Notes under the pieces: generated by a model
Told to the model about the DNA's origin: nothing
The model's input: the letters and a program-made list of their open reading frames with translations, nothing else
The model's database searches: none
Assembly (NCBI GenBank): GCA_029243485.1
Contig: JAQWRY010000086.1
Location: forward strand, 682,001 to 746,000
From: Candidatus Binatia bacterium
GTDB taxonomy: Bacteria > Desulfobacterota > Binatia > UBA12015
DNA length: 64,000 nucleotides
Direction of reading: 5' to 3'
Translations under genes and position numbers: made by a program
Shown here: positions 1 to 64,000 of the stretch, in pieces
Numbering within the stretch: the stretch's first letter is position 1
Layout of the letters: every line of letters begins with the position of its first letter

Positions 1-1
1 C

Positions 2-1912
2 GTTCTCTGTTCGTTTGCGCTCACCCCGCCGGCCGCTTGGGCCGTGTGCGAGAGCCAGTCGGGTACGCCGGTCGTACTCCGGCCCGTCCGTGACTCGCGA
101 ATCATGCAGGCCCATTCGAGCGCGAACGATGGCGCCGCCGGATTGATTTGGCTCAAGCGGTCGTCGCACGTTCGCGGCATGATCGGGTTCGATCTCTCTT
201 GTCACGCCGCAGCTACACCGGATCTCGAGTGTGCCGGTCTCGAAGTCTCGATCTACGAGGGGCTGCCTACGATCAGCGGGAGCACGTTCTCGGCCCACCA
301 GATGACGGTGCCGTGGGTGGAGGGCAATCAGTCCTTCAACGAGTTCAGCCACGGCGGCGAGAAACTCGGCACGTTTAGTGGAACGGGCGCAGGCATGACG
401 TGGGACTGTCGCGTCGATGCGGACGTTTCCGATGCGACTAGCGATCAATGCTCCGGGTTGGATCGGTGGGACGGTGCGGACAACTGCGGAGGAGGCATTC
501 CCTGCTACGAGCTGCCGGGCACGACGGCGTTCTTCGCGAGTGATGAGCAAGAGACTCTCTCGTGGGACGTGACCAGCGGCGTCGTCGATACGTCGAGCGA
601 GACGAGCTGGCTCCTGAAGGTGGCGGATGAGTCCGGCCAGTCCGGCTCGGTCAAGTTCTACACCCGGAACGGCGCGGAGTTCATGGCGGTCAACGAGCCC
701 CTGCCGGGGGGCGGGGCCCGCTTCGATCACGCCCCGCGGCTCCTGCTCTGGGGCTCGGGCCTCGAGGCACCAACAGTGGCACTCGTCGCTCCGCAGGCCC
801 TCTATGAGAGCAGCCCGGCGGATCTCCGGATCTCGCAGGGCGGCGCGGCCGTCGGCTCGACCGCGCGATGGCAGAATCTCACGACGGGCGACTGGGGTTG
901 GATGACGGCGGAGGGTGGGTCGGACTGGATCGCGTCGGTTCCGCTCGAAATCGGTTCGAATGACATCGAGTTCACCGTCTACGACGGGTGCGGCACCGAA
1001 GGCAGGATCGTCGAGTCGATCGTTCATCAGCTCGGCGAGTTCTGCGGAAACGGTGTTGTCGAAGCGGGGGAGGAGTGCGACGACGGCAACACGTTGGACG
1101 GCGACTGTTGCTCCGCCGCGTGCGGTCGGGAATCGAATGATTCGTCCTGCCAGGATGGGGACGTCTGCACTGTGGGTGATTCCTGCAAGGCCGGCGTGTG
1201 CGAGAGCGGCCCCGTCCAACCAGAGGCCTGTGGCGGCGCGTTTCTCTGTTACGGCGCGAAGATCACGCGGAAGACGGCCGGCTTCGAGTCGGTCGAGGAC
1301 GTGGCCCTGTCGGATTCGATCGAGACTGGGCTTTTCGACGTGAAGAAGGTCTCGAAACTCTGTGTGCCCGGAGACGTGGATGGGGAGGGCTACGCCGACA
1401 CGAACGTCTTCGGCGTCGGGTACGTGACGAAGAAGGCGCCGTCACAGCCGGCCCATGTGTCGATCAAGGGCATCGTCGCGACGGACCGCTTCGGCACTCT
1501 CACGCTCGACACTGTGAAGGTCGATCACATGATCGTCCCGGCGAGCCTAGGGATCGGATCCGCGGCGGCTGCGCTGCCGAGCGGCAAGGCCGACTCGCGC
1601 AAGTGCTACCGAGTCGGGACGGCCCAGGGCAGCGATTTTCCCACGGGCGTCCAGGTCCGCGTGGAGGATCCCTTCGAGGAGCGGCTCTACAGCGTAAAGC
1701 GGCCGTACCGTCTCTGCACGCCCGTCGACGTTGTCGGTGCAGGAGTGACGAACTCCGCGGCACATCTTCTCTGCTACAGGATCGGCCGCCTCACCGGCGA
1801 GCCCAAGCACGACAAGGTTCAGAGCCTAATACACGTCACCGACGACTTCGGGACGCTTCAGCTCGACACGAAGCCGGAATCCGAGCTCTGTGTGACGGCG
1901 GAAGTGCGGTGA
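2..1912 (+). CDS. Secreted Cys-rich DNRLRE/DUF4215-type protein, 5' end outside window
   Basis: The reading frame is open from base 2, and its first residues (LCSFALTPPAAWA before VCES) look like the end of a signal peptide. The true start therefore lies upstream, and a GTG at 44 would be an artefact. The N-terminal ~230 residues resemble DNRLRE-type secreted domains (beta-rich, ending in a SWDVTSGV stretch). A Cys-rich segment follows: CGNGVVEAGEECDDGNTLDG matches the Myxococcus Cys-rich repeat (DUF4215). The C-terminus holds two or three degenerate repeats, each opening with a CY or CYR motif and closing with LCxP or LCVT. Probably an extracellular or surface-anchored structural protein; no catalytic motif is seen. 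It ends 10 bp before the convergent rimO. Confidence 0.8.
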   Translation, partial: VLCSFALTPPAAWAVCESQSGTPVVLRPVRDSRIMQAHSSANDGAAGLIWLKRSSHVRGMIGFDLSCHAAATPDLECAGLEVSIYEGLPTISGSTFSAHQMTVPWVEGNQSFNEFSHGGEKLGTFSGTGAGMTWDCRVDADVSDATSDQCSGLDRWDGADNCGGGIPCYELPGTTAFFASDEQETLSWDVTSGVVDTSSETSWLLKVADESGQSGSVKFYTRNGAEFMAVNEPLPGGGARFDHAPRLLLWGSGLEAPTVALVAPQALYESSPADLRISQGGAAVGSTARWQNLTTGDWGWMTAEGGSDWIASVPLEIGSNDIEFTVYDGCGTEGRIVESIVHQLGEFCGNGVVEAGEECDDGNTLDGDCCSAACGRESNDSSCQDGDVCTVGDSCKAGVCESGPVQPEACGGAFLCYGAKITRKTAGFESVEDVALSDSIETGLFDVKKVSKLCVPGDVDGEGYADTNVFGVGYVTKKAPSQPAHVSIKGIVATDRFGTLTLDTVKVDHMIVPASLGIGSAAAALPSGKADSRKCYRVGTAQGSDFPTGVQVRVEDPFEERLYSVKRPYRLCTPVDVVGAGVTNSAAHLLCYRIGRLTGEPKHDKVQSLIHVTDDFGTLQLDTKPESELCVTAEVR

Positions 1913-1922
1913 AGACGGTGGA

Positions 1923-3281
1923 CTACGACGGCGGTGCGTCGCGCGTGCCGTCGGGGGCCAGGAGGTCCGCGACCAGGTCGTAGTCGGCCGCCTGGGTGAC
2001 GATAGCGCGGCGCACCTCTCCGGGGTGCGCCGTGCCGTTTGCCAGCACGATCTTGCCGTCGACTTCGGGCGCCTGGCCCCACCAGCGCCCGTCGAGCAGG
2101 AACTCGCTCTCGTCGCTCTGGCCGTCGACGAGGACGTCGAGTTCCCGACCGATCAGAGCGTGCGCGCGTTTTCGGCTGATCGTCCGCTGCAGCGTCATCA
2201 GTTTCCGCTGGCGGGCCTTGGCGACTTCTTCATCGACGAGGTCGTCCATCTCTCCGGAGTGGGTGTCTTCCTCGTGCGAGTAGAGGAAGACGCCGACGTG
2301 ATCGAACTCGGCCCACCGGACGAGGTCGCACAGCTCTTCGAAGTCCTGTTCGGTCTCGCCGGGGTGACCCACGATGAAGGTGGTGCGGAAGACCATGTCG
2401 GGGAGGGCTTCGCGCAGGCGCTCGATCACATCGTAGACCCGGCGGCCGCCGTGCCCGCGCCGCATCCGCTTCAACATCGAATCGCTCGCGTGCTGAAGTG
2501 GCATGTCGATGTACGGGAGCACGTTGGGGTTCGATCGGAGCGCTTCGATCAACTCGGGAGTGAGCGTTTCGGGATAGAGGTAGTGCAGGCGCAGCCAGCG
2601 CAGTCCGTCGACCGCGGCGACCGCGTTCACGAGTTCGGCGAGGGTCGGGCGCTCGGCGCGATCGCGGCCGTACGCGATCGTGTCCTGGCTAACGAGGTTC
2701 GCTTCGACGACCCCCTGCGCGACAAGCGACCGGACCTCGGCGACGACGTCGTCGACGGGCCGTGAGCGCTGCTTGCCGCGGATGCCGGGAATTGCGCAGA
2801 AGCTGCACGTTCGATTGCAGCCTTCGGCGATCTTCACGTAGGCGCTGTGGCCGCTCTGCGTGAGACGGCGCGGGTCGGTGGCGCGGATCGTGTAGTTGGC
2901 CGGGTTTCCGACCATGAGTCGCTCGCCCTTGTCGTCGAGGATTTCGCGAAGGCGCAGCATGTCGCTGGAGCCGAGGAAATGATCGACCTCGGGCATGTCG
3001 CCCGCGAGCTGCCCGACATACCGCTGCGAGAGGCAGCCCGACACCACGAGTCGCTCGCAGGCGCCTTCGTCCTTGTAGCGGGCCATCTCGAGGATGGTCT
3101 CGACGGACTCCTCCTTGGCGGGTCCAATGAAGCCGCATGTGTTGACGACGATCACTTCCGCGGCGGAGGGATCTTCGACGACTTCGAAGCCCGAGGAATC
3201 GCTCACCCCGAGCATGATCTCGGTGTCGACCCGGTTCTTGGCGCAACCGAGCGAGATGAAATGGATCCTGCGAGTCACCAC
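1923..3281 (-). CDS. rimO: Ribosomal protein S12 methylthiotransferase RimO
   Basis: A radical-SAM methylthiotransferase that adds a methylthio group to the conserved aspartate of ribosomal protein S12 in the cytoplasm. The 452-residue length is normal for RimO. The N-terminal UPF0004 domain shows its three cluster cysteines (SLGCAKNRVD, VNTCGFIG, VSGCLSQRY). The radical-SAM motif is CNRTCSFC at about residue 155. A TRAM-like domain ends the protein (DVLVDGQSDESEFLLDGR). The SLGCAKNRVDTE opening and the RGKQRSR stretch after the cluster favour RimO over MiaB. It is transcribed alone and converges on the upstream secreted-protein gene. Confidence 0.96.
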   Translation of the reverse strand: MVTRRIHFISLGCAKNRVDTEIMLGVSDSSGFEVVEDPSAAEVIVVNTCGFIGPAKEESVETILEMARYKDEGACERLVVSGCLSQRYVGQLAGDMPEVDHFLGSSDMLRLREILDDKGERLMVGNPANYTIRATDPRRLTQSGHSAYVKIAEGCNRTCSFCAIPGIRGKQRSRPVDDVVAEVRSLVAQGVVEANLVSQDTIAYGRDRAERPTLAELVNAVAAVDGLRWLRLHYLYPETLTPELIEALRSNPNVLPYIDMPLQHASDSMLKRMRRGHGGRRVYDVIERLREALPDMVFRTTFIVGHPGETEQDFEELCDLVRWAEFDHVGVFLYSHEEDTHSGEMDDLVDEEVAKARQRKLMTLQRTISRKRAHALIGRELDVLVDGQSDESEFLLDGRWWGQAPEVDGKIVLANGTAHPGEVRRAIVTQAADYDLVADLLAPDGTRDAPPS

Positions 3282-3368
3282 GTTTTATTACCCGTTGGGT
3301 GGGGCGCCCGCCACGAGAGCAGTGGATCGTGTGCCTGGCCTGGGCTAAGCGGCGGTAGGGAGGACGCC

Positions 3369-3836
3369 ATGGCAGAATCGAAACCGCAGCCCATCTCGGC
3401 AAGCCAAGAAAAAGTCGCAAGCGTGTTCATCCGGTGGATGACCGCGGCCAACACCTGGGTCTACCGGGCGACTGGCGGGAAGCTCGGGAACAAGTTCATG
3501 CGGGGCGCGCCCGTGTGCCTGATCAGCACGACGGGTCGGAAGTCCGGGCAGAAGAGAACCGTCGCGTTGATCTTCCTGCAAGACGGGGAGGATGTGATCC
3601 TGGTCGCGTCGAAGGGCGGCATGGAGCACCATCCGCAGTGGTACCTCAACATGGAGGCGAACTCGGATGTGGAAGTCGAGATGGGTACGACGGTCACGCC
3701 GATGAAGGCGCGTCGCGCTTCGGACGACGAGAAGGCGGCGTACTGGCCGAAGCTCGTGGAGGTCTATCCGGACTACGCGGACTACCAGGCACGGACGACG
3801 CGCAATATTCCGGTGATGGTGTTGTCGCCCTCGTGA
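3369..3836 (+). CDS. Deazaflavin (F420)-dependent nitroreductase-family protein
   Basis: A 155-residue protein of the DUF385/Ddn family, whose characterised members reduce quinones or nitro compounds with F420H2. The start is the ATG at 3369; the frame is open further upstream, but that part is antisense to rimO. Family hallmarks are LISTTGRKSGQKRTVAL (the TTGRKSG cofactor-binding loop), a mid-protein strand VILVASKGGMEHHPQW with the conserved GG and HP-WY, and a C-terminal R-T-R-IPVMVLSP. No signal peptide, so cytosolic. Together with two LLM-class oxidoreductases later in the window it suggests the host makes F420. The substrate cannot be read from the sequence. Confidence 0.88.
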   Translation: MAESKPQPISASQEKVASVFIRWMTAANTWVYRATGGKLGNKFMRGAPVCLISTTGRKSGQKRTVALIFLQDGEDVILVASKGGMEHHPQWYLNMEANSDVEVEMGTTVTPMKARRASDDEKAAYWPKLVEVYPDYADYQARTTRNIPVMVLSPS

Positions 3837-3849
3837 GCGGCCGGGTCGA

Positions 3850-4626
3850 ATGCTGATCGTCTGCGTTGCGGCCTTTCTTTCGGCCGGCCTGACCCTGTTC
3901 TCGGGCTTCGGCTTGGGCTCGCTGCTCCTGCCGGTGTTCGCGATCTTCTTTCCGATCGAGACGGCCGTCGTCGCGACGGCCCTCGTCCATCTCGCGAACA
4001 ACCTCTTCAAGGGGGCCCTGCTCGGCCGATTTGCGAACATGGGTGTCGTGCTCCGGTTCGGGGTGCCCGCCCTTCTCGCCGCTGTCGTCGGAGCGTATCT
4101 GCTCGATGCTCTCGCCGGTGCCGAGCCCCTCACTACGTGGCAGCTCGGCAGCCGTACGTGCGCGATCACGCCGGTGGGGATCGTGATCGGACTTCTCGTC
4201 GTCGGGTTCTCCGCGTTCGAGTTGCATCCGGTCAGTCGTTCGATGGGATTCGAGGTGCGCTGGATGCCGGCTGGCGGCGCTCTCTCGGGATTTCTTGGAG
4301 GGTTGTCGGGCCACCAGGGAGCGATGCGCACCGCCTTTCTGATTCGGCTCGGAATGAGCAAGGAAGCGTTCCTCGGCACGGGGATTCTGTGCGCGATTCT
4401 CGTCGATCTGGCCCGCCTCTCGACCTACGCGGCGCTCTCGGGTGGGCCGCGCTTCGGCGAGGTCGCGGGGCAGACGTCGCTCGTCGTAGGCGCGACGGTG
4501 AGCGCGTTTGCGGGAAGCTGGGTCGGGCGCCGGCTCCTGCCGAAGGTCGAAATGCAATCGATCCACCTCCTGGTGGGGGTGTTGCTCGCCGTACTTGGGC
4601 TCGCGATCGCCGTCGGGATCGTCTGA
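3850..4626 (+). CDS. TauE/SafE-family membrane permease
   Basis: A 258-residue integral membrane protein with about eight hydrophobic segments. The pattern is that of the TauE/SafE (DUF81) family: an N-terminal half LTLFSGFGLGSLLLPVFAIF with the conserved FxxxxxxGxGGG-like glycine cluster, and a second inverted half GFLGGLSGHQGAMRTAFLI. Family members export sulfite, sulfoacetate or other small organic anions. It starts 13 bp after the DUF385 gene and is followed at 38 bp by a carboxylesterase, so the three may be cotranscribed. The substrate is unknown. Confidence 0.88.
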   Translation: MLIVCVAAFLSAGLTLFSGFGLGSLLLPVFAIFFPIETAVVATALVHLANNLFKGALLGRFANMGVVLRFGVPALLAAVVGAYLLDALAGAEPLTTWQLGSRTCAITPVGIVIGLLVVGFSAFELHPVSRSMGFEVRWMPAGGALSGFLGGLSGHQGAMRTAFLIRLGMSKEAFLGTGILCAILVDLARLSTYAALSGGPRFGEVAGQTSLVVGATVSAFAGSWVGRRLLPKVEMQSIHLLVGVLLAVLGLAIAVGIV

Positions 4627-4664
4627 GGGTTGTTTTGGGCCGCCCGGTCCGTTGGAGAGTGGGT

Positions 4665-6203
4665 ATGTCGGGTCCTTTAGTCACGACTCCTTCGGGGAAG
4701 ATCGAGGGCACCGATCTCGGGCACTGCCTCGAGTTCAGAGGCGTCCCCTTCGCGGCGCCACCGATCGGACCCCTTCGGTTCCGGGCACCCCAGAAGCCCG
4801 AATCATGGACCGGGGTCCGAAAGGCGACCGCATTCGGGGCCGTCGCGCCCCAGAACGACGCGATGTCGGTGGTGGTTCGTCGCTTCCTCGGCGGTGCGAC
4901 CGTCCAGAGCGAAGACTGTCTCTGTCTAAACGTGTGGACGCCCGCGGCAGACGCCGGCCGCCGACCCGTTCTCGTCTGGATCCACGGGGGCGCGTTCACG
5001 CTCGGCTCCGGTGGGAACGAGCTGTACTCCGGCTCACGGCTCGCTCGGCGTGGCGACGTGGTCGTCGTGACGATCAACTACCGGCTCGGCGCCGTCGGCT
5101 TTCTGAACGCGGATGGGTCGTTCGGGAAGGACAACGGCATCGTGCCGAACGTCGGGTTGCACGATCAGATTGCCGCGCTGGAGTGGGTACGCGATCACAT
5201 CGGCGCGTTCGGTGGTGATCCCGAGCGGGTTACCGTCTTCGGCGAGTCGGCGGGGGGCATGAGCGTCGGGACGCTCCTCGGCATTCCGGCGGCGCAGGGT
5301 CTCTTCGAGCGCGCGATTCTTCAGAGCGGCGCAGCGCACAATGTGTCAACGGAGGCGAAGGCTGCCGAAGTCTCCCGGCTCTTCCTCGAGGAGCTCGGCG
5401 CGAACGGCGCGACCCCGGAGGCGGTGCAGAGCGCGCCCGTCGCAGCGCTCCTCGCGGCGCAGGGTGCGATCGCGGATCGCCTCGGAGTGATGCTCGGAGT
5501 CCTGCCGTGGCAGCCGAGTGTCGACGGTACGCTGGTCCCGGAGTCGCCCTACACCGCAATCGCGTCCGGGCGGGTCCGGCCTGTGCCGACGCTCATCGGA
5601 ACGAACAAGGATGAGTGGCGGCTGTTCTTGATGGGGGATCCACGCCTTCGCACGCTCGACGAACCGGCCTTCGAGCGCCGGGTTCGCCGTACGCTGGAAG
5701 CGGTCGTCGGGTCGAACGACGAGCGGCTCGCGTTGAAGGCGGTGGCGCGGTACGGGCCCGCGCTGGGCACGCCGCTCCAGCGATGGTGTGCATTCCAATC
5801 CGATCGGGTGTTTCACGCGCCGGCCGCGATGTTGGCCGAGCGGTGCGCGGCGTCCGGCGCACCGGCCTATACGTACCGATTCGACTGGGTGCCGCCGATG
5901 GTCGGGGCGTACACCGGATCCTTCCACGCACTCGAGATTCCGTTCGTGTTCGGTACTCTTCGCGGCGGCTTCCTGCGCGCAGTCCTCGGCGCGACGGTGG
6001 ACGCGCGCAGCCTGTCGAATCGGATGCAGCAGTCTTGGCTGTCCTTCGCTCGCGACGGCCGGCCGGCAGCCGACAACCTGCCGGCGTGGGAGTCCTTCAC
6101 GACCGAGAATCCCCGCACGATGATTCTCGCGCCGGGGTGTGGGGTTCGCGAAGATGTGCACGCGCCGGCGGTTCGGTTCTTCGGCCCCCTCCTCGACGGC
6201 TGA
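4665..6203 (+). CDS. Type-B carboxylesterase
   Basis: An alpha/beta hydrolase of the carboxylesterase type-B family, 512 residues from the ATG at 4665, the usual length. It shows the family opening TPSGKIEGTDLG followed by FRGVPFAAPPIG, the EDCLCLNVWTP signature, the oxyanion-hole HGGAFTLGSGG, the nucleophile elbow FGESAGG, and the catalytic His in SFHALEIPFVFG. No signal peptide is visible, so it is probably cytosolic. It probably hydrolyses carboxylic esters; the precise substrate is not deducible. An upstream extension of the frame overlaps the permease gene and lacks homology, so it was excluded. Confidence 0.93.
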   Translation: MSGPLVTTPSGKIEGTDLGHCLEFRGVPFAAPPIGPLRFRAPQKPESWTGVRKATAFGAVAPQNDAMSVVVRRFLGGATVQSEDCLCLNVWTPAADAGRRPVLVWIHGGAFTLGSGGNELYSGSRLARRGDVVVVTINYRLGAVGFLNADGSFGKDNGIVPNVGLHDQIAALEWVRDHIGAFGGDPERVTVFGESAGGMSVGTLLGIPAAQGLFERAILQSGAAHNVSTEAKAAEVSRLFLEELGANGATPEAVQSAPVAALLAAQGAIADRLGVMLGVLPWQPSVDGTLVPESPYTAIASGRVRPVPTLIGTNKDEWRLFLMGDPRLRTLDEPAFERRVRRTLEAVVGSNDERLALKAVARYGPALGTPLQRWCAFQSDRVFHAPAAMLAERCAASGAPAYTYRFDWVPPMVGAYTGSFHALEIPFVFGTLRGGFLRAVLGATVDARSLSNRMQQSWLSFARDGRPAADNLPAWESFTTENPRTMILAPGCGVREDVHAPAVRFFGPLLDG

Positions 6204-6209
6204 GCTCGC

Positions 6210-6458
6210 CTACTCGGCGGTGCTGACGAACAACAGCGGAGGCGTCACGGCCCAGCGCATCGCTCCCGAAATCGTCAGCGGTTTGCCGGGAGGATTCGAC
6301 TCGATCGCCTCGGCTCTACCTTCGGTGAGGATCGCGGCTCGGTTCACCTTCAGCTGACGGATGACCCCCGCGTTGGCCGCGGGCCCGCTCCAGACAACGA
6401 ACGCGAATGCGAGGAGGACGACGCTCCGTTCGGCGGGAACGAAGGCTCGTTTCGTCAT
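6210..6458 (-). CDS. Small secreted protein of unknown function
   Basis: An 82-residue protein. An n-region with K and R and a hydrophobic core (VVLLAFAFVVW) ending in PAANA-G make a good Sec signal peptide of about 30 residues. The mature part is only about 50 residues, with short basic and beta-prone stretches and a hydrophobic end (WAVTPPLLFVSTAE). I do not recognise a family. It lies just downstream of pdxJ on the same strand with a 32-bp gap, so it may share its transcript, and it converges on the carboxylesterase with only 6 bp between stops. Confidence 0.6.
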   Translation of the reverse strand: MTKRAFVPAERSVVLLAFAFVVWSGPAANAGVIRQLKVNRAAILTEGRAEAIESNPPGKPLTISGAMRWAVTPPLLFVSTAE

Positions 6459-6490
6459 GGGAATCTCCTACGTGCAGTTTGGGAATCGGC

Positions 6491-7219
6491 TCAAACCCGA
6501 AGGACATCGAGGTACTCGCGCACGACTTTCTCGAGCCCGACGAACAGAGCACGGCTCATGAGGGCGTGGCCGATCGAGACCTCGTCGAGGTGCGGCAAGT
6601 TGCGGAACAACACGAGGTTCTCCAGGTCGAGATCGTGCCCGGCGTTCACGCCGAGCCCCAGTTCATGGGCGCGCTGCGCGGACTCGACGTAGCGTGCGAA
6701 GCTCCGTCCGCCGGCGTCGCTACTCTCGGCCGCAGCGTGCGCGTGCGGCTCCGTGAAGAGTTCTACCCGATCTCCACCGGCGTCCTTTGCCCAGGCGATG
6801 GCTTGGGGGGTCGGGTCGACAAAGAGACTCACGCGCATTCCGGCGGCCTTGAGGTCGGCCACGACATCGTGAAGCGCGGTGTCGGCGGGCCAGCCCGCCT
6901 CGCTCGTGACCTCGCCGGGCTTCACGGGGACGAGCGTGACCTGGTGGGGCTTCACTTCGTGCGCGAGTTCCAGGAAGTCGGGCCGCGGGTCACCTTCGAG
7001 ATTGTACTCAATTTCGTCGCGCCTCGGGGCGAGAAGAGCCGCGATCTCGCGAACGTCGGTCGGCGTTACGTGGCGCTCGTCGGCACGCGGGTGGACGGTG
7101 ATCCCCCGTGCGCCGGCGGTCAGGCACGTGCGAACCGCCTCGAGGATGTCCGGGACGCTGCCGCCTCGCGAATTGCGGAGCGTCGCGACCTTGTTCACGT
7201 TGACGCTCAGTCGAACCAC
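6491..7219 (-). CDS. pdxJ: Pyridoxine 5'-phosphate synthase PdxJ
   Basis: Condenses 3-amino-1-hydroxyacetone 1-phosphate with 1-deoxyxylulose 5-phosphate to give pyridoxine 5'-phosphate, the last ring-closing step of DXP-dependent vitamin B6 synthesis. The 242-residue TIM barrel has the standard motifs: LSVNVNKVATLRNSRGG at the N-terminus, GITVHPRADERHV, a mid-barrel EYNLEGDP (the family usually has NxEG), TLVPVKPGEVTSEAG, and the C-terminal GVNAGHDLDLENL. Nothing unusual in length or motifs. No other pdx gene lies nearby. Confidence 0.97.
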   Translation of the reverse strand: MVRLSVNVNKVATLRNSRGGSVPDILEAVRTCLTAGARGITVHPRADERHVTPTDVREIAALLAPRRDEIEYNLEGDPRPDFLELAHEVKPHQVTLVPVKPGEVTSEAGWPADTALHDVVADLKAAGMRVSLFVDPTPQAIAWAKDAGGDRVELFTEPHAHAAAESSDAGGRSFARYVESAQRAHELGLGVNAGHDLDLENLVLFRNLPHLDEVSIGHALMSRALFVGLEKVVREYLDVLRV

Positions 7220-7288
7220 GCTTCGAGAGGTACACGGAGTTCGGCGCGCGTTGCAACTTTCGAAGCGCGTTCCCGGCGCTCCGCGCGG

Positions 7289-8677
7289 CTAGGAAGCGAC
7301 CTGCTGAGCCTCCTCGCGCGTTTTTGGAATCCGGCCCGTGCCCAAAATCGCGACGAGGACCACCACGACCATCACCACGTTGACCAGCGCGATTCCCGTC
7401 GACAAGTCGCGTCCGAGACGTGTGGCGAGCGCGACGATGCCCCCGCCGACACCAGTGCCGAGTGCGATGCAGAGCGTGTATGAGAGCTGTAGCGCGGCGG
7501 AGGCGCGGCCCTCTTCTCCTTCGCGCGCGCATTCGAGGATCACGAGAGCCAGCGTGGAATAGGTGATGCCCATGCCCAGAGCGGTTACTCCCCAGGCGAG
7601 CCCGGCCGCCCACAGGGGAATGCTTGGTACGAGGATCGCGCTGGTTCCGGCCACACCGGCGCCGATCAAGAGGAATCCGAGGACCACGAGGCTGCGGCGG
7701 CTGCGTCGATCCGTCTCTCGAGCCTGGATCCAGGCGCCGGCGGTCCACGTCAAAGTACCGATCGTCAGGGGCAGGCCCGCGATCGTCGCGGGCTGGTCGC
7801 GTACGCCGCTGATCGCGAGTGGCAGAAACGCTTCCGCGCCGAAGAATGCGAATCCGGTCAGGCCGATCAGGGCGACGGCGGCGCCGAGATCGGTTCTTGC
7901 GAGCAGAGTGCCGGGAGGGAGGAGCCGCCGAGCGGCGGGGACGCCGAGGAGAAGACCGCCGAGGGCCAGTGCGGCGGCTGCCGCTCCGTTGCTTCCTTCG
8001 AGGCCGCCCATGAGGAGCCCGGCGCCCAGAGTCAGAAGGAACGCATCTCGCGTTCGGTGCTCGCCCGTTGCGACGGGCTCCGCCGTCGTGTCTGCGCCCC
8101 TGGCGAGGCGCTGCATCGCCGGTGCGGCAATCGCCGCTCCGACGGCGGTGGCGGGTGCGAGCCCGAAGAACACCCAACGCCATCCGAACACGTCGGTCAC
8201 GAGACCGGCGAGGGCGGGGCCGACCAGTCCGGGGATGACCCACGCACTCGAAAGCAATGCGATCATGCGGGGCCGCGCTTCCGGAGAGTAGCCTCGACCC
8301 ACGGCGACGTAGCTGACCGAGCCGATCGCGCCGGACCCGAGTCCCTGCACGAAACGCGCGGCGACGAGAAGGGGCATCGTGGGCGAGGCGCCCGCGCCGA
8401 TCAGGCCGCCGACGAACACGGCCGCGCCGGCGAGGAAGGGAAGGGCGGGGCCGCGACGATCGGCGAGAGATCCGCCGGCCGTGATGCCGATCAGGCTCGA
8501 CAGCATGAACGCACTGAAGGCCCATCCGTAAAGCGCGAGCCCGCCAATCTCATCGACGGTCGTCGGGAGGACGGTCGCGACGGCCAGTGCCTCGAAAGCG
8601 GTGAACGCCACGGTCGAGAGCAACCCGATCGTGAGGCCACGATGGGCGCGGTCCCACACCTCTCCCGCCGCAGCCAC
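7289..8677 (-). CDS. Major facilitator superfamily transporter
   Basis: A 462-residue polytopic membrane protein. The motif-A-like loop GGSLADRRGPALPFLAG lies between helices 2 and 3, and RFVQGLGSGAIGSVSYVAV is the drug:H+ antiporter motif-B/C region, followed by AWVIPGLVGPALAGLV (motif C with GP-G). Twelve or more hydrophobic segments are apparent. This pattern fits the DHA-type exporters, so it is most likely a proton-driven efflux pump. The substrate is unknown. It lies between pdxJ and a serine hydrolase, all on the minus strand. Confidence 0.9.
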   Translation of the reverse strand: MAAAGEVWDRAHRGLTIGLLSTVAFTAFEALAVATVLPTTVDEIGGLALYGWAFSAFMLSSLIGITAGGSLADRRGPALPFLAGAAVFVGGLIGAGASPTMPLLVAARFVQGLGSGAIGSVSYVAVGRGYSPEARPRMIALLSSAWVIPGLVGPALAGLVTDVFGWRWVFFGLAPATAVGAAIAAPAMQRLARGADTTAEPVATGEHRTRDAFLLTLGAGLLMGGLEGSNGAAAAALALGGLLLGVPAARRLLPPGTLLARTDLGAAVALIGLTGFAFFGAEAFLPLAISGVRDQPATIAGLPLTIGTLTWTAGAWIQARETDRRSRRSLVVLGFLLIGAGVAGTSAILVPSIPLWAAGLAWGVTALGMGITYSTLALVILECAREGEEGRASAALQLSYTLCIALGTGVGGGIVALATRLGRDLSTGIALVNVVMVVVVLVAILGTGRIPKTREEAQQVAS

Positions 8678-8710
8678 CAGGATTCCCTACATCCGGAGAC
8701 GCCGGATTGC

Positions 8711-9721
8711 TCACTCCGCGCAGCCGAGAACCGACTCCGTCATCGCCTCGCTCAGATCGGCGATGAACGATCCGCGGTACCGGGGGCTCGAGTCGATGAA
8801 GACGACGACCACCAGTTCCTTGCCGGCGCGCTCCCGTACGATGCCGGCGTCGGCGATGATGCGCCCGAACGTTCCGGTCTTCGATTCGACGGTCATCGAT
8901 TCCGCACAGCGCTTCGCGCCGCCCGCGATTCGGTGCGCGAGATAGCGCTGCTTAGCCGGATCCCGGTCCATCCGGCGACGGACCTCGGCGGAACTCCCCA
9001 CAGAGAGCGCGCGATTGGTTGCGAGGAGCCCCAGGAGCTTCGCGGTCTCGACTGCGGTCATTGCCTGGCGGTTCGAGAATTCACCGGAGCCGGAGGGCAG
9101 GCCGCCTTCGATGCTGGAGTCGGTCAGGAGTTGGCGGTCGCGCCCGTGGAGATCGCCCCCGCCGTCGTACGTCGGGTGCATGCAGTGCAGGTCGTCGATG
9201 CCGATCTCCGCGAGCCACCGGTTCACCGAGAGCCGCTTGTCGCGGAACTCGCGGTACGCCTCCGGACTCAACGCCGGACCGGCTTTCGTGTCGGTCAGGC
9301 GGCGCACGACGGTCTGCGTCGCCTTGTTGCTGCTCGCGTAGATCATTCCGCGCAGGGCACGGTCGAAGTCGGGATCGATCTCGAGCCGCCCCTGGTCCAC
9401 CCAGGCGTAGGCGGCCATGAGGTAGACGAACTTCACGACGCTGGCTGGATAGACAGGGGTATTTCCGTGTCGGTGCGCGATACGCGGCCCGCCCTGGGCG
9501 TCGAGGTCGATCACAGCGACGCGGAGGCTGGCCTCAGATAGGGACGAATCCGCCGCCACGAGACGGTCGATGGCGCGATCCAGGTCGGCCTGGAGGGTCG
9601 CCTCGGGCCGGATCGACTCGAGCCACGCCTGGTTTTCGGCGGCGCCGGCCGAGACGGCCGTCAGGATCAGGAGCCCCGCGAGCGATCGCACGGCACGCGG
9701 ACTGCACGGTCGCCTTCCCAC
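8711..9721 (-). CDS. Exported serine hydrolase of the class A beta-lactamase fold
   Basis: A 336-residue protein with a signal peptide (LAGLLILTAVSAGAAEN) and the three catalytic boxes of penicillin-recognising enzymes: S-V-V-K at residues 94-97, S-S-N at about 130-132 in place of SDN, and K-T-G at 281-283. The fold resembles class A beta-lactamases, but many environmental relatives are peptidases or uncharacterised hydrolases. The classic E166-x-x-x-N omega-loop motif is not obvious, so resistance activity should not be assumed. The product is periplasmic. It is divergent from the dikinase gene, with an 83-bp shared upstream region. Confidence 0.85.
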   Translation of the reverse strand: MGRRPCSPRAVRSLAGLLILTAVSAGAAENQAWLESIRPEATLQADLDRAIDRLVAADSSLSEASLRVAVIDLDAQGGPRIAHRHGNTPVYPASVVKFVYLMAAYAWVDQGRLEIDPDFDRALRGMIYASSNKATQTVVRRLTDTKAGPALSPEAYREFRDKRLSVNRWLAEIGIDDLHCMHPTYDGGGDLHGRDRQLLTDSSIEGGLPSGSGEFSNRQAMTAVETAKLLGLLATNRALSVGSSAEVRRRMDRDPAKQRYLAHRIAGGAKRCAESMTVESKTGTFGRIIADAGIVRERAGKELVVVVFIDSSPRYRGSFIADLSEAMTESVLGCAE

Positions 9722-9804
9722 GTCCGTAGTTTTCGCCGGAACCGTAGAACGGTCAAGCCAAGCGACGTTGTTCCGCTCCCCCTGTGCGGATAGAAGGCTA
9801 AATC

Positions 9805-12800
9805 GTGGCCATTAAAAGAAATCGGTTCGTCGTCGCCCTATGGGCGGGTGTGCTCTCCATCCTCGTTTTGTTTGCTCAGCCGCATGCCGTCGGCGCAGCG
9901 GTCGGACACGGGGCGCAGCTCGATACGGCGACGCAGAAGGAGCTGAAGCGGAGTTTTGCGCTCTGCTTGAGCAAGAAGAAGGGGCCGTACTCCCCCAACT
10001 TCTGCGTCTGCCAGGACGGGGCGAAGAAGCCGGTCCAGTTGCCGGGCGGCCGGATCGTCAGCCCCTGCGGCACGACGGCGAAGTTCTGCGCGGCCTATCG
10101 TACGGATTGGGCGCAGGCGCTCGCGAAGCACCGGATGTACATCGCGAACATCTTTTCTCGGGATCTGGAGGAGTGGGACAAGTTCCCCGATCACCACGAT
10201 TTGGTCCGCGGCTACATCCTCGAGAAGTTCTTCATCGACACTCATCCTGAACACAAGCTCGCCGAAATGCGTGCGTACGGTGGCCTCTCGGGTGCGGAGT
10301 ACGAGGCACGCGACGCGCCGTTGTTCGCCGAGCGCTACCTGTCTGCCCCCTCGTTCGACGATGACCGACATCACCTGCTCGCCTACGAGTTGCAGCGTCG
10401 TTTCTTTGTGCGCGACGATCAGGGGCAGATCCAGACGATCCGAAACCTCGCGAGTCGTACGTACGCGGCCGACCGGAAGTTCAAGCCGCTGCGCGACGCC
10501 ACGCACAACCAGGTCTCAGCCGCTTTGCTGCCTCGCCTCGAGGCCTACCGAAAGAAGATGCCGGCAGGCGCGGCCCGCAACGACGTCGATACGCTGATAA
10601 AGGAAATTCGGAAGCTCACCTCGCTAGACGAGTCCGTGCTGATCCCGCAGATCAAGGGCATTCAGGATGGCTCGGTACGGGAGACTCTCCAGGAGACGCT
10701 CCCCGGGAAGGACTCGGGCCCGGTCGCTCAGATCAGTGGGCTCGCCAAGATCATGGTGGAGGCGCGCGAGGCTGTGCGCGCGGCCGAGGTGACGCCGGCG
10801 GATCGGCGCCGGCTGCTCGACATCTCTGTCACCGCGTCTGCGGTCATTCAGCGACGTGGTTCCGATCTTCTCGGCGCGAACGTGCCGCTCACGGTCCGGC
10901 AGGATCTCGAACTCCTCGCGGCTCTCACGGATGCAGCATACGGCGCCGGGCTCCTCACGGGTCGGGAATGGAAAGCCGCGATTGAAAATCTGCGCGGCGC
11001 GGCCGACGAGAGCAGTCTCTCCCGCGAGGAACTGCAGCAAGTGGTTCGCCGGGCGAAGCGCGTCGTGGAGTGGGCCCAGACGGGTGTAATGCTCGCGTTT
11101 GAAGAGGTGCTCGGGCCCTGGACGTTCCTCCTGCCCTCGACGGCGTTCATCGCCGATGACGTTCTTCGCGGCTCGCCGCTGTTGCTTTACGCGGGCTTCC
11201 TGGATCGGCTGGAGACTCATGCTTCGGGTACGGAGCCGATCCGACACCGGGTGTTCGGTGAGAACGTGAGCTCCGACATCCGTGCTCTGAACCCGGGACT
11301 GGCCGTCGGCACACTTCGCATCAACCCCAAGGCCGGGACCTACTCGCGTGAGGAGATCGTCGCGCTTCCCGAGACGCCGCCGGATCTGCAGCCCGCGGCG
11401 GGCATCCTCACGCAGGGCGAAGGCAATGTCGTCTCCCATGTTCAGTTGCTCGCGCGTGCACTCGGCATTCCGAACGTGGTGCTCGGCGCGGGGCAGTTCA
11501 AACAGCTTGCGCAGTATGAGGGGGAAGAAATCGTCCTGATCGCGACGCCGGGCGGGCGCGTGCACATCGAGAAGCTCGCTGAGATCGACTCGGCCGAGCA
11601 GGCGGTGGTCGCGGAGTTCGGCAAGAGCGCGGAGCGCTCGTCCGATGGTTCGCTCGGCGCCGAGTCGAAGAAGCTTCACATTGATCGCGAACGACTCGAC
11701 ATTTCCTCGGCCGCTCCGCTGCCTCTTTCGGACATGCGCCGGAAGGACTCGGGCGTTCGTGCAGGCCCCAAGGCGTCGTTCCTGGGCGAGCTGCGCTATT
11801 TGTTCCCGGACAACGTCGCCCGGGGTGTCGTCGTTCCCTTCGGCGCCTACTACGCACACTTTCAGGCGGCGCAGGTCTCCGTGCCGAAGTCGCTCGCCGG
11901 GAAGGGCATTGCGCAGGCGGGTGAGCCGCTGCCGACGTTCGTCGAGGCGACCTACGCGAAGTTCTTCGGCGAGATGATTCCCGCCGGTGCGTCGGAGAAG
12001 GATCTCTCGGCCTGGATTCGTCCGCGACTCGAAGTGATGCAGTACTCGTTGCAGGAGTCGCCGCTTGCGCCGGACCTGAAGACGGCCATTCGGGATCGGC
12101 TGAAGGAGCAGGGGCTCCTCGATCCCGCCGACCCGTCGCAGACGGTTGGCTGCTTCGTCCGAAGCGATACCAACGTCGAGGATCTCGACGACTTCAACGG
12201 GGCGGGCCTGAACCTGACTCTCTTCAACCTCCATTCGCTCGACGCGGTTTACGCCGGCATCAAGGAAGTCTGGGCGTCGCCGTTCTCGTACCGCTCCTTC
12301 TCCTGGCGTCAGACTCTGATCGACGAGCCGATGTGGGTCCTGCCGTCGATCGTCATCCTCGAGTCCATTCCTTCGGAGAAGTCTGGCGTGCTCGTGACGG
12401 CCGATATCGAGACCGGCGACCAGACGAAGATGCTCGTGGCGACGTCCGAGGGCGTCGGCGGGGCCGTCGACGGGACTCCGGCCGAGACTCTGCTCTGGTC
12501 CGACGACGGGATCGAGTTGATCACGATGTTCAAGTCGCCGTGGCGTCGCCTGCTGCAACCGGGAGGGGGCAGCAAGGTCGTACCGGCGACCGGCAGCTCC
12601 TACGTCCTCTCAGAAGACGAGCTGGAGGATCTGATCGATGCCGCGCAGAAGATAACCGAAGAGCTCGAGCCGGCGTTGGACTCCGGCGGCAAGCCCATGC
12701 CGTGGGACGTCGAGTTCGGATTCGCCGACGGACATCTCTGGCTCTTCCAGACGCGCCCGTTCGTCGGAAACGAGGAGTTGAAGAACATGCCGGCCCTGGC

Positions 12801-12864
12801 CGCCCTCGACGGTGAGAAGCCGGGTGGCTCGGACACGATCTCGCTCGAGGAGACGCTTCGATGA
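9805..12864 (+). CDS. Exported dikinase-like protein (phosphohistidine domain plus ATP-grasp)
   Basis: A 1019-residue protein starting at GTG. A Sec-type signal peptide (core VVALWAGVLSILVLF, cleavage near AVGA) is followed by a large N-terminal region of unknown family with clustered cysteines (FCVCQDG, SPCGTTAKFC). A PEP-utiliser-like swivelling domain holds the candidate phospho-histidine H545 in GEGNVVSHVQLLARALGIP. The C-terminal third is a PPDK/PEP-synthase-type ATP-binding domain (VRSDTNVEDLDDFNG near 785 and a terminal LWLFQTRPF). The His domain precedes the ATP-grasp domain, as in glucan, water dikinases and unlike PEP synthase. An exported ATP-dependent enzyme of this type is unexpected. 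Its stop overlaps the next start (ATGA), so the two are translationally coupled. Confidence 0.8.
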   Translation: MAIKRNRFVVALWAGVLSILVLFAQPHAVGAAVGHGAQLDTATQKELKRSFALCLSKKKGPYSPNFCVCQDGAKKPVQLPGGRIVSPCGTTAKFCAAYRTDWAQALAKHRMYIANIFSRDLEEWDKFPDHHDLVRGYILEKFFIDTHPEHKLAEMRAYGGLSGAEYEARDAPLFAERYLSAPSFDDDRHHLLAYELQRRFFVRDDQGQIQTIRNLASRTYAADRKFKPLRDATHNQVSAALLPRLEAYRKKMPAGAARNDVDTLIKEIRKLTSLDESVLIPQIKGIQDGSVRETLQETLPGKDSGPVAQISGLAKIMVEAREAVRAAEVTPADRRRLLDISVTASAVIQRRGSDLLGANVPLTVRQDLELLAALTDAAYGAGLLTGREWKAAIENLRGAADESSLSREELQQVVRRAKRVVEWAQTGVMLAFEEVLGPWTFLLPSTAFIADDVLRGSPLLLYAGFLDRLETHASGTEPIRHRVFGENVSSDIRALNPGLAVGTLRINPKAGTYSREEIVALPETPPDLQPAAGILTQGEGNVVSHVQLLARALGIPNVVLGAGQFKQLAQYEGEEIVLIATPGGRVHIEKLAEIDSAEQAVVAEFGKSAERSSDGSLGAESKKLHIDRERLDISSAAPLPLSDMRRKDSGVRAGPKASFLGELRYLFPDNVARGVVVPFGAYYAHFQAAQVSVPKSLAGKGIAQAGEPLPTFVEATYAKFFGEMIPAGASEKDLSAWIRPRLEVMQYSLQESPLAPDLKTAIRDRLKEQGLLDPADPSQTVGCFVRSDTNVEDLDDFNGAGLNLTLFNLHSLDAVYAGIKEVWASPFSYRSFSWRQTLIDEPMWVLPSIVILESIPSEKSGVLVTADIETGDQTKMLVATSEGVGGAVDGTPAETLLWSDDGIELITMFKSPWRRLLQPGGGSKVVPATGSSYVLSEDELEDLIDAAQKITEELEPALDSGGKPMPWDVEFGFADGHLWLFQTRPFVGNEELKNMPALAALDGEKPGGSDTISLEETLR

Positions 12865-14498
12865 AGAGAGTCACATTCGGAATCGGGGCGGGGGCCCTCC
12901 TGGCACTCCTCCTCGCGCCGGCCCCGTCGCGTGCCGATGGGGTGGGGGGCGACGAGATCGATCTCTATCCGGTGCGCAAGAAGGGGCAGCTGGAGGAACC
13001 TCCGGCCTACGGGGTGCCGTACGACAAGTATGAGCCTTCGTTCTACACGGGCTTTGCGCCCCGTTCGCTCGAGCCTTCGCGCGTCCACTTGCACCTCGGG
13101 CGGGGCAACCAGCTCCGCGTGACGGAGGTCCTCTCGGAAGAGGTGATCGACGATTACGTCCGTGACCTCGCGCATCGGCGCACGACGTACGGGTCGCTCG
13201 CAGAGAAGAAGCGCATCGTGCTCACCCAGAACACGTCCTTTGACGAGTTCGAGACCCGGCTGGGCCAGGTCGACATCGGCGGTCTCGTCGCACAGGAGGC
13301 GAGTCTCTCTGCGGAGGCGATCCGCGCGCGCAATCTCGCGCTCATGGCGAAGCTGAACCCGGGGCGGGTCTTCCGGATCGACATGCCCACGTCGGATCTG
13401 GTCCGGCGCTGGATGAAGCGAGTGCGGCCGGAAGACGCGAAGGGCATGAAGGAACGCCGCCGCCTCCAACTGCTGAACGGTCTCTTACCAACGCGTCTGT
13501 GGCACGCGAAGATCGACGGCACCACGACGAAGGAACTGAGGGCGCTCGTGAAGAGGGCGGTGAGCGACGGCGACACGCCTTCCGCCGACGTGACGACCGC
13601 GTACCTGAAGCTCCTCGCGCGTGTGAGCGGCGGCATGTACCCGCAGGTGGGCGATTCCCTTCAGTTCGTCGAGTTCACCGCGATCTACCCGGTAGGGAGC
13701 TTCAACGAGTTCACGGAATACCGCGGGCGGAAGATTCCGATGTATCCGACTCCGGGTCGCCGCGCGCTCACGACCCATCAGCGGACGAAAACGGTCGACC
13801 ACATCCCTGACAAGGCCGTCTACGGCTACTTCCCGTGGATCCCTTACATGCACGTAGGCGACAAGCTCCACAATTCCTTCCACACGCTGTGGTGGAAGAT
13901 GGAGCCGCCGAAGACGGACTTCTTACCGTCGGATTGGCATGACATCGACCGCGGCCGTCGCGGCGACGGCGACTATCGCTACCTTTGGCTTCTTTCGCGC
14001 GGCCCAATGTCTCACGGTTGTACGCACGTGAACGCCGGTCACATCTCGGAACTTCGTCAGGTGATGCCCTCGGAGGCCAAGCGGCTCTACGAGATCGACA
14101 CGTTCCTCAACAAGTCACACCTCTATGACGTCTTCGACATCGATGGCGATGGAACGCCCGAGGTCATGGGAGTTCGGTACTTCATCGCGTTCTCGCTAAA
14201 GAACAAGAAGGCGCACAAGCTTCGCGTGAGGAACGAGCGCAAGGCGTTCTACGATTGGCTGTATGGTGGCGAACTTCTCTACCGCGAAGATGGGACGCCG
14301 TACTTCAAGTCGGCTCGGGACGGCCAATTCGTCGGCCGTACGGCGATCGATGGCTTCGAGTACGACGACATCAATCTCTACGAGGCGGAGTACGAGGCGG
14401 AGCGAATCCAGTTCTATCGGATGATCGACATTGGCTTCGCCCGTGAACTTCGGAAGGTTGGAGTGCGCTACCCGTTTCCCGAGAACAAGGCCGGCTGA
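12861..14498 (+). CDS. Exported protein with L,D-transpeptidase-like SHGC motif
   Basis: A 545-residue protein with a signal peptide (GAGALLALLLAPAPSRA). The motif M-S-H-G-C-T-H-V-N, with C387, matches the catalytic (S/T)HGCxxxN core of YkuD-type L,D-transpeptidases, which crosslink or attach proteins to peptidoglycan through an acyl-cysteine. It is far longer than a simple YkuD domain, and the usual upstream His spacing is not met, so the assignment is tentative. A DIDGDGTPEV segment after the motif looks like a calcium-binding loop. It overlaps the exported dikinase-like gene by 4 bp and is followed 12 bp later by a BASS-family permease. Expected location is the periplasm. Confidence 0.75.
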   Translation: MKRVTFGIGAGALLALLLAPAPSRADGVGGDEIDLYPVRKKGQLEEPPAYGVPYDKYEPSFYTGFAPRSLEPSRVHLHLGRGNQLRVTEVLSEEVIDDYVRDLAHRRTTYGSLAEKKRIVLTQNTSFDEFETRLGQVDIGGLVAQEASLSAEAIRARNLALMAKLNPGRVFRIDMPTSDLVRRWMKRVRPEDAKGMKERRRLQLLNGLLPTRLWHAKIDGTTTKELRALVKRAVSDGDTPSADVTTAYLKLLARVSGGMYPQVGDSLQFVEFTAIYPVGSFNEFTEYRGRKIPMYPTPGRRALTTHQRTKTVDHIPDKAVYGYFPWIPYMHVGDKLHNSFHTLWWKMEPPKTDFLPSDWHDIDRGRRGDGDYRYLWLLSRGPMSHGCTHVNAGHISELRQVMPSEAKRLYEIDTFLNKSHLYDVFDIDGDGTPEVMGVRYFIAFSLKNKKAHKLRVRNERKAFYDWLYGGELLYREDGTPYFKSARDGQFVGRTAIDGFEYDDINLYEAEYEAERIQFYRMIDIGFARELRKVGVRYPFPENKAG

Positions 14499-14509
14499 AC
14501 CGCGCCTCG

Positions 14510-15421
14510 ATGCTGCAAACGGCAACGAATCTCTTCCCGGTCTGGGTCGTAATCGGGGGAGGGCTGGCGCTCGTCCATCCTCCCCTCTTCACCTGGTTCC
14601 GAGGCCCCCTGATCGTCTGGGGGCTCGCGGTGATCATGCTGGGGATGGGAATCACCCTCTCGTTCGCGGACTTCCGCCAGGTTCTGAAGGTTCCTCGGCC
14701 GGTCGCACTCGGCTTCGTGAGCCAGTTCCTCGTGATGCCGTATCTCGCGTGGGCGATCGCGCAGGCTCTATCTCTCGACACGCCGTTTGCGGTTGGATTG
14801 ATCCTGACCGGCGCGTGTCCCGGTGGTACCGCGTCGAACGTTGTGACCTACATCGCGCGTGCGAACCTGCCGCTGTCGGTTCTCATGACGATGTGTTCGA
14901 CCATGGGCGCGATCGTCCTGACGCCGCTCCTCACGAAATGGCTCGCTGGAACGATGGTGCCGGTTGACGCCTGGGGGCTGTTCCAGAGCACGGTGCAGGT
15001 CGTCCTCCTGCCCGTTCTTCTCGGGATTACGCTGAACCATTTCGCCCCGAAGCTCGTACGGGTCGTGCAGCCAGCGTCGCCGCTGATCGCCGTGGTTGCG
15101 ATCGTCCTGATCGTCGCGAGTGTCATCGGGCAGAGCGCAGACGCGATCCTCGGATCGGGATTCAGCCTGGTCTCCGCGGTGCTTCTGCTCCACAGCGGCG
15201 GCTTCGTGCTGGGGTACATGCTCGCGAAGTTCTTTGGCTACGAAGAGACGATCCGCCGGACTGTTTCGATCGAAGTGGGCATGCAGAACTCTGGCCTCGC
15301 GGTCGTACTGGCGCGATCGCACTTCGCGAACCCGCTTACGGCCGTACCCGGTGCGATTTCGAGCGTCGTGCACTCGGTCCTGGGGAGCTATCTCGCTGCG
15401 CGGTGGCGACGCTCCGAGTGA
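14510..15421 (+). CDS. Bile acid:sodium symporter (BASS) family permease
   Basis: A 303-residue membrane protein with nine to ten hydrophobic segments. Family signatures are GMGITLSFADFRQVLK in the third helix region, VGLILTGACPGGTASNVVTY (the sodium-site crossing helix with the conserved CPGGxxSN), and SIEVGMQNSGLAVVLA (ExGMQNxxLA). BASS proteins move organic anions, such as bile acids or keto acids, with sodium. The start 12 bp after the transpeptidase-like gene suggests it is the third gene of that run. The substrate is unknown. Confidence 0.92.
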   Translation: MLQTATNLFPVWVVIGGGLALVHPPLFTWFRGPLIVWGLAVIMLGMGITLSFADFRQVLKVPRPVALGFVSQFLVMPYLAWAIAQALSLDTPFAVGLILTGACPGGTASNVVTYIARANLPLSVLMTMCSTMGAIVLTPLLTKWLAGTMVPVDAWGLFQSTVQVVLLPVLLGITLNHFAPKLVRVVQPASPLIAVVAIVLIVASVIGQSADAILGSGFSLVSAVLLLHSGGFVLGYMLAKFFGYEETIRRTVSIEVGMQNSGLAVVLARSHFANPLTAVPGAISSVVHSVLGSYLAARWRRSE

Positions 15422-15442
15422 GTCGATCGCGTCGGTGTTCGG

Positions 15443-15817
15443 CTACTGCCGCAGGAGCCCACTGAACAGCGCCGCACGCATCGTCTTGCACGTGTTCGTA
15501 CAGTGCACCGTCTCGCCGGGAGGCATCTCGATTCCCTTGGGGTGCTCGACGCATCTTGCCGTCCCCGCCTGGAACGCCTTCCGGCCGAGCGTCGCTCCCT
15601 CGCACTGAATGCAGCCGCCGCCGCAGAAGCGCGTGAGTACGACGTGCGCGTCACTGGGAACGGTGTACGCCGTCACCGATCCCGCCGCGGGGACCAGCGT
15701 CGTCTGCTCGAGGACGCGGTGGTCGAGGGGGGAGAACATCTTGGTTCCCGCGAAGGCCGGAAGCGCGGTGAGAGAAACGGCGGCGCAGAGAACGAGGCGA
15801 GAGAGCGGGGATCGCAC
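15443..15817 (-). CDS. Small secreted Cys-rich protein, unknown
   Basis: A 124-residue protein with a clear signal peptide (LVLCAAVSLTALPAFA-G). The mature 100 residues contain six cysteines in FCGGGCIQCEG, ARCVEHP and HCTNTCK arrangements, which could form disulfides or bind a metal. A beta-strand-rich start (SVTAYTVPSDAHVVLTRF) resembles small secreted beta proteins, but I recognise no family. It converges on the BASS-type permease gene with a 21-bp gap and has its own upstream region of about 190 bp shared with the divergent lipoprotein at 16009. Confidence 0.65.
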   Translation of the reverse strand: MRSPLSRLVLCAAVSLTALPAFAGTKMFSPLDHRVLEQTTLVPAAGSVTAYTVPSDAHVVLTRFCGGGCIQCEGATLGRKAFQAGTARCVEHPKGIEMPPGETVHCTNTCKTMRAALFSGLLRQ

Positions 15818-16008
15818 GAATGAAGACTCCTTTTGTGGGGGGTGCTGTGTGTTCGAGCTACGCCGAATGGCGAAGTTCCAGGCGGGAAGCGCACACTCTG
15901 GGGGCGGTCCTGGGTTCAGTCAACGGGGCTTGGCCCCGATTCCTGAAGACTTTCCGAAGGTACGACCTTTCGACGGGACCGCATTGATCGCTTGGGGCTG
16001 CGTATCCT

Positions 16009-17595
16009 ATGCTCCCGACTGTGACTTGCTCTCGGTACATGGTGTTGGCGTTGGCACTCGGGATCGCGGCATGCGGCGATTCCGCTTCGACCGGGAACTC
16101 TCCCGCGGCGCCGCCGTCCGAGCCGGTACCGACCGCGGAACCCGCACCGGTTCCCACGCCCGCACCCGCTCCGCCGTCTTCGGCGAGCCTCACGCACGAC
16201 TTTGGCGACTACGTGCTCGGACCGGGGCAGGAAGTCGGGTCGCAGTGCGTGTCGTGGACTCTCGACAACGCAGAGTCTCTGTGGGTGAGCGCCGTGACTG
16301 TGAGCAACTCAGGCGCCTACCACCACTCGAACTGGTTCGTGGTCCCCGAGACGACGTTCCCCGGGGAGGATGGCTACTTCCGTTGCCGCGATCGCGAGTT
16401 CAGCGAGCTTGGCGCGGCCGTCGAGGGCACGGTGCTGTTCGCGCAGTCCACGCAGTCGCAGCTCGAAACTCAGAGCTTCGTTCCGGGCGCGGTGATCAAG
16501 GTGCCGCCGCACCACAAAGTCGTAGCCGGTATCCACATGCTGAACCCGTCTGCGCGCGAGATCACGACACAGTTTCGGATGACTCTCGAGCTCGCCCATC
16601 CGCGTGATGTCGAAGTCCTGCTGAAGCCCTTCCGTATCAGCTATTACGCGCTCGACATTCCGGCGAACAGCGAGGCGCGGTACACTGCGGAGTGTGATCT
16701 CGAAGCCCTCGCGGAGACGGTCACCGGGCGCCCGCTGGATATCAAGCTCTACTGGGTGCTTCCGCATTACCACTACAGCGGGAACTACTTCCGTGCGGAG
16801 TTGATCGGTGGCGAGCGTGACGGGGAGCTTCTGCACACGATCGATCGCTTCAATGCGGAGGCGAACGGCAAGATGTTCGACCCACCCGTCGACCTGACGG
16901 GTGCGACCGGTATTCGCATGACTTGTGGTTTCCGCAACCCCACCGACGAGGAAATCGGCTGGGGCATCGGCGACCAGGAGATGTGCGTCATGCTCGGCTT
17001 GGCCTCGGGTGACGTGCTCATGGACGCCTGGGTCGACGAGGACACGCACGGTGACGACGGCGTGGACGACGGAATTTTCCGCCGAAGCGGGAACTGCGAA
17101 GGGCTCGCCGTTCCGTCGAACGCGGCCCAGGTGCCGCCGACAGACGCTGAGATGCAGAGAGCGCTCTACGTTCCCGAGTCGAAACCCTCGGATGTAGACC
17201 TACCGCCGGTGCTTCTGTGCATCGATGCCTCGCTGGGCGCGTCAGCGGAAGCGCCGGTCACGTTCCAGAGTATCCGCGACACGGTCCTCACGCCGAGTTG
17301 CGCCTTCTCTGCTTGCCACGGCGCCGAGTCACCCGTTGCGGGGCTCGATCTCGAGACGGATCCGCACGAGGCCCTCCTCACGCGCAGTGTGACCTCGGCC
17401 CAGACTGAGATGCCGCTGGTGATGCCGGGTGATCCGTCGAACAGCTGGCTGTATCGACTGCTCTCGCAGTGTGAGCCCACGGATGATGCGGGTAACGTGG
17501 TCGCGTCGATGCCCCGGAACGCTCCGAATCTTCTCGACGACGCGGTCATCGCCAAGGTGCGCGCGTGGATCGAAGCCGGCGCTCCCAACGACTGA
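16009..17595 (+). CDS. PHM-like copper type II monooxygenase lipoprotein with cytochrome-like tail
   Basis: A 528-residue lipoprotein: hydrophobic MVLALALGI then lipobox I-A-A-C, followed by a Pro-rich linker. The core carries the two copper sites of peptidylglycine alpha-hydroxylating monooxygenase: H105-H106 (YHHSN) and H176 (GIHMLNP) for one, H253-x-H255 (LPHYHYSG) and M325 (DQEMCVM) for the other. The H253 to M325 spacing of 72 equals that of rat PHM (H242 to M314). The C-terminal ~110 residues form a cytochrome-c-like domain with C431-x4-C436-H437 and a GDPSNSWLYR segment typical of such tails, although x4 is not the standard CxxCH. Probably an envelope oxygenase acting on small molecules; the substrate is unknown. 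A peroxiredoxin-like selenoprotein candidate follows at 10 bp. Confidence 0.88.
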   Translation: MLPTVTCSRYMVLALALGIAACGDSASTGNSPAAPPSEPVPTAEPAPVPTPAPAPPSSASLTHDFGDYVLGPGQEVGSQCVSWTLDNAESLWVSAVTVSNSGAYHHSNWFVVPETTFPGEDGYFRCRDREFSELGAAVEGTVLFAQSTQSQLETQSFVPGAVIKVPPHHKVVAGIHMLNPSAREITTQFRMTLELAHPRDVEVLLKPFRISYYALDIPANSEARYTAECDLEALAETVTGRPLDIKLYWVLPHYHYSGNYFRAELIGGERDGELLHTIDRFNAEANGKMFDPPVDLTGATGIRMTCGFRNPTDEEIGWGIGDQEMCVMLGLASGDVLMDAWVDEDTHGDDGVDDGIFRRSGNCEGLAVPSNAAQVPPTDAEMQRALYVPESKPSDVDLPPVLLCIDASLGASAEAPVTFQSIRDTVLTPSCAFSACHGAESPVAGLDLETDPHEALLTRSVTSAQTEMPLVMPGDPSNSWLYRLLSQCEPTDDAGNVVASMPRNAPNLLDDAVIAKVRAWIEAGAPND

Positions 17596-17605
17596 GGTTA
17601 GACCG

Positions 17606-18139
17606 ATGGATCTGAAGACGCTTCATCTGCTCATCCGCCCGGACGCGTCCGGTACCGAACATCGCGTCGGCCGGTTCTGGGAAGACCAGTCGGTCGCCCT
17701 CGTGTTCCTCAGGCACTTCGGTTGACTGCACTGTCGTGAACATGCCGCGCAGTTGCGCGAGCGCTACGAGGAATTCCGCGGCAAGGGGAGCGAGGTCGTT
17801 GCGATCGGAACGGGCGACGTCCGCTACGCAGAGGACTTCGTCGCGAGCGAGAACATTCCGTTCCCGGTTCTCGTGGACGATGATGGTGCGGCGGCCCGAG
17901 CGGCGGCGGTGAAGGTCTCCTCGTTCATCGGGTTATTCCATCCTCGGACCTGGGGCCCGACGCGCGAGACGATGCGGCGTGGCTACGGGGTCCACAAGGT
18001 GGGCCAGCGCGTGACGCAGTTGGGGGCCAGCTTCGTGATCTCGCCCGGGCCGGCGCTCCAGTACGAGCACATCGACCGCGACAGCACGGATCACGCTCCC
18101 ATCGACGAGTTGCTCGCTGCGATTCCTCAGCGGGGCTGA
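17606..18139 (+). CDS. Peroxiredoxin-like (AhpC/TSA, Prx-like2) protein, candidate selenoprotein
   Basis: Read from the ATG at 17606 through an in-frame TGA at 17723-17725, this is one 177-residue thioredoxin-fold protein. The TGA lies exactly at the redox position: VFLRHFG-U-LHCREHAAQLR, where relatives have FGCxxC. Both sides are in the same frame, and the homology (SEVVAIGTGD, FPVLVDDD, ASFVISP) continues without a break. This is the form expected for selenocysteine replacing the peroxidatic or resolving Cys, as in SelL-like proteins with UxxC or UxxU motifs. A nonsense mutation or sequencing error of a Cys codon is the alternative. No sel genes lie in this window. It probably reduces peroxides or disulfides next to the copper enzyme upstream. 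Confidence 0.75.
17723..17755 (+). promoter_or_regulatory. Possible bacterial SECIS-like hairpin after the in-frame TGA
   Basis: The UGACUGC that begins with the stop codon can pair with GCAGUUG at 17749-17755 (7 bp, two G-U). A small inner CGU/AUG stem closes a GAAC loop that starts with G. Bacterial SECIS elements lie just 3' of the UGA and need a G in the apical loop. The loop here is closer to the UGA than usual, so this is a hand-drawn and weak prediction. Confidence 0.3.
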
Positions 18140-18194
18140 TCCTCCGAATTCCGGTTGCCCCGAAGCTCGCGACATACGAGGATCCCTGGGCCCA

Positions 18195-19364
18195 ATGTCC
18201 TCTGAACCCGCTCTGTTCTCCCTCCGTGTTCTGACGCAGTTCGCGAACGACGTCCGCCAAGACGAGTGGGACGCCCTCGTGGGGGACGAGTCGCCTTTCC
18301 TCGAATGGGGATGGCTCGCCTCTCTGGAGGACGCCGGGTGCGTGGGTGGCGACACCGGTTGGAGCCCCCAGCACCTCACGCTCTATCAGGCCGACCGGCT
18401 CGTCGGCGCGTGCCCGCTGTACTTGAAGACCAATAGCGAGGGGGAGTTCGTCTTCGACTACGCGTGGGCGAACGCCGCGCACCGGGGCGGGATCGAGTAC
18501 TACCCGAAGATGCTCGTCGCGGTGCCGTTCACGCCGGCCACCGGGATTCGGTTTCTCGTTGCGCCCGACCTCGACCGCGCGGGGATCATCCGGGCCTTGG
18601 GCAAGGCGCTGCGCGATCTGTGTCACGAGAACGAGATTTCCTCGATCCATGTGAACTTCTGCAACGAGGACGAAGCCGCCGTTCTGGCCGACGTCGGCTT
18701 CATCGAGCGCAGAGGGTTTCAGTACAAGTGGCGGAACCACGGTTACGAGTCCTTCGAGGACTACCTCGGTGCGCTTCGGCACAAGCGTCGGAAAGAGATC
18801 AAGCGCGAGCGACGCATCCTCGGCGATCAGAAGATCGAGATCCAAGCGCTCGTCGGAGACGATATTCCCGACGAGATGTTTGCCGAGATGTATCGTCTCT
18901 ATCTCACCACCGTCGACAAGTACGCCTGGGGACGACGCTATCTGTCTTCGTCCTTCTTCGACATGTTGCGCGAGCGGTTTCGCAAGAACCTGTGCTTCCT
19001 CGTCGCCCGGCAGAACGATGAGGTGATTGCGGGCACGTTCAACGTCCAGAAGAGCGGAGCGCTCTACGGGCGTTACTGGGGCACGTACGAGGAGGTGCGG
19101 CATCTCCATTTCAATGTCTGCTACTACGCGACGATCGAGCACTGCATCGCGTCCGGCCTCGAACGATTCGAGCCGGGGGCCGGTGGCGAGTTCAAATGGC
19201 TGCGCGGCTTCGACGCGGAGGAAACGCGCAGCATGCATTATCTACGCGACCCGAGGCTGGGTGAGGCCGTCGGTCGCTTCCTCGAGGAGGAGCGCGAAGA
19301 GGTTTCGCGAGTGATCGATGCGATGGGCGAGCGCAGCCAGCTCAAGCCGCGACCGAACTCCTAG
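18195..19364 (+). CDS. FemAB-like/GNAT-fold protein (PF04339 type)
   Basis: A 389-residue protein of the peptidoglycan-recognition FemAB-like family (DUF482). It has the characteristic SPFLEWGWLASLEDAGCVGG start, GACPLYLKTNSEGEFVFDYAWANA in the first half, and FEPGAGGEFKWLRGFDAEET with a terminal HYLRDPRLGEAV. These proteins carry a tandem GNAT fold and are thought to transfer acyl or aminoacyl groups, but no reaction is established for this family. No signal peptide. It follows the selenoprotein candidate by 55 bp and converges on a glycine-rich lipoprotein gene with an 8-bp gap. Confidence 0.88.
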   Translation: MSSEPALFSLRVLTQFANDVRQDEWDALVGDESPFLEWGWLASLEDAGCVGGDTGWSPQHLTLYQADRLVGACPLYLKTNSEGEFVFDYAWANAAHRGGIEYYPKMLVAVPFTPATGIRFLVAPDLDRAGIIRALGKALRDLCHENEISSIHVNFCNEDEAAVLADVGFIERRGFQYKWRNHGYESFEDYLGALRHKRRKEIKRERRILGDQKIEIQALVGDDIPDEMFAEMYRLYLTTVDKYAWGRRYLSSSFFDMLRERFRKNLCFLVARQNDEVIAGTFNVQKSGALYGRYWGTYEEVRHLHFNVCYYATIEHCIASGLERFEPGAGGEFKWLRGFDAEETRSMHYLRDPRLGEAVGRFLEEEREEVSRVIDAMGERSQLKPRPNS

Positions 19365-19372
19365 GGCAGGGC

Positions 19373-19708
19373 TCAGAAACCGCCGTCGAAGCCCCCGCCG
19401 TCGAAGCCTCCACCGTCGAAGCCTCCGCCGTAACCCCCGCCGTAACCCCCCGCGTCGGGCATGCCCATCGAGGGCAGCGTAACCGCTTCGGGCGGTGGGC
19501 TGGGGAGGTTCTCCGGCGGGAGGTCGATGTCGGGGTTGCCGCCGTCGCCGACGTAAACCGGGTAGCCGTACCCGTACCCGGGATAGCCATACCAGGGGCT
19601 CCCAACGCGGACCCCGCCGTACATGTTCGGCCCGCGCCGGTATCCGGAGCACGCGGAGACGACGGTCGCGATCAACAACATCGACAAACAAACACGAAAC
19701 GTAATCAT
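19373..19708 (-). CDS. Small Gly/Tyr-rich lipoprotein
   Basis: A 111-residue lipoprotein. The start MITFRVCLSMLLIATVVSAC gives a classic signal with lipobox V-S-A-C. The mature part opens with Gly-Tyr-Pro repeats (YGYPGYGYGYPVYVG), passes through a Pro-rich stretch, and ends in GGYGGGYGGGFDGGGFDGG. The composition suggests a disordered surface or envelope protein. Its ATG overlaps the stop of the upstream VOC lipoprotein (ATGA), which fixes the start and implies translational coupling. No enzymatic function can be inferred. Confidence 0.72.
   Translation of the reverse strand: MITFRVCLSMLLIATVVSACSGYRRGPNMYGGVRVGSPWYGYPGYGYGYPVYVGDGGNPDIDLPPENLPSPPPEAVTLPSMGMPDAGGYGGGYGGGFDGGGFDGGGFDGGF
19379..19455 (-). 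repeat. Tandem 15-bp and 12-bp coding repeats
   Basis: On the plus strand, ccgccgtcgaagcc is repeated three times at a 15-bp period with one or two substitutions (the third unit reads ccaccgtcgaag), followed by two ccgccgtaacccc-like units. They encode the GGFDG and GGYGG repeats at the C-terminus of the small lipoprotein. Such arrays are prone to slippage and may vary in copy number. Confidence 0.75.
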
Positions 19709-20583
19709 CGCGGATCTCCCTTCGGTGCTTTGGATTGAATTCCGATCGCGCCGCCCTCGGGATCCTGAATCACCGCTGTGTTTTTTGACTGGAGCAGAAC
19801 TTTGCCGCCGAGTTGCACGGCCTTCCGCGCCGTCGCGGCGACGTCCGCTGTTTTCACGTACGGAAGCCAATTCGCCTGGACTTCCTTCCACGGGAGTTTC
19901 ACGAGGCCAGCGGTCGCCACGCCATCCTTCACGAGCAAGTGCTGGGTCGAACCGTCACGCTTTTTCACGGTCTTCACCTCGAGCCCGGCAACCTTCTTGT
20001 AGAAGCGCGCCGCGCCTTTGAGGTCGTGGGTCCAGAGGTCGGCCCAGAGGAACTCGCCGTCTCGCACGGGAGATGCGGCCGGGTCACCGCCCGAGGCCCG
20101 TAGGAGGACGACGATCGCGTGGTCGCTGTCGGCAACGACGGAGACGCGACCGCGCTCGGGAGCTTCCTGAGGTTTCATGAGCACCCGCCCCAGCGAGCTC
20201 TTGGCTTCTTGGGAGGCGCGGTTGACGTTGGGCACGGAGAGGTAGGTGAGCCAGATCGCTTCCGCCTCGTTGTCCTGCTCGTCTCGCTCGATCATTCCGG
20301 CCACCGGCTCGTCACCGAGAGAGATCGACCGATAGTCGGGGTCCGTCGTCTTCTGAAACGTCCATCCGAACAGCGGGCCGTAGAAGGCTTCGGCTTCTTC
20401 GAAGTCGGCGGTCAGCAGGTCGATCCAGACGATCCGGCCCGGCGTGTGCGCGCCGCTCGCCGAGGGGAGCGCGGGCATCGTGGGCGGTTGAATGTCGCTG
20501 CAGCTCGCGACGAGGACGAGCGCCAAGACAGCGAAGGTGGCTTGTAGGCGCGGCGGACGTTCTGTGCGGATGGGCTCTCCCAT
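19705..20583 (-). CDS. Lipoprotein with two VOC (glyoxalase-fold) domains
   Basis: A 292-residue protein starting at ATG 20583. The N-terminal signal (LQATFAVLALVLVASC) has a lipobox V-A-S-C, followed by two VOC modules: the first begins GRIVWIDLLTADFEEAEAFY and runs to about residue 165, the second begins FLWADLWTHDLKGAARFY and ends in VIQDPEGGAIGI. Tandem VOC proteins of this kind are common in the cytoplasm (27 kDa antigen Cfp30B type); membrane anchoring outside the cytoplasm is less usual. Metal ligands are not clear, so the activity is unknown. It is translationally coupled to the Gly-rich lipoprotein. Confidence 0.8.
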   Translation of the reverse strand: MGEPIRTERPPRLQATFAVLALVLVASCSDIQPPTMPALPSASGAHTPGRIVWIDLLTADFEEAEAFYGPLFGWTFQKTTDPDYRSISLGDEPVAGMIERDEQDNEAEAIWLTYLSVPNVNRASQEAKSSLGRVLMKPQEAPERGRVSVVADSDHAIVVLLRASGGDPAASPVRDGEFLWADLWTHDLKGAARFYKKVAGLEVKTVKKRDGSTQHLLVKDGVATAGLVKLPWKEVQANWLPYVKTADVAATARKAVQLGGKVLLQSKNTAVIQDPEGGAIGIQSKAPKGDPR

Positions 20584-20681
20584 CCGTCGACAACTAGTGG
20601 GCAAAGCCGCTCGCCACAACCTTAGAATTCTCTCGGGGGGCTGATTCGAGCCAATTGTAGGCCCCGGCGGGGAGGAGGAGA

Positions 20682-21030
20682 TCAGGACCGGTAGCTCTGA
20701 TGAAGCGCCTCCGCCTCGGCCCTCTCGAGTTTGCCGAAGTACAGGATCGCCTCGTGGCACGTGACCACCACGTGGGTCCACTCGTTCGACGAAATCGGGG
20801 TCGGGCTGAACATCGTCACCATCGTTCCGTCTCGACCCAGTTGGTAGTCGAAGCGCGCGTACCCGTCGCCGCTGAGCTCCAGGTTGTACGAGAACTGGAA
20901 GGGTGTTCGTTCGTGATGGAGGGAGAGGTCTTCCTCCTCCGGCGAAGAAGATCCCGCGGGCCTTGTTGAGCGTGTTTTTCGCCGCGTTGGACCGAGCGAG
21001 CGCGAGGAGAGCGAGAACGGCGGAGCTCAT
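20682..21030 (-). pseudogene. Small secreted-protein gene with apparent frameshift
   Basis: In one frame an ATG at 21030 gives a signal-like start (MSSAVLALLALARSNAAKNT). From about 20960 the adjacent frame is more protein-like (FQFSYNLELSGDGYARFDYQ, then SSNEWTHVVVTCHEAILYFG) and ends at a TGA at 20682. Joining them needs one frame change in the run GCCGGAGGAGGAAGA. The second part has no good start codon of its own. It could be a broken small gene or an assembly error. The family is not recognised. Confidence 0.4.
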
Positions 21031-21195
21031 GCTGCAGCCGCCGAGCCGTCGCGGGTCCACTCGATCAACCGGGCCACGGTTCATGCGGGCGGCGGGATCG
21101 CCCGGAATCGGTCACGACGCGGCGCGGTCCCGTGAACTCCTTCGGCGTTCATTTCCGGTGCACCGCCGCACATTGGGGCGATTTCGGGACTTTTT

Positions 21196-22976
<1,781 letters not shown>

Positions 22977-22980
<4 letters not shown>

Positions 22981-23665
22981 TGGGGCACGTCGGCAGGTTG
23001 TTCGAGGTTCGCGCGATCGAGCAGGGTCTGCACTGCGGTCCCGAAGCCGTGGGCGATCTGGTCGATCTCGGGGACGAGTTCGGTGTAGCCGAGGGCGCCG
23101 AAGTCGATGAGGTTGCGGTAGGTGATGACGGTGAGGTTCAAAGCGCCTCCGTCCATGATCGGGCCCATGGGATACATGGCCTCTGCGGTCGCTCCGTTTG
23201 CGTAGAGCGCAAAGGGCGGTCCCAGAACGTTCGAGGCGACGAGGTTCAGGGCGGGAGGGTGGTGGTCGGCGAGATTCATGTCGGAGTATACGAGCATGCC
23301 GCTTTCGACGAGGCGAGGTCGCGGCGGAGGCTTTGGGCGCAGGCTGCGACCCCGGCGAGACCTCCGGGACGTCCCCCGCTCCGACTCGGCTCGATGAAGA
23401 CCACGGCCCGCGTGCGAAGAGGCCGGCGACGCCGTCCATGATCGAGTGATGGACTTTGGTGACGACCGAGACTTTGCCGCCCTCGAGTCCGTCGATCACC
23501 CAGACTTCCCAGAGGGGCTTCCGTCGATCGAGCGACGATGAGTTCGAAGTCGTAGCCGTTCGCTGCGGTCGATGGGTCGACGACCAGGGCGCCGACGACG
23601 TGCATGTGAAAGCCCGGAGTCTCGACGTAGAAGAACGGGGCACCGAGCCCACTCAATCTTTCCAC
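22977..23665 (-). pseudogene. Collapsed wax ester synthase/DGAT-type acyltransferase
   Basis: Three pieces of one WS/DGAT protein lie in three frames. The N-terminus is [20 protein letters not shown]; the catalytic block [19 protein letters not shown] runs into the intact active-site HHSIMDG; the C-terminal block has [15 protein letters not shown] and [20 protein letters not shown]. The span is about 230 codons against about 460 in the family, so there is also an internal deletion of roughly half the protein. The function, acylation of long-chain alcohols or diacylglycerol for storage lipid, is lost here. The final stop overlaps the M3 peptidase GTG, which fits an ancestral operon. Confidence 0.82.
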
Positions 23666-23677
23666 TCACGCTTCCAT

Positions 23678-24385
23678 TCAGTCGGTCGGGGTGGTTTCCG
23701 CGGGCCTCTCCGTTTCGGACTCCGCTTCGGACTCCGGGAAGTATCGACGCGCGACCACCAATGACGTGACGACGAACGCGAGTACGAGCGACCCGAGCAC
23801 GAGCACGTCAGGGGTGAGCAGCTGATCGACCGAAGTCAGCTTCGCAAGCGACTGTGAGAAGGCCACAGTCAGCACCAGGCCCGGAATGAGGCCGATGGCC
23901 GACCCGAGAAGGTAGTCGCGAAACCGGATCCGCGTGGCCGAGACCGCCCAGTTCATCGGCGGGGCGAGAAACAACACGAACCGCAGGAGCATCACCGTGC
24001 GCACGCCGTATTTCTCGAACTGTGAATCGAGTTGCCGGAGGGCTTTGAAGCGTTCGATCAGTGCTGTGCGAAATGCGTCCCGGAAGACGTAGCGGCCGAT
24101 GAGGAAGCACGTCGACCCCGCGAGCATCGCGCCGATCCAGCCGTAGACGACGCCCATGACGCCGCCGAAAATGATCCCGCCCAGCGCGACGGTGATGAGT
24201 TCGGGCGCGTGGATCAGGGCGCCGACGACGAAGAGGGCGAGAAATGGGAAGGGCGCCCACGGCCCGAGCTGATGAAAGTAGTTCTTCGCCGCCTCGACGT
24301 TCTGCATCCAGGAGAGATCCACGTTCTTCGACAAGATGTAGACCAGCACGGCGAACGCCGCGATCTTGAAAAAGCTCTTCAGCAT
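23678..24385 (-). CDS. TVP38/TMEM64 (VTT/DedA-like) membrane protein
   Basis: A 235-residue membrane protein of the SNARE-associated/VTT family: an N-terminal anchor, PFPFLALFVVGALIHAPELI, the G-rich GGIIFGGVMGVVYGWIGAML segment, RYVFRDAF, and the paired LRFVLFLAPPMNWAVSATRI re-entrant region. The family is linked to lipid scrambling and membrane homeostasis; a transported substrate is not known for this subgroup. The last ~20 residues are Glu-rich. It has a divergent promoter region (133 bp) with the alkylsulfatase gene. A second family member lies at 48805. Confidence 0.88.
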   Translation of the reverse strand: MLKSFFKIAAFAVLVYILSKNVDLSWMQNVEAAKNYFHQLGPWAPFPFLALFVVGALIHAPELITVALGGIIFGGVMGVVYGWIGAMLAGSTCFLIGRYVFRDAFRTALIERFKALRQLDSQFEKYGVRTVMLLRFVLFLAPPMNWAVSATRIRFRDYLLGSAIGLIPGLVLTVAFSQSLAKLTSVDQLLTPDVLVLGSLVLAFVVTSLVVARRYFPESEAESETERPAETTPTD

Positions 24386-24518
24386 GATGGTGCGCCCGCC
24401 CTCGGAGGCTCGGGCGTGAGACGAAATCCTTCATACCGCCGTCGGCAGTTGCGATCCACCTCGATCAGCGAGAAATAGGAGAGGATGCCCGACCGCAAGG
24501 GCAAACACGGAGAGGTCA

Positions 24519-26435
24519 ATGGGCGTACGAGACGATGGTGGTTCCAAGCCGGCCAGTGCGGCGACCCGTCAGGCCAACGAGGCGGTTGCTGCGAGCCTCC
24601 CGCTGGACGATCCGGTGGACTTCGAGTTCGCCGATCGAGGATTCTTGGCGACCTCCGACAAGCCACGCATCGAAATGGACGACGGTCGTGTCCTCTGGGA
24701 CTTCGAGCGTTTCTCGTTCCTGTCGAGCCCAGCCCCGGATACGGTGAATCCGAGCCTCTGGCGTCAAGCAAATCTCAATGCCCGCCACGGCCTCTTCGAA
24801 GTCGCGGAGGGAATCTACCAGGTTCGCGGTTTCGATCTGGCGAACGTCACGTTCATTCGGGGCAAGACGGGCTGGATCGTGATCGATCCGCTCACGTGCG
24901 CCGAAACGGCCCGGGCTGCGTTGGAACTCGTCGACCGAGAGCTCGGGAAGCGGCCGATTCACACGGTCATCTACACGCACAGCCACATCGACCATTTCGG
25001 AGGCGTGCGCGGTGTGGTCACCGATGAGGATGTCGCAGCAGGGCGAACGGCGGTCGTCGCGCCCGAAGGATTCCTCGAGGCGGCGGTGAGCGAGAACGTG
25101 ATCGCCGGCGCCGTGATGGGGCGTCGCGCGACCTACATGTACGGGAACCTTCTTCCGACGGGGCCCCAGGGGCACGTGGATGCAGGGCTCGGGAAGGGCA
25201 CGGCGCTCGGATCCGTGGGGCTCATAGCGCCGACGGAGTCGATCACGGCGACCGGTGCGGAGCGCGTGTACGATGGCGTCGAGATCGTCTTCCAAATGAC
25301 GCCGAACACCGAAGCCCCGGCTGAGATGAACTTCTATTTTCCGCAGCACAAGTCGTTGTGCATGGCTGAGAACTGCACTGCGACCCTCCACAATCTCTAC
25401 ACGCCGCGCGGGGCACAGGTGCGCGACTCACTCTCCTGGAGCAAGTACATCGACGAGTCGATCGAGCTGTTCGCCGACTCGTCGGACTCCGTCTTCGCGA
25501 GTCACCATTGGCCGCGCTGGGGACGGGATACGGTGCGAGGTTTTCTGACGAAGCAGCGCGATCTGTACCGCTACATCCACGATCAGAGCATGCGGATGGC
25601 GAACCAGGGCGAGACGATGCTGGAGATCGCCGAACAGCTCGAAGTCCCGGACAGCTTGGGCACCGAGATGCACGCTCGGGGCTACTACGGCACTCTGAAT
25701 CACAACGCGAAGGCCGTGTACCAACGCTACCTCGGCTGGTTCGACGGAAACCCGGCGCATCTCCACGGCCTGCCGCCGGTTGCTGCCGGCAAGAAGTACG
25801 TCGAGTTCATGGGCGGCGCGGCGGCGACGCTCGAGAAGGCGCGGGCCGCCTTTGAGGCGGGGGAGTACCGATGGGTCGCCGAGGTCGTGAACCACGTCGT
25901 GTTTGCCGACCCCGACGACGAAGAGGCGAAGGGGATGCAAGCTGACGCCCTCGAGCAGATGGGCTACCAGGCAGAATCCGGCCCTTGGCGCAGCTTCTAT
26001 CTCTCGGCGGCCCAGGAACTGCGGCACGGGATCGATCGCGCGTCCGCGCCGAACATCACCGACAACGCCGGCGGGGTTCTACCCTCGATGTCCGTCGGGA
26101 TGATCTTCGACAGCATGGCCGTGCGTCTGAACGGTCCGAAGGCTGCGGACCAGAGAATTTCTGTGAATTTTGATTTCACGGACACCGGGGAGAAGTTCGT
26201 CTTGCGGGTGGAGAACGGTGCGCTGTCTCACACGCCGAACAAACAGCTCGGAGGGGCAGACGCGACGATGCGCCTAAAGCGCACGGCCCTCGATGCTCTG
26301 ATTCTCGGGCGCACGCCGTTCGATCAGCTTCTGGCGTCGGGCGATCTGACGATCGAAGGGAAGGCCGAGTCGCTACTCGGCCTATTCGGTCTGCTCGACA
26401 ACTTCGATTCGGCGTTCCCGATCGTGACGCCCTGA
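24519..26435 (+). CDS. Alkyl sulfatase (SdsA/BDS1-type MBL fold)
   Basis: A 638-residue metallo-beta-lactamase-fold sulfatase that hydrolyses long-chain primary alkyl sulfates such as SDS, inverting at the C-O bond. The binuclear zinc motif THSHIDHFGG lies near residue 153, with further ligands in MNFYFPQHKSLCMAENCTAT and the ASHHWPRWG loop. A helical dimerisation domain follows from about 360, and an SCP2-like lipid-binding domain from about 510 to the end (VNFDFTDTGEKFVLRVENGA). No signal peptide is visible, so it is predicted to act in the cytosol, whereas P. aeruginosa SdsA1 is exported. Its 3' end overlaps the convergent SGNH gene by 54 bp. Confidence 0.94.
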   Translation: MGVRDDGGSKPASAATRQANEAVAASLPLDDPVDFEFADRGFLATSDKPRIEMDDGRVLWDFERFSFLSSPAPDTVNPSLWRQANLNARHGLFEVAEGIYQVRGFDLANVTFIRGKTGWIVIDPLTCAETARAALELVDRELGKRPIHTVIYTHSHIDHFGGVRGVVTDEDVAAGRTAVVAPEGFLEAAVSENVIAGAVMGRRATYMYGNLLPTGPQGHVDAGLGKGTALGSVGLIAPTESITATGAERVYDGVEIVFQMTPNTEAPAEMNFYFPQHKSLCMAENCTATLHNLYTPRGAQVRDSLSWSKYIDESIELFADSSDSVFASHHWPRWGRDTVRGFLTKQRDLYRYIHDQSMRMANQGETMLEIAEQLEVPDSLGTEMHARGYYGTLNHNAKAVYQRYLGWFDGNPAHLHGLPPVAAGKKYVEFMGGAAATLEKARAAFEAGEYRWVAEVVNHVVFADPDDEEAKGMQADALEQMGYQAESGPWRSFYLSAAQELRHGIDRASAPNITDNAGGVLPSMSVGMIFDSMAVRLNGPKAADQRISVNFDFTDTGEKFVLRVENGALSHTPNKQLGGADATMRLKRTALDALILGRTPFDQLLASGDLTIEGKAESLLGLFGLLDNFDSAFPIVTP

Positions 26436-27443
26436 CGAGGCACGCCCGCGTCTGGAGAGTCGCTTGATGAAGTCGGCGAAGTGGGTCGCCGCCTTCGCGT
26501 GGCCGCGTTCATTCCAGTGGCCGTCGCCCTCGAAGTAGTGGCCCGAGCCGAAATGCATCCTCGCGAGATTGACGGCGGGAAGGTTTCGCTCGCGGAGCGA
26601 CCGCATGAGCGGACGATCGAACGGGGAGCCCCGGCTGCCGGGAGGAATCAGGACGACGCCGTACTCGATCTGCGAGGCGTTCGAGGCCTCGCTCAGTCGA
26701 TCGATCGCTGCGAGGCTCGGTTGAATGACGGTGTTGCGATCGGCCTTCGCCGCACTGGCGAACGCCTCGAGCCCGGCCCTTCCGCGTCGTTGCGCCAGTT
26801 GTCGCTCTGCGAGCACCCACCCGACGGAGTTCGTGCGAATCCAATCCACCCACGGGGTCGCGAGGAGTCGATCGCGATAGAGGCGATAGCCCCCGACGAC
26901 TTCGACCCGTTCGTGACGCCGGTTGAAGTCGGCCTCGATGTCGTTGAGGGGGAACAGCGCGGTGACGACGAGGTCGGGCTCGAACTTTCGGATGAGCTCG
27001 AGGCCGAGAAGGGTCTCCTGCTCGGCCCCGTAGCCGGTCTGCGCGCCGTTGATGACGCCGATCCCGACGGGGTTCAGATCGGCTTGGATCCGCGAGGCGA
27101 AGGAATCCTCTTCGGCGACGCCGAGGCCGAAGGCGAACGAGTCGCCGAGGAGCAGCACCCGTCGGGGATACCGAAGCTGGGCTTCCAGGTTCGACTGGCG
27201 GAGGCCGTTCTCGTCGATTCGCACTTCGACGTCGAAGACCCCCTGCCGAATCGCGCGGCCCTCGTACCCCGGATGGTGGATGTACCCCGCCGCCTCGTGC
27301 GGCGAGAACGCTCCGCGGGCCCAGTAGTTCCCGTTGATCTCGTGGCTGCTGAGCGAGAATCTGAGGAAAAGCTCTGAGATCAGGAGTGCGGCGCCGATGA
27401 TGCCGACGACGAGCAATCCCGCAGAGAGTGGGCGCCGACTCAT
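26382..27443 (-). CDS. Membrane-anchored SGNH/GDSL-like hydrolase
   Basis: A 353-residue protein. One N-terminal transmembrane helix (AGLLVVGIIGAALLISELFL) is followed by an SGNH domain with the nucleophile block VLLLGDSFAFGLGV, a block-II/III-like GAQTGYGAEQE, and the C-terminal catalytic pair in EGDGHWNERGHAKAA (D-x-x-H). Such proteins act as acyl-esterases or O-acetyl-transferring enzymes on polysaccharide in the periplasm; the exact target is not readable. It overlaps the alkylsulfatase 3' end and is divergent from the alpha/beta hydrolase at 27512 with a 68-bp gap. Confidence 0.83.
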   Translation of the reverse strand: MSRRPLSAGLLVVGIIGAALLISELFLRFSLSSHEINGNYWARGAFSPHEAAGYIHHPGYEGRAIRQGVFDVEVRIDENGLRQSNLEAQLRYPRRVLLLGDSFAFGLGVAEEDSFASRIQADLNPVGIGVINGAQTGYGAEQETLLGLELIRKFEPDLVVTALFPLNDIEADFNRRHERVEVVGGYRLYRDRLLATPWVDWIRTNSVGWVLAERQLAQRRGRAGLEAFASAAKADRNTVIQPSLAAIDRLSEASNASQIEYGVVLIPPGSRGSPFDRPLMRSLRERNLPAVNLARMHFGSGHYFEGDGHWNERGHAKAATHFADFIKRLSRRGRASSGRHDRERRIEVVEQTE

Positions 27444-27511
27444 GAGGGCAGCAAGCTATCCCATCTCGCAGCCGCTGACACGCGGAATATTGCGGGATAC
27501 AACGGGCTGGC

Positions 27512-28321
27512 ATGACTTCTTCCCTCGCCTGGCTTCTCGCACCCGCGGTCCTGACGGCGGGGTTTTCTCTGCCCCTGGTCGACCGCCTCGTGTTCTTTCC
27601 GGATCGCGCGATGCCCGACACCCCTGCGGGGGTAGAGGACCGCTGGATCACCACGGAGGACGGCATCCGAATCCACGCCTGGTACCTGGCGGCGCCGGAG
27701 CCGGATGCGCCCACGGTTCTGTGGGCGCACGGCAACGGTGGGAACATCGGAGGGCGCTATGAGGTGCAGGCGACGCTCGCGCGGCGGGGTCTGAACGTGC
27801 TCGCGTATGACTACCGCGGGTACGGAAGAAGCGAAGGGAGCCCGAGTGAGGCCGGGGCCTATCTCGACTCCCATGCCGTCTTCGATTCGCTGACGGCATC
27901 GGGTGTGCCGGCATCGGAGATCGTTTGTCTGGGCGAGTCGCTCGGCGGCGCGGTCACCATCGAACTCGCGATGGCGCGGCCGTGCGCCGGTGTCGCCGTG
28001 GTCTCGACCTTTACGACGATCGCCGACGTGGCGCGCAGCCACTATGGCCCGCTCGCGTTTCTCGCGGCGGGTATCTTCGATTCGAAGGCGCGGGTAGGAG
28101 GCCTTAGGGTGCCGTACTTCGGCGCCCACGGGGATCGCGATGAAATCGTCGACTTTGCGCTGGGTGAAGCCCTGTTCGTGGCGGCCCCGGAGCCAAAGGA
28201 GTTTCTCCGGATCGACGGGGCGGGGCATAACGACATCTTCCAGTACCCGCAAGTCGCCGATGGAATCGCGGCGTTCGCCCGTCGGGTCTCCCATATTGCC
28301 CGGGAAGAGCCGAGCCCGTAG
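27512..28321 (+). CDS. Alpha/beta hydrolase (BEM46/YfhR-like)
   Basis: A 269-residue hydrolase with an N-terminal hydrophobic anchor (LAWLLAPAVLTAGFSLPLV). Family features: RLVFFPDRAMPDTP near residue 28, the oxyanion strand VLWAHGNGGNIGG, the loop YDYRGYGRSEGSPSE, the nucleophile elbow CLGESLGGAV, the acid in GAHGDRDEIVDF and the His in GAGHNDIF. This is the membrane-tethered serine-hydrolase group found in bacteria as YfhR and in eukaryotes as ABHD13/BEM46. The substrate is unknown. The ferritin-like gene follows after 22 bp, so the two may be cotranscribed. Confidence 0.87.
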   Translation: MTSSLAWLLAPAVLTAGFSLPLVDRLVFFPDRAMPDTPAGVEDRWITTEDGIRIHAWYLAAPEPDAPTVLWAHGNGGNIGGRYEVQATLARRGLNVLAYDYRGYGRSEGSPSEAGAYLDSHAVFDSLTASGVPASEIVCLGESLGGAVTIELAMARPCAGVAVVSTFTTIADVARSHYGPLAFLAAGIFDSKARVGGLRVPYFGAHGDRDEIVDFALGEALFVAAPEPKEFLRIDGAGHNDIFQYPQVADGIAAFARRVSHIAREEPSP

Positions 28322-28343
28322 GTTTCAGGGGAAGGAGATTCCT

Positions 28344-29360
28344 ATGGCCGGTACTGCCGTCAATACCCTCGAGGGGCTCGATCGCGAGCTCGAAACCATT
28401 CTTACGTCATTCGACACGAACTACACCTGGAACTACGCGAGCGTGAAGGATGGCCTCGGCCAGCTCTACGAGAAGGCGAAGCGCGAGCAGTGGAACAGCA
28501 CGACGCAGCTCGCGTGGGATACGAACGTCGATCCCGAGAGCGAGATCGTTCCGGATGTCGTAAACCCGCTCAGCGACTACGGTCCGTACAAGAAGCTGAA
28601 TGTGAAGGAGAAGGGGCGCCTTCGTCACGCGCAGATCGCATTGCAGCTCTCGCAATTCTTGCACGGGGAGCAGGGCGCGCTGATCGTGGCGTCGCAGCTC
28701 GTCGGTGGCGTGCCGTGGATCGAGGCGAAGTACTATGCGGGCTCCCAGACGATGGACGAAGCGCGCCACGTCGAGGTGTTCAGTCGGTACGTTCGCACGA
28801 AGCTCGAGTGGGAATGGCCGATCAACGACAGCTTGAAGGAACTTCTCGACGCGACGATTCAGGACAGTCGGTGGGACTTCAAGTATCTCGGCATGCAGAT
28901 CATGATCGAAGGGCTCGCGATGGCGGCCTTCGGGAACCTGTTTCAGTTGACTCAGGAGCCGCTCCTGAAAGAGCTCCTGCGCTACGTGATGCGGGACGAG
29001 GCGCGCCACGTCGCGTTCGGCGTGCTCTCCCTGCGCAACTACTACGACGACATGCCGGCGAACGAGTTGAAGGACCGTGAGGACTTCATCATCTACTCGT
29101 CGGAACTCATGCGTGATCGCCTGGTCGGGAAAGAGATCGCGAACGCGATGGGCTGGCCCGTGGATGAGGTGCAGGAACTCGTCTTGAATTCTCCATCCGG
29201 CGTGATGTTCCGCAGCATGCTCTTTCAGCGGATCGTTCCGAACCTGAAGAAGCTCGGGCTTCTCACGCCACGTGTGCGTGAGGCGTACACGCGTATGGGT
29301 CTGATCCAGTTCGAGGATTTCGATTCGGATCAGGCCGACCGCGAGCTCGGCTTCCAGTAG
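28344..29360 (+). CDS. Ferritin-like diiron protein
   Basis: A 338-residue all-helical protein starting at the ATG behind a strong GAAGGAG site (28331-28337). It shows two diiron ligand pairs: E-x-G-A-L near 110 with DEARHVEVF, and EGLAMAAFG with RDEARHVAFG. This is the E/ExxH arrangement of ferritin-like oxygenases (R2, acyl-ACP desaturase, AurF). The two DEARH blocks are typical of a bacterial family usually annotated ferritin-like domain protein. It likely activates O2 for oxidation of an organic substrate that cannot be named. No signal peptide. Confidence 0.85.
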   Translation: MAGTAVNTLEGLDRELETILTSFDTNYTWNYASVKDGLGQLYEKAKREQWNSTTQLAWDTNVDPESEIVPDVVNPLSDYGPYKKLNVKEKGRLRHAQIALQLSQFLHGEQGALIVASQLVGGVPWIEAKYYAGSQTMDEARHVEVFSRYVRTKLEWEWPINDSLKELLDATIQDSRWDFKYLGMQIMIEGLAMAAFGNLFQLTQEPLLKELLRYVMRDEARHVAFGVLSLRNYYDDMPANELKDREDFIIYSSELMRDRLVGKEIANAMGWPVDEVQELVLNSPSGVMFRSMLFQRIVPNLKKLGLLTPRVREAYTRMGLIQFEDFDSDQADRELGFQ

Positions 29361-29370
29361 GCTTAGGAGC

Positions 29371-29587
29371 TCAGTAGGTGACGCCGGTCTGGGTTGGGTC
29401 GTAGTAGACACCTAGCGCCGTCGTTCCGCCGGAGCTGTCCAGCGAGAATACAACCTGGCCTAAGCCGTCGTAGACGCACACCGTTCGGTGCGGCGTCCGG
29501 GTCGAGGTCGGGGGCCTTGTGCGCGCAGTAGCCGAGCCCGAAGACGACGGCGCACCCAAGCGTGAGCCCAAGGTAGAAGCGTCGCAT
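29371..29587 (-). pseudogene. Small membrane-anchored protein, frameshifted
   Basis: An ATG at 29587 starts MRRFYLGLTLGCAVVFGLGY, a membrane anchor or signal, continuing to about DPDAAP. The next frame then reads TVCVYDGLGQVVFSL and ends YYDPTQTGVTY at a TGA at 29371. Joining them requires a one-base correction near 29490. The product would be about 72 residues. The family is not recognised; the gene may be recently broken or carry a sequencing error. Confidence 0.42.
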
Positions 29588-29633
29588 CCCGTTCTTCTAG
29601 CGGGCTTCCGATCGATTGGGATACGGAAGGGGC

Positions 29634-30233
29634 ATGGACGTATTCGAAGCGATGGAGACGTGCCGCGCCATGCGGTACCTGAAGCCGGATCCGGTTCCCG
29701 AGGATTCGATTCGCAAGGTGATCCACGCGGCGACACGCGCCTCGAATCCTGGCAACAGCCAGGGGTGGGAGTTCGTCATTCTCCGAGACCCCGATGCGAA
29801 GGCGCGGATCGCAACGGCCCTGCGCGACGTCATGCATCCGATCATCGACGAGATGGCGGCAGGCGACCCGAGCGCCGGCGGGCGCCGCATGTACGGCAGC
29901 GTGAAGCACCTGATGGACAGCTTCGAGATGGTTCCGGTCTGGATCTTCGTTTGTGGGCGGGTGGTCTACCCGCGTGAGAACCCCCTCCCGGAACTGGTCC
30001 CGGCCGCGGTCTACCCCGCGTCCCAGAACCTCATCGTCGCGGCGCGGGCTCTGGGGCTGGGCACGACGTTTACGACCTTCCACACGATGGTCGAACCCGT
30101 TGTTCGCGAGGTCCTGGAACTGCCCGACGAACTGAGGCTGGGCGTGATGATCGCGCTGGGGTGGCCTGAGCGGCCCTTCGGCCCCGTCCGCCGGAAGCCG
30201 CTCGACGAGGTCCTCCACTGGGATCGCTGGTAG
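29634..30233 (+). CDS. Nitroreductase-family FMN oxidoreductase
   Basis: A 199-residue protein. The N-terminal VFEAMETCRAMRYLKPDPVP has the R-x-x-R FMN phosphate-binding start, NPGNSQGWEFVILRD is the family N-x-Q-W loop, and ALGLGTTFTTF and PVRRKPLDEVLHWDRW close the fold. The ATG at 29634 sits behind GGAAGGGG; a TTG at 29616 is the alternative. Members reduce nitro groups, quinones or flavins with NAD(P)H. The true substrate is unknown. It stands alone between the ferritin-like gene and the acyl-CoA synthetase. Confidence 0.9.
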   Translation: MDVFEAMETCRAMRYLKPDPVPEDSIRKVIHAATRASNPGNSQGWEFVILRDPDAKARIATALRDVMHPIIDEMAAGDPSAGGRRMYGSVKHLMDSFEMVPVWIFVCGRVVYPRENPLPELVPAAVYPASQNLIVAARALGLGTTFTTFHTMVEPVVREVLELPDELRLGVMIALGWPERPFGPVRRKPLDEVLHWDRW

Positions 30234-30355
30234 CCCCGCGCCCGGTAGTGGCTCGCGTGCCCCTATCGTGCACATCACAAGCCCACGCCTCGGAGTCGGG
30301 CCTGCCCAGCGGGGGGTGGCTCGACACGGGGGTCGGTCCTGATTAGACCACGGGC

Positions 30356-31972
30356 ATGAGTTTACGAGGCACCGGTCAGGGCGGCCCCATCATCAGGGCG
30401 GCTGAAGTCGTAACGGTTCTAAGCGGAGCGGGTTTCTTCAGCCCGAGCTTCCTGCGCGGCGTCGCCGCCGGTTCGAAGAAATTCGGGACGACGACGGCCG
30501 GCGGGTTCTACGGCAGTGCCCTGCGGAATCCCGACGGGATCGGTCTCATCGACGATGCCGGTTCGCTCACGTTCGGGGAGGTCGATCAGCAGTCCAACGC
30601 GATTGCACGTGCGCTGCGAGAGGTGGGGGTGAAGCCCGGCGACGGGGTCGGCCTCTTCGCTCGGAATCATCGTGGTTTCGTTCGGGCGCAGGGCGCTCTC
30701 GAGAAGCTCGGTGCCAACACGCTTTTGCTGAACACGGGTTTCGCCGCACCCCAGCTTCGCGAAGTCTGCGAACGCGAAGGCACTCGGGTCATTCTTTACG
30801 ACGAGGAGTTCCGTTCGGTCGTCGAAGAAGGGACGCCCGATGTCACTCGCTTCGTCACGTACAATGACTCGGAGTCGCCCGAGACCACGCTGGATCAGCT
30901 CATCGCCTCGCACGACGGCTCGGAGATCGACGCTCCGCCGAAGCCGGGTCGCACGACGATCCTCACGTCCGGCACGACGGGCACGCCGAAGGGGGCTCGG
31001 CGTGAGGCGAAGGCCCAGAGCCTGGATGCCCTGATCGGGCTCATGGGGCGCATCCCGATGTGGGTCGGAATGCGGACGCTCGTTGCGGCACCTACGTTCC
31101 ACTCCTGGGGCGGCGTGCATCTCCTGACGGGCTCGAACATCGGCGCGACGATCTGCTTGCGTCGACGCTTTGACCCGGAAGACACCCTGAAGACGATCTC
31201 GGAGCTCAAACCCGAAGGTCTGATCGTCGTCCCGGTGATGATGCAGCGAATCCTCGAGCTCGGCCCGGATGTCATCAAGAAGTACGACACGTCGTCGTTG
31301 AAGATCGTCGCTGCGAGCGGCTCGGCCCTGCCGGGCGAGCTCGCGCTCCGCTGGATGGACACGTTCGGGGACAACGTTTTCAACCTCTACGGCTCGACCG
31401 AGGTTGCGCACGCTTCGATCGCGATGCCGGACGAGCTCCGCTCGGCGCCGGGCACCGCGGGTCGCCCGCCGCGAGGCGTCGTCGTGCGGCTCTTCGACGA
31501 GAACGGCAAGGAAGTGCCTCAGGGCTCGACCGGGAGGATCTTCGTCGGCAACGACAACCAGTTCGACGGCTACACTGGCGGTGGGAACAAGGAGTTCATC
31601 GACGGGCTGATGTCGAGCGGCGACGTCGGTCACTTCGATGAGAACGGCCTCTTGTTCGTCGATGGTCGCGATGACGACATGATCATCTCCGGCGGTGAGA
31701 ACGTCTTCCCGCGTGAGGTCGAAGATCTCCTCGCCAATCACGATGCGGTCGTCGAGGCTGCGGTCATTGGTGTCCCGGATCCCGAATTCGGTCAGCGCCT
31801 CAAAGGCTTTGTGGTTCTGAAGGATGGCGGCGGCGCGGACGAATCGATCCTTAAGGACTACGTGAAGACGAACCTGGCCCGGTACAAGGTGCCGCGCGAG
31901 ATCGTCTTCCTCGACGCGCTCCCGCGAAATCCGACGGGCAAGGTCCTGAAGCGGCAGCTGATCGAGGAGTGA
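30356..31972 (+). CDS. AMP-binding acyl-CoA synthetase (FadD-like)
   Basis: A 538-residue ATP-dependent ligase that forms an acyl-adenylate and then an acyl-CoA. Signatures: the P-loop TILTSGTTGTPKGARR near residue 202, FNLYGSTEVAHASIA (YGSTE), the hinge VDGRDDDMIISGGENVFPRE, and the catalytic lysine in NPTGKVLKRQ near the end. The N-terminal LRNPDGIGLIDDAGSLTFGE matches the long-chain/steroid acyl-CoA synthetases common in actinobacteria and deltaproteobacteria. It ends with a GTGA overlap into a small gene and lies upstream of an OprB porin. Confidence 0.93.
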   Translation: MSLRGTGQGGPIIRAAEVVTVLSGAGFFSPSFLRGVAAGSKKFGTTTAGGFYGSALRNPDGIGLIDDAGSLTFGEVDQQSNAIARALREVGVKPGDGVGLFARNHRGFVRAQGALEKLGANTLLLNTGFAAPQLREVCEREGTRVILYDEEFRSVVEEGTPDVTRFVTYNDSESPETTLDQLIASHDGSEIDAPPKPGRTTILTSGTTGTPKGARREAKAQSLDALIGLMGRIPMWVGMRTLVAAPTFHSWGGVHLLTGSNIGATICLRRRFDPEDTLKTISELKPEGLIVVPVMMQRILELGPDVIKKYDTSSLKIVAASGSALPGELALRWMDTFGDNVFNLYGSTEVAHASIAMPDELRSAPGTAGRPPRGVVVRLFDENGKEVPQGSTGRIFVGNDNQFDGYTGGGNKEFIDGLMSSGDVGHFDENGLLFVDGRDDDMIISGGENVFPREVEDLLANHDAVVEAAVIGVPDPEFGQRLKGFVVLKDGGGADESILKDYVKTNLARYKVPREIVFLDALPRNPTGKVLKRQLIEE

Positions 31973-32223
31973 AGCACATTTCAGAGCCGCGGCTCGGCCA
32001 ACTGGAGCCACTGTTGGTTGCACTTCGGAAGGTTGATGGCCTCACCGAGAAGAAGCGGGGCGTCTTCTATCGGAAGTCTCATGCGTTCCTCCATTTCCAT
32101 GAAGATCCGGCCGGCTTGTTCGCGGACGTGCGGCTCGACGCAGCGGAGTTCGCCCGCTTCGACGTGCCCAAGCGCCGGGGGCAGAATCGGCTCGTCTCGA
32201 GGGTCCGTGCGGCGCTCCCCTGA
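31969..32223 (+). CDS. Small conserved-looking protein, function unknown
   Basis: An 84-residue soluble protein whose GTG start overlaps the stop of the acyl-CoA synthetase gene (GTGA), strong support for a real, coupled gene. The sequence alternates charged and aromatic residues (KSHAFLHFHEDPAGLFADVR, EFARFDVPKRRGQNRL) and looks like a small alpha/beta protein of the DUF5519 or MmcQ/YjbR kind, but I cannot assign it with confidence. No membrane segment or cysteines. Confidence 0.62.
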   Translation: MKHISEPRLGQLEPLLVALRKVDGLTEKKRGVFYRKSHAFLHFHEDPAGLFADVRLDAAEFARFDVPKRRGQNRLVSRVRAALP

Positions 32224-32278
32224 GGTTTCCGAGCGCGGCTTTCGCACCGCCTTTGGGAAACACGTGTTTCGGAGGAGA

Positions 32279-33553
32279 ATGGGAACCGTGGGGGAGGCGG
32301 GCGGTCTGAGGCGGGGGGCGTGGCATGCGCTCGTGGTCGTTGCGTTCGGGCTTTGCACGACCCCGGCGTACGCCCATTTCCTCGACCGGTTCCTGCCGTT
32401 TTCTCCCGAGCAGTCCGACCAGTGTGCGTCGGGTGATTGGGCCGGGCACCGAAATCGTCTCTACGACGCCGGCGTCAATCTGACGGGCGACTACGCCGCG
32501 TCGTTCCTCGGGAATCCCGTCGGCGGGCAGGCTCGTGGGTTCGCCTACGCGGGCATGTTCACGCTCGGGGTCGACTTCGACCTCGAGAAGCTCGTCGGTT
32601 TCACTGGTTCGAGCGTCTACACGTCGCTTGCGTGGGCGACGGGGCGAAGTCTGTCGACCGAGTACATCGGCAACGACTTCGCGGCATCGACGATCTTCGG
32701 GGGAGACTCGTTGCGGCTCTACCGGATGTACGTGCAGCAGAAGGTGTTCGACGGCGACGTCGTCTTCCGCGCCGGCCGGATCGTGACCGGAAACGACTTC
32801 GCGGTTTCGCCCCTCTACAACGTGTTCCTGAGTCTCTCGATGAACGGGAATCCGGTCAGCCTTCTCTTGAACGACTCGGCGTTTCAGGCGATCCCGCTCG
32901 CGGCGTGGGGAGCGCGGGTGGCTTACGCGCACGGCGACTCCGGCTGGTACGCACGCTTCGGAGCCTACAATGGCTCCGCCCGAGAACTCGGTCTCGGTTC
33001 GGCGCACGGGGTTGATTTCGGTTTCGATCCCGCCGTCAGCACACTGCTCATCGGGGAGAGCGGCGTGAAGGTTCCGGCGGCGACGGGCGCGCTCGCGGGC
33101 CAGTACCGAATCGGCGGTTACTTCGACACCGGTGCGCTGCCGACGCTGGCCGATCCCGATGAGACTGGGCACGGGCTGTACACGGTCTACGCGCTCGTCG
33201 ATCAGCAGCTCACGCAACACGAGAATTGCGATGATCCCGCGCGGGGCCTTTCGGCCTTCGCCGCCTTCGCCGCTGCACCACGGCAGGAGCTGAGTCTGAT
33301 CTCGTACTTCGGTGCGGCCGGGCTCGTCTACAAGGGCCTGATCGACGGGCGAGGCGACGACCAACTCGGGATCAATCTCGCGTACGGGGCGATTAGCTCC
33401 GCCTCCGAGGGCAGCTACGAGATGGCGACCGAACTCACCTACGTCGTCGCGGTCACCCCTTGGATGACCGTGCAGCCCGACGTCCAGGTAATCGTGCACC
33501 CCGGGATCCCCACGACCCTCGTCGTGGGGGGCGCGATCAACATGGGTTTCTAG
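32279..33553 (+). CDS. OprB-family outer-membrane porin
   Basis: A 424-residue beta-barrel. The ATG at 32279 follows GGAGGAG at 32271. The signal peptide (LVVVAFGLCTTPAYA) precedes CASGDWAGHRNRLYDAGVNL, the typical GDWGGxRxxLxxxGI start of carbohydrate-selective porins. Alternating amphipathic strands continue to a terminal Phe (VVGGAINMGF), the usual outer-membrane sorting signal. It probably lets sugars or other solutes cross the outer membrane and shows that the host is diderm. Family members often sit near degradation genes, but no transporter is adjacent here. Confidence 0.92.
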   Translation: MGTVGEAGGLRRGAWHALVVVAFGLCTTPAYAHFLDRFLPFSPEQSDQCASGDWAGHRNRLYDAGVNLTGDYAASFLGNPVGGQARGFAYAGMFTLGVDFDLEKLVGFTGSSVYTSLAWATGRSLSTEYIGNDFAASTIFGGDSLRLYRMYVQQKVFDGDVVFRAGRIVTGNDFAVSPLYNVFLSLSMNGNPVSLLLNDSAFQAIPLAAWGARVAYAHGDSGWYARFGAYNGSARELGLGSAHGVDFGFDPAVSTLLIGESGVKVPAATGALAGQYRIGGYFDTGALPTLADPDETGHGLYTVYALVDQQLTQHENCDDPARGLSAFAAFAAAPRQELSLISYFGAAGLVYKGLIDGRGDDQLGINLAYGAISSASEGSYEMATELTYVVAVTPWMTVQPDVQVIVHPGIPTTLVVGGAINMGF

Positions 33554-33560
33554 ACGGCCC

Positions 33561-33668
33561 CTGATCGCGCAGGGTGTCGGAGATCGTGAGCCCCGCGGGG
33601 TCGTCCGCTGTGTGCTGGATTCGACGGCCAGACGAGATCCTGCGCGTCGCCCGGTTCAGATCGATTTG
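33561..33668 (-). pseudogene. Flagellin N-terminal fragment
   Basis: On the minus strand, LNRATRRISSGRRIQHTADD followed by PAGLTISDTLRDQ closely matches the N-terminal D0/D1 motif of flagellins (SSGLRINSAADDAAGLAIS). Only about 36 residues resemble flagellin; neither the start nor the rest of the protein is present. It lies within the 313-bp gap between the OprB gene and the next gene, where no other gene is visible. Confidence 0.7.
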
Positions 33669-33866
33669 GCCCGCTTCGAGGACAACTCGCTCGAGACGCT
33701 GTTCACCAGCCCGTTCGTACCAACCGTGGTAAGCGATCTCGACGGGGTTCACTCCCTGTTGAAGGAAGGCCCGTGGGGCTTCAGCGGAACCAGGCTCGAA
33801 TAGTCGTCTCTCCCTCGCGTCTCACTCAATGAAGGCAGTGAGAAAGAGGAAAGAGAGGACAGAGTC

Positions 33867-34586
33867 ATGGCAGATGCAGCAACACTGGTGGCGCAGGTGC
33901 GCCGGGAAGTCGAACCGACCGAGGTCGGAATCACGCAGCACCCGTACATCGAAACCGTCTCCTCGGGTCGTGCGACCATCGAGGGGCTGAGAGCGCTGCC
34001 CGGCCACCAGTATCACGTCATGCAGAGCATGATCCGCTCGTCCGAGCGGCTGGTCGAACGGTTCGGCGACACGGAGAACGGCCCCTTCTTCCGGCGACGT
34101 CTCGAAGGTGCGAAAGCCGCCGCCGAAGAACTGCCGGACTTCGCCAAGGCGCTCGGAATGTCGGAGGCCGACCTTCGAAGCTTTGAGCCGCGCCGCGGCG
34201 GGTTCACCTACGCCACTTACTTTGCCTGGCTGGCGGAGCAGGGCACCGCCGCCGAGGTCGCGATCGTGTCGCTCGTGAACCTCCCCGTGTGGGGCGCAGC
34301 GTGCGGTCGATTGAGCCGCGGGCTCTACGCCTTCTACGGCCTCGGCCCGAAGGACACGCGGGTGCTGAGTCGGTTCGCAGCGATGCCGACCTCGTCCGAT
34401 GAGATGCAACGCATCGTCCAGGACGGATTGGATGAGGGCGTCGCACCAAAAGCTCTCGCCCGCGCCGCTCGTCTCGTGGAAGAGTACGAGAAGGAGTTCT
34501 GGGACGCCCTGGCCGAAGTGGACGATGCCTACCGAGCCTGGCCGCCGGCAGCCCAGGCCGCGCAGGTCGAACACGCGGCCGCCTGA
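33867..34586 (+). CDS. Haem-oxygenase-like (TenA/PqqC superfamily) helical protein
   Basis: A 239-residue all-helical cytosolic protein. Features such as ITQHPYIETVSSGRATIEGL near residue 23 (the HPFV/HPWVxxL-like start of TenA and PqqC relatives), a central FAWLAEQGTAAEVAIV, and a C-terminal EEYEKEFWDALAEVDDAYRA suggest the haem-oxygenase fold. The active-site Cys of thiaminase II is not evident at its usual place, so thiaminase activity should not be assumed. A purine-rich AGAAAGAGGAAAGAGAGG stretch precedes the ATG. It converges on the histidine kinase gene. Confidence 0.68.
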   Translation: MADAATLVAQVRREVEPTEVGITQHPYIETVSSGRATIEGLRALPGHQYHVMQSMIRSSERLVERFGDTENGPFFRRRLEGAKAAAEELPDFAKALGMSEADLRSFEPRRGGFTYATYFAWLAEQGTAAEVAIVSLVNLPVWGAACGRLSRGLYAFYGLGPKDTRVLSRFAAMPTSSDEMQRIVQDGLDEGVAPKALARAARLVEEYEKEFWDALAEVDDAYRAWPPAAQAAQVEHAAA

Positions 34587-34620
34587 TCGCGGCGCCGGGG
34601 TGCTCGGGTCGACCGGGGCT

Positions 34621-35862
34621 TCAGCTCAGGTCGACCCGCACGATCGTCCCACCGCCGGGTCTCTCGAGGCAGAGCGCGTCGCCTCCGTGGTGGCGAGCGA
34701 TCTCCCGCACGAGGGCGAGGCCCAGGCCGACGCCTCCGTCGCGTCCCTCGGAGTGATCCGCGCTTCGGTAGAACGCTTCGAAGATTCGTTCGCGATCTTC
34801 GGGGCGGACCCCCGGGCCGCGGTCGGCGATTTCGATGCGTCCACCGCGTTGTCCGAGAGTGTGAACGGACGCCTCGATCTTCGAACCGCCGCCGTGTCGC
34901 TGTGCATTCTGTAGGAGGTTGCGAATCAGCCGCCGCAACAGCCGGGGGTCGCCCTGGACGACGGTGGTCTCCCCGCTCGTGTTCGCATCGAGGTGCGCGC
35001 CCTCCTCGGCGAGGATGCCGAGAAGTTCGACGGGTTCGCGTGGCTTCGCCGGGGCGCCTTCGAGCTGCGCCGTTTGCAGAAGATCTTCGATGACCTCGTC
35101 GAGCTCCCCGATGTCGGCTGCGGCCTCGTCGCGGAGCCCGGGTGAGGCCCTGGCCGATAGTAGTTCGACGGCGACGCGCAGTCGGGCCAGGGGTGTGCGC
35201 AGTTCGTGGGAGGCGCTCGCGAGCATCCGTCGCTGTGTCCCAACGAGGCTATCGATCCGCTCGGCAGCGTTGTTGAAGCTCGTTGCGAGTTCGGCGACTT
35301 CGTCGCGTCCTTCGACGGCCACGCGGGCGGATAGGTCGCCTGCGCCCAGTTTCTCGACCCCGGCGCGCAGTCGTTCCAGCCGCCGGGTGATCCGGCGCGA
35401 GAGGGGAAGGGCCCCGAGCGCGACGATACCCGCGAAGACCAGGAGGCCGACCGGCCAACGGTAGGAGCTGCGAAAGTCGTCGTGGCGCAGGGAGAGCGCG
35501 AGCCAACGTCCGTCCTCGAGCCGCACGGCGAGCCCTGGTGGCCCGGGGCGGCGGATCCAGTGGGCGGGCCCGCGGTCCGTCACGGGGGGGCCGACCTGTT
35601 CGCCTGTGGAGGCGAGGGCCGTGCCATCGGCGGTCCAGATCGTCGCATCGAGTCCCAGCCGGTCTGCCTGCTGGTCGAGGCTCTGCTGCAGTTCGGGGCC
35701 GGTCGCCGGCAGCTCGCCGGCTACCATCCGGGCGGCCGCGGTGATCGGACGCGGGGGCGGTCGGCGAGACCGGTAGACCCAATCGGGAATCACCGCCACG
35801 GCGATCAGGAGCAGGGTGATCGCGACGAACGCGAAGTAGATCTGGTGGTAGAGGCGCCTCAT
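34621..35862 (-). CDS. Sensor histidine kinase
   Basis: A 413-residue kinase from the ATG at 35862. N-terminal helix (FAFVAITLLLIAVAVIPDWV), a periplasmic sensor of about 100 residues, second helix near 137-155, HAMP, then HisKA with the phospho-acceptor H219 in SASHELRTPLARL and an HATPase domain (NLLQNAQRHGG, DRGPGVRPEDRERIF, GGVGLGLALVREIARHHGG). The architecture is that of CpxA-like envelope sensors. It overlaps by ATGA the remnant of its response regulator, whose receiver core is missing, so its cognate output is gone or is supplied elsewhere. Confidence 0.93.
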   Translation of the reverse strand: MRRLYHQIYFAFVAITLLLIAVAVIPDWVYRSRRPPPRPITAAARMVAGELPATGPELQQSLDQQADRLGLDATIWTADGTALASTGEQVGPPVTDRGPAHWIRRPGPPGLAVRLEDGRWLALSLRHDDFRSSYRWPVGLLVFAGIVALGALPLSRRITRRLERLRAGVEKLGAGDLSARVAVEGRDEVAELATSFNNAAERIDSLVGTQRRMLASASHELRTPLARLRVAVELLSARASPGLRDEAAADIGELDEVIEDLLQTAQLEGAPAKPREPVELLGILAEEGAHLDANTSGETTVVQGDPRLLRRLIRNLLQNAQRHGGGSKIEASVHTLGQRGGRIEIADRGPGVRPEDRERIFEAFYRSADHSEGRDGGVGLGLALVREIARHHGGDALCLERPGGGTIVRVDLS

Positions 35863-36035
35863 TTGGTCAGTCCTGCGCTCGCCCCGATCCCCGCCCTTGT
35901 GCCGCGGCGGGCGAGGTCCAGTCTGCCCGCCGCTTCGCCGCGCCGTTCGACTTCGAGGCCATTCTCCCCGAGGCACGTTTGGAGCATTCCGGCGAGACGC
36001 AAGTCTTCCTCGATCAGCAGGATTCGCTCGGTCAC
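35859..36035 (-). pseudogene. Response-regulator remnant, internally deleted
   Basis: A GTG at 36035 begins VTERILLIEEDLRLAGMLQT, the start of a CheY-like receiver with its acidic pair. The frame then runs GENGLEVERRGEAAGRLDLA and ends after 58 residues at a TGA that overlaps the kinase ATG (ATGA). An OmpR-type regulator is about 225 residues; the phospho-acceptor Asp and the DNA-binding domain are absent. The reading frame through to the kinase is kept, as expected from an in-frame internal deletion. Confidence 0.7.
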
Positions 36036-36057
36036 CGGTTGCTCATGCCACGGACGC

Positions 36058-36258
36058 CTAGTGGTGCCAACGCTCGGCCATCTGCGCGAGCTCGACCCGT
36101 CGCTCGGGGGTGAGGCCGCCGGCGACGTCAGCCAACGACGTGAGGATCTGCTCGGAGGCGACCGTCATGTCCGCGAGCTTCTCCGCCCGCACTGTTTCGA
36201 GCGCGGCGCGGTCGGCGTCGGCGCCTGTGATCGCCGCGACGAATTGCTCGGCCGGGAC
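36058..36258 (-). pseudogene. Spy/CpxP-family chaperone C-terminal fragment
   Basis: The stretch from VPAEQFVAAITGADADRAAL to LADVAGGLTPERRVELAQMA, ending in ERWHH and a TAG, has the LTPEQR-like motif and His-rich end of Spy/CpxP periplasmic proteins. Only about 66 C-terminal residues remain, joined in frame to an unrelated patatin fragment. It lies 22 bp upstream of the response-regulator remnant, so the ancestral order was Spy-regulator-kinase, as in Cpx-type envelope stress systems. Confidence 0.6.
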
Positions 36259-36399
36259 CCGGCCGATGAGGCTCAGGACGAGCCACTTCGGGCCGCCCGA
36301 TGCGCCGAGGAGAGTGGAGTACGTGTTCGGGTCGAAGCCACCGTCTCGCAATCGGGAAAGGGCCCCGCGTGCAGCACGGATCGTCAGCTTGGAAGGCGT
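36259..36399 (-). pseudogene. Patatin-like phospholipase N-terminal fragment
   Basis: PPTPSKLTIRAARGALSRLR then GGFDPNTYSTLLGASGGPKW and LVLSLIGR resemble the first 45 residues of a patatin-like acyl-hydrolase family (LTIRAG...GAAGGPKWLVL). No start codon fits well, and the lipase motif GxSxG and the rest of the protein are absent, because the frame continues directly into the Spy/CpxP fragment. A deletion probably fused the two. Confidence 0.55.
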
Positions 36400-36458
36400 C
36401 GGAGGTCCGAGACAACACGAAGCGCGCCTCGTGTTCCCCTCGCCGCCCTCGATCGACC

Positions 36459-37313
36459 TCAGAGGTCGTGAGTGGGGTGCTTCAGAGTGAGTCCGAGGCG
36501 TTCTTTCATACGAGTGTTCACCACCCGCTTTCCGCGCGCGGTTCGAGAGTCGGCAGGTTCTGCCCACTTGGGCTCGGGGGCGCCGGTGGCGGCCGCGATT
36601 GCGGCGACGACCTCGCGGCGGGTCCGGTGGTCGTCGTCGCAGACGTGGATCACTCCACGGTCCGATGCCGGGAGACCCATGGCAGCCAGGACCGCGCCCG
36701 CGGCATCATCGAGATGGATGAGATTCGTGGCCTCGAGTCCGTCGCCCGGGCGTACGAGGTCCGGGTCGCGTACTCGGTAGATCCGTTCGAGTTCGCGACC
36801 GGGCCCATATAGCCCGGCGAGCCGCAGCAGGGTCCAAGGAGTGTCCGAGTCGGAGAGGCCGTCTCGAAGCGCAGCTTCGGCCTCACGTTGCACGCGCCCC
36901 CGGGGGTTCTCCGGCCAATCCTCGGAGGTTTCGTCGATCCATCCGTCGTGCGCTGAGAGCGCGGACGTCGACGAGGTGTAGATCACGCGCTCGAGTGGCA
37001 GCGCGCTGCAGGCGCGAGCGATCGACTTCGCACCTTCGACGTAGAGGCGTCCTCGATCTTGGTCGCCGGACGGGGCGTAGCAGAACACGGCGACGTCGAT
37101 GTCGCGCAGAAGCGATTGAAGACGAGACGCGCTGTCACTTACAATGTCGAATCCGACTACCTCGACACCATCCGGGTGGGGTCCAGCGGCGCGCCACTCG
37201 CCCGAGCGCGTCGTCGCGATCGCGGAGAAGCCGGCGTCGGCGGCTCTTCGGGCGATTTCGGCGCCGAGCCAGCCCGCGCCGACCACTGCCATTTTTTTGT
37301 TGGACTTCGTCAC
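36459..37313 (-). CDS. NAD(P)-dependent SDR epimerase-like protein (YeeZ type)
   Basis: A 284-residue Rossmann protein from the GTG at 37313. The dinucleotide loop is MAVVGAGWLGAEIARRAADA; later come IDVAVFCYAPSG, the ERVIYTSSTSAL strand, LLRLAGLYGPGRELERIY and NLIHLDDAAGAVLAAM, the hallmark of atypical extended SDRs related to E. coli YeeZ. The usual YxxxK pair is not evident, as in many of these atypical members. The reaction is unknown. Upstream extension of the frame is unlikely, as it lacks similarity; the GTG overlaps the stop of a small upstream frame. Confidence 0.85.
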   Translation of the reverse strand: MTKSNKKMAVVGAGWLGAEIARRAADAGFSAIATTRSGEWRAAGPHPDGVEVVGFDIVSDSASRLQSLLRDIDVAVFCYAPSGDQDRGRLYVEGAKSIARACSALPLERVIYTSSTSALSAHDGWIDETSEDWPENPRGRVQREAEAALRDGLSDSDTPWTLLRLAGLYGPGRELERIYRVRDPDLVRPGDGLEATNLIHLDDAAGAVLAAMGLPASDRGVIHVCDDDHRTRREVVAAIAAATGAPEPKWAEPADSRTARGKRVVNTRMKERLGLTLKHPTHDL

Positions 37314-37531
37314 CTCGGGTTCGCCTCTCGTCGAACCGTACCCGAGATCATCTTCGGAACGCACGTGCACACTCCGGTGGGTATCGGGCGCAGACGAGGG
37401 GGGGGTGGTGCATCGACGACCGGCTTGGCACGGGGAACGCCGATGATTTTGAACAGATCGCACTGGTCCTTGGTTCGGACCGGCCGAACATGGGCCCGAC
37501 CGCGCCAGAGCTCGCTGACGAGAGGCCCCAC
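37310..37531 (-). CDS. Possible small gene coupled to the SDR gene
   Basis: A 73-codon frame beginning near MGPLVSELWRGRAHVRPVRT and ending in SGTVRREANPR, with its TGA overlapping the SDR GTG (GTGA). A neighbouring frame just upstream contains MAPDELTAAAIPHRFSVEVL and could be the first part of the same, frameshifted gene. No family is recognised; a CCCCCCCC run inside it is a likely slippage site. The 309-bp gap between the SDR and molybdopterin genes holds nothing else apart from the repeat at its end. Confidence 0.3.
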   Translation of the reverse strand: MGPLVSELWRGRAHVRPVRTKDQCDLFKIIGVPRAKPVVDAPPPPRLRPIPTGVCTCVPKMISGTVRREANPR

Positions 37532-37605
37532 GGGTCATGGGCCATGACGAGTACTTCGACAGAGAACCGGTGAGGAATCGCTGCCGCCGTCAGCTCGTCG
37601 GGAGC

Positions 37606-37625
37606 CATCTTGAGTCAAGCTCCTA
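37606..37625 (+). repeat. Single arm of a REP-like element
   Basis: CATCTTGAGTCAAGCTCCTA matches 18 of 20 bases of the right arm of the palindrome at 43812-43831. Here no partner arm is seen. It supplies the stop codon (TAG on the minus strand) of the molybdopterin oxidoreductase gene. Confidence 0.6.
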
Positions 37626-39875
37626 GATCGCTTCGACTTGGATAGGGATCCCGTTCAGTACCGCGTTGCCGGAGTGCGCGTCTACCTGTGCCTCGTCGGT
37701 GAGGTCGTTTGAAGAGACACCGGCATTCGCACGGGCGACGCCCAATCGAGTCTTCGTGTCGTCATGCCCCCAGCCGTGGGGGAGGCTCATCACGCCCGGC
37801 ATCACGCTGTCGGTGACCTCGACCGGCGCGTCGACGCTGCCGGTTCGAGAGGAGACGCGTGCGTTCTTTCCGTCGGCGAGGCCGAGCCGCGCGGCATCTT
37901 CGGGATGGACGTGCAGGGTGCAGCGCGCGCGACCGGACACGAGCCCGGGGATGTTGTGCATCCACGAGTTGTTGGAGCGCAGGTCGCGCCGACCGACGAG
38001 GACGAGACTGGCCGAGGTTTTCTCGGCGTCGAGTCGCGCACGAACCCGGTCGAGATCGGCGACCAACGGCTCGGGGGTGAGCTCAATCTTCCCGGACGGC
38101 GTCTGCAGGGCCTCCGGAAGTCGCTGGCCGAGCGGGCCCAGATCGACCGCGTGGCCAGAGACCGCGAGCGTCGCAAGGTTGAGTCCGCCGGGATTCGAGC
38201 CGAAGGCGTCGCCGTAGACTCCGGTGCGCAATTGGAGGTCCAGCATGCGCTCAGGACCGCGGTAGCGAGACGTCTGTCGGCGGATGTCGTCGGCGTCGCG
38301 TCCGTGGATCGGAGAGTACTCGTTGGCGACGGCTTTCTGGAGAATCTGTTCGAAGACGAAGTCGTCGAGCGCGTCGATGTCCGCGTTCGGTCCCTGTCCG
38401 GTCACGATGCCGGCGAGGCGCAGAAGGATGCGCCACTCCTCCATCTGGCCCTCGGGCACGTCGAAGATCGGTGGCGAGAAGCGCGCGAAGTTCCGCACGG
38501 CGAGCTGCGTGAACGCGAGAGGGTAGTGGGGTTGTTCAAGAGGCGACAGTCCCGGAAGAACGACGTCGGCGTGGCGCGTCGTCTCGTTCAGATAAATATC
38601 GACACTCACCATGAACTCGAGGCTCTCGAGGGCCTTCTTCAGGCGTGCGCCGTTCGGCGTGCTCAGAACCGGGTTGCCGCAGATGGTGATCAGGGCGCGG
38701 ATTTGGCCGTCCCCGGGTGTTTCGATTTCCTCGGAGAGGCACGCAACCGGCAGCTCGCCGCAGGCCTCGGGAAGGTTGCGCACGCGACTGCGAAAACGGC
38801 CGAGGCGCATTCCGCGCCCGGTTCCCGGCTTGCTCTGCGCGTTTGCGGCACCGATCGCCGCCTTCGTGAACAGCGCGCCTCCCGCGCGATCGAGATTGCC
38901 CGTGAGTACGTTCACGACATCGACGAGCCAACTGGTGGTCGTACCGAATTCCTGGGTGCACGTGCCGATCCGCGCATACACCGACGAGGTTTGTGCCTCG
39001 GAAAGCTCGCGTGCGAGTCGTCGAATCTCGTCGGCCTCGATGCCGCAGACGTCGGCCACCGTCTCCGGCGAATAGTCGCGGACGAGCCCGCCGATCTGGT
39101 CGAGGCCGTTGCACATCTCGGCGAGGCGACCCGGTGCCGCACGTTCTTCGGTGAGCAGGGTGTGAATCACACCGAGCAGGAAGAAGACATCGCGCCCGGG
39201 TCGAATGAAGTGGTGCTCGTCGGCGGCTTCGGCGGTTCGCGTGCGGCGCGGGTCGAAGACCACGATCTTGCCGCCCCGTTCTCGGATCTTCCGTAGGCGC
39301 CCCTTCATGTCCGGAGCGGTCATCAGACTGCCGTTGGATACGAGCGGGTTTCCCCCGAGGATCCACAGGTGGTCGGTGTGGTCGACGTCGGGGATGGGGA
39401 CCGAGAGGCTCCCACCGAACATCAGGCCCGACGAAACCTGCTTCGGCATCTGGTCGACGGTACTCGCGCTGTAGAGGTTGTGTGTCGCGAGCCCCTTCAG
39501 AAGCACGCGTCCGTAAAGCCCGTGGCCGACGTGGTGTGCGGACGGATTGCCCAGATAAGCCGCGACCGCGTCACGGCCGTGCTCGTCCGCGATTCGAGGC
39601 AGGTTGCGATCGATCTCGGCGAAAGCTTCGTCCCACGTCGCTTCGACGTGCTGGCCGTCTCGTTTTATGAGGGGACTACGGAGTCGGTCCGGGTCGGCAT
39701 CGAGTGCGCCGATGGCCGCGCCCTTGGGGCAGATGAAGCCGTTGCTGAACGGGTCGCCTTCGTCTCCGCGAACCGAGACGACTGCGCGTCCACGTGTCTT
39801 GATCTCGAGATTGCAGCAGGCCTCGCAGAGCGGGCACGTGTGGAAGTGGGTGGACTCCGTGTCGGTGGTGCTCAC
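37623..39875 (-). CDS. Molybdopterin oxidoreductase with [4Fe-4S] site
   Basis: A 750-residue bis-molybdopterin (DMSO reductase superfamily) enzyme. The N-terminal cluster motif is C-x2-C-x3-C (CPLCEACC) with the last ligand in GFICPKG. A Mo-bis-MGD core follows, and the C-terminal dinucleotide-binding barrel has NNSWMHNIPGLVSGR and VMSLPHGWGHD. Where formate dehydrogenases carry Sec or Cys, the sequence reads LYSASTVDQMPKQV, with no Cys, so Mo may be ligated by Asp or Ser. No Tat signal is seen, so it is probably cytosolic. Its GTG start overlaps the stop of a CoA-ester lyase gene. Substrate unknown; alternatives are a formate dehydrogenase or BisC-like reductase. Confidence 0.9.
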   Translation of the reverse strand: MSTTDTESTHFHTCPLCEACCNLEIKTRGRAVVSVRGDEGDPFSNGFICPKGAAIGALDADPDRLRSPLIKRDGQHVEATWDEAFAEIDRNLPRIADEHGRDAVAAYLGNPSAHHVGHGLYGRVLLKGLATHNLYSASTVDQMPKQVSSGLMFGGSLSVPIPDVDHTDHLWILGGNPLVSNGSLMTAPDMKGRLRKIRERGGKIVVFDPRRTRTAEAADEHHFIRPGRDVFFLLGVIHTLLTEERAAPGRLAEMCNGLDQIGGLVRDYSPETVADVCGIEADEIRRLARELSEAQTSSVYARIGTCTQEFGTTTSWLVDVVNVLTGNLDRAGGALFTKAAIGAANAQSKPGTGRGMRLGRFRSRVRNLPEACGELPVACLSEEIETPGDGQIRALITICGNPVLSTPNGARLKKALESLEFMVSVDIYLNETTRHADVVLPGLSPLEQPHYPLAFTQLAVRNFARFSPPIFDVPEGQMEEWRILLRLAGIVTGQGPNADIDALDDFVFEQILQKAVANEYSPIHGRDADDIRRQTSRYRGPERMLDLQLRTGVYGDAFGSNPGGLNLATLAVSGHAVDLGPLGQRLPEALQTPSGKIELTPEPLVADLDRVRARLDAEKTSASLVLVGRRDLRSNNSWMHNIPGLVSGRARCTLHVHPEDAARLGLADGKNARVSSRTGSVDAPVEVTDSVMPGVMSLPHGWGHDDTKTRLGVARANAGVSSNDLTDEAQVDAHSGNAVLNGIPIQVEAI

Positions 39876-40798
39876 TGGGTCTTCTCCTTGGCGGCGTTCG
39901 CTCGTGCGACCATCTTGCGTGCTCGGTTGATGTGCGGTGCGTCGACCATCGCACCCTTGTAGACGAAGGCCGCTTGGCCGCGCGCGAAGGCTTCGGTCGC
40001 GGCATCGAGAAGCGCGTTCGCTTCCGTGACCTCTTCTTCGCTCGGAACGAAGACCCGGTTGATCGTCGCGATCTGGTTGGGGTGGATCGCTCCTTTGCCC
40101 GTGAAGCCGAGCTCGGCGGCTTCACGCGCCTCGCGCTCGAGTCCTTCGTCGTCGTGGAAGTCGAAGAACGGCATGTCGAGTGGGTCCATGCCGGTCGCGG
40201 CCGCGGCGAGGAGACAGGCGGATCGTGCGAACGAGAAGACATCGGGTAGGGACCCGTCGTCGTTGCGGCTTCGACGAGCGCCGATCGCGTTGGAGAGATC
40301 CTCGCTGGCCCACATCATTCCGCAGGAGCGCAGGCTCGCTTGCGCGATGCGGCGAATGTTCAGGATCGCTTCGGGCGTCTCGGTTGCGAGCAGGATGAGG
40401 CGCACGGAGCCCCGTGGGCGGCCGACCATGGCTTCCAGATTGGTGAGAGCCCCGTCGATGAAGCGAATGTCGTCTTCGCTCCGCACCTTCGGGATCATGT
40501 AGCCGTCCGGTGCGCCCCGCATGGTGACGGTCAGGTCGTCGAGTGCGAGCCCGGTCTCGAGCGGGTTGATGCGCACGAGCTTCTCAGCGCCGCAGAAGTC
40601 CATCTCGAGAAGGGTCTCGCGGACGATCTCTCGTGCCTTCGCCTTGTGCGCGGGGACCACGGCATCTTCGAGGTCGAGGACGAGGGAGTCGGCACCTGCG
40701 GTCGGTCCCTTGGCGAGTTTCCTCTCGTCGTCGCCCGGTACCCAGAGGAGCGAGCGGCGAAGCTGCGGTGCGGCGGGTGTCGATTCTTGTGTCGCCAT
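39872..40798 (-). CDS. HpcH/HpaI-family CoA-ester lyase (CitE-like)
   Basis: A 308-residue TIM-barrel protein from the ATG at 40798. Signatures: RSLLWVPGDDERKLAKGPTA, the metal-binding DSLVLDLEDAVVPAHKAKAR, a PKVRSEDDI strand, the LLATETPEAILNIRRIAQAS segment with the second metal ligand Glu, and GFTGKGAIHPNQI near the C-terminus. Relatives cleave malyl-CoA, citramalyl-CoA or 3-hydroxy-3-methylacyl-CoA esters; the exact one is not decidable. It overlaps by GTGA the molybdopterin oxidoreductase, so the two are coupled, and it is divergent from an enoyl-CoA hydratase. Confidence 0.92.
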   Translation of the reverse strand: MATQESTPAAPQLRRSLLWVPGDDERKLAKGPTAGADSLVLDLEDAVVPAHKAKAREIVRETLLEMDFCGAEKLVRINPLETGLALDDLTVTMRGAPDGYMIPKVRSEDDIRFIDGALTNLEAMVGRPRGSVRLILLATETPEAILNIRRIAQASLRSCGMMWASEDLSNAIGARRSRNDDGSLPDVFSFARSACLLAAAATGMDPLDMPFFDFHDDEGLEREAREAAELGFTGKGAIHPNQIATINRVFVPSEEEVTEANALLDAATEAFARGQAAFVYKGAMVDAPHINRARKMVARANAAKEKTQ

Positions 40799-40900
40799 CA
40801 GCGAAGGACCTCCTGCGGGTGGATGAGACGAGGGGTATCGTGGTGCCCATCCCCAGGCAAGCTTGCGCCGCCGGGACCCTTCGGCAAAGCTCCCCCGCGT

Positions 40901-40920
40901 GCCGCGGCGCTCTCCGCGGC
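40901..40920 (+). promoter_or_regulatory. Hairpin in the intergenic region upstream of the enoyl-CoA hydratase
   Basis: GCCGCGG and CCGCGGC form a perfect 7-bp stem around CGCTCT, followed by GTTTTCC. It lies 29 bp before the TTG start, between divergent operons, and could be a 5' leader structure or operator. No protein can be assigned. Confidence 0.35.
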
Positions 40921-40949
40921 GTTTTCCAGTGTATTTCGGAGGTGGTGGT

Positions 40950-41798
40950 TTGGAGTATCGGACGATCCAGTACGCCGTCGACGACGCGGTCGCGACGATC
41001 ACGTTGCACCGCCCCGACAAGATGAACGCCTTTACGTCGAGGATGTGTCACGAGTTGCTCGATGCGCTGGATCAGGTCGACGGAGACGATGCCGTCCGCG
41101 CGGTGATCGTGACCGGTTCTGGGCGCGCCTTCTGTGCCGGAGCGGATCTGGGATCGGGCGGCGGTAGCTTCGACAACACCGATCGCGCGAGCAAGCCGAC
41201 GATCGACACGCACCGTGACGAGGGCGGCCTTCTCACCCTGCGTATCTATGACTGCAAGAAGCCGATCATCGCGGCGATGAACGGCGCCGCCGTCGGGGTC
41301 GGGGTCACCATGACCCTGCCCATGGACATTCGGATTGGTGTCCCGGGATCCAAGATGGGTTTCGTCTTCGCTCGGCGTGGGATCGTGCCGGAGGCGGCGT
41401 CGAGCTGGTTCCTGACGCGAGCGGTGGGAATCCAAACCGCGGCGGAGTGGGCTTACACGGGGCGGATTTTTCGCAGTGAGGAGGCGCTCGAAGCAGGCTT
41501 GCTCTACAAGGTGGTCCCGCCCGAGGAGCTGCTGCCGACGGCACGGGGCATCGCCCGGGAGATCGCCGACAACACCGCCCCGGTCTCCGTCGCTCTCACC
41601 CGGCAGATGTTCTGGAAGATGCTCGGTGCGTCGAGTCCGCACGAAGCGCACCTGCTCGACTCGAAGGCCGTGTTCTGGACCGGCCGCCAGCCCGACGCCT
41701 ACGAGGGCGTTCAGTCGTTTCTCGAGAAACGTCCGGCCAAGTTCTCGATGAAGCCGAGCACAGGCATGCCGCCGTTCTACCCGTGGTGGAAGGAGTGA
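40950..41798 (+). CDS. Enoyl-CoA hydratase/isomerase-family (crotonase) protein
   Basis: A 282-residue crotonase-fold enzyme; the TTG at 40950 follows a GGAGGTGG site. Motifs: ITLHRPDKMNAFTSRM, oxyanion-hole SGRAFCAGADLGSGGG, KPIIAAMNGAAVGVGVTMTL, and the FVFARRGIVPEAASSWFLTR region with Glu at the catalytic position. The long C-terminus FLEKRPAKFSMKPS is common in crotonases that act on longer chains. The reaction is hydration or isomerisation of an acyl-CoA; the substrate is unknown. It is followed by an overlapping cyclase and the LLM oxidoreductase, forming a likely three-gene operon. Confidence 0.94.
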   Translation: MEYRTIQYAVDDAVATITLHRPDKMNAFTSRMCHELLDALDQVDGDDAVRAVIVTGSGRAFCAGADLGSGGGSFDNTDRASKPTIDTHRDEGGLLTLRIYDCKKPIIAAMNGAAVGVGVTMTLPMDIRIGVPGSKMGFVFARRGIVPEAASSWFLTRAVGIQTAAEWAYTGRIFRSEEALEAGLLYKVVPPEELLPTARGIAREIADNTAPVSVALTRQMFWKMLGASSPHEAHLLDSKAVFWTGRQPDAYEGVQSFLEKRPAKFSMKPSTGMPPFYPWWKE

Positions 41799-42577
41799 GA
41801 GTCGCCGCCGGCTTCTTCCTGGCGGTGATTGTTCTCGCGCCGTCATCGGACGTGTGGGCGCTCGACGCCTCGAAGGTGGTCGACCTCTCGCACACCTACG
41901 ACGCGGATACGGTCTATTGGCCCACGGACAAAGAAGGCTTCGAGTTCGAGGAGCTGAGCAAGGGCGTCACGCCGGGCGGCTGGTACTACACGGCGAACCG
42001 GTTCGCGACGGCTGAGCACGGGGGCACGCACATCGATGCGCCGGTCCACTTCGCGAAAGGAAAGAAGAGCGTTGACGAGATCGATCTTTCGTCGCTGATC
42101 GGACCGCTCGTCGTTCTCGACGTGACGGACGCCGTGCAGGAGAACGTCGACTACCGGGTGACCATCGCCGACGTCGAGGCGTGGGAGAAGCGCCACGGCG
42201 CGATCCCGGACGGCGCGATCGTCGTCATGCGAAGCGGTTGGGCGAAGCGTTGGCCCGACCGCGCGCAGGTGCTCGGTACTGCGGTCGCCGGCGATACGGA
42301 GAACCTGCACTTCCCGGCGTTCTCGAAGGAGGCCGCTACGTTCCTCATGGAGAAGCGCCGCGTGGGAGCGATCGGAGTGGACACGCCGAGCATCGACTAC
42401 GGCCCATCGAAGGACTTCATCGTTCATCAGATCGTGAACGGCTCCGACAAGGCTGGCCTCGAGAATATCGCGAACCTCGAAGCCGTGCCCGATTCCGGCG
42501 CGACGATCATTGCATTGCCCATGAAGATCGGGGGCGGTTCGGGCGCGCCGGTGCGCGTCATTGCGGTTCTCCCCTGA
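41795..42577 (+). CDS. Exported cyclase-family protein (kynurenine-formamidase-like)
   Basis: About 260 residues of the KynB/cyclase metal-dependent family, with VVDLSHTYDADTVYWPTD at the start, the metal-binding HGGTHIDAPVHFAKG, and a C-terminal GVDTPSIDYGPSKDF and IALPMKIGGGSGAPVR. The GTG at 41795 overlaps the hydratase stop (GTGA) and opens a signal-like VRVAAGFFLAVIVLAPSSDVWA, so the protein is probably periplasmic; a GTG at 41783 is the other option. Family members hydrolyse amides or lactones with a divalent metal. The substrate is unknown, and an exported version next to CoA enzymes is slightly unexpected. Confidence 0.88.
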   Translation: MRVAAGFFLAVIVLAPSSDVWALDASKVVDLSHTYDADTVYWPTDKEGFEFEELSKGVTPGGWYYTANRFATAEHGGTHIDAPVHFAKGKKSVDEIDLSSLIGPLVVLDVTDAVQENVDYRVTIADVEAWEKRHGAIPDGAIVVMRSGWAKRWPDRAQVLGTAVAGDTENLHFPAFSKEAATFLMEKRRVGAIGVDTPSIDYGPSKDFIVHQIVNGSDKAGLENIANLEAVPDSGATIIALPMKIGGGSGAPVRVIAVLP

Positions 42578-42601
42578 TCCCTGAACTTAGGAGCTACGAA
42601 G

Positions 42602-43528
42602 ATGCGTATTGGAATCGGAATCGGTGAAATCGGCGGAACGCCCGCGACTGTGGACGGTCTGATCGGCCAGGCGAAGCAGGCGGAGGCGGACGGCTTCGCG
42701 AGCGGATGGTTCGCGAACATCTTCGGATTCGACGCGATACTCGCGTGCGCGCTCGCGGGCCGTGAAACCAGCACGATCGAGCTGGGGACGGCGGTTACGC
42801 CGAGCTATCCGCGCCATCCCACGGCGATGGCGCAGCAGGCGATCTCGGCGAATGCCGCGTGCAGCGGCCGGTTCGCGCTCGGCATCGGTCTCTCACACCA
42901 GATCGTGATCGAGAACATGCTCGGCCTCTCGTACGCGAAGCCATACAGCCACATGAAGGAGTACGTCGAAGTTCTGAACCCGCTGTTGCGCGGCGAGGCC
43001 GTCGGGCATCAGGGCGACGAGTTCAAGATCATGGCGCAGATTCAGGTCGCCGGTGCGCCGGCCCCGTCTTTGTTGATCGCGGCGCTCGCGCCGAAGATGC
43101 TCGCGCTCGCCGGCCGGGAGACGGCAGGCACGATTACGTGGATGACGGCGACCAAGACGCTGAAGGATTACACGGTCCCGCGGATCACTGAAGCTGCGGC
43201 GGCCGCGGGCCGACCGGCGCCTCGCGTCGTCTGCGGTCTGCCGATCGCCGTCTGCAACGACCCCAAGGGCGCGAGAGAGAAGGCGGGCAAGGCCTTCGAG
43301 ATCTACGGCACGTTGCCGTCCTACCGCGCGATGCTCGACCGCGAGGGGGCTGCAGGGCCGGGCGACGTTGCGATCGTCGGCGACGAAAGCGACGTTGGCG
43401 AGCAGCTCGACCGGCTCGCGGAGGCGGGCGTGACCGACTACCTCGCCGCGCCGTTCTCGGCCGACGGCGCTGGTCCCGAGTCGCTCGAGCGTACGCGTGC
43501 GTTCCTGATCAAGCGCGCGAAGGGGTAG
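42602..43528 (+). CDS. LLM-class (F420-dependent type) oxidoreductase
   Basis: A 308-residue TIM-barrel flavin-independent member of the luciferase-like superfamily: MRIGIGIGEIGGTPATVDGL start, TIELGTAVTPSYPRHPTAMA, SGRFALGIGLSHQIVIENML, LSYAKPYSHMKEYVEVL and LAGRETAGTITWMTATK. This resembles the family annotated as LLM F420-dependent oxidoreductases that reduce or oxidise organic substrates with F420. The start follows AGGAG by 8 bp. It is the third gene of the hydratase-cyclase run. Cofactor choice is by homology only. Confidence 0.9.
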   Translation: MRIGIGIGEIGGTPATVDGLIGQAKQAEADGFASGWFANIFGFDAILACALAGRETSTIELGTAVTPSYPRHPTAMAQQAISANAACSGRFALGIGLSHQIVIENMLGLSYAKPYSHMKEYVEVLNPLLRGEAVGHQGDEFKIMAQIQVAGAPAPSLLIAALAPKMLALAGRETAGTITWMTATKTLKDYTVPRITEAAAAAGRPAPRVVCGLPIAVCNDPKGAREKAGKAFEIYGTLPSYRAMLDREGAAGPGDVAIVGDESDVGEQLDRLAEAGVTDYLAAPFSADGAGPESLERTRAFLIKRAKG

Positions 43529-43544
43529 GGAGGGCGGGCGTCGC

Positions 43545-43681
43545 CTACTTCTTCTTCGCGGGAAGCGACGAAGTGTAGGCGCCGCCTTCGTCGACCCACT
43601 GCTTCAGGGCTGCGCGGTTCTGAAGCCGGGCGGGGCGATGAGGACCATGAGTCCCCCGTCCTTCATCGTCCCGCAGCACAT
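43545..43681 (-). pseudogene. C-terminal remnant of a cytochrome-like or related protein
   Basis: Minus strand. MCCGTMKDGGLMVLIAPPGF in one frame, then NRAALKQWVDEGGAYTSSLP and a lysine-rich end in the next, ending at TAG 43545. The ending (ALKQWVDEGGAY) looks like the end of a cytochrome c-like domain. No start or body is present. It is part of a 340-bp stretch (43529-43868) that holds only gene fragments and a repeat. Confidence 0.4.
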
Positions 43682-43686
43682 GTTTT

Positions 43687-43770
43687 GGCGCTCTCGGTCA
43701 CGCGGCACGGGCGCTCGGGATCGACCGCACGACGCTGTACCGCACGATGAAGCGCCTCGGCCTCGAGTAG
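43687..43770 (+). pseudogene. Fis-type helix-turn-helix fragment (NtrC-family C-terminus)
   Basis: ALGHAARALGIDRTTLYRTM then KRLGLE and a TAG. This is a near-perfect C-terminal Fis/NtrC DNA-binding helix-turn-helix of a sigma54-dependent regulator. The AAA+ and receiver parts are missing, and nothing upstream in this frame fits them. The stop codon lies in the left arm of the adjacent palindrome. Confidence 0.65.
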
Positions 43771-43831
43771 GAGCCTGACCCGAGATGGATCGGTGGCAGG
43801 TCGTCGTGAGTCATCTTGGGTCAGGCTCCTA
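43768..43831. repeat. REP-like palindromic element
   Basis: The 20-bp arms TAGGAGCCTGACCCGAGATG (43768-43787) and CATCTTGGGTCAGGCTCCTA (43812-43831) are inverted and match at 19 of 20 positions, separated by 24 bp. Each end offers TAG. A related arm occurs at 37606. Such palindromes are typical of REP or MITE-like elements mobilised by RAYT-type transposases; no transposase is in the window. Confidence 0.75.
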
Positions 43832-43868
43832 GTGCACGCGTGCGCGGGAGCTAGTAGAGTCCCCGTGT

Positions 43869-44843
43869 ATGAAGACGCTGTTGTGCAAGGAGTTCGGTCC
43901 GCCCGAGAGCTTGGTGCTGGAAGATGTCGAGTCGCCGGAGGCGGGCCCCGGGCAGGTTGCCGTCGACGTCCGCGCCTGCGGGGTCAACTTTCCCGACGTC
44001 CTCATCATCCAGAACAAGTATCAGTTCAAACCTCCTCTCCCGTTCGCGCCCGGAGGCGAGATTTCGGGCGTGGTGAAGGAAGTCGGCGAGGGGGTCACCG
44101 GCTTGGTGGTCGGCGATCGGATCCTCGCGTCGACCGGCTTCGGTGGGTTCGCAGAAGAGCTCGTGATCCCGGCGAGCCATGCGGTGCCGATTCCCGACTC
44201 GATGGACTTCCCGACGGCGGCCGCGTTCCTGATGACGTACGGCACGTCGTACTACGCGCTCAAGGATCGAGGTCAGATCCAGCCGGGCGAGAATCTCGTC
44301 GTTCTCGGCGCGGCCGGGGGCGTCGGCCTCTCGGCGTGTGAGCTTGGTAAGGCGATGGGCGCGCGCGTGATCGCGGCGGCGTCGAGCGATGAGAAGCTCG
44401 CGGTCTGTCGCGAGCATGGTGCGGACGAGACGATCAACTACTCGACCGAGAAGCTGAAGGATCGGATTCGTGAACTCACCGGCGGCCAGGGAGCCGATGT
44501 CATCTACGATCCCGTCGGAGGCGACTACTCCGAGTCGGCGTTGCGCGCGATCGCCTGGGAAGGACGTTTTCTCGTGATCGGCTTCGCCGCCGGGGACATC
44601 CCGAAGATCCCGCTGAACCTCACGCTCTTGAAGAGCTGTCAGATCGTCGGTGTCTTCTGGGGGGCGTTCGTCGGCCGCGAGCCCGAGCGAAACAAGCAGA
44701 ACACGCGCGAACTCTTTGAGATGTTCGCGGCCGGCAAGGTGAAGCCCTACGTGTCGTCCTCGTATCCGCTGGCCGAGGCGGCCGGGGCGCTGGACGAGAT
44801 CGGCGGGCGCCGGGCGAAGGGCAAGATCGTCGTCATCCCGTGA
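43869..44843 (+). CDS. Zinc-independent MDR quinone oxidoreductase
   Basis: A 324-residue medium-chain dehydrogenase/reductase of the NADPH:quinone oxidoreductase group. It has VDVRACGVNFPDVLIIQNKY, PFAPGGEISGVVKEVGEGVT, the coenzyme loop LVVLGAAGGVGLSACELGKA, and NQKQ-like ending EIGGRRAKGKIVVIP. The structural zinc cysteines and catalytic zinc ligands of alcohol dehydrogenases are absent. It reduces quinones or enones with NADPH. It stands alone downstream of the palindromic element. Confidence 0.93.
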   Translation: MKTLLCKEFGPPESLVLEDVESPEAGPGQVAVDVRACGVNFPDVLIIQNKYQFKPPLPFAPGGEISGVVKEVGEGVTGLVVGDRILASTGFGGFAEELVIPASHAVPIPDSMDFPTAAAFLMTYGTSYYALKDRGQIQPGENLVVLGAAGGVGLSACELGKAMGARVIAAASSDEKLAVCREHGADETINYSTEKLKDRIRELTGGQGADVIYDPVGGDYSESALRAIAWEGRFLVIGFAAGDIPKIPLNLTLLKSCQIVGVFWGAFVGREPERNKQNTRELFEMFAAGKVKPYVSSSYPLAEAAGALDEIGGRRAKGKIVVIP

Positions 44844-45243
44844 CGACCGCGTGAGGTCGCGTATCCCTGGAAGGGCTGGCTCGGCTGGGATTTCGTGGGC
44901 AAGGCGATGAAGGGTGCATCGGGTCGATCTTCGGTCGCGATTCGAGTTGAGCGGTCCGAACCGAGAGGCGACCGTTCGGAACTACGTGGAGTGGTTGGTC
45001 GACAAGAAGATCGACGCCGTTCTGTTCCCCGCGCAGGAAGAGCTCATGCACGTTCGCGAGGGTTTCGACGGCCCGCAGGGAGCGTTTCTGGAAGCGCTGA
45101 ACCTCGGTAGGCCAGGCTTTCGGGAGGTCGCGGCCTACCGGGCCCCTCTTCGCCGAGTCTCTCTACCTCTGGTCGGATCCGGGGCTCGATCACGAGCTGC
45201 CGGTCTGGATCAACGGCTACCGGCTGTTTGCGCCCGCCTCGTA
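44844..45243 (+). pseudogene. Gene remnant in several frames, unrecognised
   Basis: Three protein-like stretches lie in different plus-strand frames: YPWKGWLGWDFVGKAMKGA near 44861, REATVRNYVEWLVDKKIDAV and LFPAQEELMHVREGFDGPQG around 44970-45080, and AESLYLWSDPGLDHELPVW near 45150-45210 ending at TAG 45243. The codon use looks like coding sequence, but frame changes and lack of a start argue for a decayed gene. I cannot name the family. Confidence 0.38.
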
Positions 45244-45244
45244 G

Positions 45245-45649
45245 CTAGCGGGGGTTCGGGCCGACGAGCTTGAATTCCACGGTTCGGCCGTCGGGGTCGT
45301 TGGCGTAGACGGAGATTCCGGGTCCCGTCGCGCCGTAGCGGTCGGCCGGGTCTCCGTGCGGGATCCCGCGTCGGTCCAGCTCTGCCACGAGCCCGCCTGC
45401 ATCGCTCGACGCGATCTGCAGGCAGAAGTGATCGTAGAGGCTCTCGCCCGGGCCCGCCTCGGTTTTCCAGATTTTGCCGTCGACGATGTCGATGAGCGCC
45501 GACCCGGCCCGCAACTGGTAGAGCCCGATTTCCTTCTGGATCTTTTCCACGGCACACCCGAGCCCGTCTCGGTAGAACACGAGAAGCTCTTCGAGTCGGT
45601 CGGTGCGCAGAACGATGTGGTCCAGCCCGCGAATGGGTATCGGCAACAT
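45245..45649 (-). CDS. VOC-family (glyoxalase/bleomycin-resistance fold) protein
   Basis: A 134-residue single VOC domain: IRGLDHIVLRTDRLEELLVF with the first metal-type His, DGLGCAVEKIQKEIGLYQLR, YDHFCLQIASSDAG with the second, and the terminal VYANDPDGRTVEFKLVGPN with the Glu ligand. Metal coordination (H, H, E) fits glyoxalase-I-like or dioxygenase-like members. The reaction is not identifiable. It is divergent from an alpha/beta hydrolase with a 58-bp gap. Confidence 0.9.
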   Translation of the reverse strand: MLPIPIRGLDHIVLRTDRLEELLVFYRDGLGCAVEKIQKEIGLYQLRAGSALIDIVDGKIWKTEAGPGESLYDHFCLQIASSDAGGLVAELDRRGIPHGDPADRYGATGPGISVYANDPDGRTVEFKLVGPNPR

Positions 45650-45707
45650 GAGGATCCCATTACACCCATTGATCTATGCGTCCAGACACCGCTAGCCTGC
45701 GCGGGTC

Positions 45708-46586
45708 ATGCCGAAGGCGCACGCAAATGGGATCGAGGTCCAATACGAGACGTTCGGAGATCGTGGCGCAGAGCCGCTTCTGATCCTCCGGGGGCTGTCG
45801 ACTCAGCTCATCCACTGGGACCCCGACTTCTGCCGCGGTCTCGCGGACCGTGGGCACTTCGTAGTGATCTTCGACAATCGGGACGTCGGCGAGACGACCT
45901 GGTTCGATGAGGCCGGCGTCCCGGATCTCGGTGCGCTGATCGCGGGGGAGGAGATCGAACTCGCGTATCGCCTGGATGACATGGCCGACGACACAGTGGG
46001 CCTGATGGACGCCCTCGAGATCCAGACGGCCCACATCGCGGGAATCTCGATGGGTGGCATGATCGTTCAGACCGCCGCGGTGCGACACCCGTCGCGCGTC
46101 CGGAGCCTGACCTCGGTCATGTCGAGCACCGGCGGACCAGAGTTGCCGCCACCGTCGCCCGAGGCCATGCACGCGCTGATCGCGCCGGCGCCTGAAGAAC
46201 GCGAGGCTTACGTGGCACACACGGTGCAGACCCAGCGGGTGATCGGAAGTCCGGGCTTCCCGTTTGACGCGGCGAGAGAGGCCGACGTCGCGGGCCGGGC
46301 GTTCGATCGTGCTTTCCATCCGGCGGGGGCCGCCCGGCAGCTCGCCGCGGTGCAGGCGCAAGGAGACCGGCGCGAGAAGCTCCGCGCGCTCGATGTTCCG
46401 ACGCTGGTGATCCACGGATCCGGCGATCCTCTGATCCCTCTCGCCCACGGTCAGGACACCGCCTCCGTGATCCCGGGGGCCGAGCTTCGGGTGATCGAAG
46501 GGATGGGGCACGATATTCCCCGCGGGGCCCACGGCGAACTCATCGGTGCGATCGGTTCGCTCACCGCGCGGGTGGACGGCAGGTGA
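45708..46586 (+). CDS. Alpha/beta hydrolase
   Basis: A 292-residue hydrolase of the RdmC/methylesterase-like group. Features: LLILRGLSTQLIHWDPDF, FDNRDVGETTWFDE, nucleophile elbow AGISMGGMIVQ, the acid VIHGSGDPLIPL and the catalytic His in EGMGHDIPRGAH. No signal peptide. An ester or a cyclic ester is the likely substrate. It precedes an LLM-class oxidoreductase by 103 bp; coupling is possible but not shown. Confidence 0.91.
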   Translation: MPKAHANGIEVQYETFGDRGAEPLLILRGLSTQLIHWDPDFCRGLADRGHFVVIFDNRDVGETTWFDEAGVPDLGALIAGEEIELAYRLDDMADDTVGLMDALEIQTAHIAGISMGGMIVQTAAVRHPSRVRSLTSVMSSTGGPELPPPSPEAMHALIAPAPEEREAYVAHTVQTQRVIGSPGFPFDAAREADVAGRAFDRAFHPAGAARQLAAVQAQGDRREKLRALDVPTLVIHGSGDPLIPLAHGQDTASVIPGAELRVIEGMGHDIPRGAHGELIGAIGSLTARVDGR

Positions 46587-46689
46587 ATCCGGTGGGCAGG
46601 ATGGTCTTGCCTGATATCGGGGTGCCCGGCAGACTGCGAAATCCTCGACCGCGGGTGCAAGAGTCGAGTTCACCACGAGGGAGAAGCGT

Positions 46690-47598
46690 ATGAAGCTCGG
46701 ATTGTTCCTGCCGATGATCGGGGAGGCTGAAAAGCTCCGGGATTTGCTGATCACCGGCGCGACCACGGCAGAAAAGGTCGGCTTTCATTCCTTGTGGTTC
46801 CCCGAGCACGTCGTTCTCGTGGACGAGGCGCGCTCGAGGTACCCCTACTCGGCCGATGGATCCCTCGGTCTCGGCGTACAAGCCGGGATGCTCGAGCCGT
46901 TCGCCGCGATTGCCACCGCGGCGGCGGTGACAGAGCGAATCCGGCTCGGAACGGGCATCTGCCTAGTCCCGCAGAGGTCGCCGATCTACACCGCAAAGCA
47001 AGTCGCGGACTGCGATGTGTTGTCCGGTGGGCGGATCGATTTCGGTGTCGGAATTGGCTGGCTCCGGGAGGAGTTCGATGCCCTTGGCGCCGACTTCGAC
47101 GAGCGGGCCCACCTTTGCCGCGAGTATCTCGCCGCCATGAACTCGCTGTGGACCGACGAGGTGTCGCAGCATCAGGGCAATCTGCTCGTCATTCCGCCCG
47201 TGCGGATGTATCCGAAGCCGATCCAGAAGCCGCATCCGCCGATCATCTTCGGGGGCGAGAGCATGAACGCGCTGCGACGTGTCGCGGATCTCGGCCAGGG
47301 CTGGTTCGGGTTCCACCTGGACCCGAAGGAGGCGGCGGAGCGTGTCCACGTTCTGAACGGCGTTCTCTCACAGCGCGGTAGACGGCCCGATTCGATCGAA
47401 GTGAGCGTCTCGCCGTACCTGAAGCCGAACCGGGACGCGGAGTCGCTCGAGGCGTACGCCGCCGCGGGCGTCGACCAGGTGATCCTCATGGCCTTCGCTT
47501 CGGAGGTCGATGCGCTGCGCGACGAGATCGAGCAACTCGCGGGGAACCTGATGGACACCGCGACTCGCCTGCAGACGACGCCCCGTCCGCACCACTAG
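46690..47598 (+). CDS. LLM-class F420-dependent oxidoreductase (TIGR03619-like)
   Basis: A 302-residue luciferase-like protein: MKLGLFLPMIGEAEKLRDLL, GFHSLWFPEHVVLVDEARSR, TERIRLGTGICLVPQRSPIY, QVADCDVLSGGRIDFGVGIG then WLREEFDALGADFDER, and PIIFGGESMNALRRVADLGQ. The WLREEFxAL motif is typical of the F420-dependent group. A GAGGGAGAAG site precedes the ATG. It likely transfers hydride between F420 and a substrate that is not known. It converges on the alcohol dehydrogenase gene with a 20-bp gap. Confidence 0.92.
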   Translation: MKLGLFLPMIGEAEKLRDLLITGATTAEKVGFHSLWFPEHVVLVDEARSRYPYSADGSLGLGVQAGMLEPFAAIATAAAVTERIRLGTGICLVPQRSPIYTAKQVADCDVLSGGRIDFGVGIGWLREEFDALGADFDERAHLCREYLAAMNSLWTDEVSQHQGNLLVIPPVRMYPKPIQKPHPPIIFGGESMNALRRVADLGQGWFGFHLDPKEAAERVHVLNGVLSQRGRRPDSIEVSVSPYLKPNRDAESLEAYAAAGVDQVILMAFASEVDALRDEIEQLAGNLMDTATRLQTTPRPHH

Positions 47599-47618
47599 TC
47601 AGCGACCAGACGCGGCCG

Positions 47619-48629
47619 TTAGGCCGACGGGTCGATGATGAGCTTCACGGTGTCGGTCTGGTTCGAGAAGCTCTCGAAGACGTTCTGAACTTCGTCGAGC
47701 TTGTGCGGGCGGTGAACCAGCGGACCGACATTGATTCTGCGTGACGCGATCGCGTCGAGAGCTTCCTCGAAGTCGTGCTGAGTGTAGGCAATCGACGGTA
47801 GGAGGGAGATGCCCCGGTTGAACCAGTGGCCGGGCGTCATCTCGGCGGGTGAGTGGTACGACGCGACCAACACGACGCGTCCTCCGACGCGGGCGAGATG
47901 CGCGGCGCGCTCGATCGACTCCGGTCGTCCGCTTGCCTCGAAGACCACCTCGGGGCCGCCGCGGGTGAGATCGCGGATTCGGTCGTCGGCTTGATCGTCC
48001 GAGGTGAACGCACCGAGCCCGAGAGCATGGGCGCCCGCGACGCGATGAGGGCGTGAGTCCGTGCCGAACACGAGTGCGCCCTTCTGGCGTGCGATGAGAC
48101 CGGCGAAGAGGCCGAGCGGTCCGAGGCCGAGAACGCCGACCCGCGTCCCGGGCTTTACATCGGCGAGTTCGACCGCATGCCATGCGACGGCCAGTGGCTC
48201 GACGAGGGCGCCGAGCTGCGCTTCGAGCATTCCGGGCAAGCGTCGGAGCGAGCTCGCCGGCGCGGTGACGAGTTCTGCGAGTCCGCCCGCGCCGCCGCCA
48301 CAGCCCATCATCGCAGAGAGCCCGGGCCCGCAGAGGTTCGCCTTCCCACTCGTGCAGAGCTCGCAGCGGCCGCAGTACGGGATTGGAAGCACGGCGGCTC
48401 GGTCCCCGGCGGTCCATTCGCGGACGCCTCGCCCGACTTCGACCACGGTACCGGCGAGCTCATGCCCCAGGATTGCGCCGTCTGGGAGGAGGCGACTGCT
48501 GTAGATACTGTGGTCGGTTCCGCAGAGTCCGCATGCGGACACCGACAAAACGACCGTATTCGGCTCGGGAACCGGGTCGGGGACCGTCTCGACGGAGAAT
48601 CGCCCGCCGCTGAGAATAGCTGCTCGCAT
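47619..48629 (-). CDS. Zinc-dependent alcohol dehydrogenase-family protein
   Basis: A 336-residue MDR enzyme from the ATG at 48629 (an in-frame ATG at 48662 is possible). Catalytic zinc ligands are in GLCGTDHSIYSSR and the GHELAG motif, the structural zinc set appears in CGRCELCTSGKANLC, and the coenzyme loop is VGVLGLGPLGLFAGLIA. It should oxidise or reduce alcohols or polyols with NAD(P). A VFGTDSRPHR segment after the loop carries an acidic residue suited to NAD. The substrate is unknown. Confidence 0.92.
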   Translation of the reverse strand: MRAAILSGGRFSVETVPDPVPEPNTVVLSVSACGLCGTDHSIYSSRLLPDGAILGHELAGTVVEVGRGVREWTAGDRAAVLPIPYCGRCELCTSGKANLCGPGLSAMMGCGGGAGGLAELVTAPASSLRRLPGMLEAQLGALVEPLAVAWHAVELADVKPGTRVGVLGLGPLGLFAGLIARQKGALVFGTDSRPHRVAGAHALGLGAFTSDDQADDRIRDLTRGGPEVVFEASGRPESIERAAHLARVGGRVVLVASYHSPAEMTPGHWFNRGISLLPSIAYTQHDFEEALDAIASRRINVGPLVHRPHKLDEVQNVFESFSNQTDTVKLIIDPSA

Positions 48630-48662
48630 GGGAAGGTCGGTTCGTCCATACTCTCCTGCCAC

Positions 48663-48770
48663 TCACTCTTCCAGCGCCTCGCCCAACGACTGCTCCAACA
48701 ACCCCCGAGAAACGAACGATGCCCAGGCCCCGCGTCCGTCTCATCAGCCGACGGTTTTCTTTTTTGCCAT
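48663..48770 (-). other. Tiny frame with two consecutive in-frame TGA codons
   Basis: Minus strand: an ATG at 48770 reads MAKKKTVG, then TGA TGA (48741-48746), then DGRGAWASFVSRGLLEQSLG and EALEE, closing at TGA 48663. The part after the stops has the base composition of coding sequence. This could be a decayed gene, chance, or an unusual recoded peptide. No family is recognised, and a ribosome-binding site is not convincing. Confidence 0.2.
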
Positions 48771-48804
48771 TGACGTCCCGGATCCTTAGAATCTGAGTCT
48801 CCTG

Positions 48805-49479
48805 ATGCGGAATGTCATGAAGCTCGGGCTCCTGGCCCTGTTGGGGGTGGCGTTCGTGTTCGGGGCGCGATTGCTGGGGCTGGACGAGTTGCTGACTCTG
48901 GATGGGATGCGCAGCTGGGTGGACTCCTGGGGCAACCTCGGGCCGGTTGCATTCATCGGGATCTGTACCCTCGGGATCGTGCTCTATCTCCCCGAGAGCT
49001 TGCTGCTCACCTTCGGCGGCGCCTTGTTCGGCGGCTGGCCTGCCTTCGTCTACGGGTGGATTGCGACCGTCATCGGCACGACCGCGACATTTCTCATCGC
49101 GCGGTATCTGGCGCGAGACTACGTCCAGCGCACGTTCGTCGAGAAGAGCGACTGGTTCGGGCGACTGGACGCGCGGTTCTCGCAGAACGGGTTTATCTGG
49201 GTCTTTCTGCTCCGCACCGTTCTCGGCCTGGCGCCCCCTCTGAATTGGGCGGTCGGCGCGACCAGCGTCCCCTTCGGCAGCTACGCCGCGGGGACCGCTC
49301 TCGGCGTGATTCCGAACGTGGCCGTCTTCGTCTACTTCGGGGGCTCCGTAGCCGTGGCGATCGAGAACGGAGACTGGCTGACCCCGCAGGTCCTGATACC
49401 TGCCGGCCTGGTGGCAGGTTTCCTCGTCGTGGGTGTGCTCGTGGGCCGACGACTCCTCAGCGAAGACGAGGCGTCGTAG
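48805..49479 (+). CDS. TVP38/TMEM64 (VTT/DedA-like) membrane protein
   Basis: A 224-residue membrane protein of the same family as 23678-24385: GPVAFIGICTLGIVLYLPES, LTFGGALFGGWPAFVYGWIA, FLIARYLARDYVQRTF and LRTVLGLAPPLNWAVGATSV, the re-entrant motif of the family. The protein ends with a short cytoplasmic tail after GLVAGFLVVGVLVGRRLL. It is divergent from the alcohol dehydrogenase gene. Role in membrane lipid homeostasis is a family inference. Confidence 0.9.
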   Translation: MRNVMKLGLLALLGVAFVFGARLLGLDELLTLDGMRSWVDSWGNLGPVAFIGICTLGIVLYLPESLLLTFGGALFGGWPAFVYGWIATVIGTTATFLIARYLARDYVQRTFVEKSDWFGRLDARFSQNGFIWVFLLRTVLGLAPPLNWAVGATSVPFGSYAAGTALGVIPNVAVFVYFGGSVAVAIENGDWLTPQVLIPAGLVAGFLVVGVLVGRRLLSEDEAS

Positions 49480-49707
49480 CAGGTTGTTGAAGAGCTCCGG
49501 ACCGAGTGAGGTCCGCCGGTTGCCCATCGGGGCGGTCGGGCGTGCCGCATCGATCCATTTCCGCGTACGGCTCTCGATTTGGGCAGTCGGAACGGGCCCG
49601 GTAGGGAGCTCCAGCCGCGCGCGCTCACAGCCGTATGTGCCGAGCAGGGCTGCGGCCACCAGCGCTCTGCCGGCGGAGGGGAAGGACCGGATTCGCCTGG
49701 ATGCCAT
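49480..49707 (-). pseudogene. Truncated lipoprotein N-terminus
   Basis: From an ATG at 49707, MASRRIRSFPSAGRALVAAA continues LLGTYGCERARLELP, a lipoprotein-like start, then RTRKWIDAARPTAPMGNRRT. The motif W-x-D-x-x-R-P-T-A-P-x-G resembles the start of exported dienelactone-hydrolase or chlorophyllase-like hydrolases. Beyond about 49490 the frame merges into the antisense of the VTT gene, so the remainder appears lost. It lies in the 480-bp gap before the sigma factor gene. Confidence 0.35.
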
Positions 49708-49830
49708 GCCAAAGGGAGGGTCATCAATTCGACGGTGTGGCATGATTCTGACAGGGGGCGGAAAGGTTTGCCGCCTGGTCCTTCGGTATCGCCTCCAAGT
49801 TCTTTAGCGATTTCGGGCTCTGACCCTCCT

Positions 49831-49845
49831 GTTCCAAGTTGGAAC
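49831..49845. promoter_or_regulatory. 15-bp perfect palindrome in the sigma factor leader
   Basis: GTTCCAA-G-TTGGAAC, 7-bp inverted arms around one base, 115 bp before the sigma-factor start, in a gene-free part of the 480-bp intergenic region. This is a plausible dimeric-repressor operator, but nothing identifies its protein. Confidence 0.35.
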
Positions 49846-49959
49846 GGATCTGGCTTTGTGTGCCGGTGGGGACCGCATGGGGACGGTCCTATGACCATTG
49901 AGGCGCCAGAGCCCGGACGGAGTCCGCCACCCAGGCTCGGCGCAGGATAGGAGAGGACG

Positions 49960-50907
49960 ATGCGGGCAACGGCTTCGGCACGAGGAATGACGGCGATGGC
50001 GACCACGAGTGAGGCGGTCATCGGCTCGATTGCGGCTTCGACACACGCGGAGCGAACGGGCAGCAACGCCCGCAAGGCCCACGCTGGCACGCGAGGGAGT
50101 ACCCGCTCGAATGCCACGGCCACCCGCGGCGAGCCCAAGCGCGCCTCCACGCGAGCGACGTCCGCGAAGGCGAAAACCGCCATTCACTACCCGGAAGAAG
50201 AAGTGAAGAACCACCTGCCGCTGGTCCGCCAGGTCGTCCAGCGCATGCTTGCTCGTAAGCCCCCCGAGATCCCGACCGAGGACCTCATAAGCTGGGGTAC
50301 CATCGGCCTTCTTGACGCAATGCGTAAGTACGATTCGAAGCGCGAAGCCTCCTTCGCCACGTATGCGCAGTACCGGATCCGCGGCTCGATTCTGGACTTC
50401 CTCCGCCGCTGCGACTGGTTGCCGCGGAGCATCCGTCAGAAGTCGCACGACATGGAGGCCGCGACCCTGCGCCTCGAGCGCCGCTTCGGACGCCCCCCGG
50501 GCGACGAGGAAATCGCCAAGGAGATGGACCTCTCCCTCGGCGAGTACGCGAGCACGGTCGCGGCGCTCGGATCGTCCACGATGATCGCCCCCGGCGATCT
50601 GGCCTTCGGCCGCGGGGAGGAAGTTCTGACCGATGACCACGAGTTCTCGGACTCGGGCGATCACGGTCCCATGAAGAACGTACTCCAAAAGGAGCGCGTC
50701 GTGATCCTCGGCCGGGCCATCGAAGCCCTGCCCGAGAAGGAACGGATCGTCGTCTCGTTGTACTACTCCGAGGGCCTTACGATGAGGGAGATGGCGGATG
50801 CCATGCACCTGACCGAGGGCCGGATTTCGCAGCTCCACAGCCAGGCCATGGGCCGTCTGCGCAAGGTTCTGGCCGACACTCGGCCGGAGATCGCCTTCGA
50901 TAACTGA
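49960..50907 (+). CDS. fliA: FliA/WhiG-type (sigma-28) RNA polymerase sigma factor
   Basis: A 315-residue group 3 sigma factor. The first ~75 residues are a low-complexity Ala/Thr/Ser/Arg extension, then the FliA body: EVKNHLPLVRQVVQRML, region 2 SWGTIGLLDAMRKYD and REASFATYAQYRIRGSILD then FLRRCDWLPRSIRQK, region 3 LERRFGRPPGDEEIAKEMDL, and region 4 LPEKERIVVSLYYSEGLTMR with SQLHSQAMGRLRKVL. It directs transcription of flagellar or other late genes in many bacteria. A FlgM-like anti-sigma gene follows 86 bp downstream; no flagellar structural gene lies here. Confidence 0.93.
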   Translation: MRATASARGMTAMATTSEAVIGSIAASTHAERTGSNARKAHAGTRGSTRSNATATRGEPKRASTRATSAKAKTAIHYPEEEVKNHLPLVRQVVQRMLARKPPEIPTEDLISWGTIGLLDAMRKYDSKREASFATYAQYRIRGSILDFLRRCDWLPRSIRQKSHDMEAATLRLERRFGRPPGDEEIAKEMDLSLGEYASTVAALGSSTMIAPGDLAFGRGEEVLTDDHEFSDSGDHGPMKNVLQKERVVILGRAIEALPEKERIVVSLYYSEGLTMREMADAMHLTEGRISQLHSQAMGRLRKVLADTRPEIAFDN

Positions 50908-50918
50908 GAATTCGGACT

Positions 50919-50942
50919 GCCTGGGCCAGATATGGCCCAGGC
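50919..50942 (+). terminator. Strong hairpin after the sigma factor gene
   Basis: GCCTGGGCCA-GATA-TGGCCCAGGC is a perfect 10-bp stem with a four-base loop, 12 bp after the stop codon of the sigma factor. No T-run follows, so it may be a transcription attenuator or mRNA-stabilising stem rather than a full intrinsic terminator. The FlgM-like gene lies 51 bp further on. Confidence 0.5.
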
Positions 50943-50993
50943 GTCTCTCCAAATAGAGCGTCGCCGCGCTAAACTTGTCTCGGTTTCCGACCG

Positions 50994-51242
50994 ATGAAGC
51001 TTGAGATGCGCACGCGGCGTACAGAATTGTCCGGCTGGCAAGACCCTGAAAACGAGAGCTGCGAGTCCGCCACGGACCGGCCCCCGGAGAACGCCCTGGA
51101 GGCTGCCGCGGCCCGTGCCGTTCGGGTCGGAGAGCTCCGCCGTGCCCTGGCTGCCGGGACCTATCGCCCCGATGCCGGGAAGGTCGCTCAGGCCCTCCTG
51201 AAGTCCCTCACGCGTCTCGCCCTCTTCGGCGACGACCACTGA
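50994..51242 (+). CDS. FlgM-like anti-sigma factor
   Basis: An 82-residue protein. Its C-terminal half ARAVRVGELRRALAAGTYRP then DAGKVAQALLKSL closely matches the FlgM sigma-28-binding helices (consensus KVxxLRxAIxxGxYxxDxxxVAxALL). The N-terminal half is charged and probably disordered, as usual in FlgM. It is placed directly after the FliA-type gene, supporting a sigma/anti-sigma pair. FlgM normally holds sigma-28 inactive until exported through the flagellar hook; the release route here is unknown. Confidence 0.82.
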   Translation: MKLEMRTRRTELSGWQDPENESCESATDRPPENALEAAAARAVRVGELRRALAAGTYRPDAGKVAQALLKSLTRLALFGDDH

Positions 51243-51289
51243 ATCTCCCCGCCTTGCGTGGCGGGTAAGGCGACGGTAGCCGGAGAGGA

Positions 51290-52141
51290 ATGGCCGGTTC
51301 CGATAGATTTCTCGTGGGTTGCGCGCAGATGTGCGTCTCCGACGACAAGAACCGGAACCTGAGCGCCGCCGAACGGCTCGTCTCTGATGCGGCTCGTCGC
51401 GGCGCCCGGCTGGTCGTACTGCCCGAGATGTTTCTGTGGCGGGGCCCGGAGAACGACATTCCGGCAGCAGCGGAGACCCTCGACGGTCCGTCGGTCGCTC
51501 GCCTGGCCGCCCTCGCCCAGAGTACGAGTGTCACCCTGGTCGCCGGCTCGTTCTACGAGCGCTGCGCGAGTGGTGGCCTGCCGTTCAACACGACGGTGGT
51601 GTTCGGCCCCGACGGGGGCCGGCTCGGAGTCTATCGCAAGATTCATCTCTTCGACGTTTCGATTCCGGGCCGGGTCGAGGCTCGTGAATCGGACCGGATG
51701 CGCGCGGGGGACGACGTCACCTGCGTCGACACGCCGCTCGGTCGGCTCGGCCTCAGCATCTGTTACGACCTGCGGTTCCCGGAGCTCTACCGCCGGCTCG
51801 CCGGCGACGGTGCGACGATGGTCTGCGTACCGTCTGCATTCACGCACGCGACGGGCGCGGCGCACTGGGAAGTTCTGCTCCGCGCCCGCGCGATCGAAAA
51901 TCAGATCTACGTGATCGCGCCCAATCAGGTCGGACCGACGAAGGACGGCCCCCAGGTGTGGGGAGGATCGTCCATCATCGATCCCTGGGGTGCAGTGCTC
52001 GCGCGCGCGTCCGACGTCGAGACCGTCATCACCGCGGAGATCGACCCGCAGCACCAGGCCGACGTTCGCGCCGGGCTCCCGTGCGCGCAGCACGCCCGAC
52101 TCACGTCGGGTGGAGAATTGAAAAATCGTGTCGCTTCGTGA
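51290..52141 (+). CDS. Nitrilase-superfamily amidohydrolase
   Basis: A 283-residue carbon-nitrogen hydrolase. The catalytic triad is visible as E in LVVLPEMFLWRGPEND, K in GVYRKIHLFDVSIPGR and C in GLSICYDLRFPELYRRL. The order and the CYDxRFPE motif match Nit1/Nit2-type omega-amidase or deaminated-glutathione amidase members, so it likely repairs or hydrolyses an amide in the cytosol. It overlaps the moeA start by 14 bp, so the two are probably cotranscribed. A related ureidopropionase role is less likely. Confidence 0.91.
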   Translation: MAGSDRFLVGCAQMCVSDDKNRNLSAAERLVSDAARRGARLVVLPEMFLWRGPENDIPAAAETLDGPSVARLAALAQSTSVTLVAGSFYERCASGGLPFNTTVVFGPDGGRLGVYRKIHLFDVSIPGRVEARESDRMRAGDDVTCVDTPLGRLGLSICYDLRFPELYRRLAGDGATMVCVPSAFTHATGAAHWEVLLRARAIENQIYVIAPNQVGPTKDGPQVWGGSSIIDPWGAVLARASDVETVITAEIDPQHQADVRAGLPCAQHARLTSGGELKNRVAS

Positions 52142-53405
52142 TCCGAAAGCACCGGTGAAGCCGTTCTTCCGCGTGGTCACGCCTGCGGAAGCGCGGGAGT
52201 CGTTCGGGCGGGTGGGCAGTGTCGGCCGTGAGACCGTTCGGGTCGAGGAGTGCGCTGGACGAGTGCTGGCGGAGACGCTCTACGTGCCCGAGGATCAGCC
52301 GAGCTTCGACCGCGCGCACATGGACGGCTACGCCGTGCGCGCGCGAGACACATTCGGCGCGTCCTCCTCGATCCCGACGTACTTGAAGCTCTCCGGTGCG
52401 GTGGAGATGGGTAAGGCGCCGGAAGCCGCGTTGCGCCGTGGATGCGCGATGCGCATCGCGACCGGCGGGATGCTCCCCGAAGGCGCCGATTCTGTCGTGA
52501 TGATCGAGTACACCGAGGAAGTCGCGGGCGGTCAGGTCGAGGTCCAGAAGTCGGTATCGCCCTGGGAGCACGTGATCCGGATCGGCGAGGACATCGCGGC
52601 AGGTGCGGAGGTCTTTCCGGTCGGTCGGCGTCTGCGTCCGCGCGACGTCGGTGCCCTCACGGGAATCGGCGTGACGTCCGTGCCGGTTTACGCGCGGCCT
52701 CGCGTCGCGCTGATCGGGACCGGCGACGAGGTCGTCGATCCCGCGACGACGCCGAAGCCGGGTCAGGTGCGCAACGTAAATCAGTACTCGCTCTGCGCGA
52801 TGGCGTCCGACGCCGGCGCCGACGTGCACGACCTCGGGGTCTGCCCCGATGAGCCGGAGACCTTCGAGCGGCTCCTCCATCAGGGCTTGGCGGAAGCGGA
52901 CGCGGTCTGGGTCTCCGGTGGAAGCTCGGTCGGTACGAAGGACATGACTCTCGACGTCATCGCCCGCGTTCCCGGCAGTGAGATCGTGTTTCACGGGATC
53001 TCGGTCGCGCCGGGGAAGCCGACGATTCTGGCGCTGGTCGAACGCGCGGATGGCGGGGTTCTCCCGATTCTCGGTCTCCCCGGACACCCGGTGAGTGCAC
53101 TGGTGATCGGGGATGTCTTCGGGGTGCCGCTCCTGCGTTGCCAAGGGGGTGAGCCCGCGTCCATCGCGTTCTCGCCGCGGAGCACGAAGAGAGCTCGCCT
53201 CGCGCGAAATATCGATTCGTCGCCGGGGCGTGAAGACTACGTTCGCGTGCGCTTGCGCGGCGAGGCGGGGGAGAGTCTGGCGGAGCCGCTGCCCGGCAAG
53301 TCCGGCGCCGTCTTTTCGCTGGTACACGCCGACGGGTACGTCGTGGTCGACTTGAACCGCGAGGGCATTGAAGCCGGCGAAGAGATCGAGGTCGTTCTCT
53401 TCTGA
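52128..53405 (+). CDS. moeA: Molybdopterin molybdotransferase MoeA
   Basis: A 425-residue MoeA from GTG 52128. MoeA inserts molybdate into adenylylated molybdopterin. Motifs: QPSFDRAHMDGYAVRARDTF, the RIATGGMLPEGADSVVMIEY segment, RPRVALIGTGDEVVDPATTP, VSGGSSVGTKDMTLD, the GLPGHPVSALV loop and a C-terminal domain IV. Full length for the family. It overlaps the upstream nitrilase gene and is 12 bp from a second MoeA, so the pair is an operon. Expected to supply Mo (or W) cofactor for enzymes such as the molybdopterin oxidoreductase at 37.6 kb. Confidence 0.94.
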   Translation: MSLRDPKAPVKPFFRVVTPAEARESFGRVGSVGRETVRVEECAGRVLAETLYVPEDQPSFDRAHMDGYAVRARDTFGASSSIPTYLKLSGAVEMGKAPEAALRRGCAMRIATGGMLPEGADSVVMIEYTEEVAGGQVEVQKSVSPWEHVIRIGEDIAAGAEVFPVGRRLRPRDVGALTGIGVTSVPVYARPRVALIGTGDEVVDPATTPKPGQVRNVNQYSLCAMASDAGADVHDLGVCPDEPETFERLLHQGLAEADAVWVSGGSSVGTKDMTLDVIARVPGSEIVFHGISVAPGKPTILALVERADGGVLPILGLPGHPVSALVIGDVFGVPLLRCQGGEPASIAFSPRSTKRARLARNIDSSPGREDYVRVRLRGEAGESLAEPLPGKSGAVFSLVHADGYVVVDLNREGIEAGEEIEVVLF

Positions 53406-53417
53406 AGGAGGGTCGCC

Positions 53418-55493
53418 ATGGGGCGTAAGCGCTATCTCAACAAGCAGCCGCTCGAAACGGCCCGGTCGGCGCTCCTCGCGGCGACGCGGCGGCTCACCAC
53501 GAGTGAAGTGGTGCCCGTCGACAACGCACTCGGCCGGATTACGGCGGAGGCGATCTTCGCGAAGAGCAGCGTGCCGCACTACCATGGCGCCGCGATGGAC
53601 GGGATCGCGCTTCGGGCCGAGGATACGTTCGGTGCGAGCGAAGGGCGGCCCATCACGTTCGAGCACGGCACGCCGGAATCGGCTGAGCGGCCGTTCACGT
53701 ACGTTGATACGGGCAACGCGCTCCCGCCATGGGCGAACGCGGTCGTGATGATCGAGCGTGTTTTTTCGGGCGACGCGCCCGAGGGAAGCGCCGCGCCCAT
53801 GGGCAGCGCTCCGGCCGTGAGCGCGGACGATGGATGCTGCGACACCGAGACTCCCGAAGAACACGCCGGACACAGCCACGGCGATGCCGCGTTCGCTTCG
53901 GAGCCGGTGGATGGGACGAGCGCGCAGACGATTCATCTGCGCGGCGCTTCGGGGCCCTGGCAGCACGTGCGTCTCGTGGGCGAGGACGTCGTGGCCAGCG
54001 AGCCTCTCCTGCCGCGAGGGCACCGCGTGCGGCCGTACGACATCGGCGCTCTTCTTGCGGCGGGCGTGCACGAGGCCGCGGTTCGTCCGCGGCCGGTCGT
54101 TGCGATTCTGCCTACTGGCGATGAGCTGATTCAGCCTGGGGACGAGCTCCAGGCGGGTCGGGTGATCGAGTTCAACTCGCGGATGATCGCCGCCTTCGTC
54201 CGGGAATGGGGCGGCGAGCCTCTGCGCCTGGACCCGGTACGAGACGATCTCGACGAGATCCGGGCTCGGATCGGCGCCGGCCTCGCTGAAGCGGATGTGC
54301 TCTGCATCATTGCGGGCTCGTCGGCGGGCCAACACGATTTCACCGTCGAGGCGTTGTCCGGGTTCGGAGAGATCCTGGCCCACGGGATCGACGTGATGCC
54401 CGGCAAGCCCGCGAGCATCATGGCCGCGAAGGACTCACCGCGTGCGAGCGTCGCGATCGGCGTTCCCGGGTACCCGGTGTCGGCGGCCGTCATCTGCCGC
54501 GAACTGCTCGAGCCGCTGCTCTCCCACCTCGTCGGTACCGGGGTTCCCGATCGGCCCACTGTGAGGGCGATCGTTCCGCGGAAGTTGCCGTCCCGGCTCG
54601 GTCAGGAAGAGTTCGTGCGGGTGACGGTCGGCAAGGTCGCCGACCGTTTGATCGTGAGCCCGCTCGCGCGCGGCGCCGGTGCGATCACGACGATGGTGAA
54701 GGCGGACGGATTCGTGCGCGTTCCGCCGCTCGTGGAAGGTCTCAACGCGGGCGAGGACGTCGACGTCGAGCTTCTGCGTCCCTTGCAAGACGTTCTGGGC
54801 ACGATCGTCGTGACCGGCAGCCACGATCTCACGCTTGGTGTGCTCGAGGACGTGCTGAAGTCGGAGCATCCCAACTACAAGCTCGCGACCAGTTCGGTCG
54901 GGAGCCTCTCAGGCTTGCTCACGCTCGGCCGCGGAGAGGCGCACCTCGCGGCAACGCATCTGCTCGATCCGGACACCGGCGTCTACAACCTGCCCGACAT
55001 CGAACGGCTTCTCGAAGACGTACCCGTCGTGACGGTGAACCTGGTCGTACGAGAGCAGGGGCTCATCGTTCCGCCCGGCAATCCGCTGGGGCTCGAGAAG
55101 ATCTCGGATCTCGCGCGGGAACGTGTGCGCTTCGTGAACCGGCAGTCCGGCGCGGGCACTCGCGTACTGCTCGACTATCTTCTCGAGCGGGACGACATCG
55201 ACCCCGACGCGATCGTCGGGTACGAGCGCGAGGAGTTCACGCACATGTCGGTGGCGGTCGCGGTTCGCAGCGGCCTCGTCGACGTGGGGCTCGGAGTGCA
55301 GTCGGCGGCGGTCGCTCTCGGCCTGGACTTCGTTCCGGTCGAGCGGGAGGACTACGATCTCGTTCTGCGCGCCGACTTCGCGGAGAGCGCCGCCGGCAAG
55401 GCTCTTCTGAGCGTGATCGGCGGAGCGGCCTTCCGGGCCGCAGTGGAGAAGCTCTCGGGCTACGACACCTCGCGAACCGGCCAACAAAAGTAG
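53418..55493 (+). CDS. MoeA fused to a periplasmic-binding-protein-like domain
   Basis: A 691-residue fusion. Residues 1-440 form a MoeA-type module (PHYHGAAMDGIALRAEDTFG, RPVVAILPTGDELIQPGDEL, GYPVSAAVICRELLEPL). From about 455 a substrate-binding-like domain follows (GSHDLTLGVLEDVLKSEHPN, VRFVNRQSGAGTRVLLDYLL, HMSVAVAVRSGLVDVGLGVQ), of the type found in MoeA-PBP and LysR-like molybdate sensors. A Cys/His-rich insertion DDGCCDTETPEEHAGHSHGD sits near residues 137-156 and may bind metal. The ATG follows GAAGGAGG. Likely role: Mo or W loading or sensing; which metal is unknown. Confidence 0.9.
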   Translation: MGRKRYLNKQPLETARSALLAATRRLTTSEVVPVDNALGRITAEAIFAKSSVPHYHGAAMDGIALRAEDTFGASEGRPITFEHGTPESAERPFTYVDTGNALPPWANAVVMIERVFSGDAPEGSAAPMGSAPAVSADDGCCDTETPEEHAGHSHGDAAFASEPVDGTSAQTIHLRGASGPWQHVRLVGEDVVASEPLLPRGHRVRPYDIGALLAAGVHEAAVRPRPVVAILPTGDELIQPGDELQAGRVIEFNSRMIAAFVREWGGEPLRLDPVRDDLDEIRARIGAGLAEADVLCIIAGSSAGQHDFTVEALSGFGEILAHGIDVMPGKPASIMAAKDSPRASVAIGVPGYPVSAAVICRELLEPLLSHLVGTGVPDRPTVRAIVPRKLPSRLGQEEFVRVTVGKVADRLIVSPLARGAGAITTMVKADGFVRVPPLVEGLNAGEDVDVELLRPLQDVLGTIVVTGSHDLTLGVLEDVLKSEHPNYKLATSSVGSLSGLLTLGRGEAHLAATHLLDPDTGVYNLPDIERLLEDVPVVTVNLVVREQGLIVPPGNPLGLEKISDLARERVRFVNRQSGAGTRVLLDYLLERDDIDPDAIVGYEREEFTHMSVAVAVRSGLVDVGLGVQSAAVALGLDFVPVEREDYDLVLRADFAESAAGKALLSVIGGAAFRAAVEKLSGYDTSRTGQQK

Positions 55494-55557
55494 ATTTTCT
55501 CCCGGCTCCGAAAGTTCTCGCCAACGCACTCACTCCAAAAGCCGGAGGGCAGGAAGG

Positions 55558-56208
55558 ATGGAGACGCACGGCTTCTTCTCGATCTTTGCCGTCGACATTC
55601 CGATTCCGGCGAAGAGCCACTCGATCAAGCGGGACCAGAACAACGGCTACGTTGCGCACCTCGCGAAGCTGACGGCGCGCCCGGCCTCGAAGACGGTGCC
55701 CGTTGCGCTTCCCGCCGCCCGCGGGACGGCGGACCCGACGATCACTGGGGCGACGCTTCGCTTTTGCAGGCTCGCGGACGGTTCTTCCTGGTCGAGCGTC
55801 TCGCTTCCTGCAGCGAACTGGCGTGGCCTGGGCTTCCCCGCCGGGAGCAAGGGCTACCGGTACAGGGGCGATGGAACCCTCGCCGACCCGTGCCGGTCGG
55901 TGACCCTGCGGGGCCGGGTCATCAAAGTGACCTGCAAGGGGGCGGGCGCCTCCGATGCGCCGGCGCCCTAAAGCCTTCCGGTCAGCTCGGCCGGCGCCGG
56001 GTTCGAACTGGTCGTCGGTACCGATCGATACTGCGCCGAGTCGTCGGCGAATACGGCCGCGCTCATCAAGAAGAACAGCGCCGTGACGGGACTCTTCAAA
56101 GCGACTCGGGCGAACGCGCCAGCGAGTTGCCCGAGACGCCCGCCCCGCCCCCTTCCCCGACGCCGCCCTACGGTTCGACGTCGAAGGCGTTCGTCGCGGG
56201 GCGGGTGA
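55558..56208 (+). pseudogene. Secreted-repeat protein interrupted by an in-frame TAA
   Basis: The first 137 codons (from ATG 55558) contain AVDIPIPAKSHSIKRDQNN, then ATLRFCRLADGSSWSSVSLP and GFPAGSKGYRYRGDGTLADP. After TAA 55969, the same frame continues with family-like GAGFELVVGTDRYCAESSAN and TGLFKATRANAPASCP. The motif resembles a beta-domain repeat common in secreted proteins of deltaproteobacteria. The clean continuation past the stop suggests a recent nonsense mutation or a sequencing error. No signal peptide is seen, so the 5' end may be missing too. Confidence 0.62.
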
Positions 56209-56244
56209 CGTTGTTGCGCTGATCCGAGCGCGATAGGGAGAGCA

Positions 56245-58131
56245 GTGGCACCCGGACGGCCGGTGCCGTACCAGCTCTCCTTGGACGAAACGACGCAGAC
56301 ACGTGCCGCGCGGGCGATCGCGCTGCTCGTCATCGGAATCGGAGTTCTCGTGGCCTGCTCCGGCCTCGAGCGGCTGAATACGTGGTATCTGGCGAGCGAT
56401 CAGTACGCGTTCCTTACGCTCGCCGAAGACCTTCGCGACGGTCGTCTCACCCGCACGGATCCCCTGTACGACTTCATGCCGGAGTGGAAGAAGGGCTCGT
56501 TCGACGCCCTCTCGCAGACCTACCATTTCCGCCAAGGGACTCTGCACTCGCGATACCCTCCCGGCTTCTCGGCGATGCTGGCTGTCGCGGGAGCAGCGTT
56601 CGGAGAACGGGGGCAGCATGGGCTCAATCCCCTGCTCTATTTGATCGTCTTCGCGGTCCTGGCGCGGCTCAGCTACGTCGTGCTGAAGGAGGTGGACGTC
56701 GTCGTGGCGTACGGCGCGTCGGCGGCAGTGGTCTGGCTTCTTCTCCTCCTCCCGACCGACGTTCATCTGTGGGGCATTACCGTTGCGCGCGATCTGCCGG
56801 CGCATCTGTTCGGGCTCCTCGCGCTTTGGGCAGCCGTGGGTAGGCGCTTCGGGCTTGCGGGATTCGCGCTCGGTGTGTCGTGCATCGTGCGCCCGGACTC
56901 GGCGCTGTATGTCGTTTCCCTGGGTGCGGTCGCACTCGTGCGCGGCGGTGTCTTGGCCGCCGCGGCGTGGGGCGCCGTCGGATTTGTTCTCGGGTCGTGG
57001 CCGTTGTTCGCCTACAACTGGGCGGTGTTGGGCCATCCGTTCTCGTTCACCCAGGGGTCGGAGTTCACGTGGTTCTTCGCCGCGTTGTCTCCGTTCGCAT
57101 CCGTCGCGCATGCGGCGAACTTCGTCGTGCCCGCCGGGGGCGGGTTTCGAGCGGTGCACTTCTCGCGGACGATGGCCGGCAACCTCGAGCTGCTCGCGGG
57201 CTCGTTCGGGTGGTTCGCGTTGCCTGCGCTCGTGGCGGTGGGCTGGGGTCTCGTCCGCGCCCGAGTGCTGGTCGCGGCTTTTGTGCCGTACGCGATCGTC
57301 GCGACGATCTTCTACGGATTCTGGGGTCATCCGGATCCGCGCTACCTCGCGGGCGTCTCGCTCTGCTTGATGTCCCTCGTCGTCGCCGGGGTGGTCGTAG
57401 CGTGTCGCCGGGCGGCGGATCCGGCCTCGTCGACGCTGTGGCGAGTCGGGGCTCTCCTGGTTCTCGCTGCAGTCGTCCTGCGGACGTCCTTCGACGTGAC
57501 GCTTCTGGACCTCCCGATGCCCACGCGGAGCGTGGTCGCGCTCTCGATTCTGACGGGCCTGTGCGCGTTGTTGGCGCTTCGGAACTCGCTGACGGACCGC
57601 CTTCGGCTCCTCGCTCCCATGGGAGTGCCGGTGCTGCTGATGGTTCTGGCGCTCGTTGAGGTCTTGGGGGGGACGGGAAGGCGGGACCCGTATTCGCGCG
57701 AGCAGGTCGCGCGAGCGAAGGGTGCCGTCGAAGCAGTCATGCCGGCAGGTTCGATCGTGATCACATCGCCGGCGCTCGGGCGCCCGGCCGAGAACATCAC
57801 GCACTACACGGGCGTCCGAGCGGTCTACGCGACCGAGCTCGCGATGTTCGGGGTGCACCCAGGGCACGCCCCGTTGTTCCACAAGCTTCGTGGGCGGCGG
57901 GTGTTCTTCCTCCTGCCACCGCGAGTCACGAGCGCGGTGGCCGCAATGCCGCCGACCCTCCGCACGAAGGTCGTCCGCCGGATCCCCCCGAACGCCGGCC
58001 TCGACTGGTTTCTCAATCCGAGGAAGGCGCGCGGTGGCGCGGTCCTCCATGAGGTGGAGTTCGCCGACTCGTTCCTGCCGTTCGTCGAGGCGTACCGAAG
58101 TCGGGAAGACGCGTCTCCGCCGCAGGAGTGA
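56245..58131 (+). CDS. GT39/ArnT-like membrane glycosyltransferase-type protein
   Basis: A 628-residue membrane protein with around 11 hydrophobic helices. Features shared with GT39-type polyprenyl-phosphate-sugar transferases: the first-loop D with SDQYAFLTLAEDL, and RYPPGFSAMLAVAGAAFG in the next helix. The C-terminal ~110 residues form a soluble domain (GSIVITSPALGRP, HYTGVRAVYA). The substrate is not clear. It converges on the alkaline-phosphatase-superfamily gene with a 6-bp gap. Confidence 0.72.
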   Translation: MAPGRPVPYQLSLDETTQTRAARAIALLVIGIGVLVACSGLERLNTWYLASDQYAFLTLAEDLRDGRLTRTDPLYDFMPEWKKGSFDALSQTYHFRQGTLHSRYPPGFSAMLAVAGAAFGERGQHGLNPLLYLIVFAVLARLSYVVLKEVDVVVAYGASAAVVWLLLLLPTDVHLWGITVARDLPAHLFGLLALWAAVGRRFGLAGFALGVSCIVRPDSALYVVSLGAVALVRGGVLAAAAWGAVGFVLGSWPLFAYNWAVLGHPFSFTQGSEFTWFFAALSPFASVAHAANFVVPAGGGFRAVHFSRTMAGNLELLAGSFGWFALPALVAVGWGLVRARVLVAAFVPYAIVATIFYGFWGHPDPRYLAGVSLCLMSLVVAGVVVACRRAADPASSTLWRVGALLVLAAVVLRTSFDVTLLDLPMPTRSVVALSILTGLCALLALRNSLTDRLRLLAPMGVPVLLMVLALVEVLGGTGRRDPYSREQVARAKGAVEAVMPAGSIVITSPALGRPAENITHYTGVRAVYATELAMFGVHPGHAPLFHKLRGRRVFFLLPPRVTSAVAAMPPTLRTKVVRRIPPNAGLDWFLNPRKARGGAVLHEVEFADSFLPFVEAYRSREDASPPQE

Positions 58132-58137
58132 GTCGGC

Positions 58138-59616
58138 TCAGTCCTCGACGTAGCCGAGAGCGCGCAGACTTTCGCGCAGCTTGCCTTTGGCCTCGAGCAT
58201 CGGGTCGGGCGAGGTCGCCGCGACCAGAGACGACGGCCCGGCGGCGAGGAGTCGGTCACGCACGGTGATTGCGCTCGCGCCGCCGCTCGCCAGAAGGTTT
58301 CGGTTCTCGCCTGGGTCGACCGAGACGTCGAAGAGGAAGTCGCCGTCCGGGGCTGGCAGGAGATACTTCTTCTTGCTGGTGTTGCGGTGTTGGTAGAGCA
58401 CGAAGCGCCCGTCGCGGTAGACGCGGGTCCCGCCGGGGCCTTCGGTGTACGCAACCTCGCGGTTCGGGCTCGCGGCAAACAAGTCCGCGACCTGCGGGAG
58501 CGCCGGCCCGTCACCTGCCTTGGCGCCGAAGTGCGTGAGTAGGGTGTGGTAGATGTCGGTCGTCGTCACCGGGAACGCCGCGCGTTCCGGCTCGTGCGTG
58601 CCGGGAGGGAAGAGGACGATCAGCGGGATGTGCTGCTCTTCGGATCGCGAGAGATAGCCGTGCCCCCAGAATCCGCGCTCGAAGAGGCCCTCGCCGTGAT
58701 CCGAAGTCAGGATGACGATGGTGTCGTCGCGGAGTCCGGTGCGGTCGAGCTCGGCGAACAACTCGCCCATCGCGCGGTCGAACCGGCGGATCTGGCCGTC
58801 GTAGTGCGCGACGAGCTCGTCCACGTCCTCCTCGCCGAACCAATCCTCGAGGTCTTCGGTGCGCCACTTGAGCCACTTCCCGTCCGGCTTGAGGGCGGCG
58901 CCTTGCTTGACGCGATCCTTACGGTCGTAGTCGGGGTCGCCGAACTTCGCGAGGTCGCGGGGCTTCGCACGATAGGCCATGTGCGTGTCCATGTAGTGCA
59001 GGTACAGGAGCCAGGGCTGGCGCTTGGGTGCGCTGAGTTCGCGTAGGAAGTCCGTCGCGATGGCGTTGACCTCGCCTGCGGGGACGTACGGTGGCCGTCT
59101 CCGTTGTCGCAAGCGCTTCCAGTCGTCCCAGCTGAAGAACCGGCGGAACCCCTGGTCGAAGCCGGTCCGTTTGCTGACGTAGGGACTCGCCGAAACGCCG
59201 TAGCTGCGCACACCGACCTGATCGAGCCGTTCGGCCAGCGTGGTCGCCCGATCGACGAGGCCGCCCTTCCAGCGAAAGCCATTCTTGCCGGTCGGCTGCG
59301 TGAAAAGCCGTTTGGAGACGAGGGTGGAATACGGGAGTCCCGTGAACAGGTTCGAGATGCTCGGCCACGTGAAGCTGTAATGGGAGAAGGCGTTCTCGTA
59401 GACGATGCTCGAGTCGCCGAGGCTCGCGAGGAACGGCGTGGTCGGTTTCCCGTAGCCGTACGCTTGGAGGTTCTCAGCCCGTAGCGAGTCGCTGACGACG
59501 ATCACGACGTTCATCGGCCCGCTGGGTGTCGTGGGCCGAATCGCGATCATGACGGCTCCCAGGACGGCGAGAAGTACGCCGATCCGTAGGGACAGATTCG
59601 CCAGACCGGACGCCAT
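58138..59616 (-). CDS. Alkaline-phosphatase-superfamily enzyme (sulfatase-like)
   Basis: A 492-residue enzyme from ATG 59616; a TTG at 59652 is an alternative. The N-terminal helix (NLSLRIGVLLAVLGAVMIAI) anchors the catalytic domain in the periplasm. The metal and nucleophile regions are VVIVVSDSLRAENLQAYGYG and YSFTWPSISNLFTG, with Thr rather than Cys or Ser at the usual nucleophile position. DTIVILTSDHGEGLFERGFW with HGY gives the second metal site, and RALGYVED is a common sulfatase ending. A Thr nucleophile favours a phosphotransferase, phosphodiesterase or phosphatase over a formylglycine sulfatase. Confidence 0.85.
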   Translation of the reverse strand: MASGLANLSLRIGVLLAVLGAVMIAIRPTTPSGPMNVVIVVSDSLRAENLQAYGYGKPTTPFLASLGDSSIVYENAFSHYSFTWPSISNLFTGLPYSTLVSKRLFTQPTGKNGFRWKGGLVDRATTLAERLDQVGVRSYGVSASPYVSKRTGFDQGFRRFFSWDDWKRLRQRRRPPYVPAGEVNAIATDFLRELSAPKRQPWLLYLHYMDTHMAYRAKPRDLAKFGDPDYDRKDRVKQGAALKPDGKWLKWRTEDLEDWFGEEDVDELVAHYDGQIRRFDRAMGELFAELDRTGLRDDTIVILTSDHGEGLFERGFWGHGYLSRSEEQHIPLIVLFPPGTHEPERAAFPVTTTDIYHTLLTHFGAKAGDGPALPQVADLFAASPNREVAYTEGPGGTRVYRDGRFVLYQHRNTSKKKYLLPAPDGDFLFDVSVDPGENRNLLASGGASAITVRDRLLAAGPSSLVAATSPDPMLEAKGKLRESLRALGYVED

Positions 59617-59667
59617 CGCCTGTCTGAACCATGGGGGTCGGCCCGGGTGCAACCTGCGCGGCGGGGT

Positions 59668-61938
59668 TCAGGCCTGACCTTCGTTGTACGACAGCAGTGC
59701 AGGCAGCACGACGAGGGCGGCGAGCAGGGCGGTGGCGATGACGACAGCCGAGACGAGCCCGAAACTCGCGATGCTCTTCCAGGGGGAGAGGAGCAGGAGC
59801 AAGAATCCGATGGCGAGAGCGACCGAGGTTCCGATGATCGCGCGCCCGGTTTCCGCGAGGGCGAGGCGCCCGGCTTCGGCACTCGACCGGCCGGCAGCCC
59901 TCCCACGGCGAAACGCGCCCAGGAAGTGAATCGCATCGTCGACGGCGATCCCGAGAACTACGGCCGCGACCATCGCGCTTCCCACGTCGAGGGGCACGCC
60001 GAGCGCCCCCATCGTCCCGAGGGTCACGAGGATCGGGAGGAGTGTGGGGACCATGGCGAGCGCACCGTCGCGGATCGACCGCAGGAAGCCCGAGACGACG
60101 GCGAAGATGATCAAGGCGGCGAGGCCGAAGCTCCGAAGCTGGGTCGTTCGGATTTCGTCGATCATGACCTGCACGACGGCGAGCGGTCCCGTGATGGTCA
60201 TCGACCATCCCGCCGGAAGCTCTTGCGCAACGCGGGTCCGCACGTCTGCGAGAACGGCACGGAGGCGATCCTGCGGAAGCTTTGCGGCTTCGATGCTGAT
60301 CCGCAGATCGCCCGTATCCGGGCTTCGGAGGAGATCGATCACCCCGCGGTCTGCGTTGCGCAGAAGACGCCGCAGCGACGCCACGTGTTGCGCCGCGTCG
60401 CCTGCCGAGAGGTCCAGTTCCTCGCGATGTGCGATGCGATTCAAGCGGCGCATCGGGTCGAGGAGGGATCGGGATCGTCCGAGGCCGTCGAGTCCGTCGA
60501 GCGAGGTCTTGATCCGCGAGGTCGCGCGAAGCCCGGGCAGCAGGGTGTCGCTCTGGCCCGTTGGCGGCTCGATGGCGATCTCAAGGGTGTCGGGCTGGCG
60601 CAGTACGCGGGCCACGGTCTCGGACCAGCGGACGACCTGACTGTCCTCGCCGTAGAGGTCTTCGAAACTTGCGTCCACGTGGAGCGAACGGAGCCCGAGG
60701 AGGGACAGCAAGGCTGCCCCCGCCGCCACGGTCAGGATAGCGGCGGGGCGCTCATGGGAGAAGCGGGCGAGCGCATCGAGGCTCTTGTGCCATTTGCCGG
60801 CGAGCTCCGGAGCGACGAGCCACTCCCGTGGGACGCGCAGGACGAGCAAGGGGAGGAGCGTGAAGGTCAGGACGAGTGCTGCGATCACCCCGAAACTCGC
60901 TAGGATCCCGAAGCGGGCGATGCTCTCGAGCGGGCTCGTCGCGAGAGAGGCAAAGCCGGCCGCCGTCGTGACCGTCGTCATGATGCAGGGGGGACCGACG
61001 TCCCGGCTGGCGGCGAGGATCGCGTCGGGAACCGGTCGTTCGTCGTAGGCGAGGATTCTCGCGACGAGATGGATCGCGTCGCAGACGCCCACGACGAGAA
61101 GGAGTGGCGCAAGCGCCTGCGTCAGGCTGTTCTGCGGCCAACCGAGCCATCCCATCAGGCCGAAGGTCCACGCGACCGCGATCCCGGTTGCGATGAGTGA
61201 GGCGGCGACGGCCGCGACGGAGCGAAACGCGAAGTACAAGACGAGGCCGACCAGCGCGACCATGAAGGGAACGATGCGCGCCATGTTCCGCTCGAGTTCG
61301 TCGCCGGCGACGACGAACTCTACGGGGCCTCCGACGAGATGAAAGACGAAGCCCGCGTCCTCGTGCGGCGCGAGCGCCCCTTTGAGTGCCGCGAGCGCGC
61401 TCCGATTGCTCGCGCTGTCGGAACTCTCCAGGTGCAGGAGGATTGCGCCTGAGCGTCCGTCTTCGGAGATCAATTGCCCGAGCCACAGCGGATCTTCGCG
61501 TGCGAGCCGCGTGAGGCGTTCCAGGTCGCGCGCCGGTTTGCCTTCAGGTGCGAGCCGGCGGGCCCGAGGCAGGCCGAGGATCTCGTTCACCACGAGCGGG
61601 CTCGTCGCCGGGCTGTCGACCCTCGTGATGCCGTCCGCGTTCGCGAGGGAGGAGGCGACGTCGTGGGCCATCGTGAGGGAGGCGATGTCGAGCGCCTGCT
61701 CGCACGGGGAGTCTTCGCACGTCCACACCGCGACGAGGGGGAGGCCGCCACCGAACCGTTCGACGAATCCGTCGAACTCGGCGACGGTCGGGTGGCCGTG
61801 TCCGAGGAAGGCGCGGTAGCCCACTTCGGTGGTCAGCCGTAATATGCCGGCAGTCAGTCCGAGCGTCGCGAGCAAGAGGAGGGAGGCCACGACGGCGGGG
61901 CGCCGCAAGGTCGCGGCGGCCAGGCGCGCGGCGATCAC
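59668..61938 (-). CDS. RND/MMPL-superfamily exporter
   Basis: A 756-residue polytopic protein: an N-terminal helix (AAATLRRPAVVASLLLLATL), a large periplasmic loop of about 190 residues, five clustered helices (FMVALVGLVLYFAFRSVAAV, LLLVVGVCDAIHLVARILAY with the conserved D), a second large loop, and a repeated helix bundle (VVLGIAVDDAIHFLGAFRRG). It is half the size of AcrB, as in MmpL/HpnN-type pumps. Probably moves lipids or hydrophobic molecules with proton force. Its GTG start overlaps the miaE stop (GTGA). Confidence 0.92.
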   Translation of the reverse strand: MIAARLAAATLRRPAVVASLLLLATLGLTAGILRLTTEVGYRAFLGHGHPTVAEFDGFVERFGGGLPLVAVWTCEDSPCEQALDIASLTMAHDVASSLANADGITRVDSPATSPLVVNEILGLPRARRLAPEGKPARDLERLTRLAREDPLWLGQLISEDGRSGAILLHLESSDSASNRSALAALKGALAPHEDAGFVFHLVGGPVEFVVAGDELERNMARIVPFMVALVGLVLYFAFRSVAAVAASLIATGIAVAWTFGLMGWLGWPQNSLTQALAPLLLVVGVCDAIHLVARILAYDERPVPDAILAASRDVGPPCIMTTVTTAAGFASLATSPLESIARFGILASFGVIAALVLTFTLLPLLVLRVPREWLVAPELAGKWHKSLDALARFSHERPAAILTVAAGAALLSLLGLRSLHVDASFEDLYGEDSQVVRWSETVARVLRQPDTLEIAIEPPTGQSDTLLPGLRATSRIKTSLDGLDGLGRSRSLLDPMRRLNRIAHREELDLSAGDAAQHVASLRRLLRNADRGVIDLLRSPDTGDLRISIEAAKLPQDRLRAVLADVRTRVAQELPAGWSMTITGPLAVVQVMIDEIRTTQLRSFGLAALIIFAVVSGFLRSIRDGALAMVPTLLPILVTLGTMGALGVPLDVGSAMVAAVVLGIAVDDAIHFLGAFRRGRAAGRSSAEAGRLALAETGRAIIGTSVALAIGFLLLLLSPWKSIASFGLVSAVVIATALLAALVVLPALLSYNEGQA

Positions 61939-62510
61939 GCGTGCATACGCGGCATCTCGGGGGACGCCGCGAGCACCTCCGCCTCGTATTCGGCCAGCTC
62001 GCGGAGTCGGCCCCGGATCTCGATGTCGGGCTCGATCACTCGCGCCAGGTCCACGTAGGTCTGGTGGTGACGCGCTTCGCTCGCGAGAAGACCGGTGTAC
62101 AGTTCCTTTAGGGCCGGCTCCTCGAGCGCGTCGGCCAGAAGCTTCATCCGCTCGCAGCTGCGCGCCTCGATCAGCGATAGGCAGAGGAGCACGTCCACCG
62201 CGCGTTCCGGCTCGTTCGGGCGGATCGCCTTCATCAGCTCACCGGCGTACGGACTCGGGAGCTGGCGATAGAACTTGATGCCGAGGCGGTCCAGGTGGCT
62301 GAGCACCAACTCGAAATGCTCGAGCTCTTCACGAGCGAGCTGGGAAAGTGGCTCGAGGAGCGCTCGACGCTCGGGGTAGCGGAAGAGCAAGCTCACCGCG
62401 GTCGAGGCCGCCTTCTTCTCGCAATGCGCGTGGTCGATCAGGACTTCGTCCAGACCGACCAGCGCACGCGAGATCCAACCGGGATCGGTTGGTTTTGCTA
62501 GATTGAGCAC
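61935..62510 (-). CDS. miaE: tRNA 2-methylthio-N6-isopentenyladenosine-37 hydroxylase MiaE
   Basis: A 191-residue diiron ferritin-like monooxygenase that hydroxylates the prenyl group of ms2i6A37 in tRNA. Helices with the E/ExxH iron ligands are visible: DHAHCEKKAASTAVSLLFRY (E-x-x-A-A), LAREELEHFELVL, LIEARSCERM and LLASEARHHQTYVDLA. Length is normal for the short MiaE form. It overlaps the RND exporter start by GTGA. It implies the host makes ms2i6A through MiaA/MiaB, which are not in the window. Confidence 0.94.
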   Translation of the reverse strand: MLNLAKPTDPGWISRALVGLDEVLIDHAHCEKKAASTAVSLLFRYPERRALLEPLSQLAREELEHFELVLSHLDRLGIKFYRQLPSPYAGELMKAIRPNEPERAVDVLLCLSLIEARSCERMKLLADALEEPALKELYTGLLASEARHHQTYVDLARVIEPDIEIRGRLRELAEYEAEVLAASPEMPRMHA

Positions 62511-62543
62511 AGGAGGGACGAGGTTCGTCCCGCTCCGTTTGTC

Positions 62544-63254
62544 CTACGGGTGTCCGGGCGGCTTCTGCGCGGCGGGTGCGCCTTCGGCGATCTCGATGAG
62601 CTCGACGTCGAAGACGAGAGTCGCACCCGGCTTGATCTTGGGCGGAGCGCCACGATCGCCGTACGCGATTTCAGACGGGCAGATTAGCTGAGCGGTGCCG
62701 CCCTTCTTCATCTTCTGAACGCCTTCCGTCCAGCACGGGATGACGCCGTTGAGAGGGAACGTTGCCGGCTCACCGCGGTCCTTCGAGGAGTCGAAGACCG
62801 TGCCGTCCATCAGCGTACCGTGGTAGTGCACCGTCACGCGGTCGGTGGCCTTCGGCGAGGGACCTTCGCCCGCCTTGGTCTCTTTGTAGATCAGGCCGGA
62901 TTCCGTTTTGACCGCCCCGTCCGCCTTCTCGGCCTTCGCGAGGAAGTCCTTGCTGGCGCCCTTCTCCTTGGCGGCCGCCGCACCCTGGCGGCTCTGAGCG
63001 AGCTCCTGGAACTTGGCCCGCTGCGCGTCCACGTCGATCTTCGGCTCTTTTCCTAGAGCGCCGTCGGACACGCCCATCTGGACGACCGCGACCTCGTCCG
63101 GAGAGAGATCGAAGGCAGCGAGACTTCCCGAAAGAGCCACGCCAAGAGCGTAGAGAGTCTTCTGGTCGTCGGTTTCGAGCTTTGGTCCCTCCGCGCGGGC
63201 GATACCCGCGGGTAGGATGGCCGCCACTGCGGCGGCGATGATGAGCTTGCGCAC
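62544..63254 (-). CDS. Exported FKBP-type peptidyl-prolyl isomerase
   Basis: A 236-residue protein from GTG 63254 behind AAAGGA. Signal peptide (KLIIAAAVAAILPAGIARA), an N-terminal dimerisation helix region (LYALGVALSGSLAAFDLSPD), a long helix to about 130, then the FKBP domain: DRVTVHYHGTLMDGTVFDSS, FPLNGVIPCWTEGVQKMKKG and ICPSEIAYGDRGAPPKIKPG then TLVFDVELIEI. This is the FkpA/Mip arrangement, a periplasmic folding catalyst. The last ~15 residues are disordered. Confidence 0.94.
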   Translation of the reverse strand: MRKLIIAAAVAAILPAGIARAEGPKLETDDQKTLYALGVALSGSLAAFDLSPDEVAVVQMGVSDGALGKEPKIDVDAQRAKFQELAQSRQGAAAAKEKGASKDFLAKAEKADGAVKTESGLIYKETKAGEGPSPKATDRVTVHYHGTLMDGTVFDSSKDRGEPATFPLNGVIPCWTEGVQKMKKGGTAQLICPSEIAYGDRGAPPKIKPGATLVFDVELIEIAEGAPAAQKPPGHP

Positions 63255-63362
63255 GTTTGTCGTTCCTTTCTCTGGCACTCGTGAGATGGGATCTTGCGGA
63301 GAGCCAACCTGTGGTGATCCAGAATTGGTGCCATTTTGGCCGGGTTCCCGCAATGCGGGCTC

Positions 63363-64000
63363 TCAGCGCCCCTTGAAGTGGGGTTCGCGCTTGTTTTTCA
63401 GGGCGTCGAGGGCTTCGAGGTGGTCCTCCGTCCTGAAGGTGACGATCTCGAGCGCGGTCGAGGTGTCGAAAGCCGTATTGACGGCGTCCTTTACGAGTTT
63501 GTTCATCGCGAGCTTGGTGAAGCGCACGGCGAGGGGGGCGCCCGCGGCGAGTCGCTCGGCGAACGCCAGAGCCTCGTCCGCGATGCGGTCGTGCGGCGTC
63601 ACGAAGTTTACGAGACCGATCCGCTCCGCCTCGGCAGCGGGCACGGCATCTCCGGTCATCAAGTACTGCTTTGCGCGCGCCGGCCCGATCAGGAGGGGCC
63701 AGATGGCAACGCCGCCGTCGCCGGCGACGATGCCGACGCGGACGTGGGGGTCTGCGAAGACAGCTTTGTCGGACGCGAAGATCACATCGCAGAGCAGGGC
63801 GAGCGATGCACCGAGTCCCACTGCGGGACCGTCGACCGCCGCGACGATCGGCAGCTCGACCTCGAGGAGGTCCCAGATCATCTGCTTTCCGTCGCGGCGA
63901 ACCTCCTCGAGGACTTCCGGCTTTTGAAGCTCGGGGAACCAGTTGAAGTCGCCTCCGGCCGAGAACGCGCGGCCGTTGCCCGTCAGCAGGATCGCGCGGG
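63363..64000 (-). CDS. Enoyl-CoA hydratase/isomerase-family protein, 5' end outside window
   Basis: The frame is open to the window edge. It reads RAILLTGNGRAFSAGGDFNW (oxyanion-hole motif), LPIVAAVDGPAVGLGASLAL, DKAVFADPHVRVGIVAGDGG (catalytic Glu position replaced by the GDGG turn) and LGLVNFVTP-like AERIGLVNFVTP. It is about 212 residues here, missing roughly the first 50. The crotonase fold acts on acyl-CoA thioesters; with GDGG at the usual catalytic loop this may be an unusual or non-hydratase member. Confidence 0.9.
   Translation of the reverse strand, partial: RAILLTGNGRAFSAGGDFNWFPELQKPEVLEEVRRDGKQMIWDLLEVELPIVAAVDGPAVGLGASLALLCDVIFASDKAVFADPHVRVGIVAGDGGVAIWPLLIGPARAKQYLMTGDAVPAAEAERIGLVNFVTPHDRIADEALAFAERLAAGAPLAVRFTKLAMNKLVKDAVNTAFDTSTALEIVTFRTEDHLEALDALKNKREPHFKGR

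Follow-up and report, generated by a model that had tools for sequence, protein, structure and literature searches.

We found that a 64,000-nucleotide stretch of DNA from Candidatus Binatia bacterium (hereafter the window) encodes a signal-peptide-bearing enzyme, ORF1, with an intact ATP-grasp/phosphohistidine relay, and that genetic ties connect it with a gene of the translocase family and with envelope enzymes of peptidase type. This presents a paradox: an enzyme of an ATP-using type appears to be exported into a compartment thought to be free of ATP, and the linked ATP/ADP carrier could supply that ATP. In our judgement there is an even chance that these genes form a periplasmic ATP-dependent phosphotransfer system that acts on the envelope and is fuelled by a dedicated carrier, for which there is no biochemical evidence. 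On the computational side, the N-termini are of export type, the catalytic residues are intact, and the domain folds, linkage and co-occurrence add support. The features of the locus, in window coordinates, are as follows.

8711 to 9721, minus strand: divergent exported protein of the serine-peptidase/beta-lactamase fold (PF13354), separated from ORF1 by 83 bp, a recurrent partner at the locus.
9805 to 12864, plus strand: ORF1, exported dikinase-like protein of 1019 aa with a GTG start (signal peptide, Cys-bearing N-terminal region, helical domain, phosphohistidine domain, C-terminal ATP-grasp).
9805 to 9897, plus strand: signal-peptide-like N-terminus of ORF1, about residues 1-31, by hydrophobicity rule (cleavage site not computed).
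10003 to 10089, plus strand: CxC...C...C cluster of ORF1 (C67, C69, C88, C95), from the alignment.
11248 to 11625, plus strand: phosphohistidine (swivel) domain of ORF1, residues 482-607, from Pfam, fold (Z 9.4 to Enzyme I) and His conservation.
11437 to 11439, plus strand: codon of His545, the swivel histidine of ORF1.
11704 to 12771, plus strand: PPDK-type ATP-grasp of ORF1, residues 634-989 (K656, R786, T805, D968, E970, Q982, R984), from Pfam, fold and alignment.
12861 to 14498, plus strand: ORF2, exported L,D-transpeptidase-like protein of 545 aa with an ATG start.
13881 to 13883, plus strand: His341 of ORF2, partner of the SHGC motif.
14010 to 14021, plus strand: SHGC motif of ORF2, S384-C387.
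14510 to 15421: SBF/BASS permease gene, 11 bp downstream of ORF2.

ORF1 and ORF2 overlap by the 4 bp ATGA, as a sequence-only reading of this DNA had stated, and their pairing exceeds chance: type I ORF1 and ORF2 orthologues are 49-85% identical and the two genes remain linked at 13 of 16 ORF2 loci. A type I ORF1 is present in all 13 ORF2-positive genomes. The PF13354-type family is found at 29/36 loci of both ORF1 types. L048, a copy of L014 with identical coordinates in G328 and G433, was left out of the rows analysed. Gene order varies; it is ORF1 - TLC - ORF2 in G273 and ORF1 - ORF2b - ORF2 - TLC in G337. A divergent 5'-nucleotidase gene lies beside the locus in G273 alone among the genomes seen. 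The BASS permease that the earlier reading had included is indeed present, but its position is incidental; because, of the loci surveyed, only that of the window and its closest relative (L005, identical to L091) have it next to ORF2, it falls outside the conserved unit and was rejected as a component. Plasmid-borne spread was also rejected, as a plasmid search gave no match to ORF2 and none spanning 80% of ORF1; the annotated partial matches shown were PEP synthase or PEP/pyruvate-binding proteins.

Both proteins have the signal-peptide-like N-termini that had been claimed for them, under a lenient hydrophobicity rule rather than SignalP. Such N-termini occur in 29/29 members of the ORF1 family with complete 5' ends, the window's included (27 by the rule and 2 by eye; L012 and L054, with cut 5' ends, were left out), and by the rule in 42/42 ORF2 homologues. 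The same rule passes 128 of 245 other genes (52%) in a like-for-like control and 113/284 in a fixed-start control. Within the cysteine cluster of ORF1, C69 and C88 are each present in 28/29 homologues, and C67 and C95 co-vary (both in 16/29, neither in 13/29). In 8/10 complete type II dikinases, C69 and C88 are the sole cysteines. Judged from residue conservation alone, the cluster probably makes two disulfides.

The catalytic part of ORF1 matches PF00391 at residues 524-577 (22.3 bits, slightly below the cut-off of 23.1) and PF01326 (PPDK_N) at residues 742-993 (E 5e-25, 88.8 bits against a cut-off of 27). Thus, the order of phosphohistidine domain followed by ATP-grasp, earlier likened to that of glucan dikinases, is correct, the likeness being one of domain order only. 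The type II paralogue matches PF00391 at 26.8 bits against the same cut-off. The predicted ORF1 model is weak overall (pLDDT 66.7). When structures were compared, its ATP-grasp aligned over residues 635-861 with the ATP domain of rifampin phosphotransferase (RPH) at Z 18.9, and its phosphohistidine domain aligned with Enzyme I. The helical N-terminal domain (about residues 170-480), which was not folded separately, had no convincing match in this comparison. H545, K656 and R786 are each conserved in 30/31 aligned homologues, L089 being the exception, down to 22% identity, and so are D968, E970, Q982 and R984, for which the missing row ends at a contig end. PEP synthase has its ATP-domain Lys and Arg at the positions of K656 and R786, and R786 also aligns with RPH. 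The 31 rows include L061, a near copy of L068 (803/805 residues); the ORF1 tree excludes the incomplete L012, L054 and L061. Loss of H545 or of the ATP-binding residues in all homologues, or homologues that are cytosolic and unlinked, had been named in advance as grounds for abandoning a joint exported system. Neither was seen, and our results support that interpretation.

Could ORF1 be exported and yet not use ATP, serving as a binding or structural protein, or taking its phosphoryl group from elsewhere, for instance from PEP or a polyprenyl diphosphate? The textbook view, as given in PMC7391070, is that the periplasm lacks ATP; the PF00391 match of the window protein is sub-threshold; and L089, a linked homologue in G317, has an in-frame internal deletion of residues 499-938 that removes H545 and most of the ATP-grasp. 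G317 carries a second ORF1 copy, L054, with both. As neither retention of all seven residues nor linkage to a carrier would be expected for a family of pseudo-enzymes, we consider this explanation unlikely, if still worth keeping in mind.

The linkage to a carrier bears on the question of ATP supply. A TLC/NTT-family (ATP/ADP carrier) gene lies within 8 kb of an ORF1 homologue in 20 of 26 ORF1-bearing genomes, where about 0.3 (0.31) would be expected; without weak TLC matches the count is the same and the expectation is 0.22. This tally omits G433, a copy of G328, and G432, which has no ORF1 match. By Pfam, TLC genes occur in 16/19 ORF1-positive and 18/126 ORF1-negative genomes of a one-class sample (p 2e-9). 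One TLC subfamily occurs in 13/19 against 0/126, a result that depends on a profile made from the neighbours of the locus and on a cut of 660 bits chosen post hoc; with a threshold of E<=1e-10 instead, the counts from this profile are 14/19 and 22/126 (p 2e-6). Because the genomes are related, these counts are not independent. The remaining 6 of the 26 genomes (G348, G366, G300, G308, G385 and G437) have no nearby TLC match, some of them at contig ends, and in G437, from Bdellovibrionales, the sole match scores 55 bits and is unlinked. The window's own cluster contains no TLC gene; in the window genome a carrier gene lies on another contig (C1), 2.6 kb from a second (type II) exported dikinase. 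In G434, 81 bp separate the TLC match from the dikinase match. The sequence-only reading had taken it as given that the periplasm has no ATP, a premise that is now in doubt because the ORF1 family is linked to these carrier genes.

Assignment of the linked genes to the carrier family rests on several comparisons. Pfam TLC E values are 3.6e-23 (G273), 2.3e-5 and 5.4e-10, and PF03219 scores are 82.6 bits for G273 and 23.8 for L012/G337 against a cut-off of 21. The window-genome carrier (L063) has no Pfam match at E<=0.1 and was placed by homology to the G273 carrier (E 2.4e-16); the profile of its subfamily also matches 9j3n. Profile comparison of the linked carriers matches the solved ADP,ATP carriers 9j3n and 9j3j (E 4e-15 and 5e-10) over nearly the full length of the profile, and the KAKxAID...R region corresponds to KGKAAID. 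Unlike known TLC/NTT carriers, the linked genes are tied to an exported ATP-grasp enzyme, and transport by them is inferred. The functions of NTTs in free-living bacteria are given as unknown in PMC5381601.

The carrier might instead import nucleotides, with the exported dikinase using ATP found outside the cell after other cells have lysed or been preyed upon, as in a predatory or necrotrophic lifestyle. Homologues do occur in Bdellovibrionales and Myxococcaceae records, and externally acquired ATP can be held in the E. coli periplasm (PMC7432876). However, the lifestyles of the metagenome-assembled genomes are unknown, the Bdellovibrionales copy has no linked carrier, and peptidase-type partners leave the need for ATP import unexplained. 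We regard scavenging, too, as improbable. It is also conceivable that the carrier linkage is merely a neighbourhood inherited within a lineage and without functional meaning. The class-sample genomes share ancestry, the linkage counts include no tree-based tally of independent gains, and 18 of the 126 ORF1-negative genomes also have TLC-type genes. Against this, the linkage turns up repeatedly, in more than one gene order and with TLC proteins of two architectures, single-domain (F3) and fused to HEAT (F10). It was seen in five class-sample families as well as in six additional genomes, of which one belongs to a different class and the remaining five are of undetermined kinship. Inheritance alone is thus a very unlikely account.

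The enzymes encoded beside ORF1 are of cell-wall type. As had been proposed, ORF2 contains the L,D-transpeptidase core motif within a larger frame. C387, S384, G386 and H341 are present in 42/42 homologues and H385 in 40/42. Pfam gave no YkuD (PF03734) match for ORF2, and at E<=1 PF03734 matched 8/26 aligned members, with a best E of 0.027. A PDB search gave two chance-level matches with a profile and none with the single sequence, and plain Foldseek of the AlphaFold2 model gave nothing at E<=0.001. When VIA-align was used with this model, L,D-transpeptidase-type chains filled rows 1-17, above background, and row 18 was another peptidoglycan-enzyme entry; Z was 7.3-6.1 for rows 1-18 and 3.6 for the next unrelated row, all below 8. 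ORF2 shares with the YkuD enzymes LdtMt1, LdtMt2 and Bd1075 the catalytic-core fold over about 110 residues, the SHGC motif and the upstream His. It differs from them in its large helical insertion, in escaping Pfam detection (the window protein) and in being multicopy, with two or three copies in 12/13 genomes. In a quick tree, used only for group separation and excluding L008_s258, ORF2, ORF2b and stand-alone paralogues form separate groups. The divergent protein at 8711-9721 scores 61.5 bits for PF13354 (cut-off 22), and its family retains the S-x-x-K, S-x-N and K-x-G motifs in 24/24 members.

ORF1 was not assigned to any of the known families that it resembles. With PEP synthase and PPDK (PF01326, PF00391 and a PEP barrel) it shares the ATP-grasp fold and residues, the swivel His and, likely, the conversion of ATP to AMP + Pi, an activity that is inferred. 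However, ORF1 has a signal peptide and a helical N-terminal domain, its ATP-grasp is C-terminal rather than first in the order ATP-grasp - His - barrel, and no PEP/pyruvate barrel was found among the Pfam matches of ORF1 and four homologues; membership was rejected on the missing barrel and the domain order. In glucan water dikinases (GWD/PWD), the His domain precedes a C-terminal ATP-grasp, and ORF1 meets this order. In contrast to GWD/PWD, it is bacterial, has a signal peptide and matches no starch-binding model; at E<=1 Pfam gave only PPDK_N and PEP-utilizers (whether Pfam covers all GWD parts was unchecked), and this membership was rejected only provisionally. RPH (PDB 5hv1, 5fbs) provides the best structural match for the ATP-grasp and is likewise built of three parts, an ATP-grasp, a substrate domain and a His swivel. 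Its order is ATP-grasp - substrate domain - His, whereas that of ORF1 is N-terminal domain - His - ATP-grasp; RPH lacks the signal peptide, and no match to its substrate domain was shown. We rejected this assignment on domain order and on the NCBIfam RPH equivalog model, which gives ORF1 42.8 bits against a cut-off of 999. An extracytoplasmic drug-inactivating set, made up of an exported RPH relative with beta-lactamase-fold and L,D-transpeptidase-like proteins, would suit that structural match and the PF13354 neighbour, but is hardly tenable given this score and domain order, the resemblance of the ATP-grasp to PEP synthase too, and the plasmid results.

Based on these findings, we propose that the locus may encode those components of an ATP-driven system for envelope modification that lie outside the cytoplasm. 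ORF1 would be secreted by Sec and would then fold, with its disulfides, in the oxidising periplasm. Its C-terminal ATP-grasp would bind ATP and pass the beta-phosphate to His545 with release of AMP + Pi, as in PEP synthase and RPH (for RPH, see PMC4844700); that ORF1 is an active kinase is inferred.

The second part of our model concerns the acceptor. The swivel domain may carry the phosphate to a molecule held by the helical N-terminal domain. The identity of this substrate is inferred; we suggest that it is probably peptidoglycan or another envelope molecule because the commonest ORF1 neighbours are periplasmic peptidase-type enzymes, namely the divergent protein that resembles serine peptidases and, where ORF1 is of type I, L,D-transpeptidase-like ORF2 in one or two copies.

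The final part of our model involves the supply of ATP. It would come through a dedicated nucleotide carrier of the TLC/NTT family, whose gene lies near those of the ORF1 family; in the window genome this would be the carrier encoded beside the second exported dikinase on contig C1. The outward direction of transport is inferred. Among the listed matches in open-licence PMC, titles and the opening parts of abstracts describe neither an exported dikinase nor this locus. We advance only tentatively, and with less than even confidence, the broader hypothesis that some free-living diderms keep an ATP-powered periplasm, in which exported ATP-grasp/phosphohistidine dikinases are supplied with ATP that a TLC/NTT carrier passes out through the inner membrane. 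The dikinases would act on envelope polymers, phosphorylating or activating them for partner enzymes of the serine-peptidase and L,D-transpeptidase-like kinds. If true, this would give the NTTs of free-living bacteria a role, and it would mean that covalent chemistry of the envelope can run on ATP outside the cytoplasm.

Two forward-strand genes form the core of the locus:

9805-12864, + strand: ORF1, the dikinase-like protein, 1019 aa, with a PEP-utilizer swivel domain followed by a C-terminal PPDK_N domain
12861-14498, + strand: ORF2, the L,D-transpeptidase-like protein, 545 aa, with SHGC present

The genes overlap by ATGA, confirming the 4-bp overlap (12861-12864) described in the sequence-only reading, and the swivel domain precedes PPDK_N, in the phosphohistidine-then-ATP-grasp order given there. 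A divergent serine-peptidase/beta-lactamase-fold gene (PF13354; 8711-9721, - strand) starts 83 bp upstream of ORF1. The BASS permease reported after ORF2 is indeed found, as an SBF/BASS gene starting 11 bp downstream. A few genes downstream of the locus, 18195-19364 encodes a FemAB-like peptidoglycan-biosynthesis/GNAT protein (PF04339, E 3e-137). The protein encoded at 16009-17595 is lipoprotein-like; it has a C-x4-C-H stretch towards its C-terminus and matches PSCyt1 only weakly, below threshold. In L006, too, a homologue is found close to the locus.

A scan of GTDB-species contigs yielded 16 loci with ORF2, chiefly in Deltaproteobacteria MAGs, but also in Myxococcaceae, Desulfobacterales, Bdellovibrionales and one gammaproteobacterial MAG. 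Unlinked homologues would have spoken against a joint system; within the stretch examined per locus, ORF1 is encoded alongside ORF2 in 13 of the 16 (exceptions L011, L016 and L017). Several clusters carry an additional ORF2-like gene, ORF2b, between the two, in some with the same 4-bp overlap. A sample of 145 genomes from the same class as the window includes 13 with an ORF2 homologue and 19 with an ORF1 homologue. Co-occurrence is complete for the window's type of dikinase (type I), present in 13/13 ORF2 genomes, and a second exported type (type II) is found in all six ORF1-only genomes. The ORF1 tree resolves the two types as distinct groups with full support; the Bdellovibrionales protein, whose branch is very long, falls outside both. 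One type II dikinase (contig C1, 35% identical to ORF1) is encoded in the genome that the window comes from. In a phylum-wide sample only 2 of 297 genomes contain ORF2, so the system is of rare and patchy occurrence. Elsewhere in the window's own genome (L073; G000:C18, 2786-6096), one more ORF2 paralogue comes immediately after a gene whose match to di-haem cytochrome c peroxidase (CCP_MauG) is below threshold, and this order is identical in G342 (L074).

The putative catalytic residues of ORF1 are retained. H545, K656 and R786 are found in 30/31 aligned homologues, as are D968, E970, Q982 and R984, so the loss of H545 or ATP-binding residues in all homologues, which would have refuted the reading, did not appear; these residues are intact even in the Bdellovibrionales protein, which is 22% identical. 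The row without the C-terminal residues (L061) is truncated by a contig end. The only row lacking H545, L089 of G317, aligns only to residues 1-498 and 939-1019. This in-frame internal deletion (window residues 499-938) leaves the protein without its His domain and with little of its ATP-grasp, and Pfam gives no PPDK_N match in it. The gene (L089:8988-10685) lies in an otherwise complete ORF1-ORF2b-ORF2-carrier cluster. It may reflect decay, an assembly fault or a kinase-less form. Whether real or an assembly fault, the deletion counts against a strict kinase requirement, but this is tempered by the other ORF1 copy in G317 (L054), which has both domains.

The ORF1 model is weak overall (pLDDT 66.7); its ATP-grasp nonetheless resembles rifampin phosphotransferase (RPH) and PEP synthase (Z 18-19). 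The His domain resembles Enzyme I (Z 9.4). The PEP synthase ATP-grasp aligns with K656, R786 and the D-x-E...Q-x-R block, and the RPH alignment covers R786 and that block. PMC4844700 describes Lys22, Arg117 and Thr136 of RPH as acting on the phosphates of ATP and His825 as the phosphate carrier. T805 (Ser in L020) lies 19 residues past R786, the spacing of Arg117 and Thr136.

Signal peptides had been claimed for both proteins. Signal-peptide-like N-termini occur in all 42 ORF2 homologues. Of the ORF1 homologues, all 29 whose 5' end is complete show one, 27 of them by the rule applied and two (L019 and L072) on visual inspection. The rule is lenient, with start codons picked to suit it, and 128/245 other genes pass given equal freedom. 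However, the cysteine pattern of ORF1 independently supports export: C69 and C88 are retained in 28/29, C67 and C95 are jointly present in 16 and jointly absent in 13, and C69/C88 are the sole cysteines in 8/10 complete type II proteins.

For ORF2 (model pLDDT 88.4), plain Foldseek gave nothing at E<=0.001, and Pfam finds no YkuD match in the window's protein. With VIA-align, peptidoglycan enzymes fill the top 18 rows (Z 7.3 to 6.1, ~110 residues), all but one being of L,D-transpeptidase type (17), and the first unrelated row has Z 3.6; values below 8 need caution. C387, S384, G386 and H341 are found in 42/42 aligned homologues and H385 in 40/42, bearing out the proposed core motif. Given these rows, the SHGC motif and weak YkuD matches in 8/26 aligned members, we accept, with caution, a predicted core of L,D-transpeptidase type that carries a large helical insertion, in line with the larger frame previously inferred.

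Gene-neighbour clustering showed that multi-TM proteins recur beside ORF1-family genes. Pfam assigns them to TLC ATP/ADP transporters (PF03219), with E 3.6e-23 in G273, 2.3e-5 in L012 and 5.4e-10 in a HEAT-fused form; there was no Pfam TLC match in the own genome's carrier copy, which is homologous to that of G273, or in L012's long second protein. The single-domain subfamily profile matches the solved ADP,ATP carriers 9j3n and 9j3j. Within the class sample, Pfam TLC occurs in 16/19 ORF1-positive versus 18/126 ORF1-negative genomes (Fisher p 2e-9, relatedness uncorrected). With the locus-neighbour profile, 13 genomes reach at least 660 bits, all ORF1-positive (13/19 versus 0/126), but profile rows came from 7 of these 13 genomes and the cut was chosen afterwards; at E<=1e-10 the figures are 14/19 versus 22/126 (p 2e-6). 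In 10/13 subfamily-positive genomes, a subfamily gene and an ORF1-family gene are no more than 8 kb apart. Counting HEAT-fused carriers and genomes reached via other loci, a TLC-family gene lies that close to an ORF1-family gene in 20/26 ORF1 genomes, versus ~0.3 expected at random; none was found at that distance in G348, G366, G300, G308, G385 or the Bdellovibrionales genome G437.

Gene order varies: ORF1-TLC-ORF2 in G273, ORF1-ORF2b-ORF2-TLC with a long multi-TM protein in G337, and TLC-dikinase-second serine protein in G434. The window itself has no TLC gene near ORF1; elsewhere in its genome, TLC and a serine protein face the type II dikinase and its serine partner. In G273 only, a 5'-nucleotidase (L083:7683-9398; PF02872 and PF00149) is divergent to the dikinase, which fits AMP removal outside the cytoplasm. 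Long multi-TM proteins adjoin the locus at L012:7043-9199, L079:747-4253 and L107:13677-16802 and resemble published NTT-HEAT-cNBD fusions in layout; Pfam finds HEAT repeats and a cyclic-nucleotide-binding domain in that of L079 and nothing in that of L012. The function of such NTT-HEAT(-cNBD) fusions, and of NTTs in free-living bacteria, is given as unknown in PMC5381601. By eye, the surroundings of type II dikinases in G302, G320 and G372 (L068, L071 and L069), which are of one family, include a RimK-like ATP-grasp protein along with a multi-TM protein of a type that commonly accompanies it.

The serine-peptidase-like family is found in 29/36 ORF1 loci of both types, with S-x-x-K, S-x-N and K-x-G motifs in 24/24. 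It is absent from L012, L019, L020, L083, L090, L067 and L106, of which L012, L090 and L106 are near contig ends.

The dikinase, transpeptidase-like protein and carrier are members of known superfamilies. We know of no system that matches this assembly, and the literature searched for it held no counterpart to the whole, in agreement with the earlier failure to match it to a known pathway. We regard the system as categorically new in kind, its function being unproven.

We propose a model for this system. The periplasm is said to have no ATP (PMC7391070), and how ATP gets there is described as unknown in PMC7432876. We infer that the carrier would supply ATP to the exported dikinase, whose ATP-grasp would yield phosphorylated His545, AMP and Pi. 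His545 would then pass its phosphate to an acceptor, where it may either stay or drive the formation of a bond. As serine-peptidase-fold and L,D-transpeptidase-like proteins often accompany ORF1, we infer peptidoglycan, or a molecule bound to it, as the likely acceptor.
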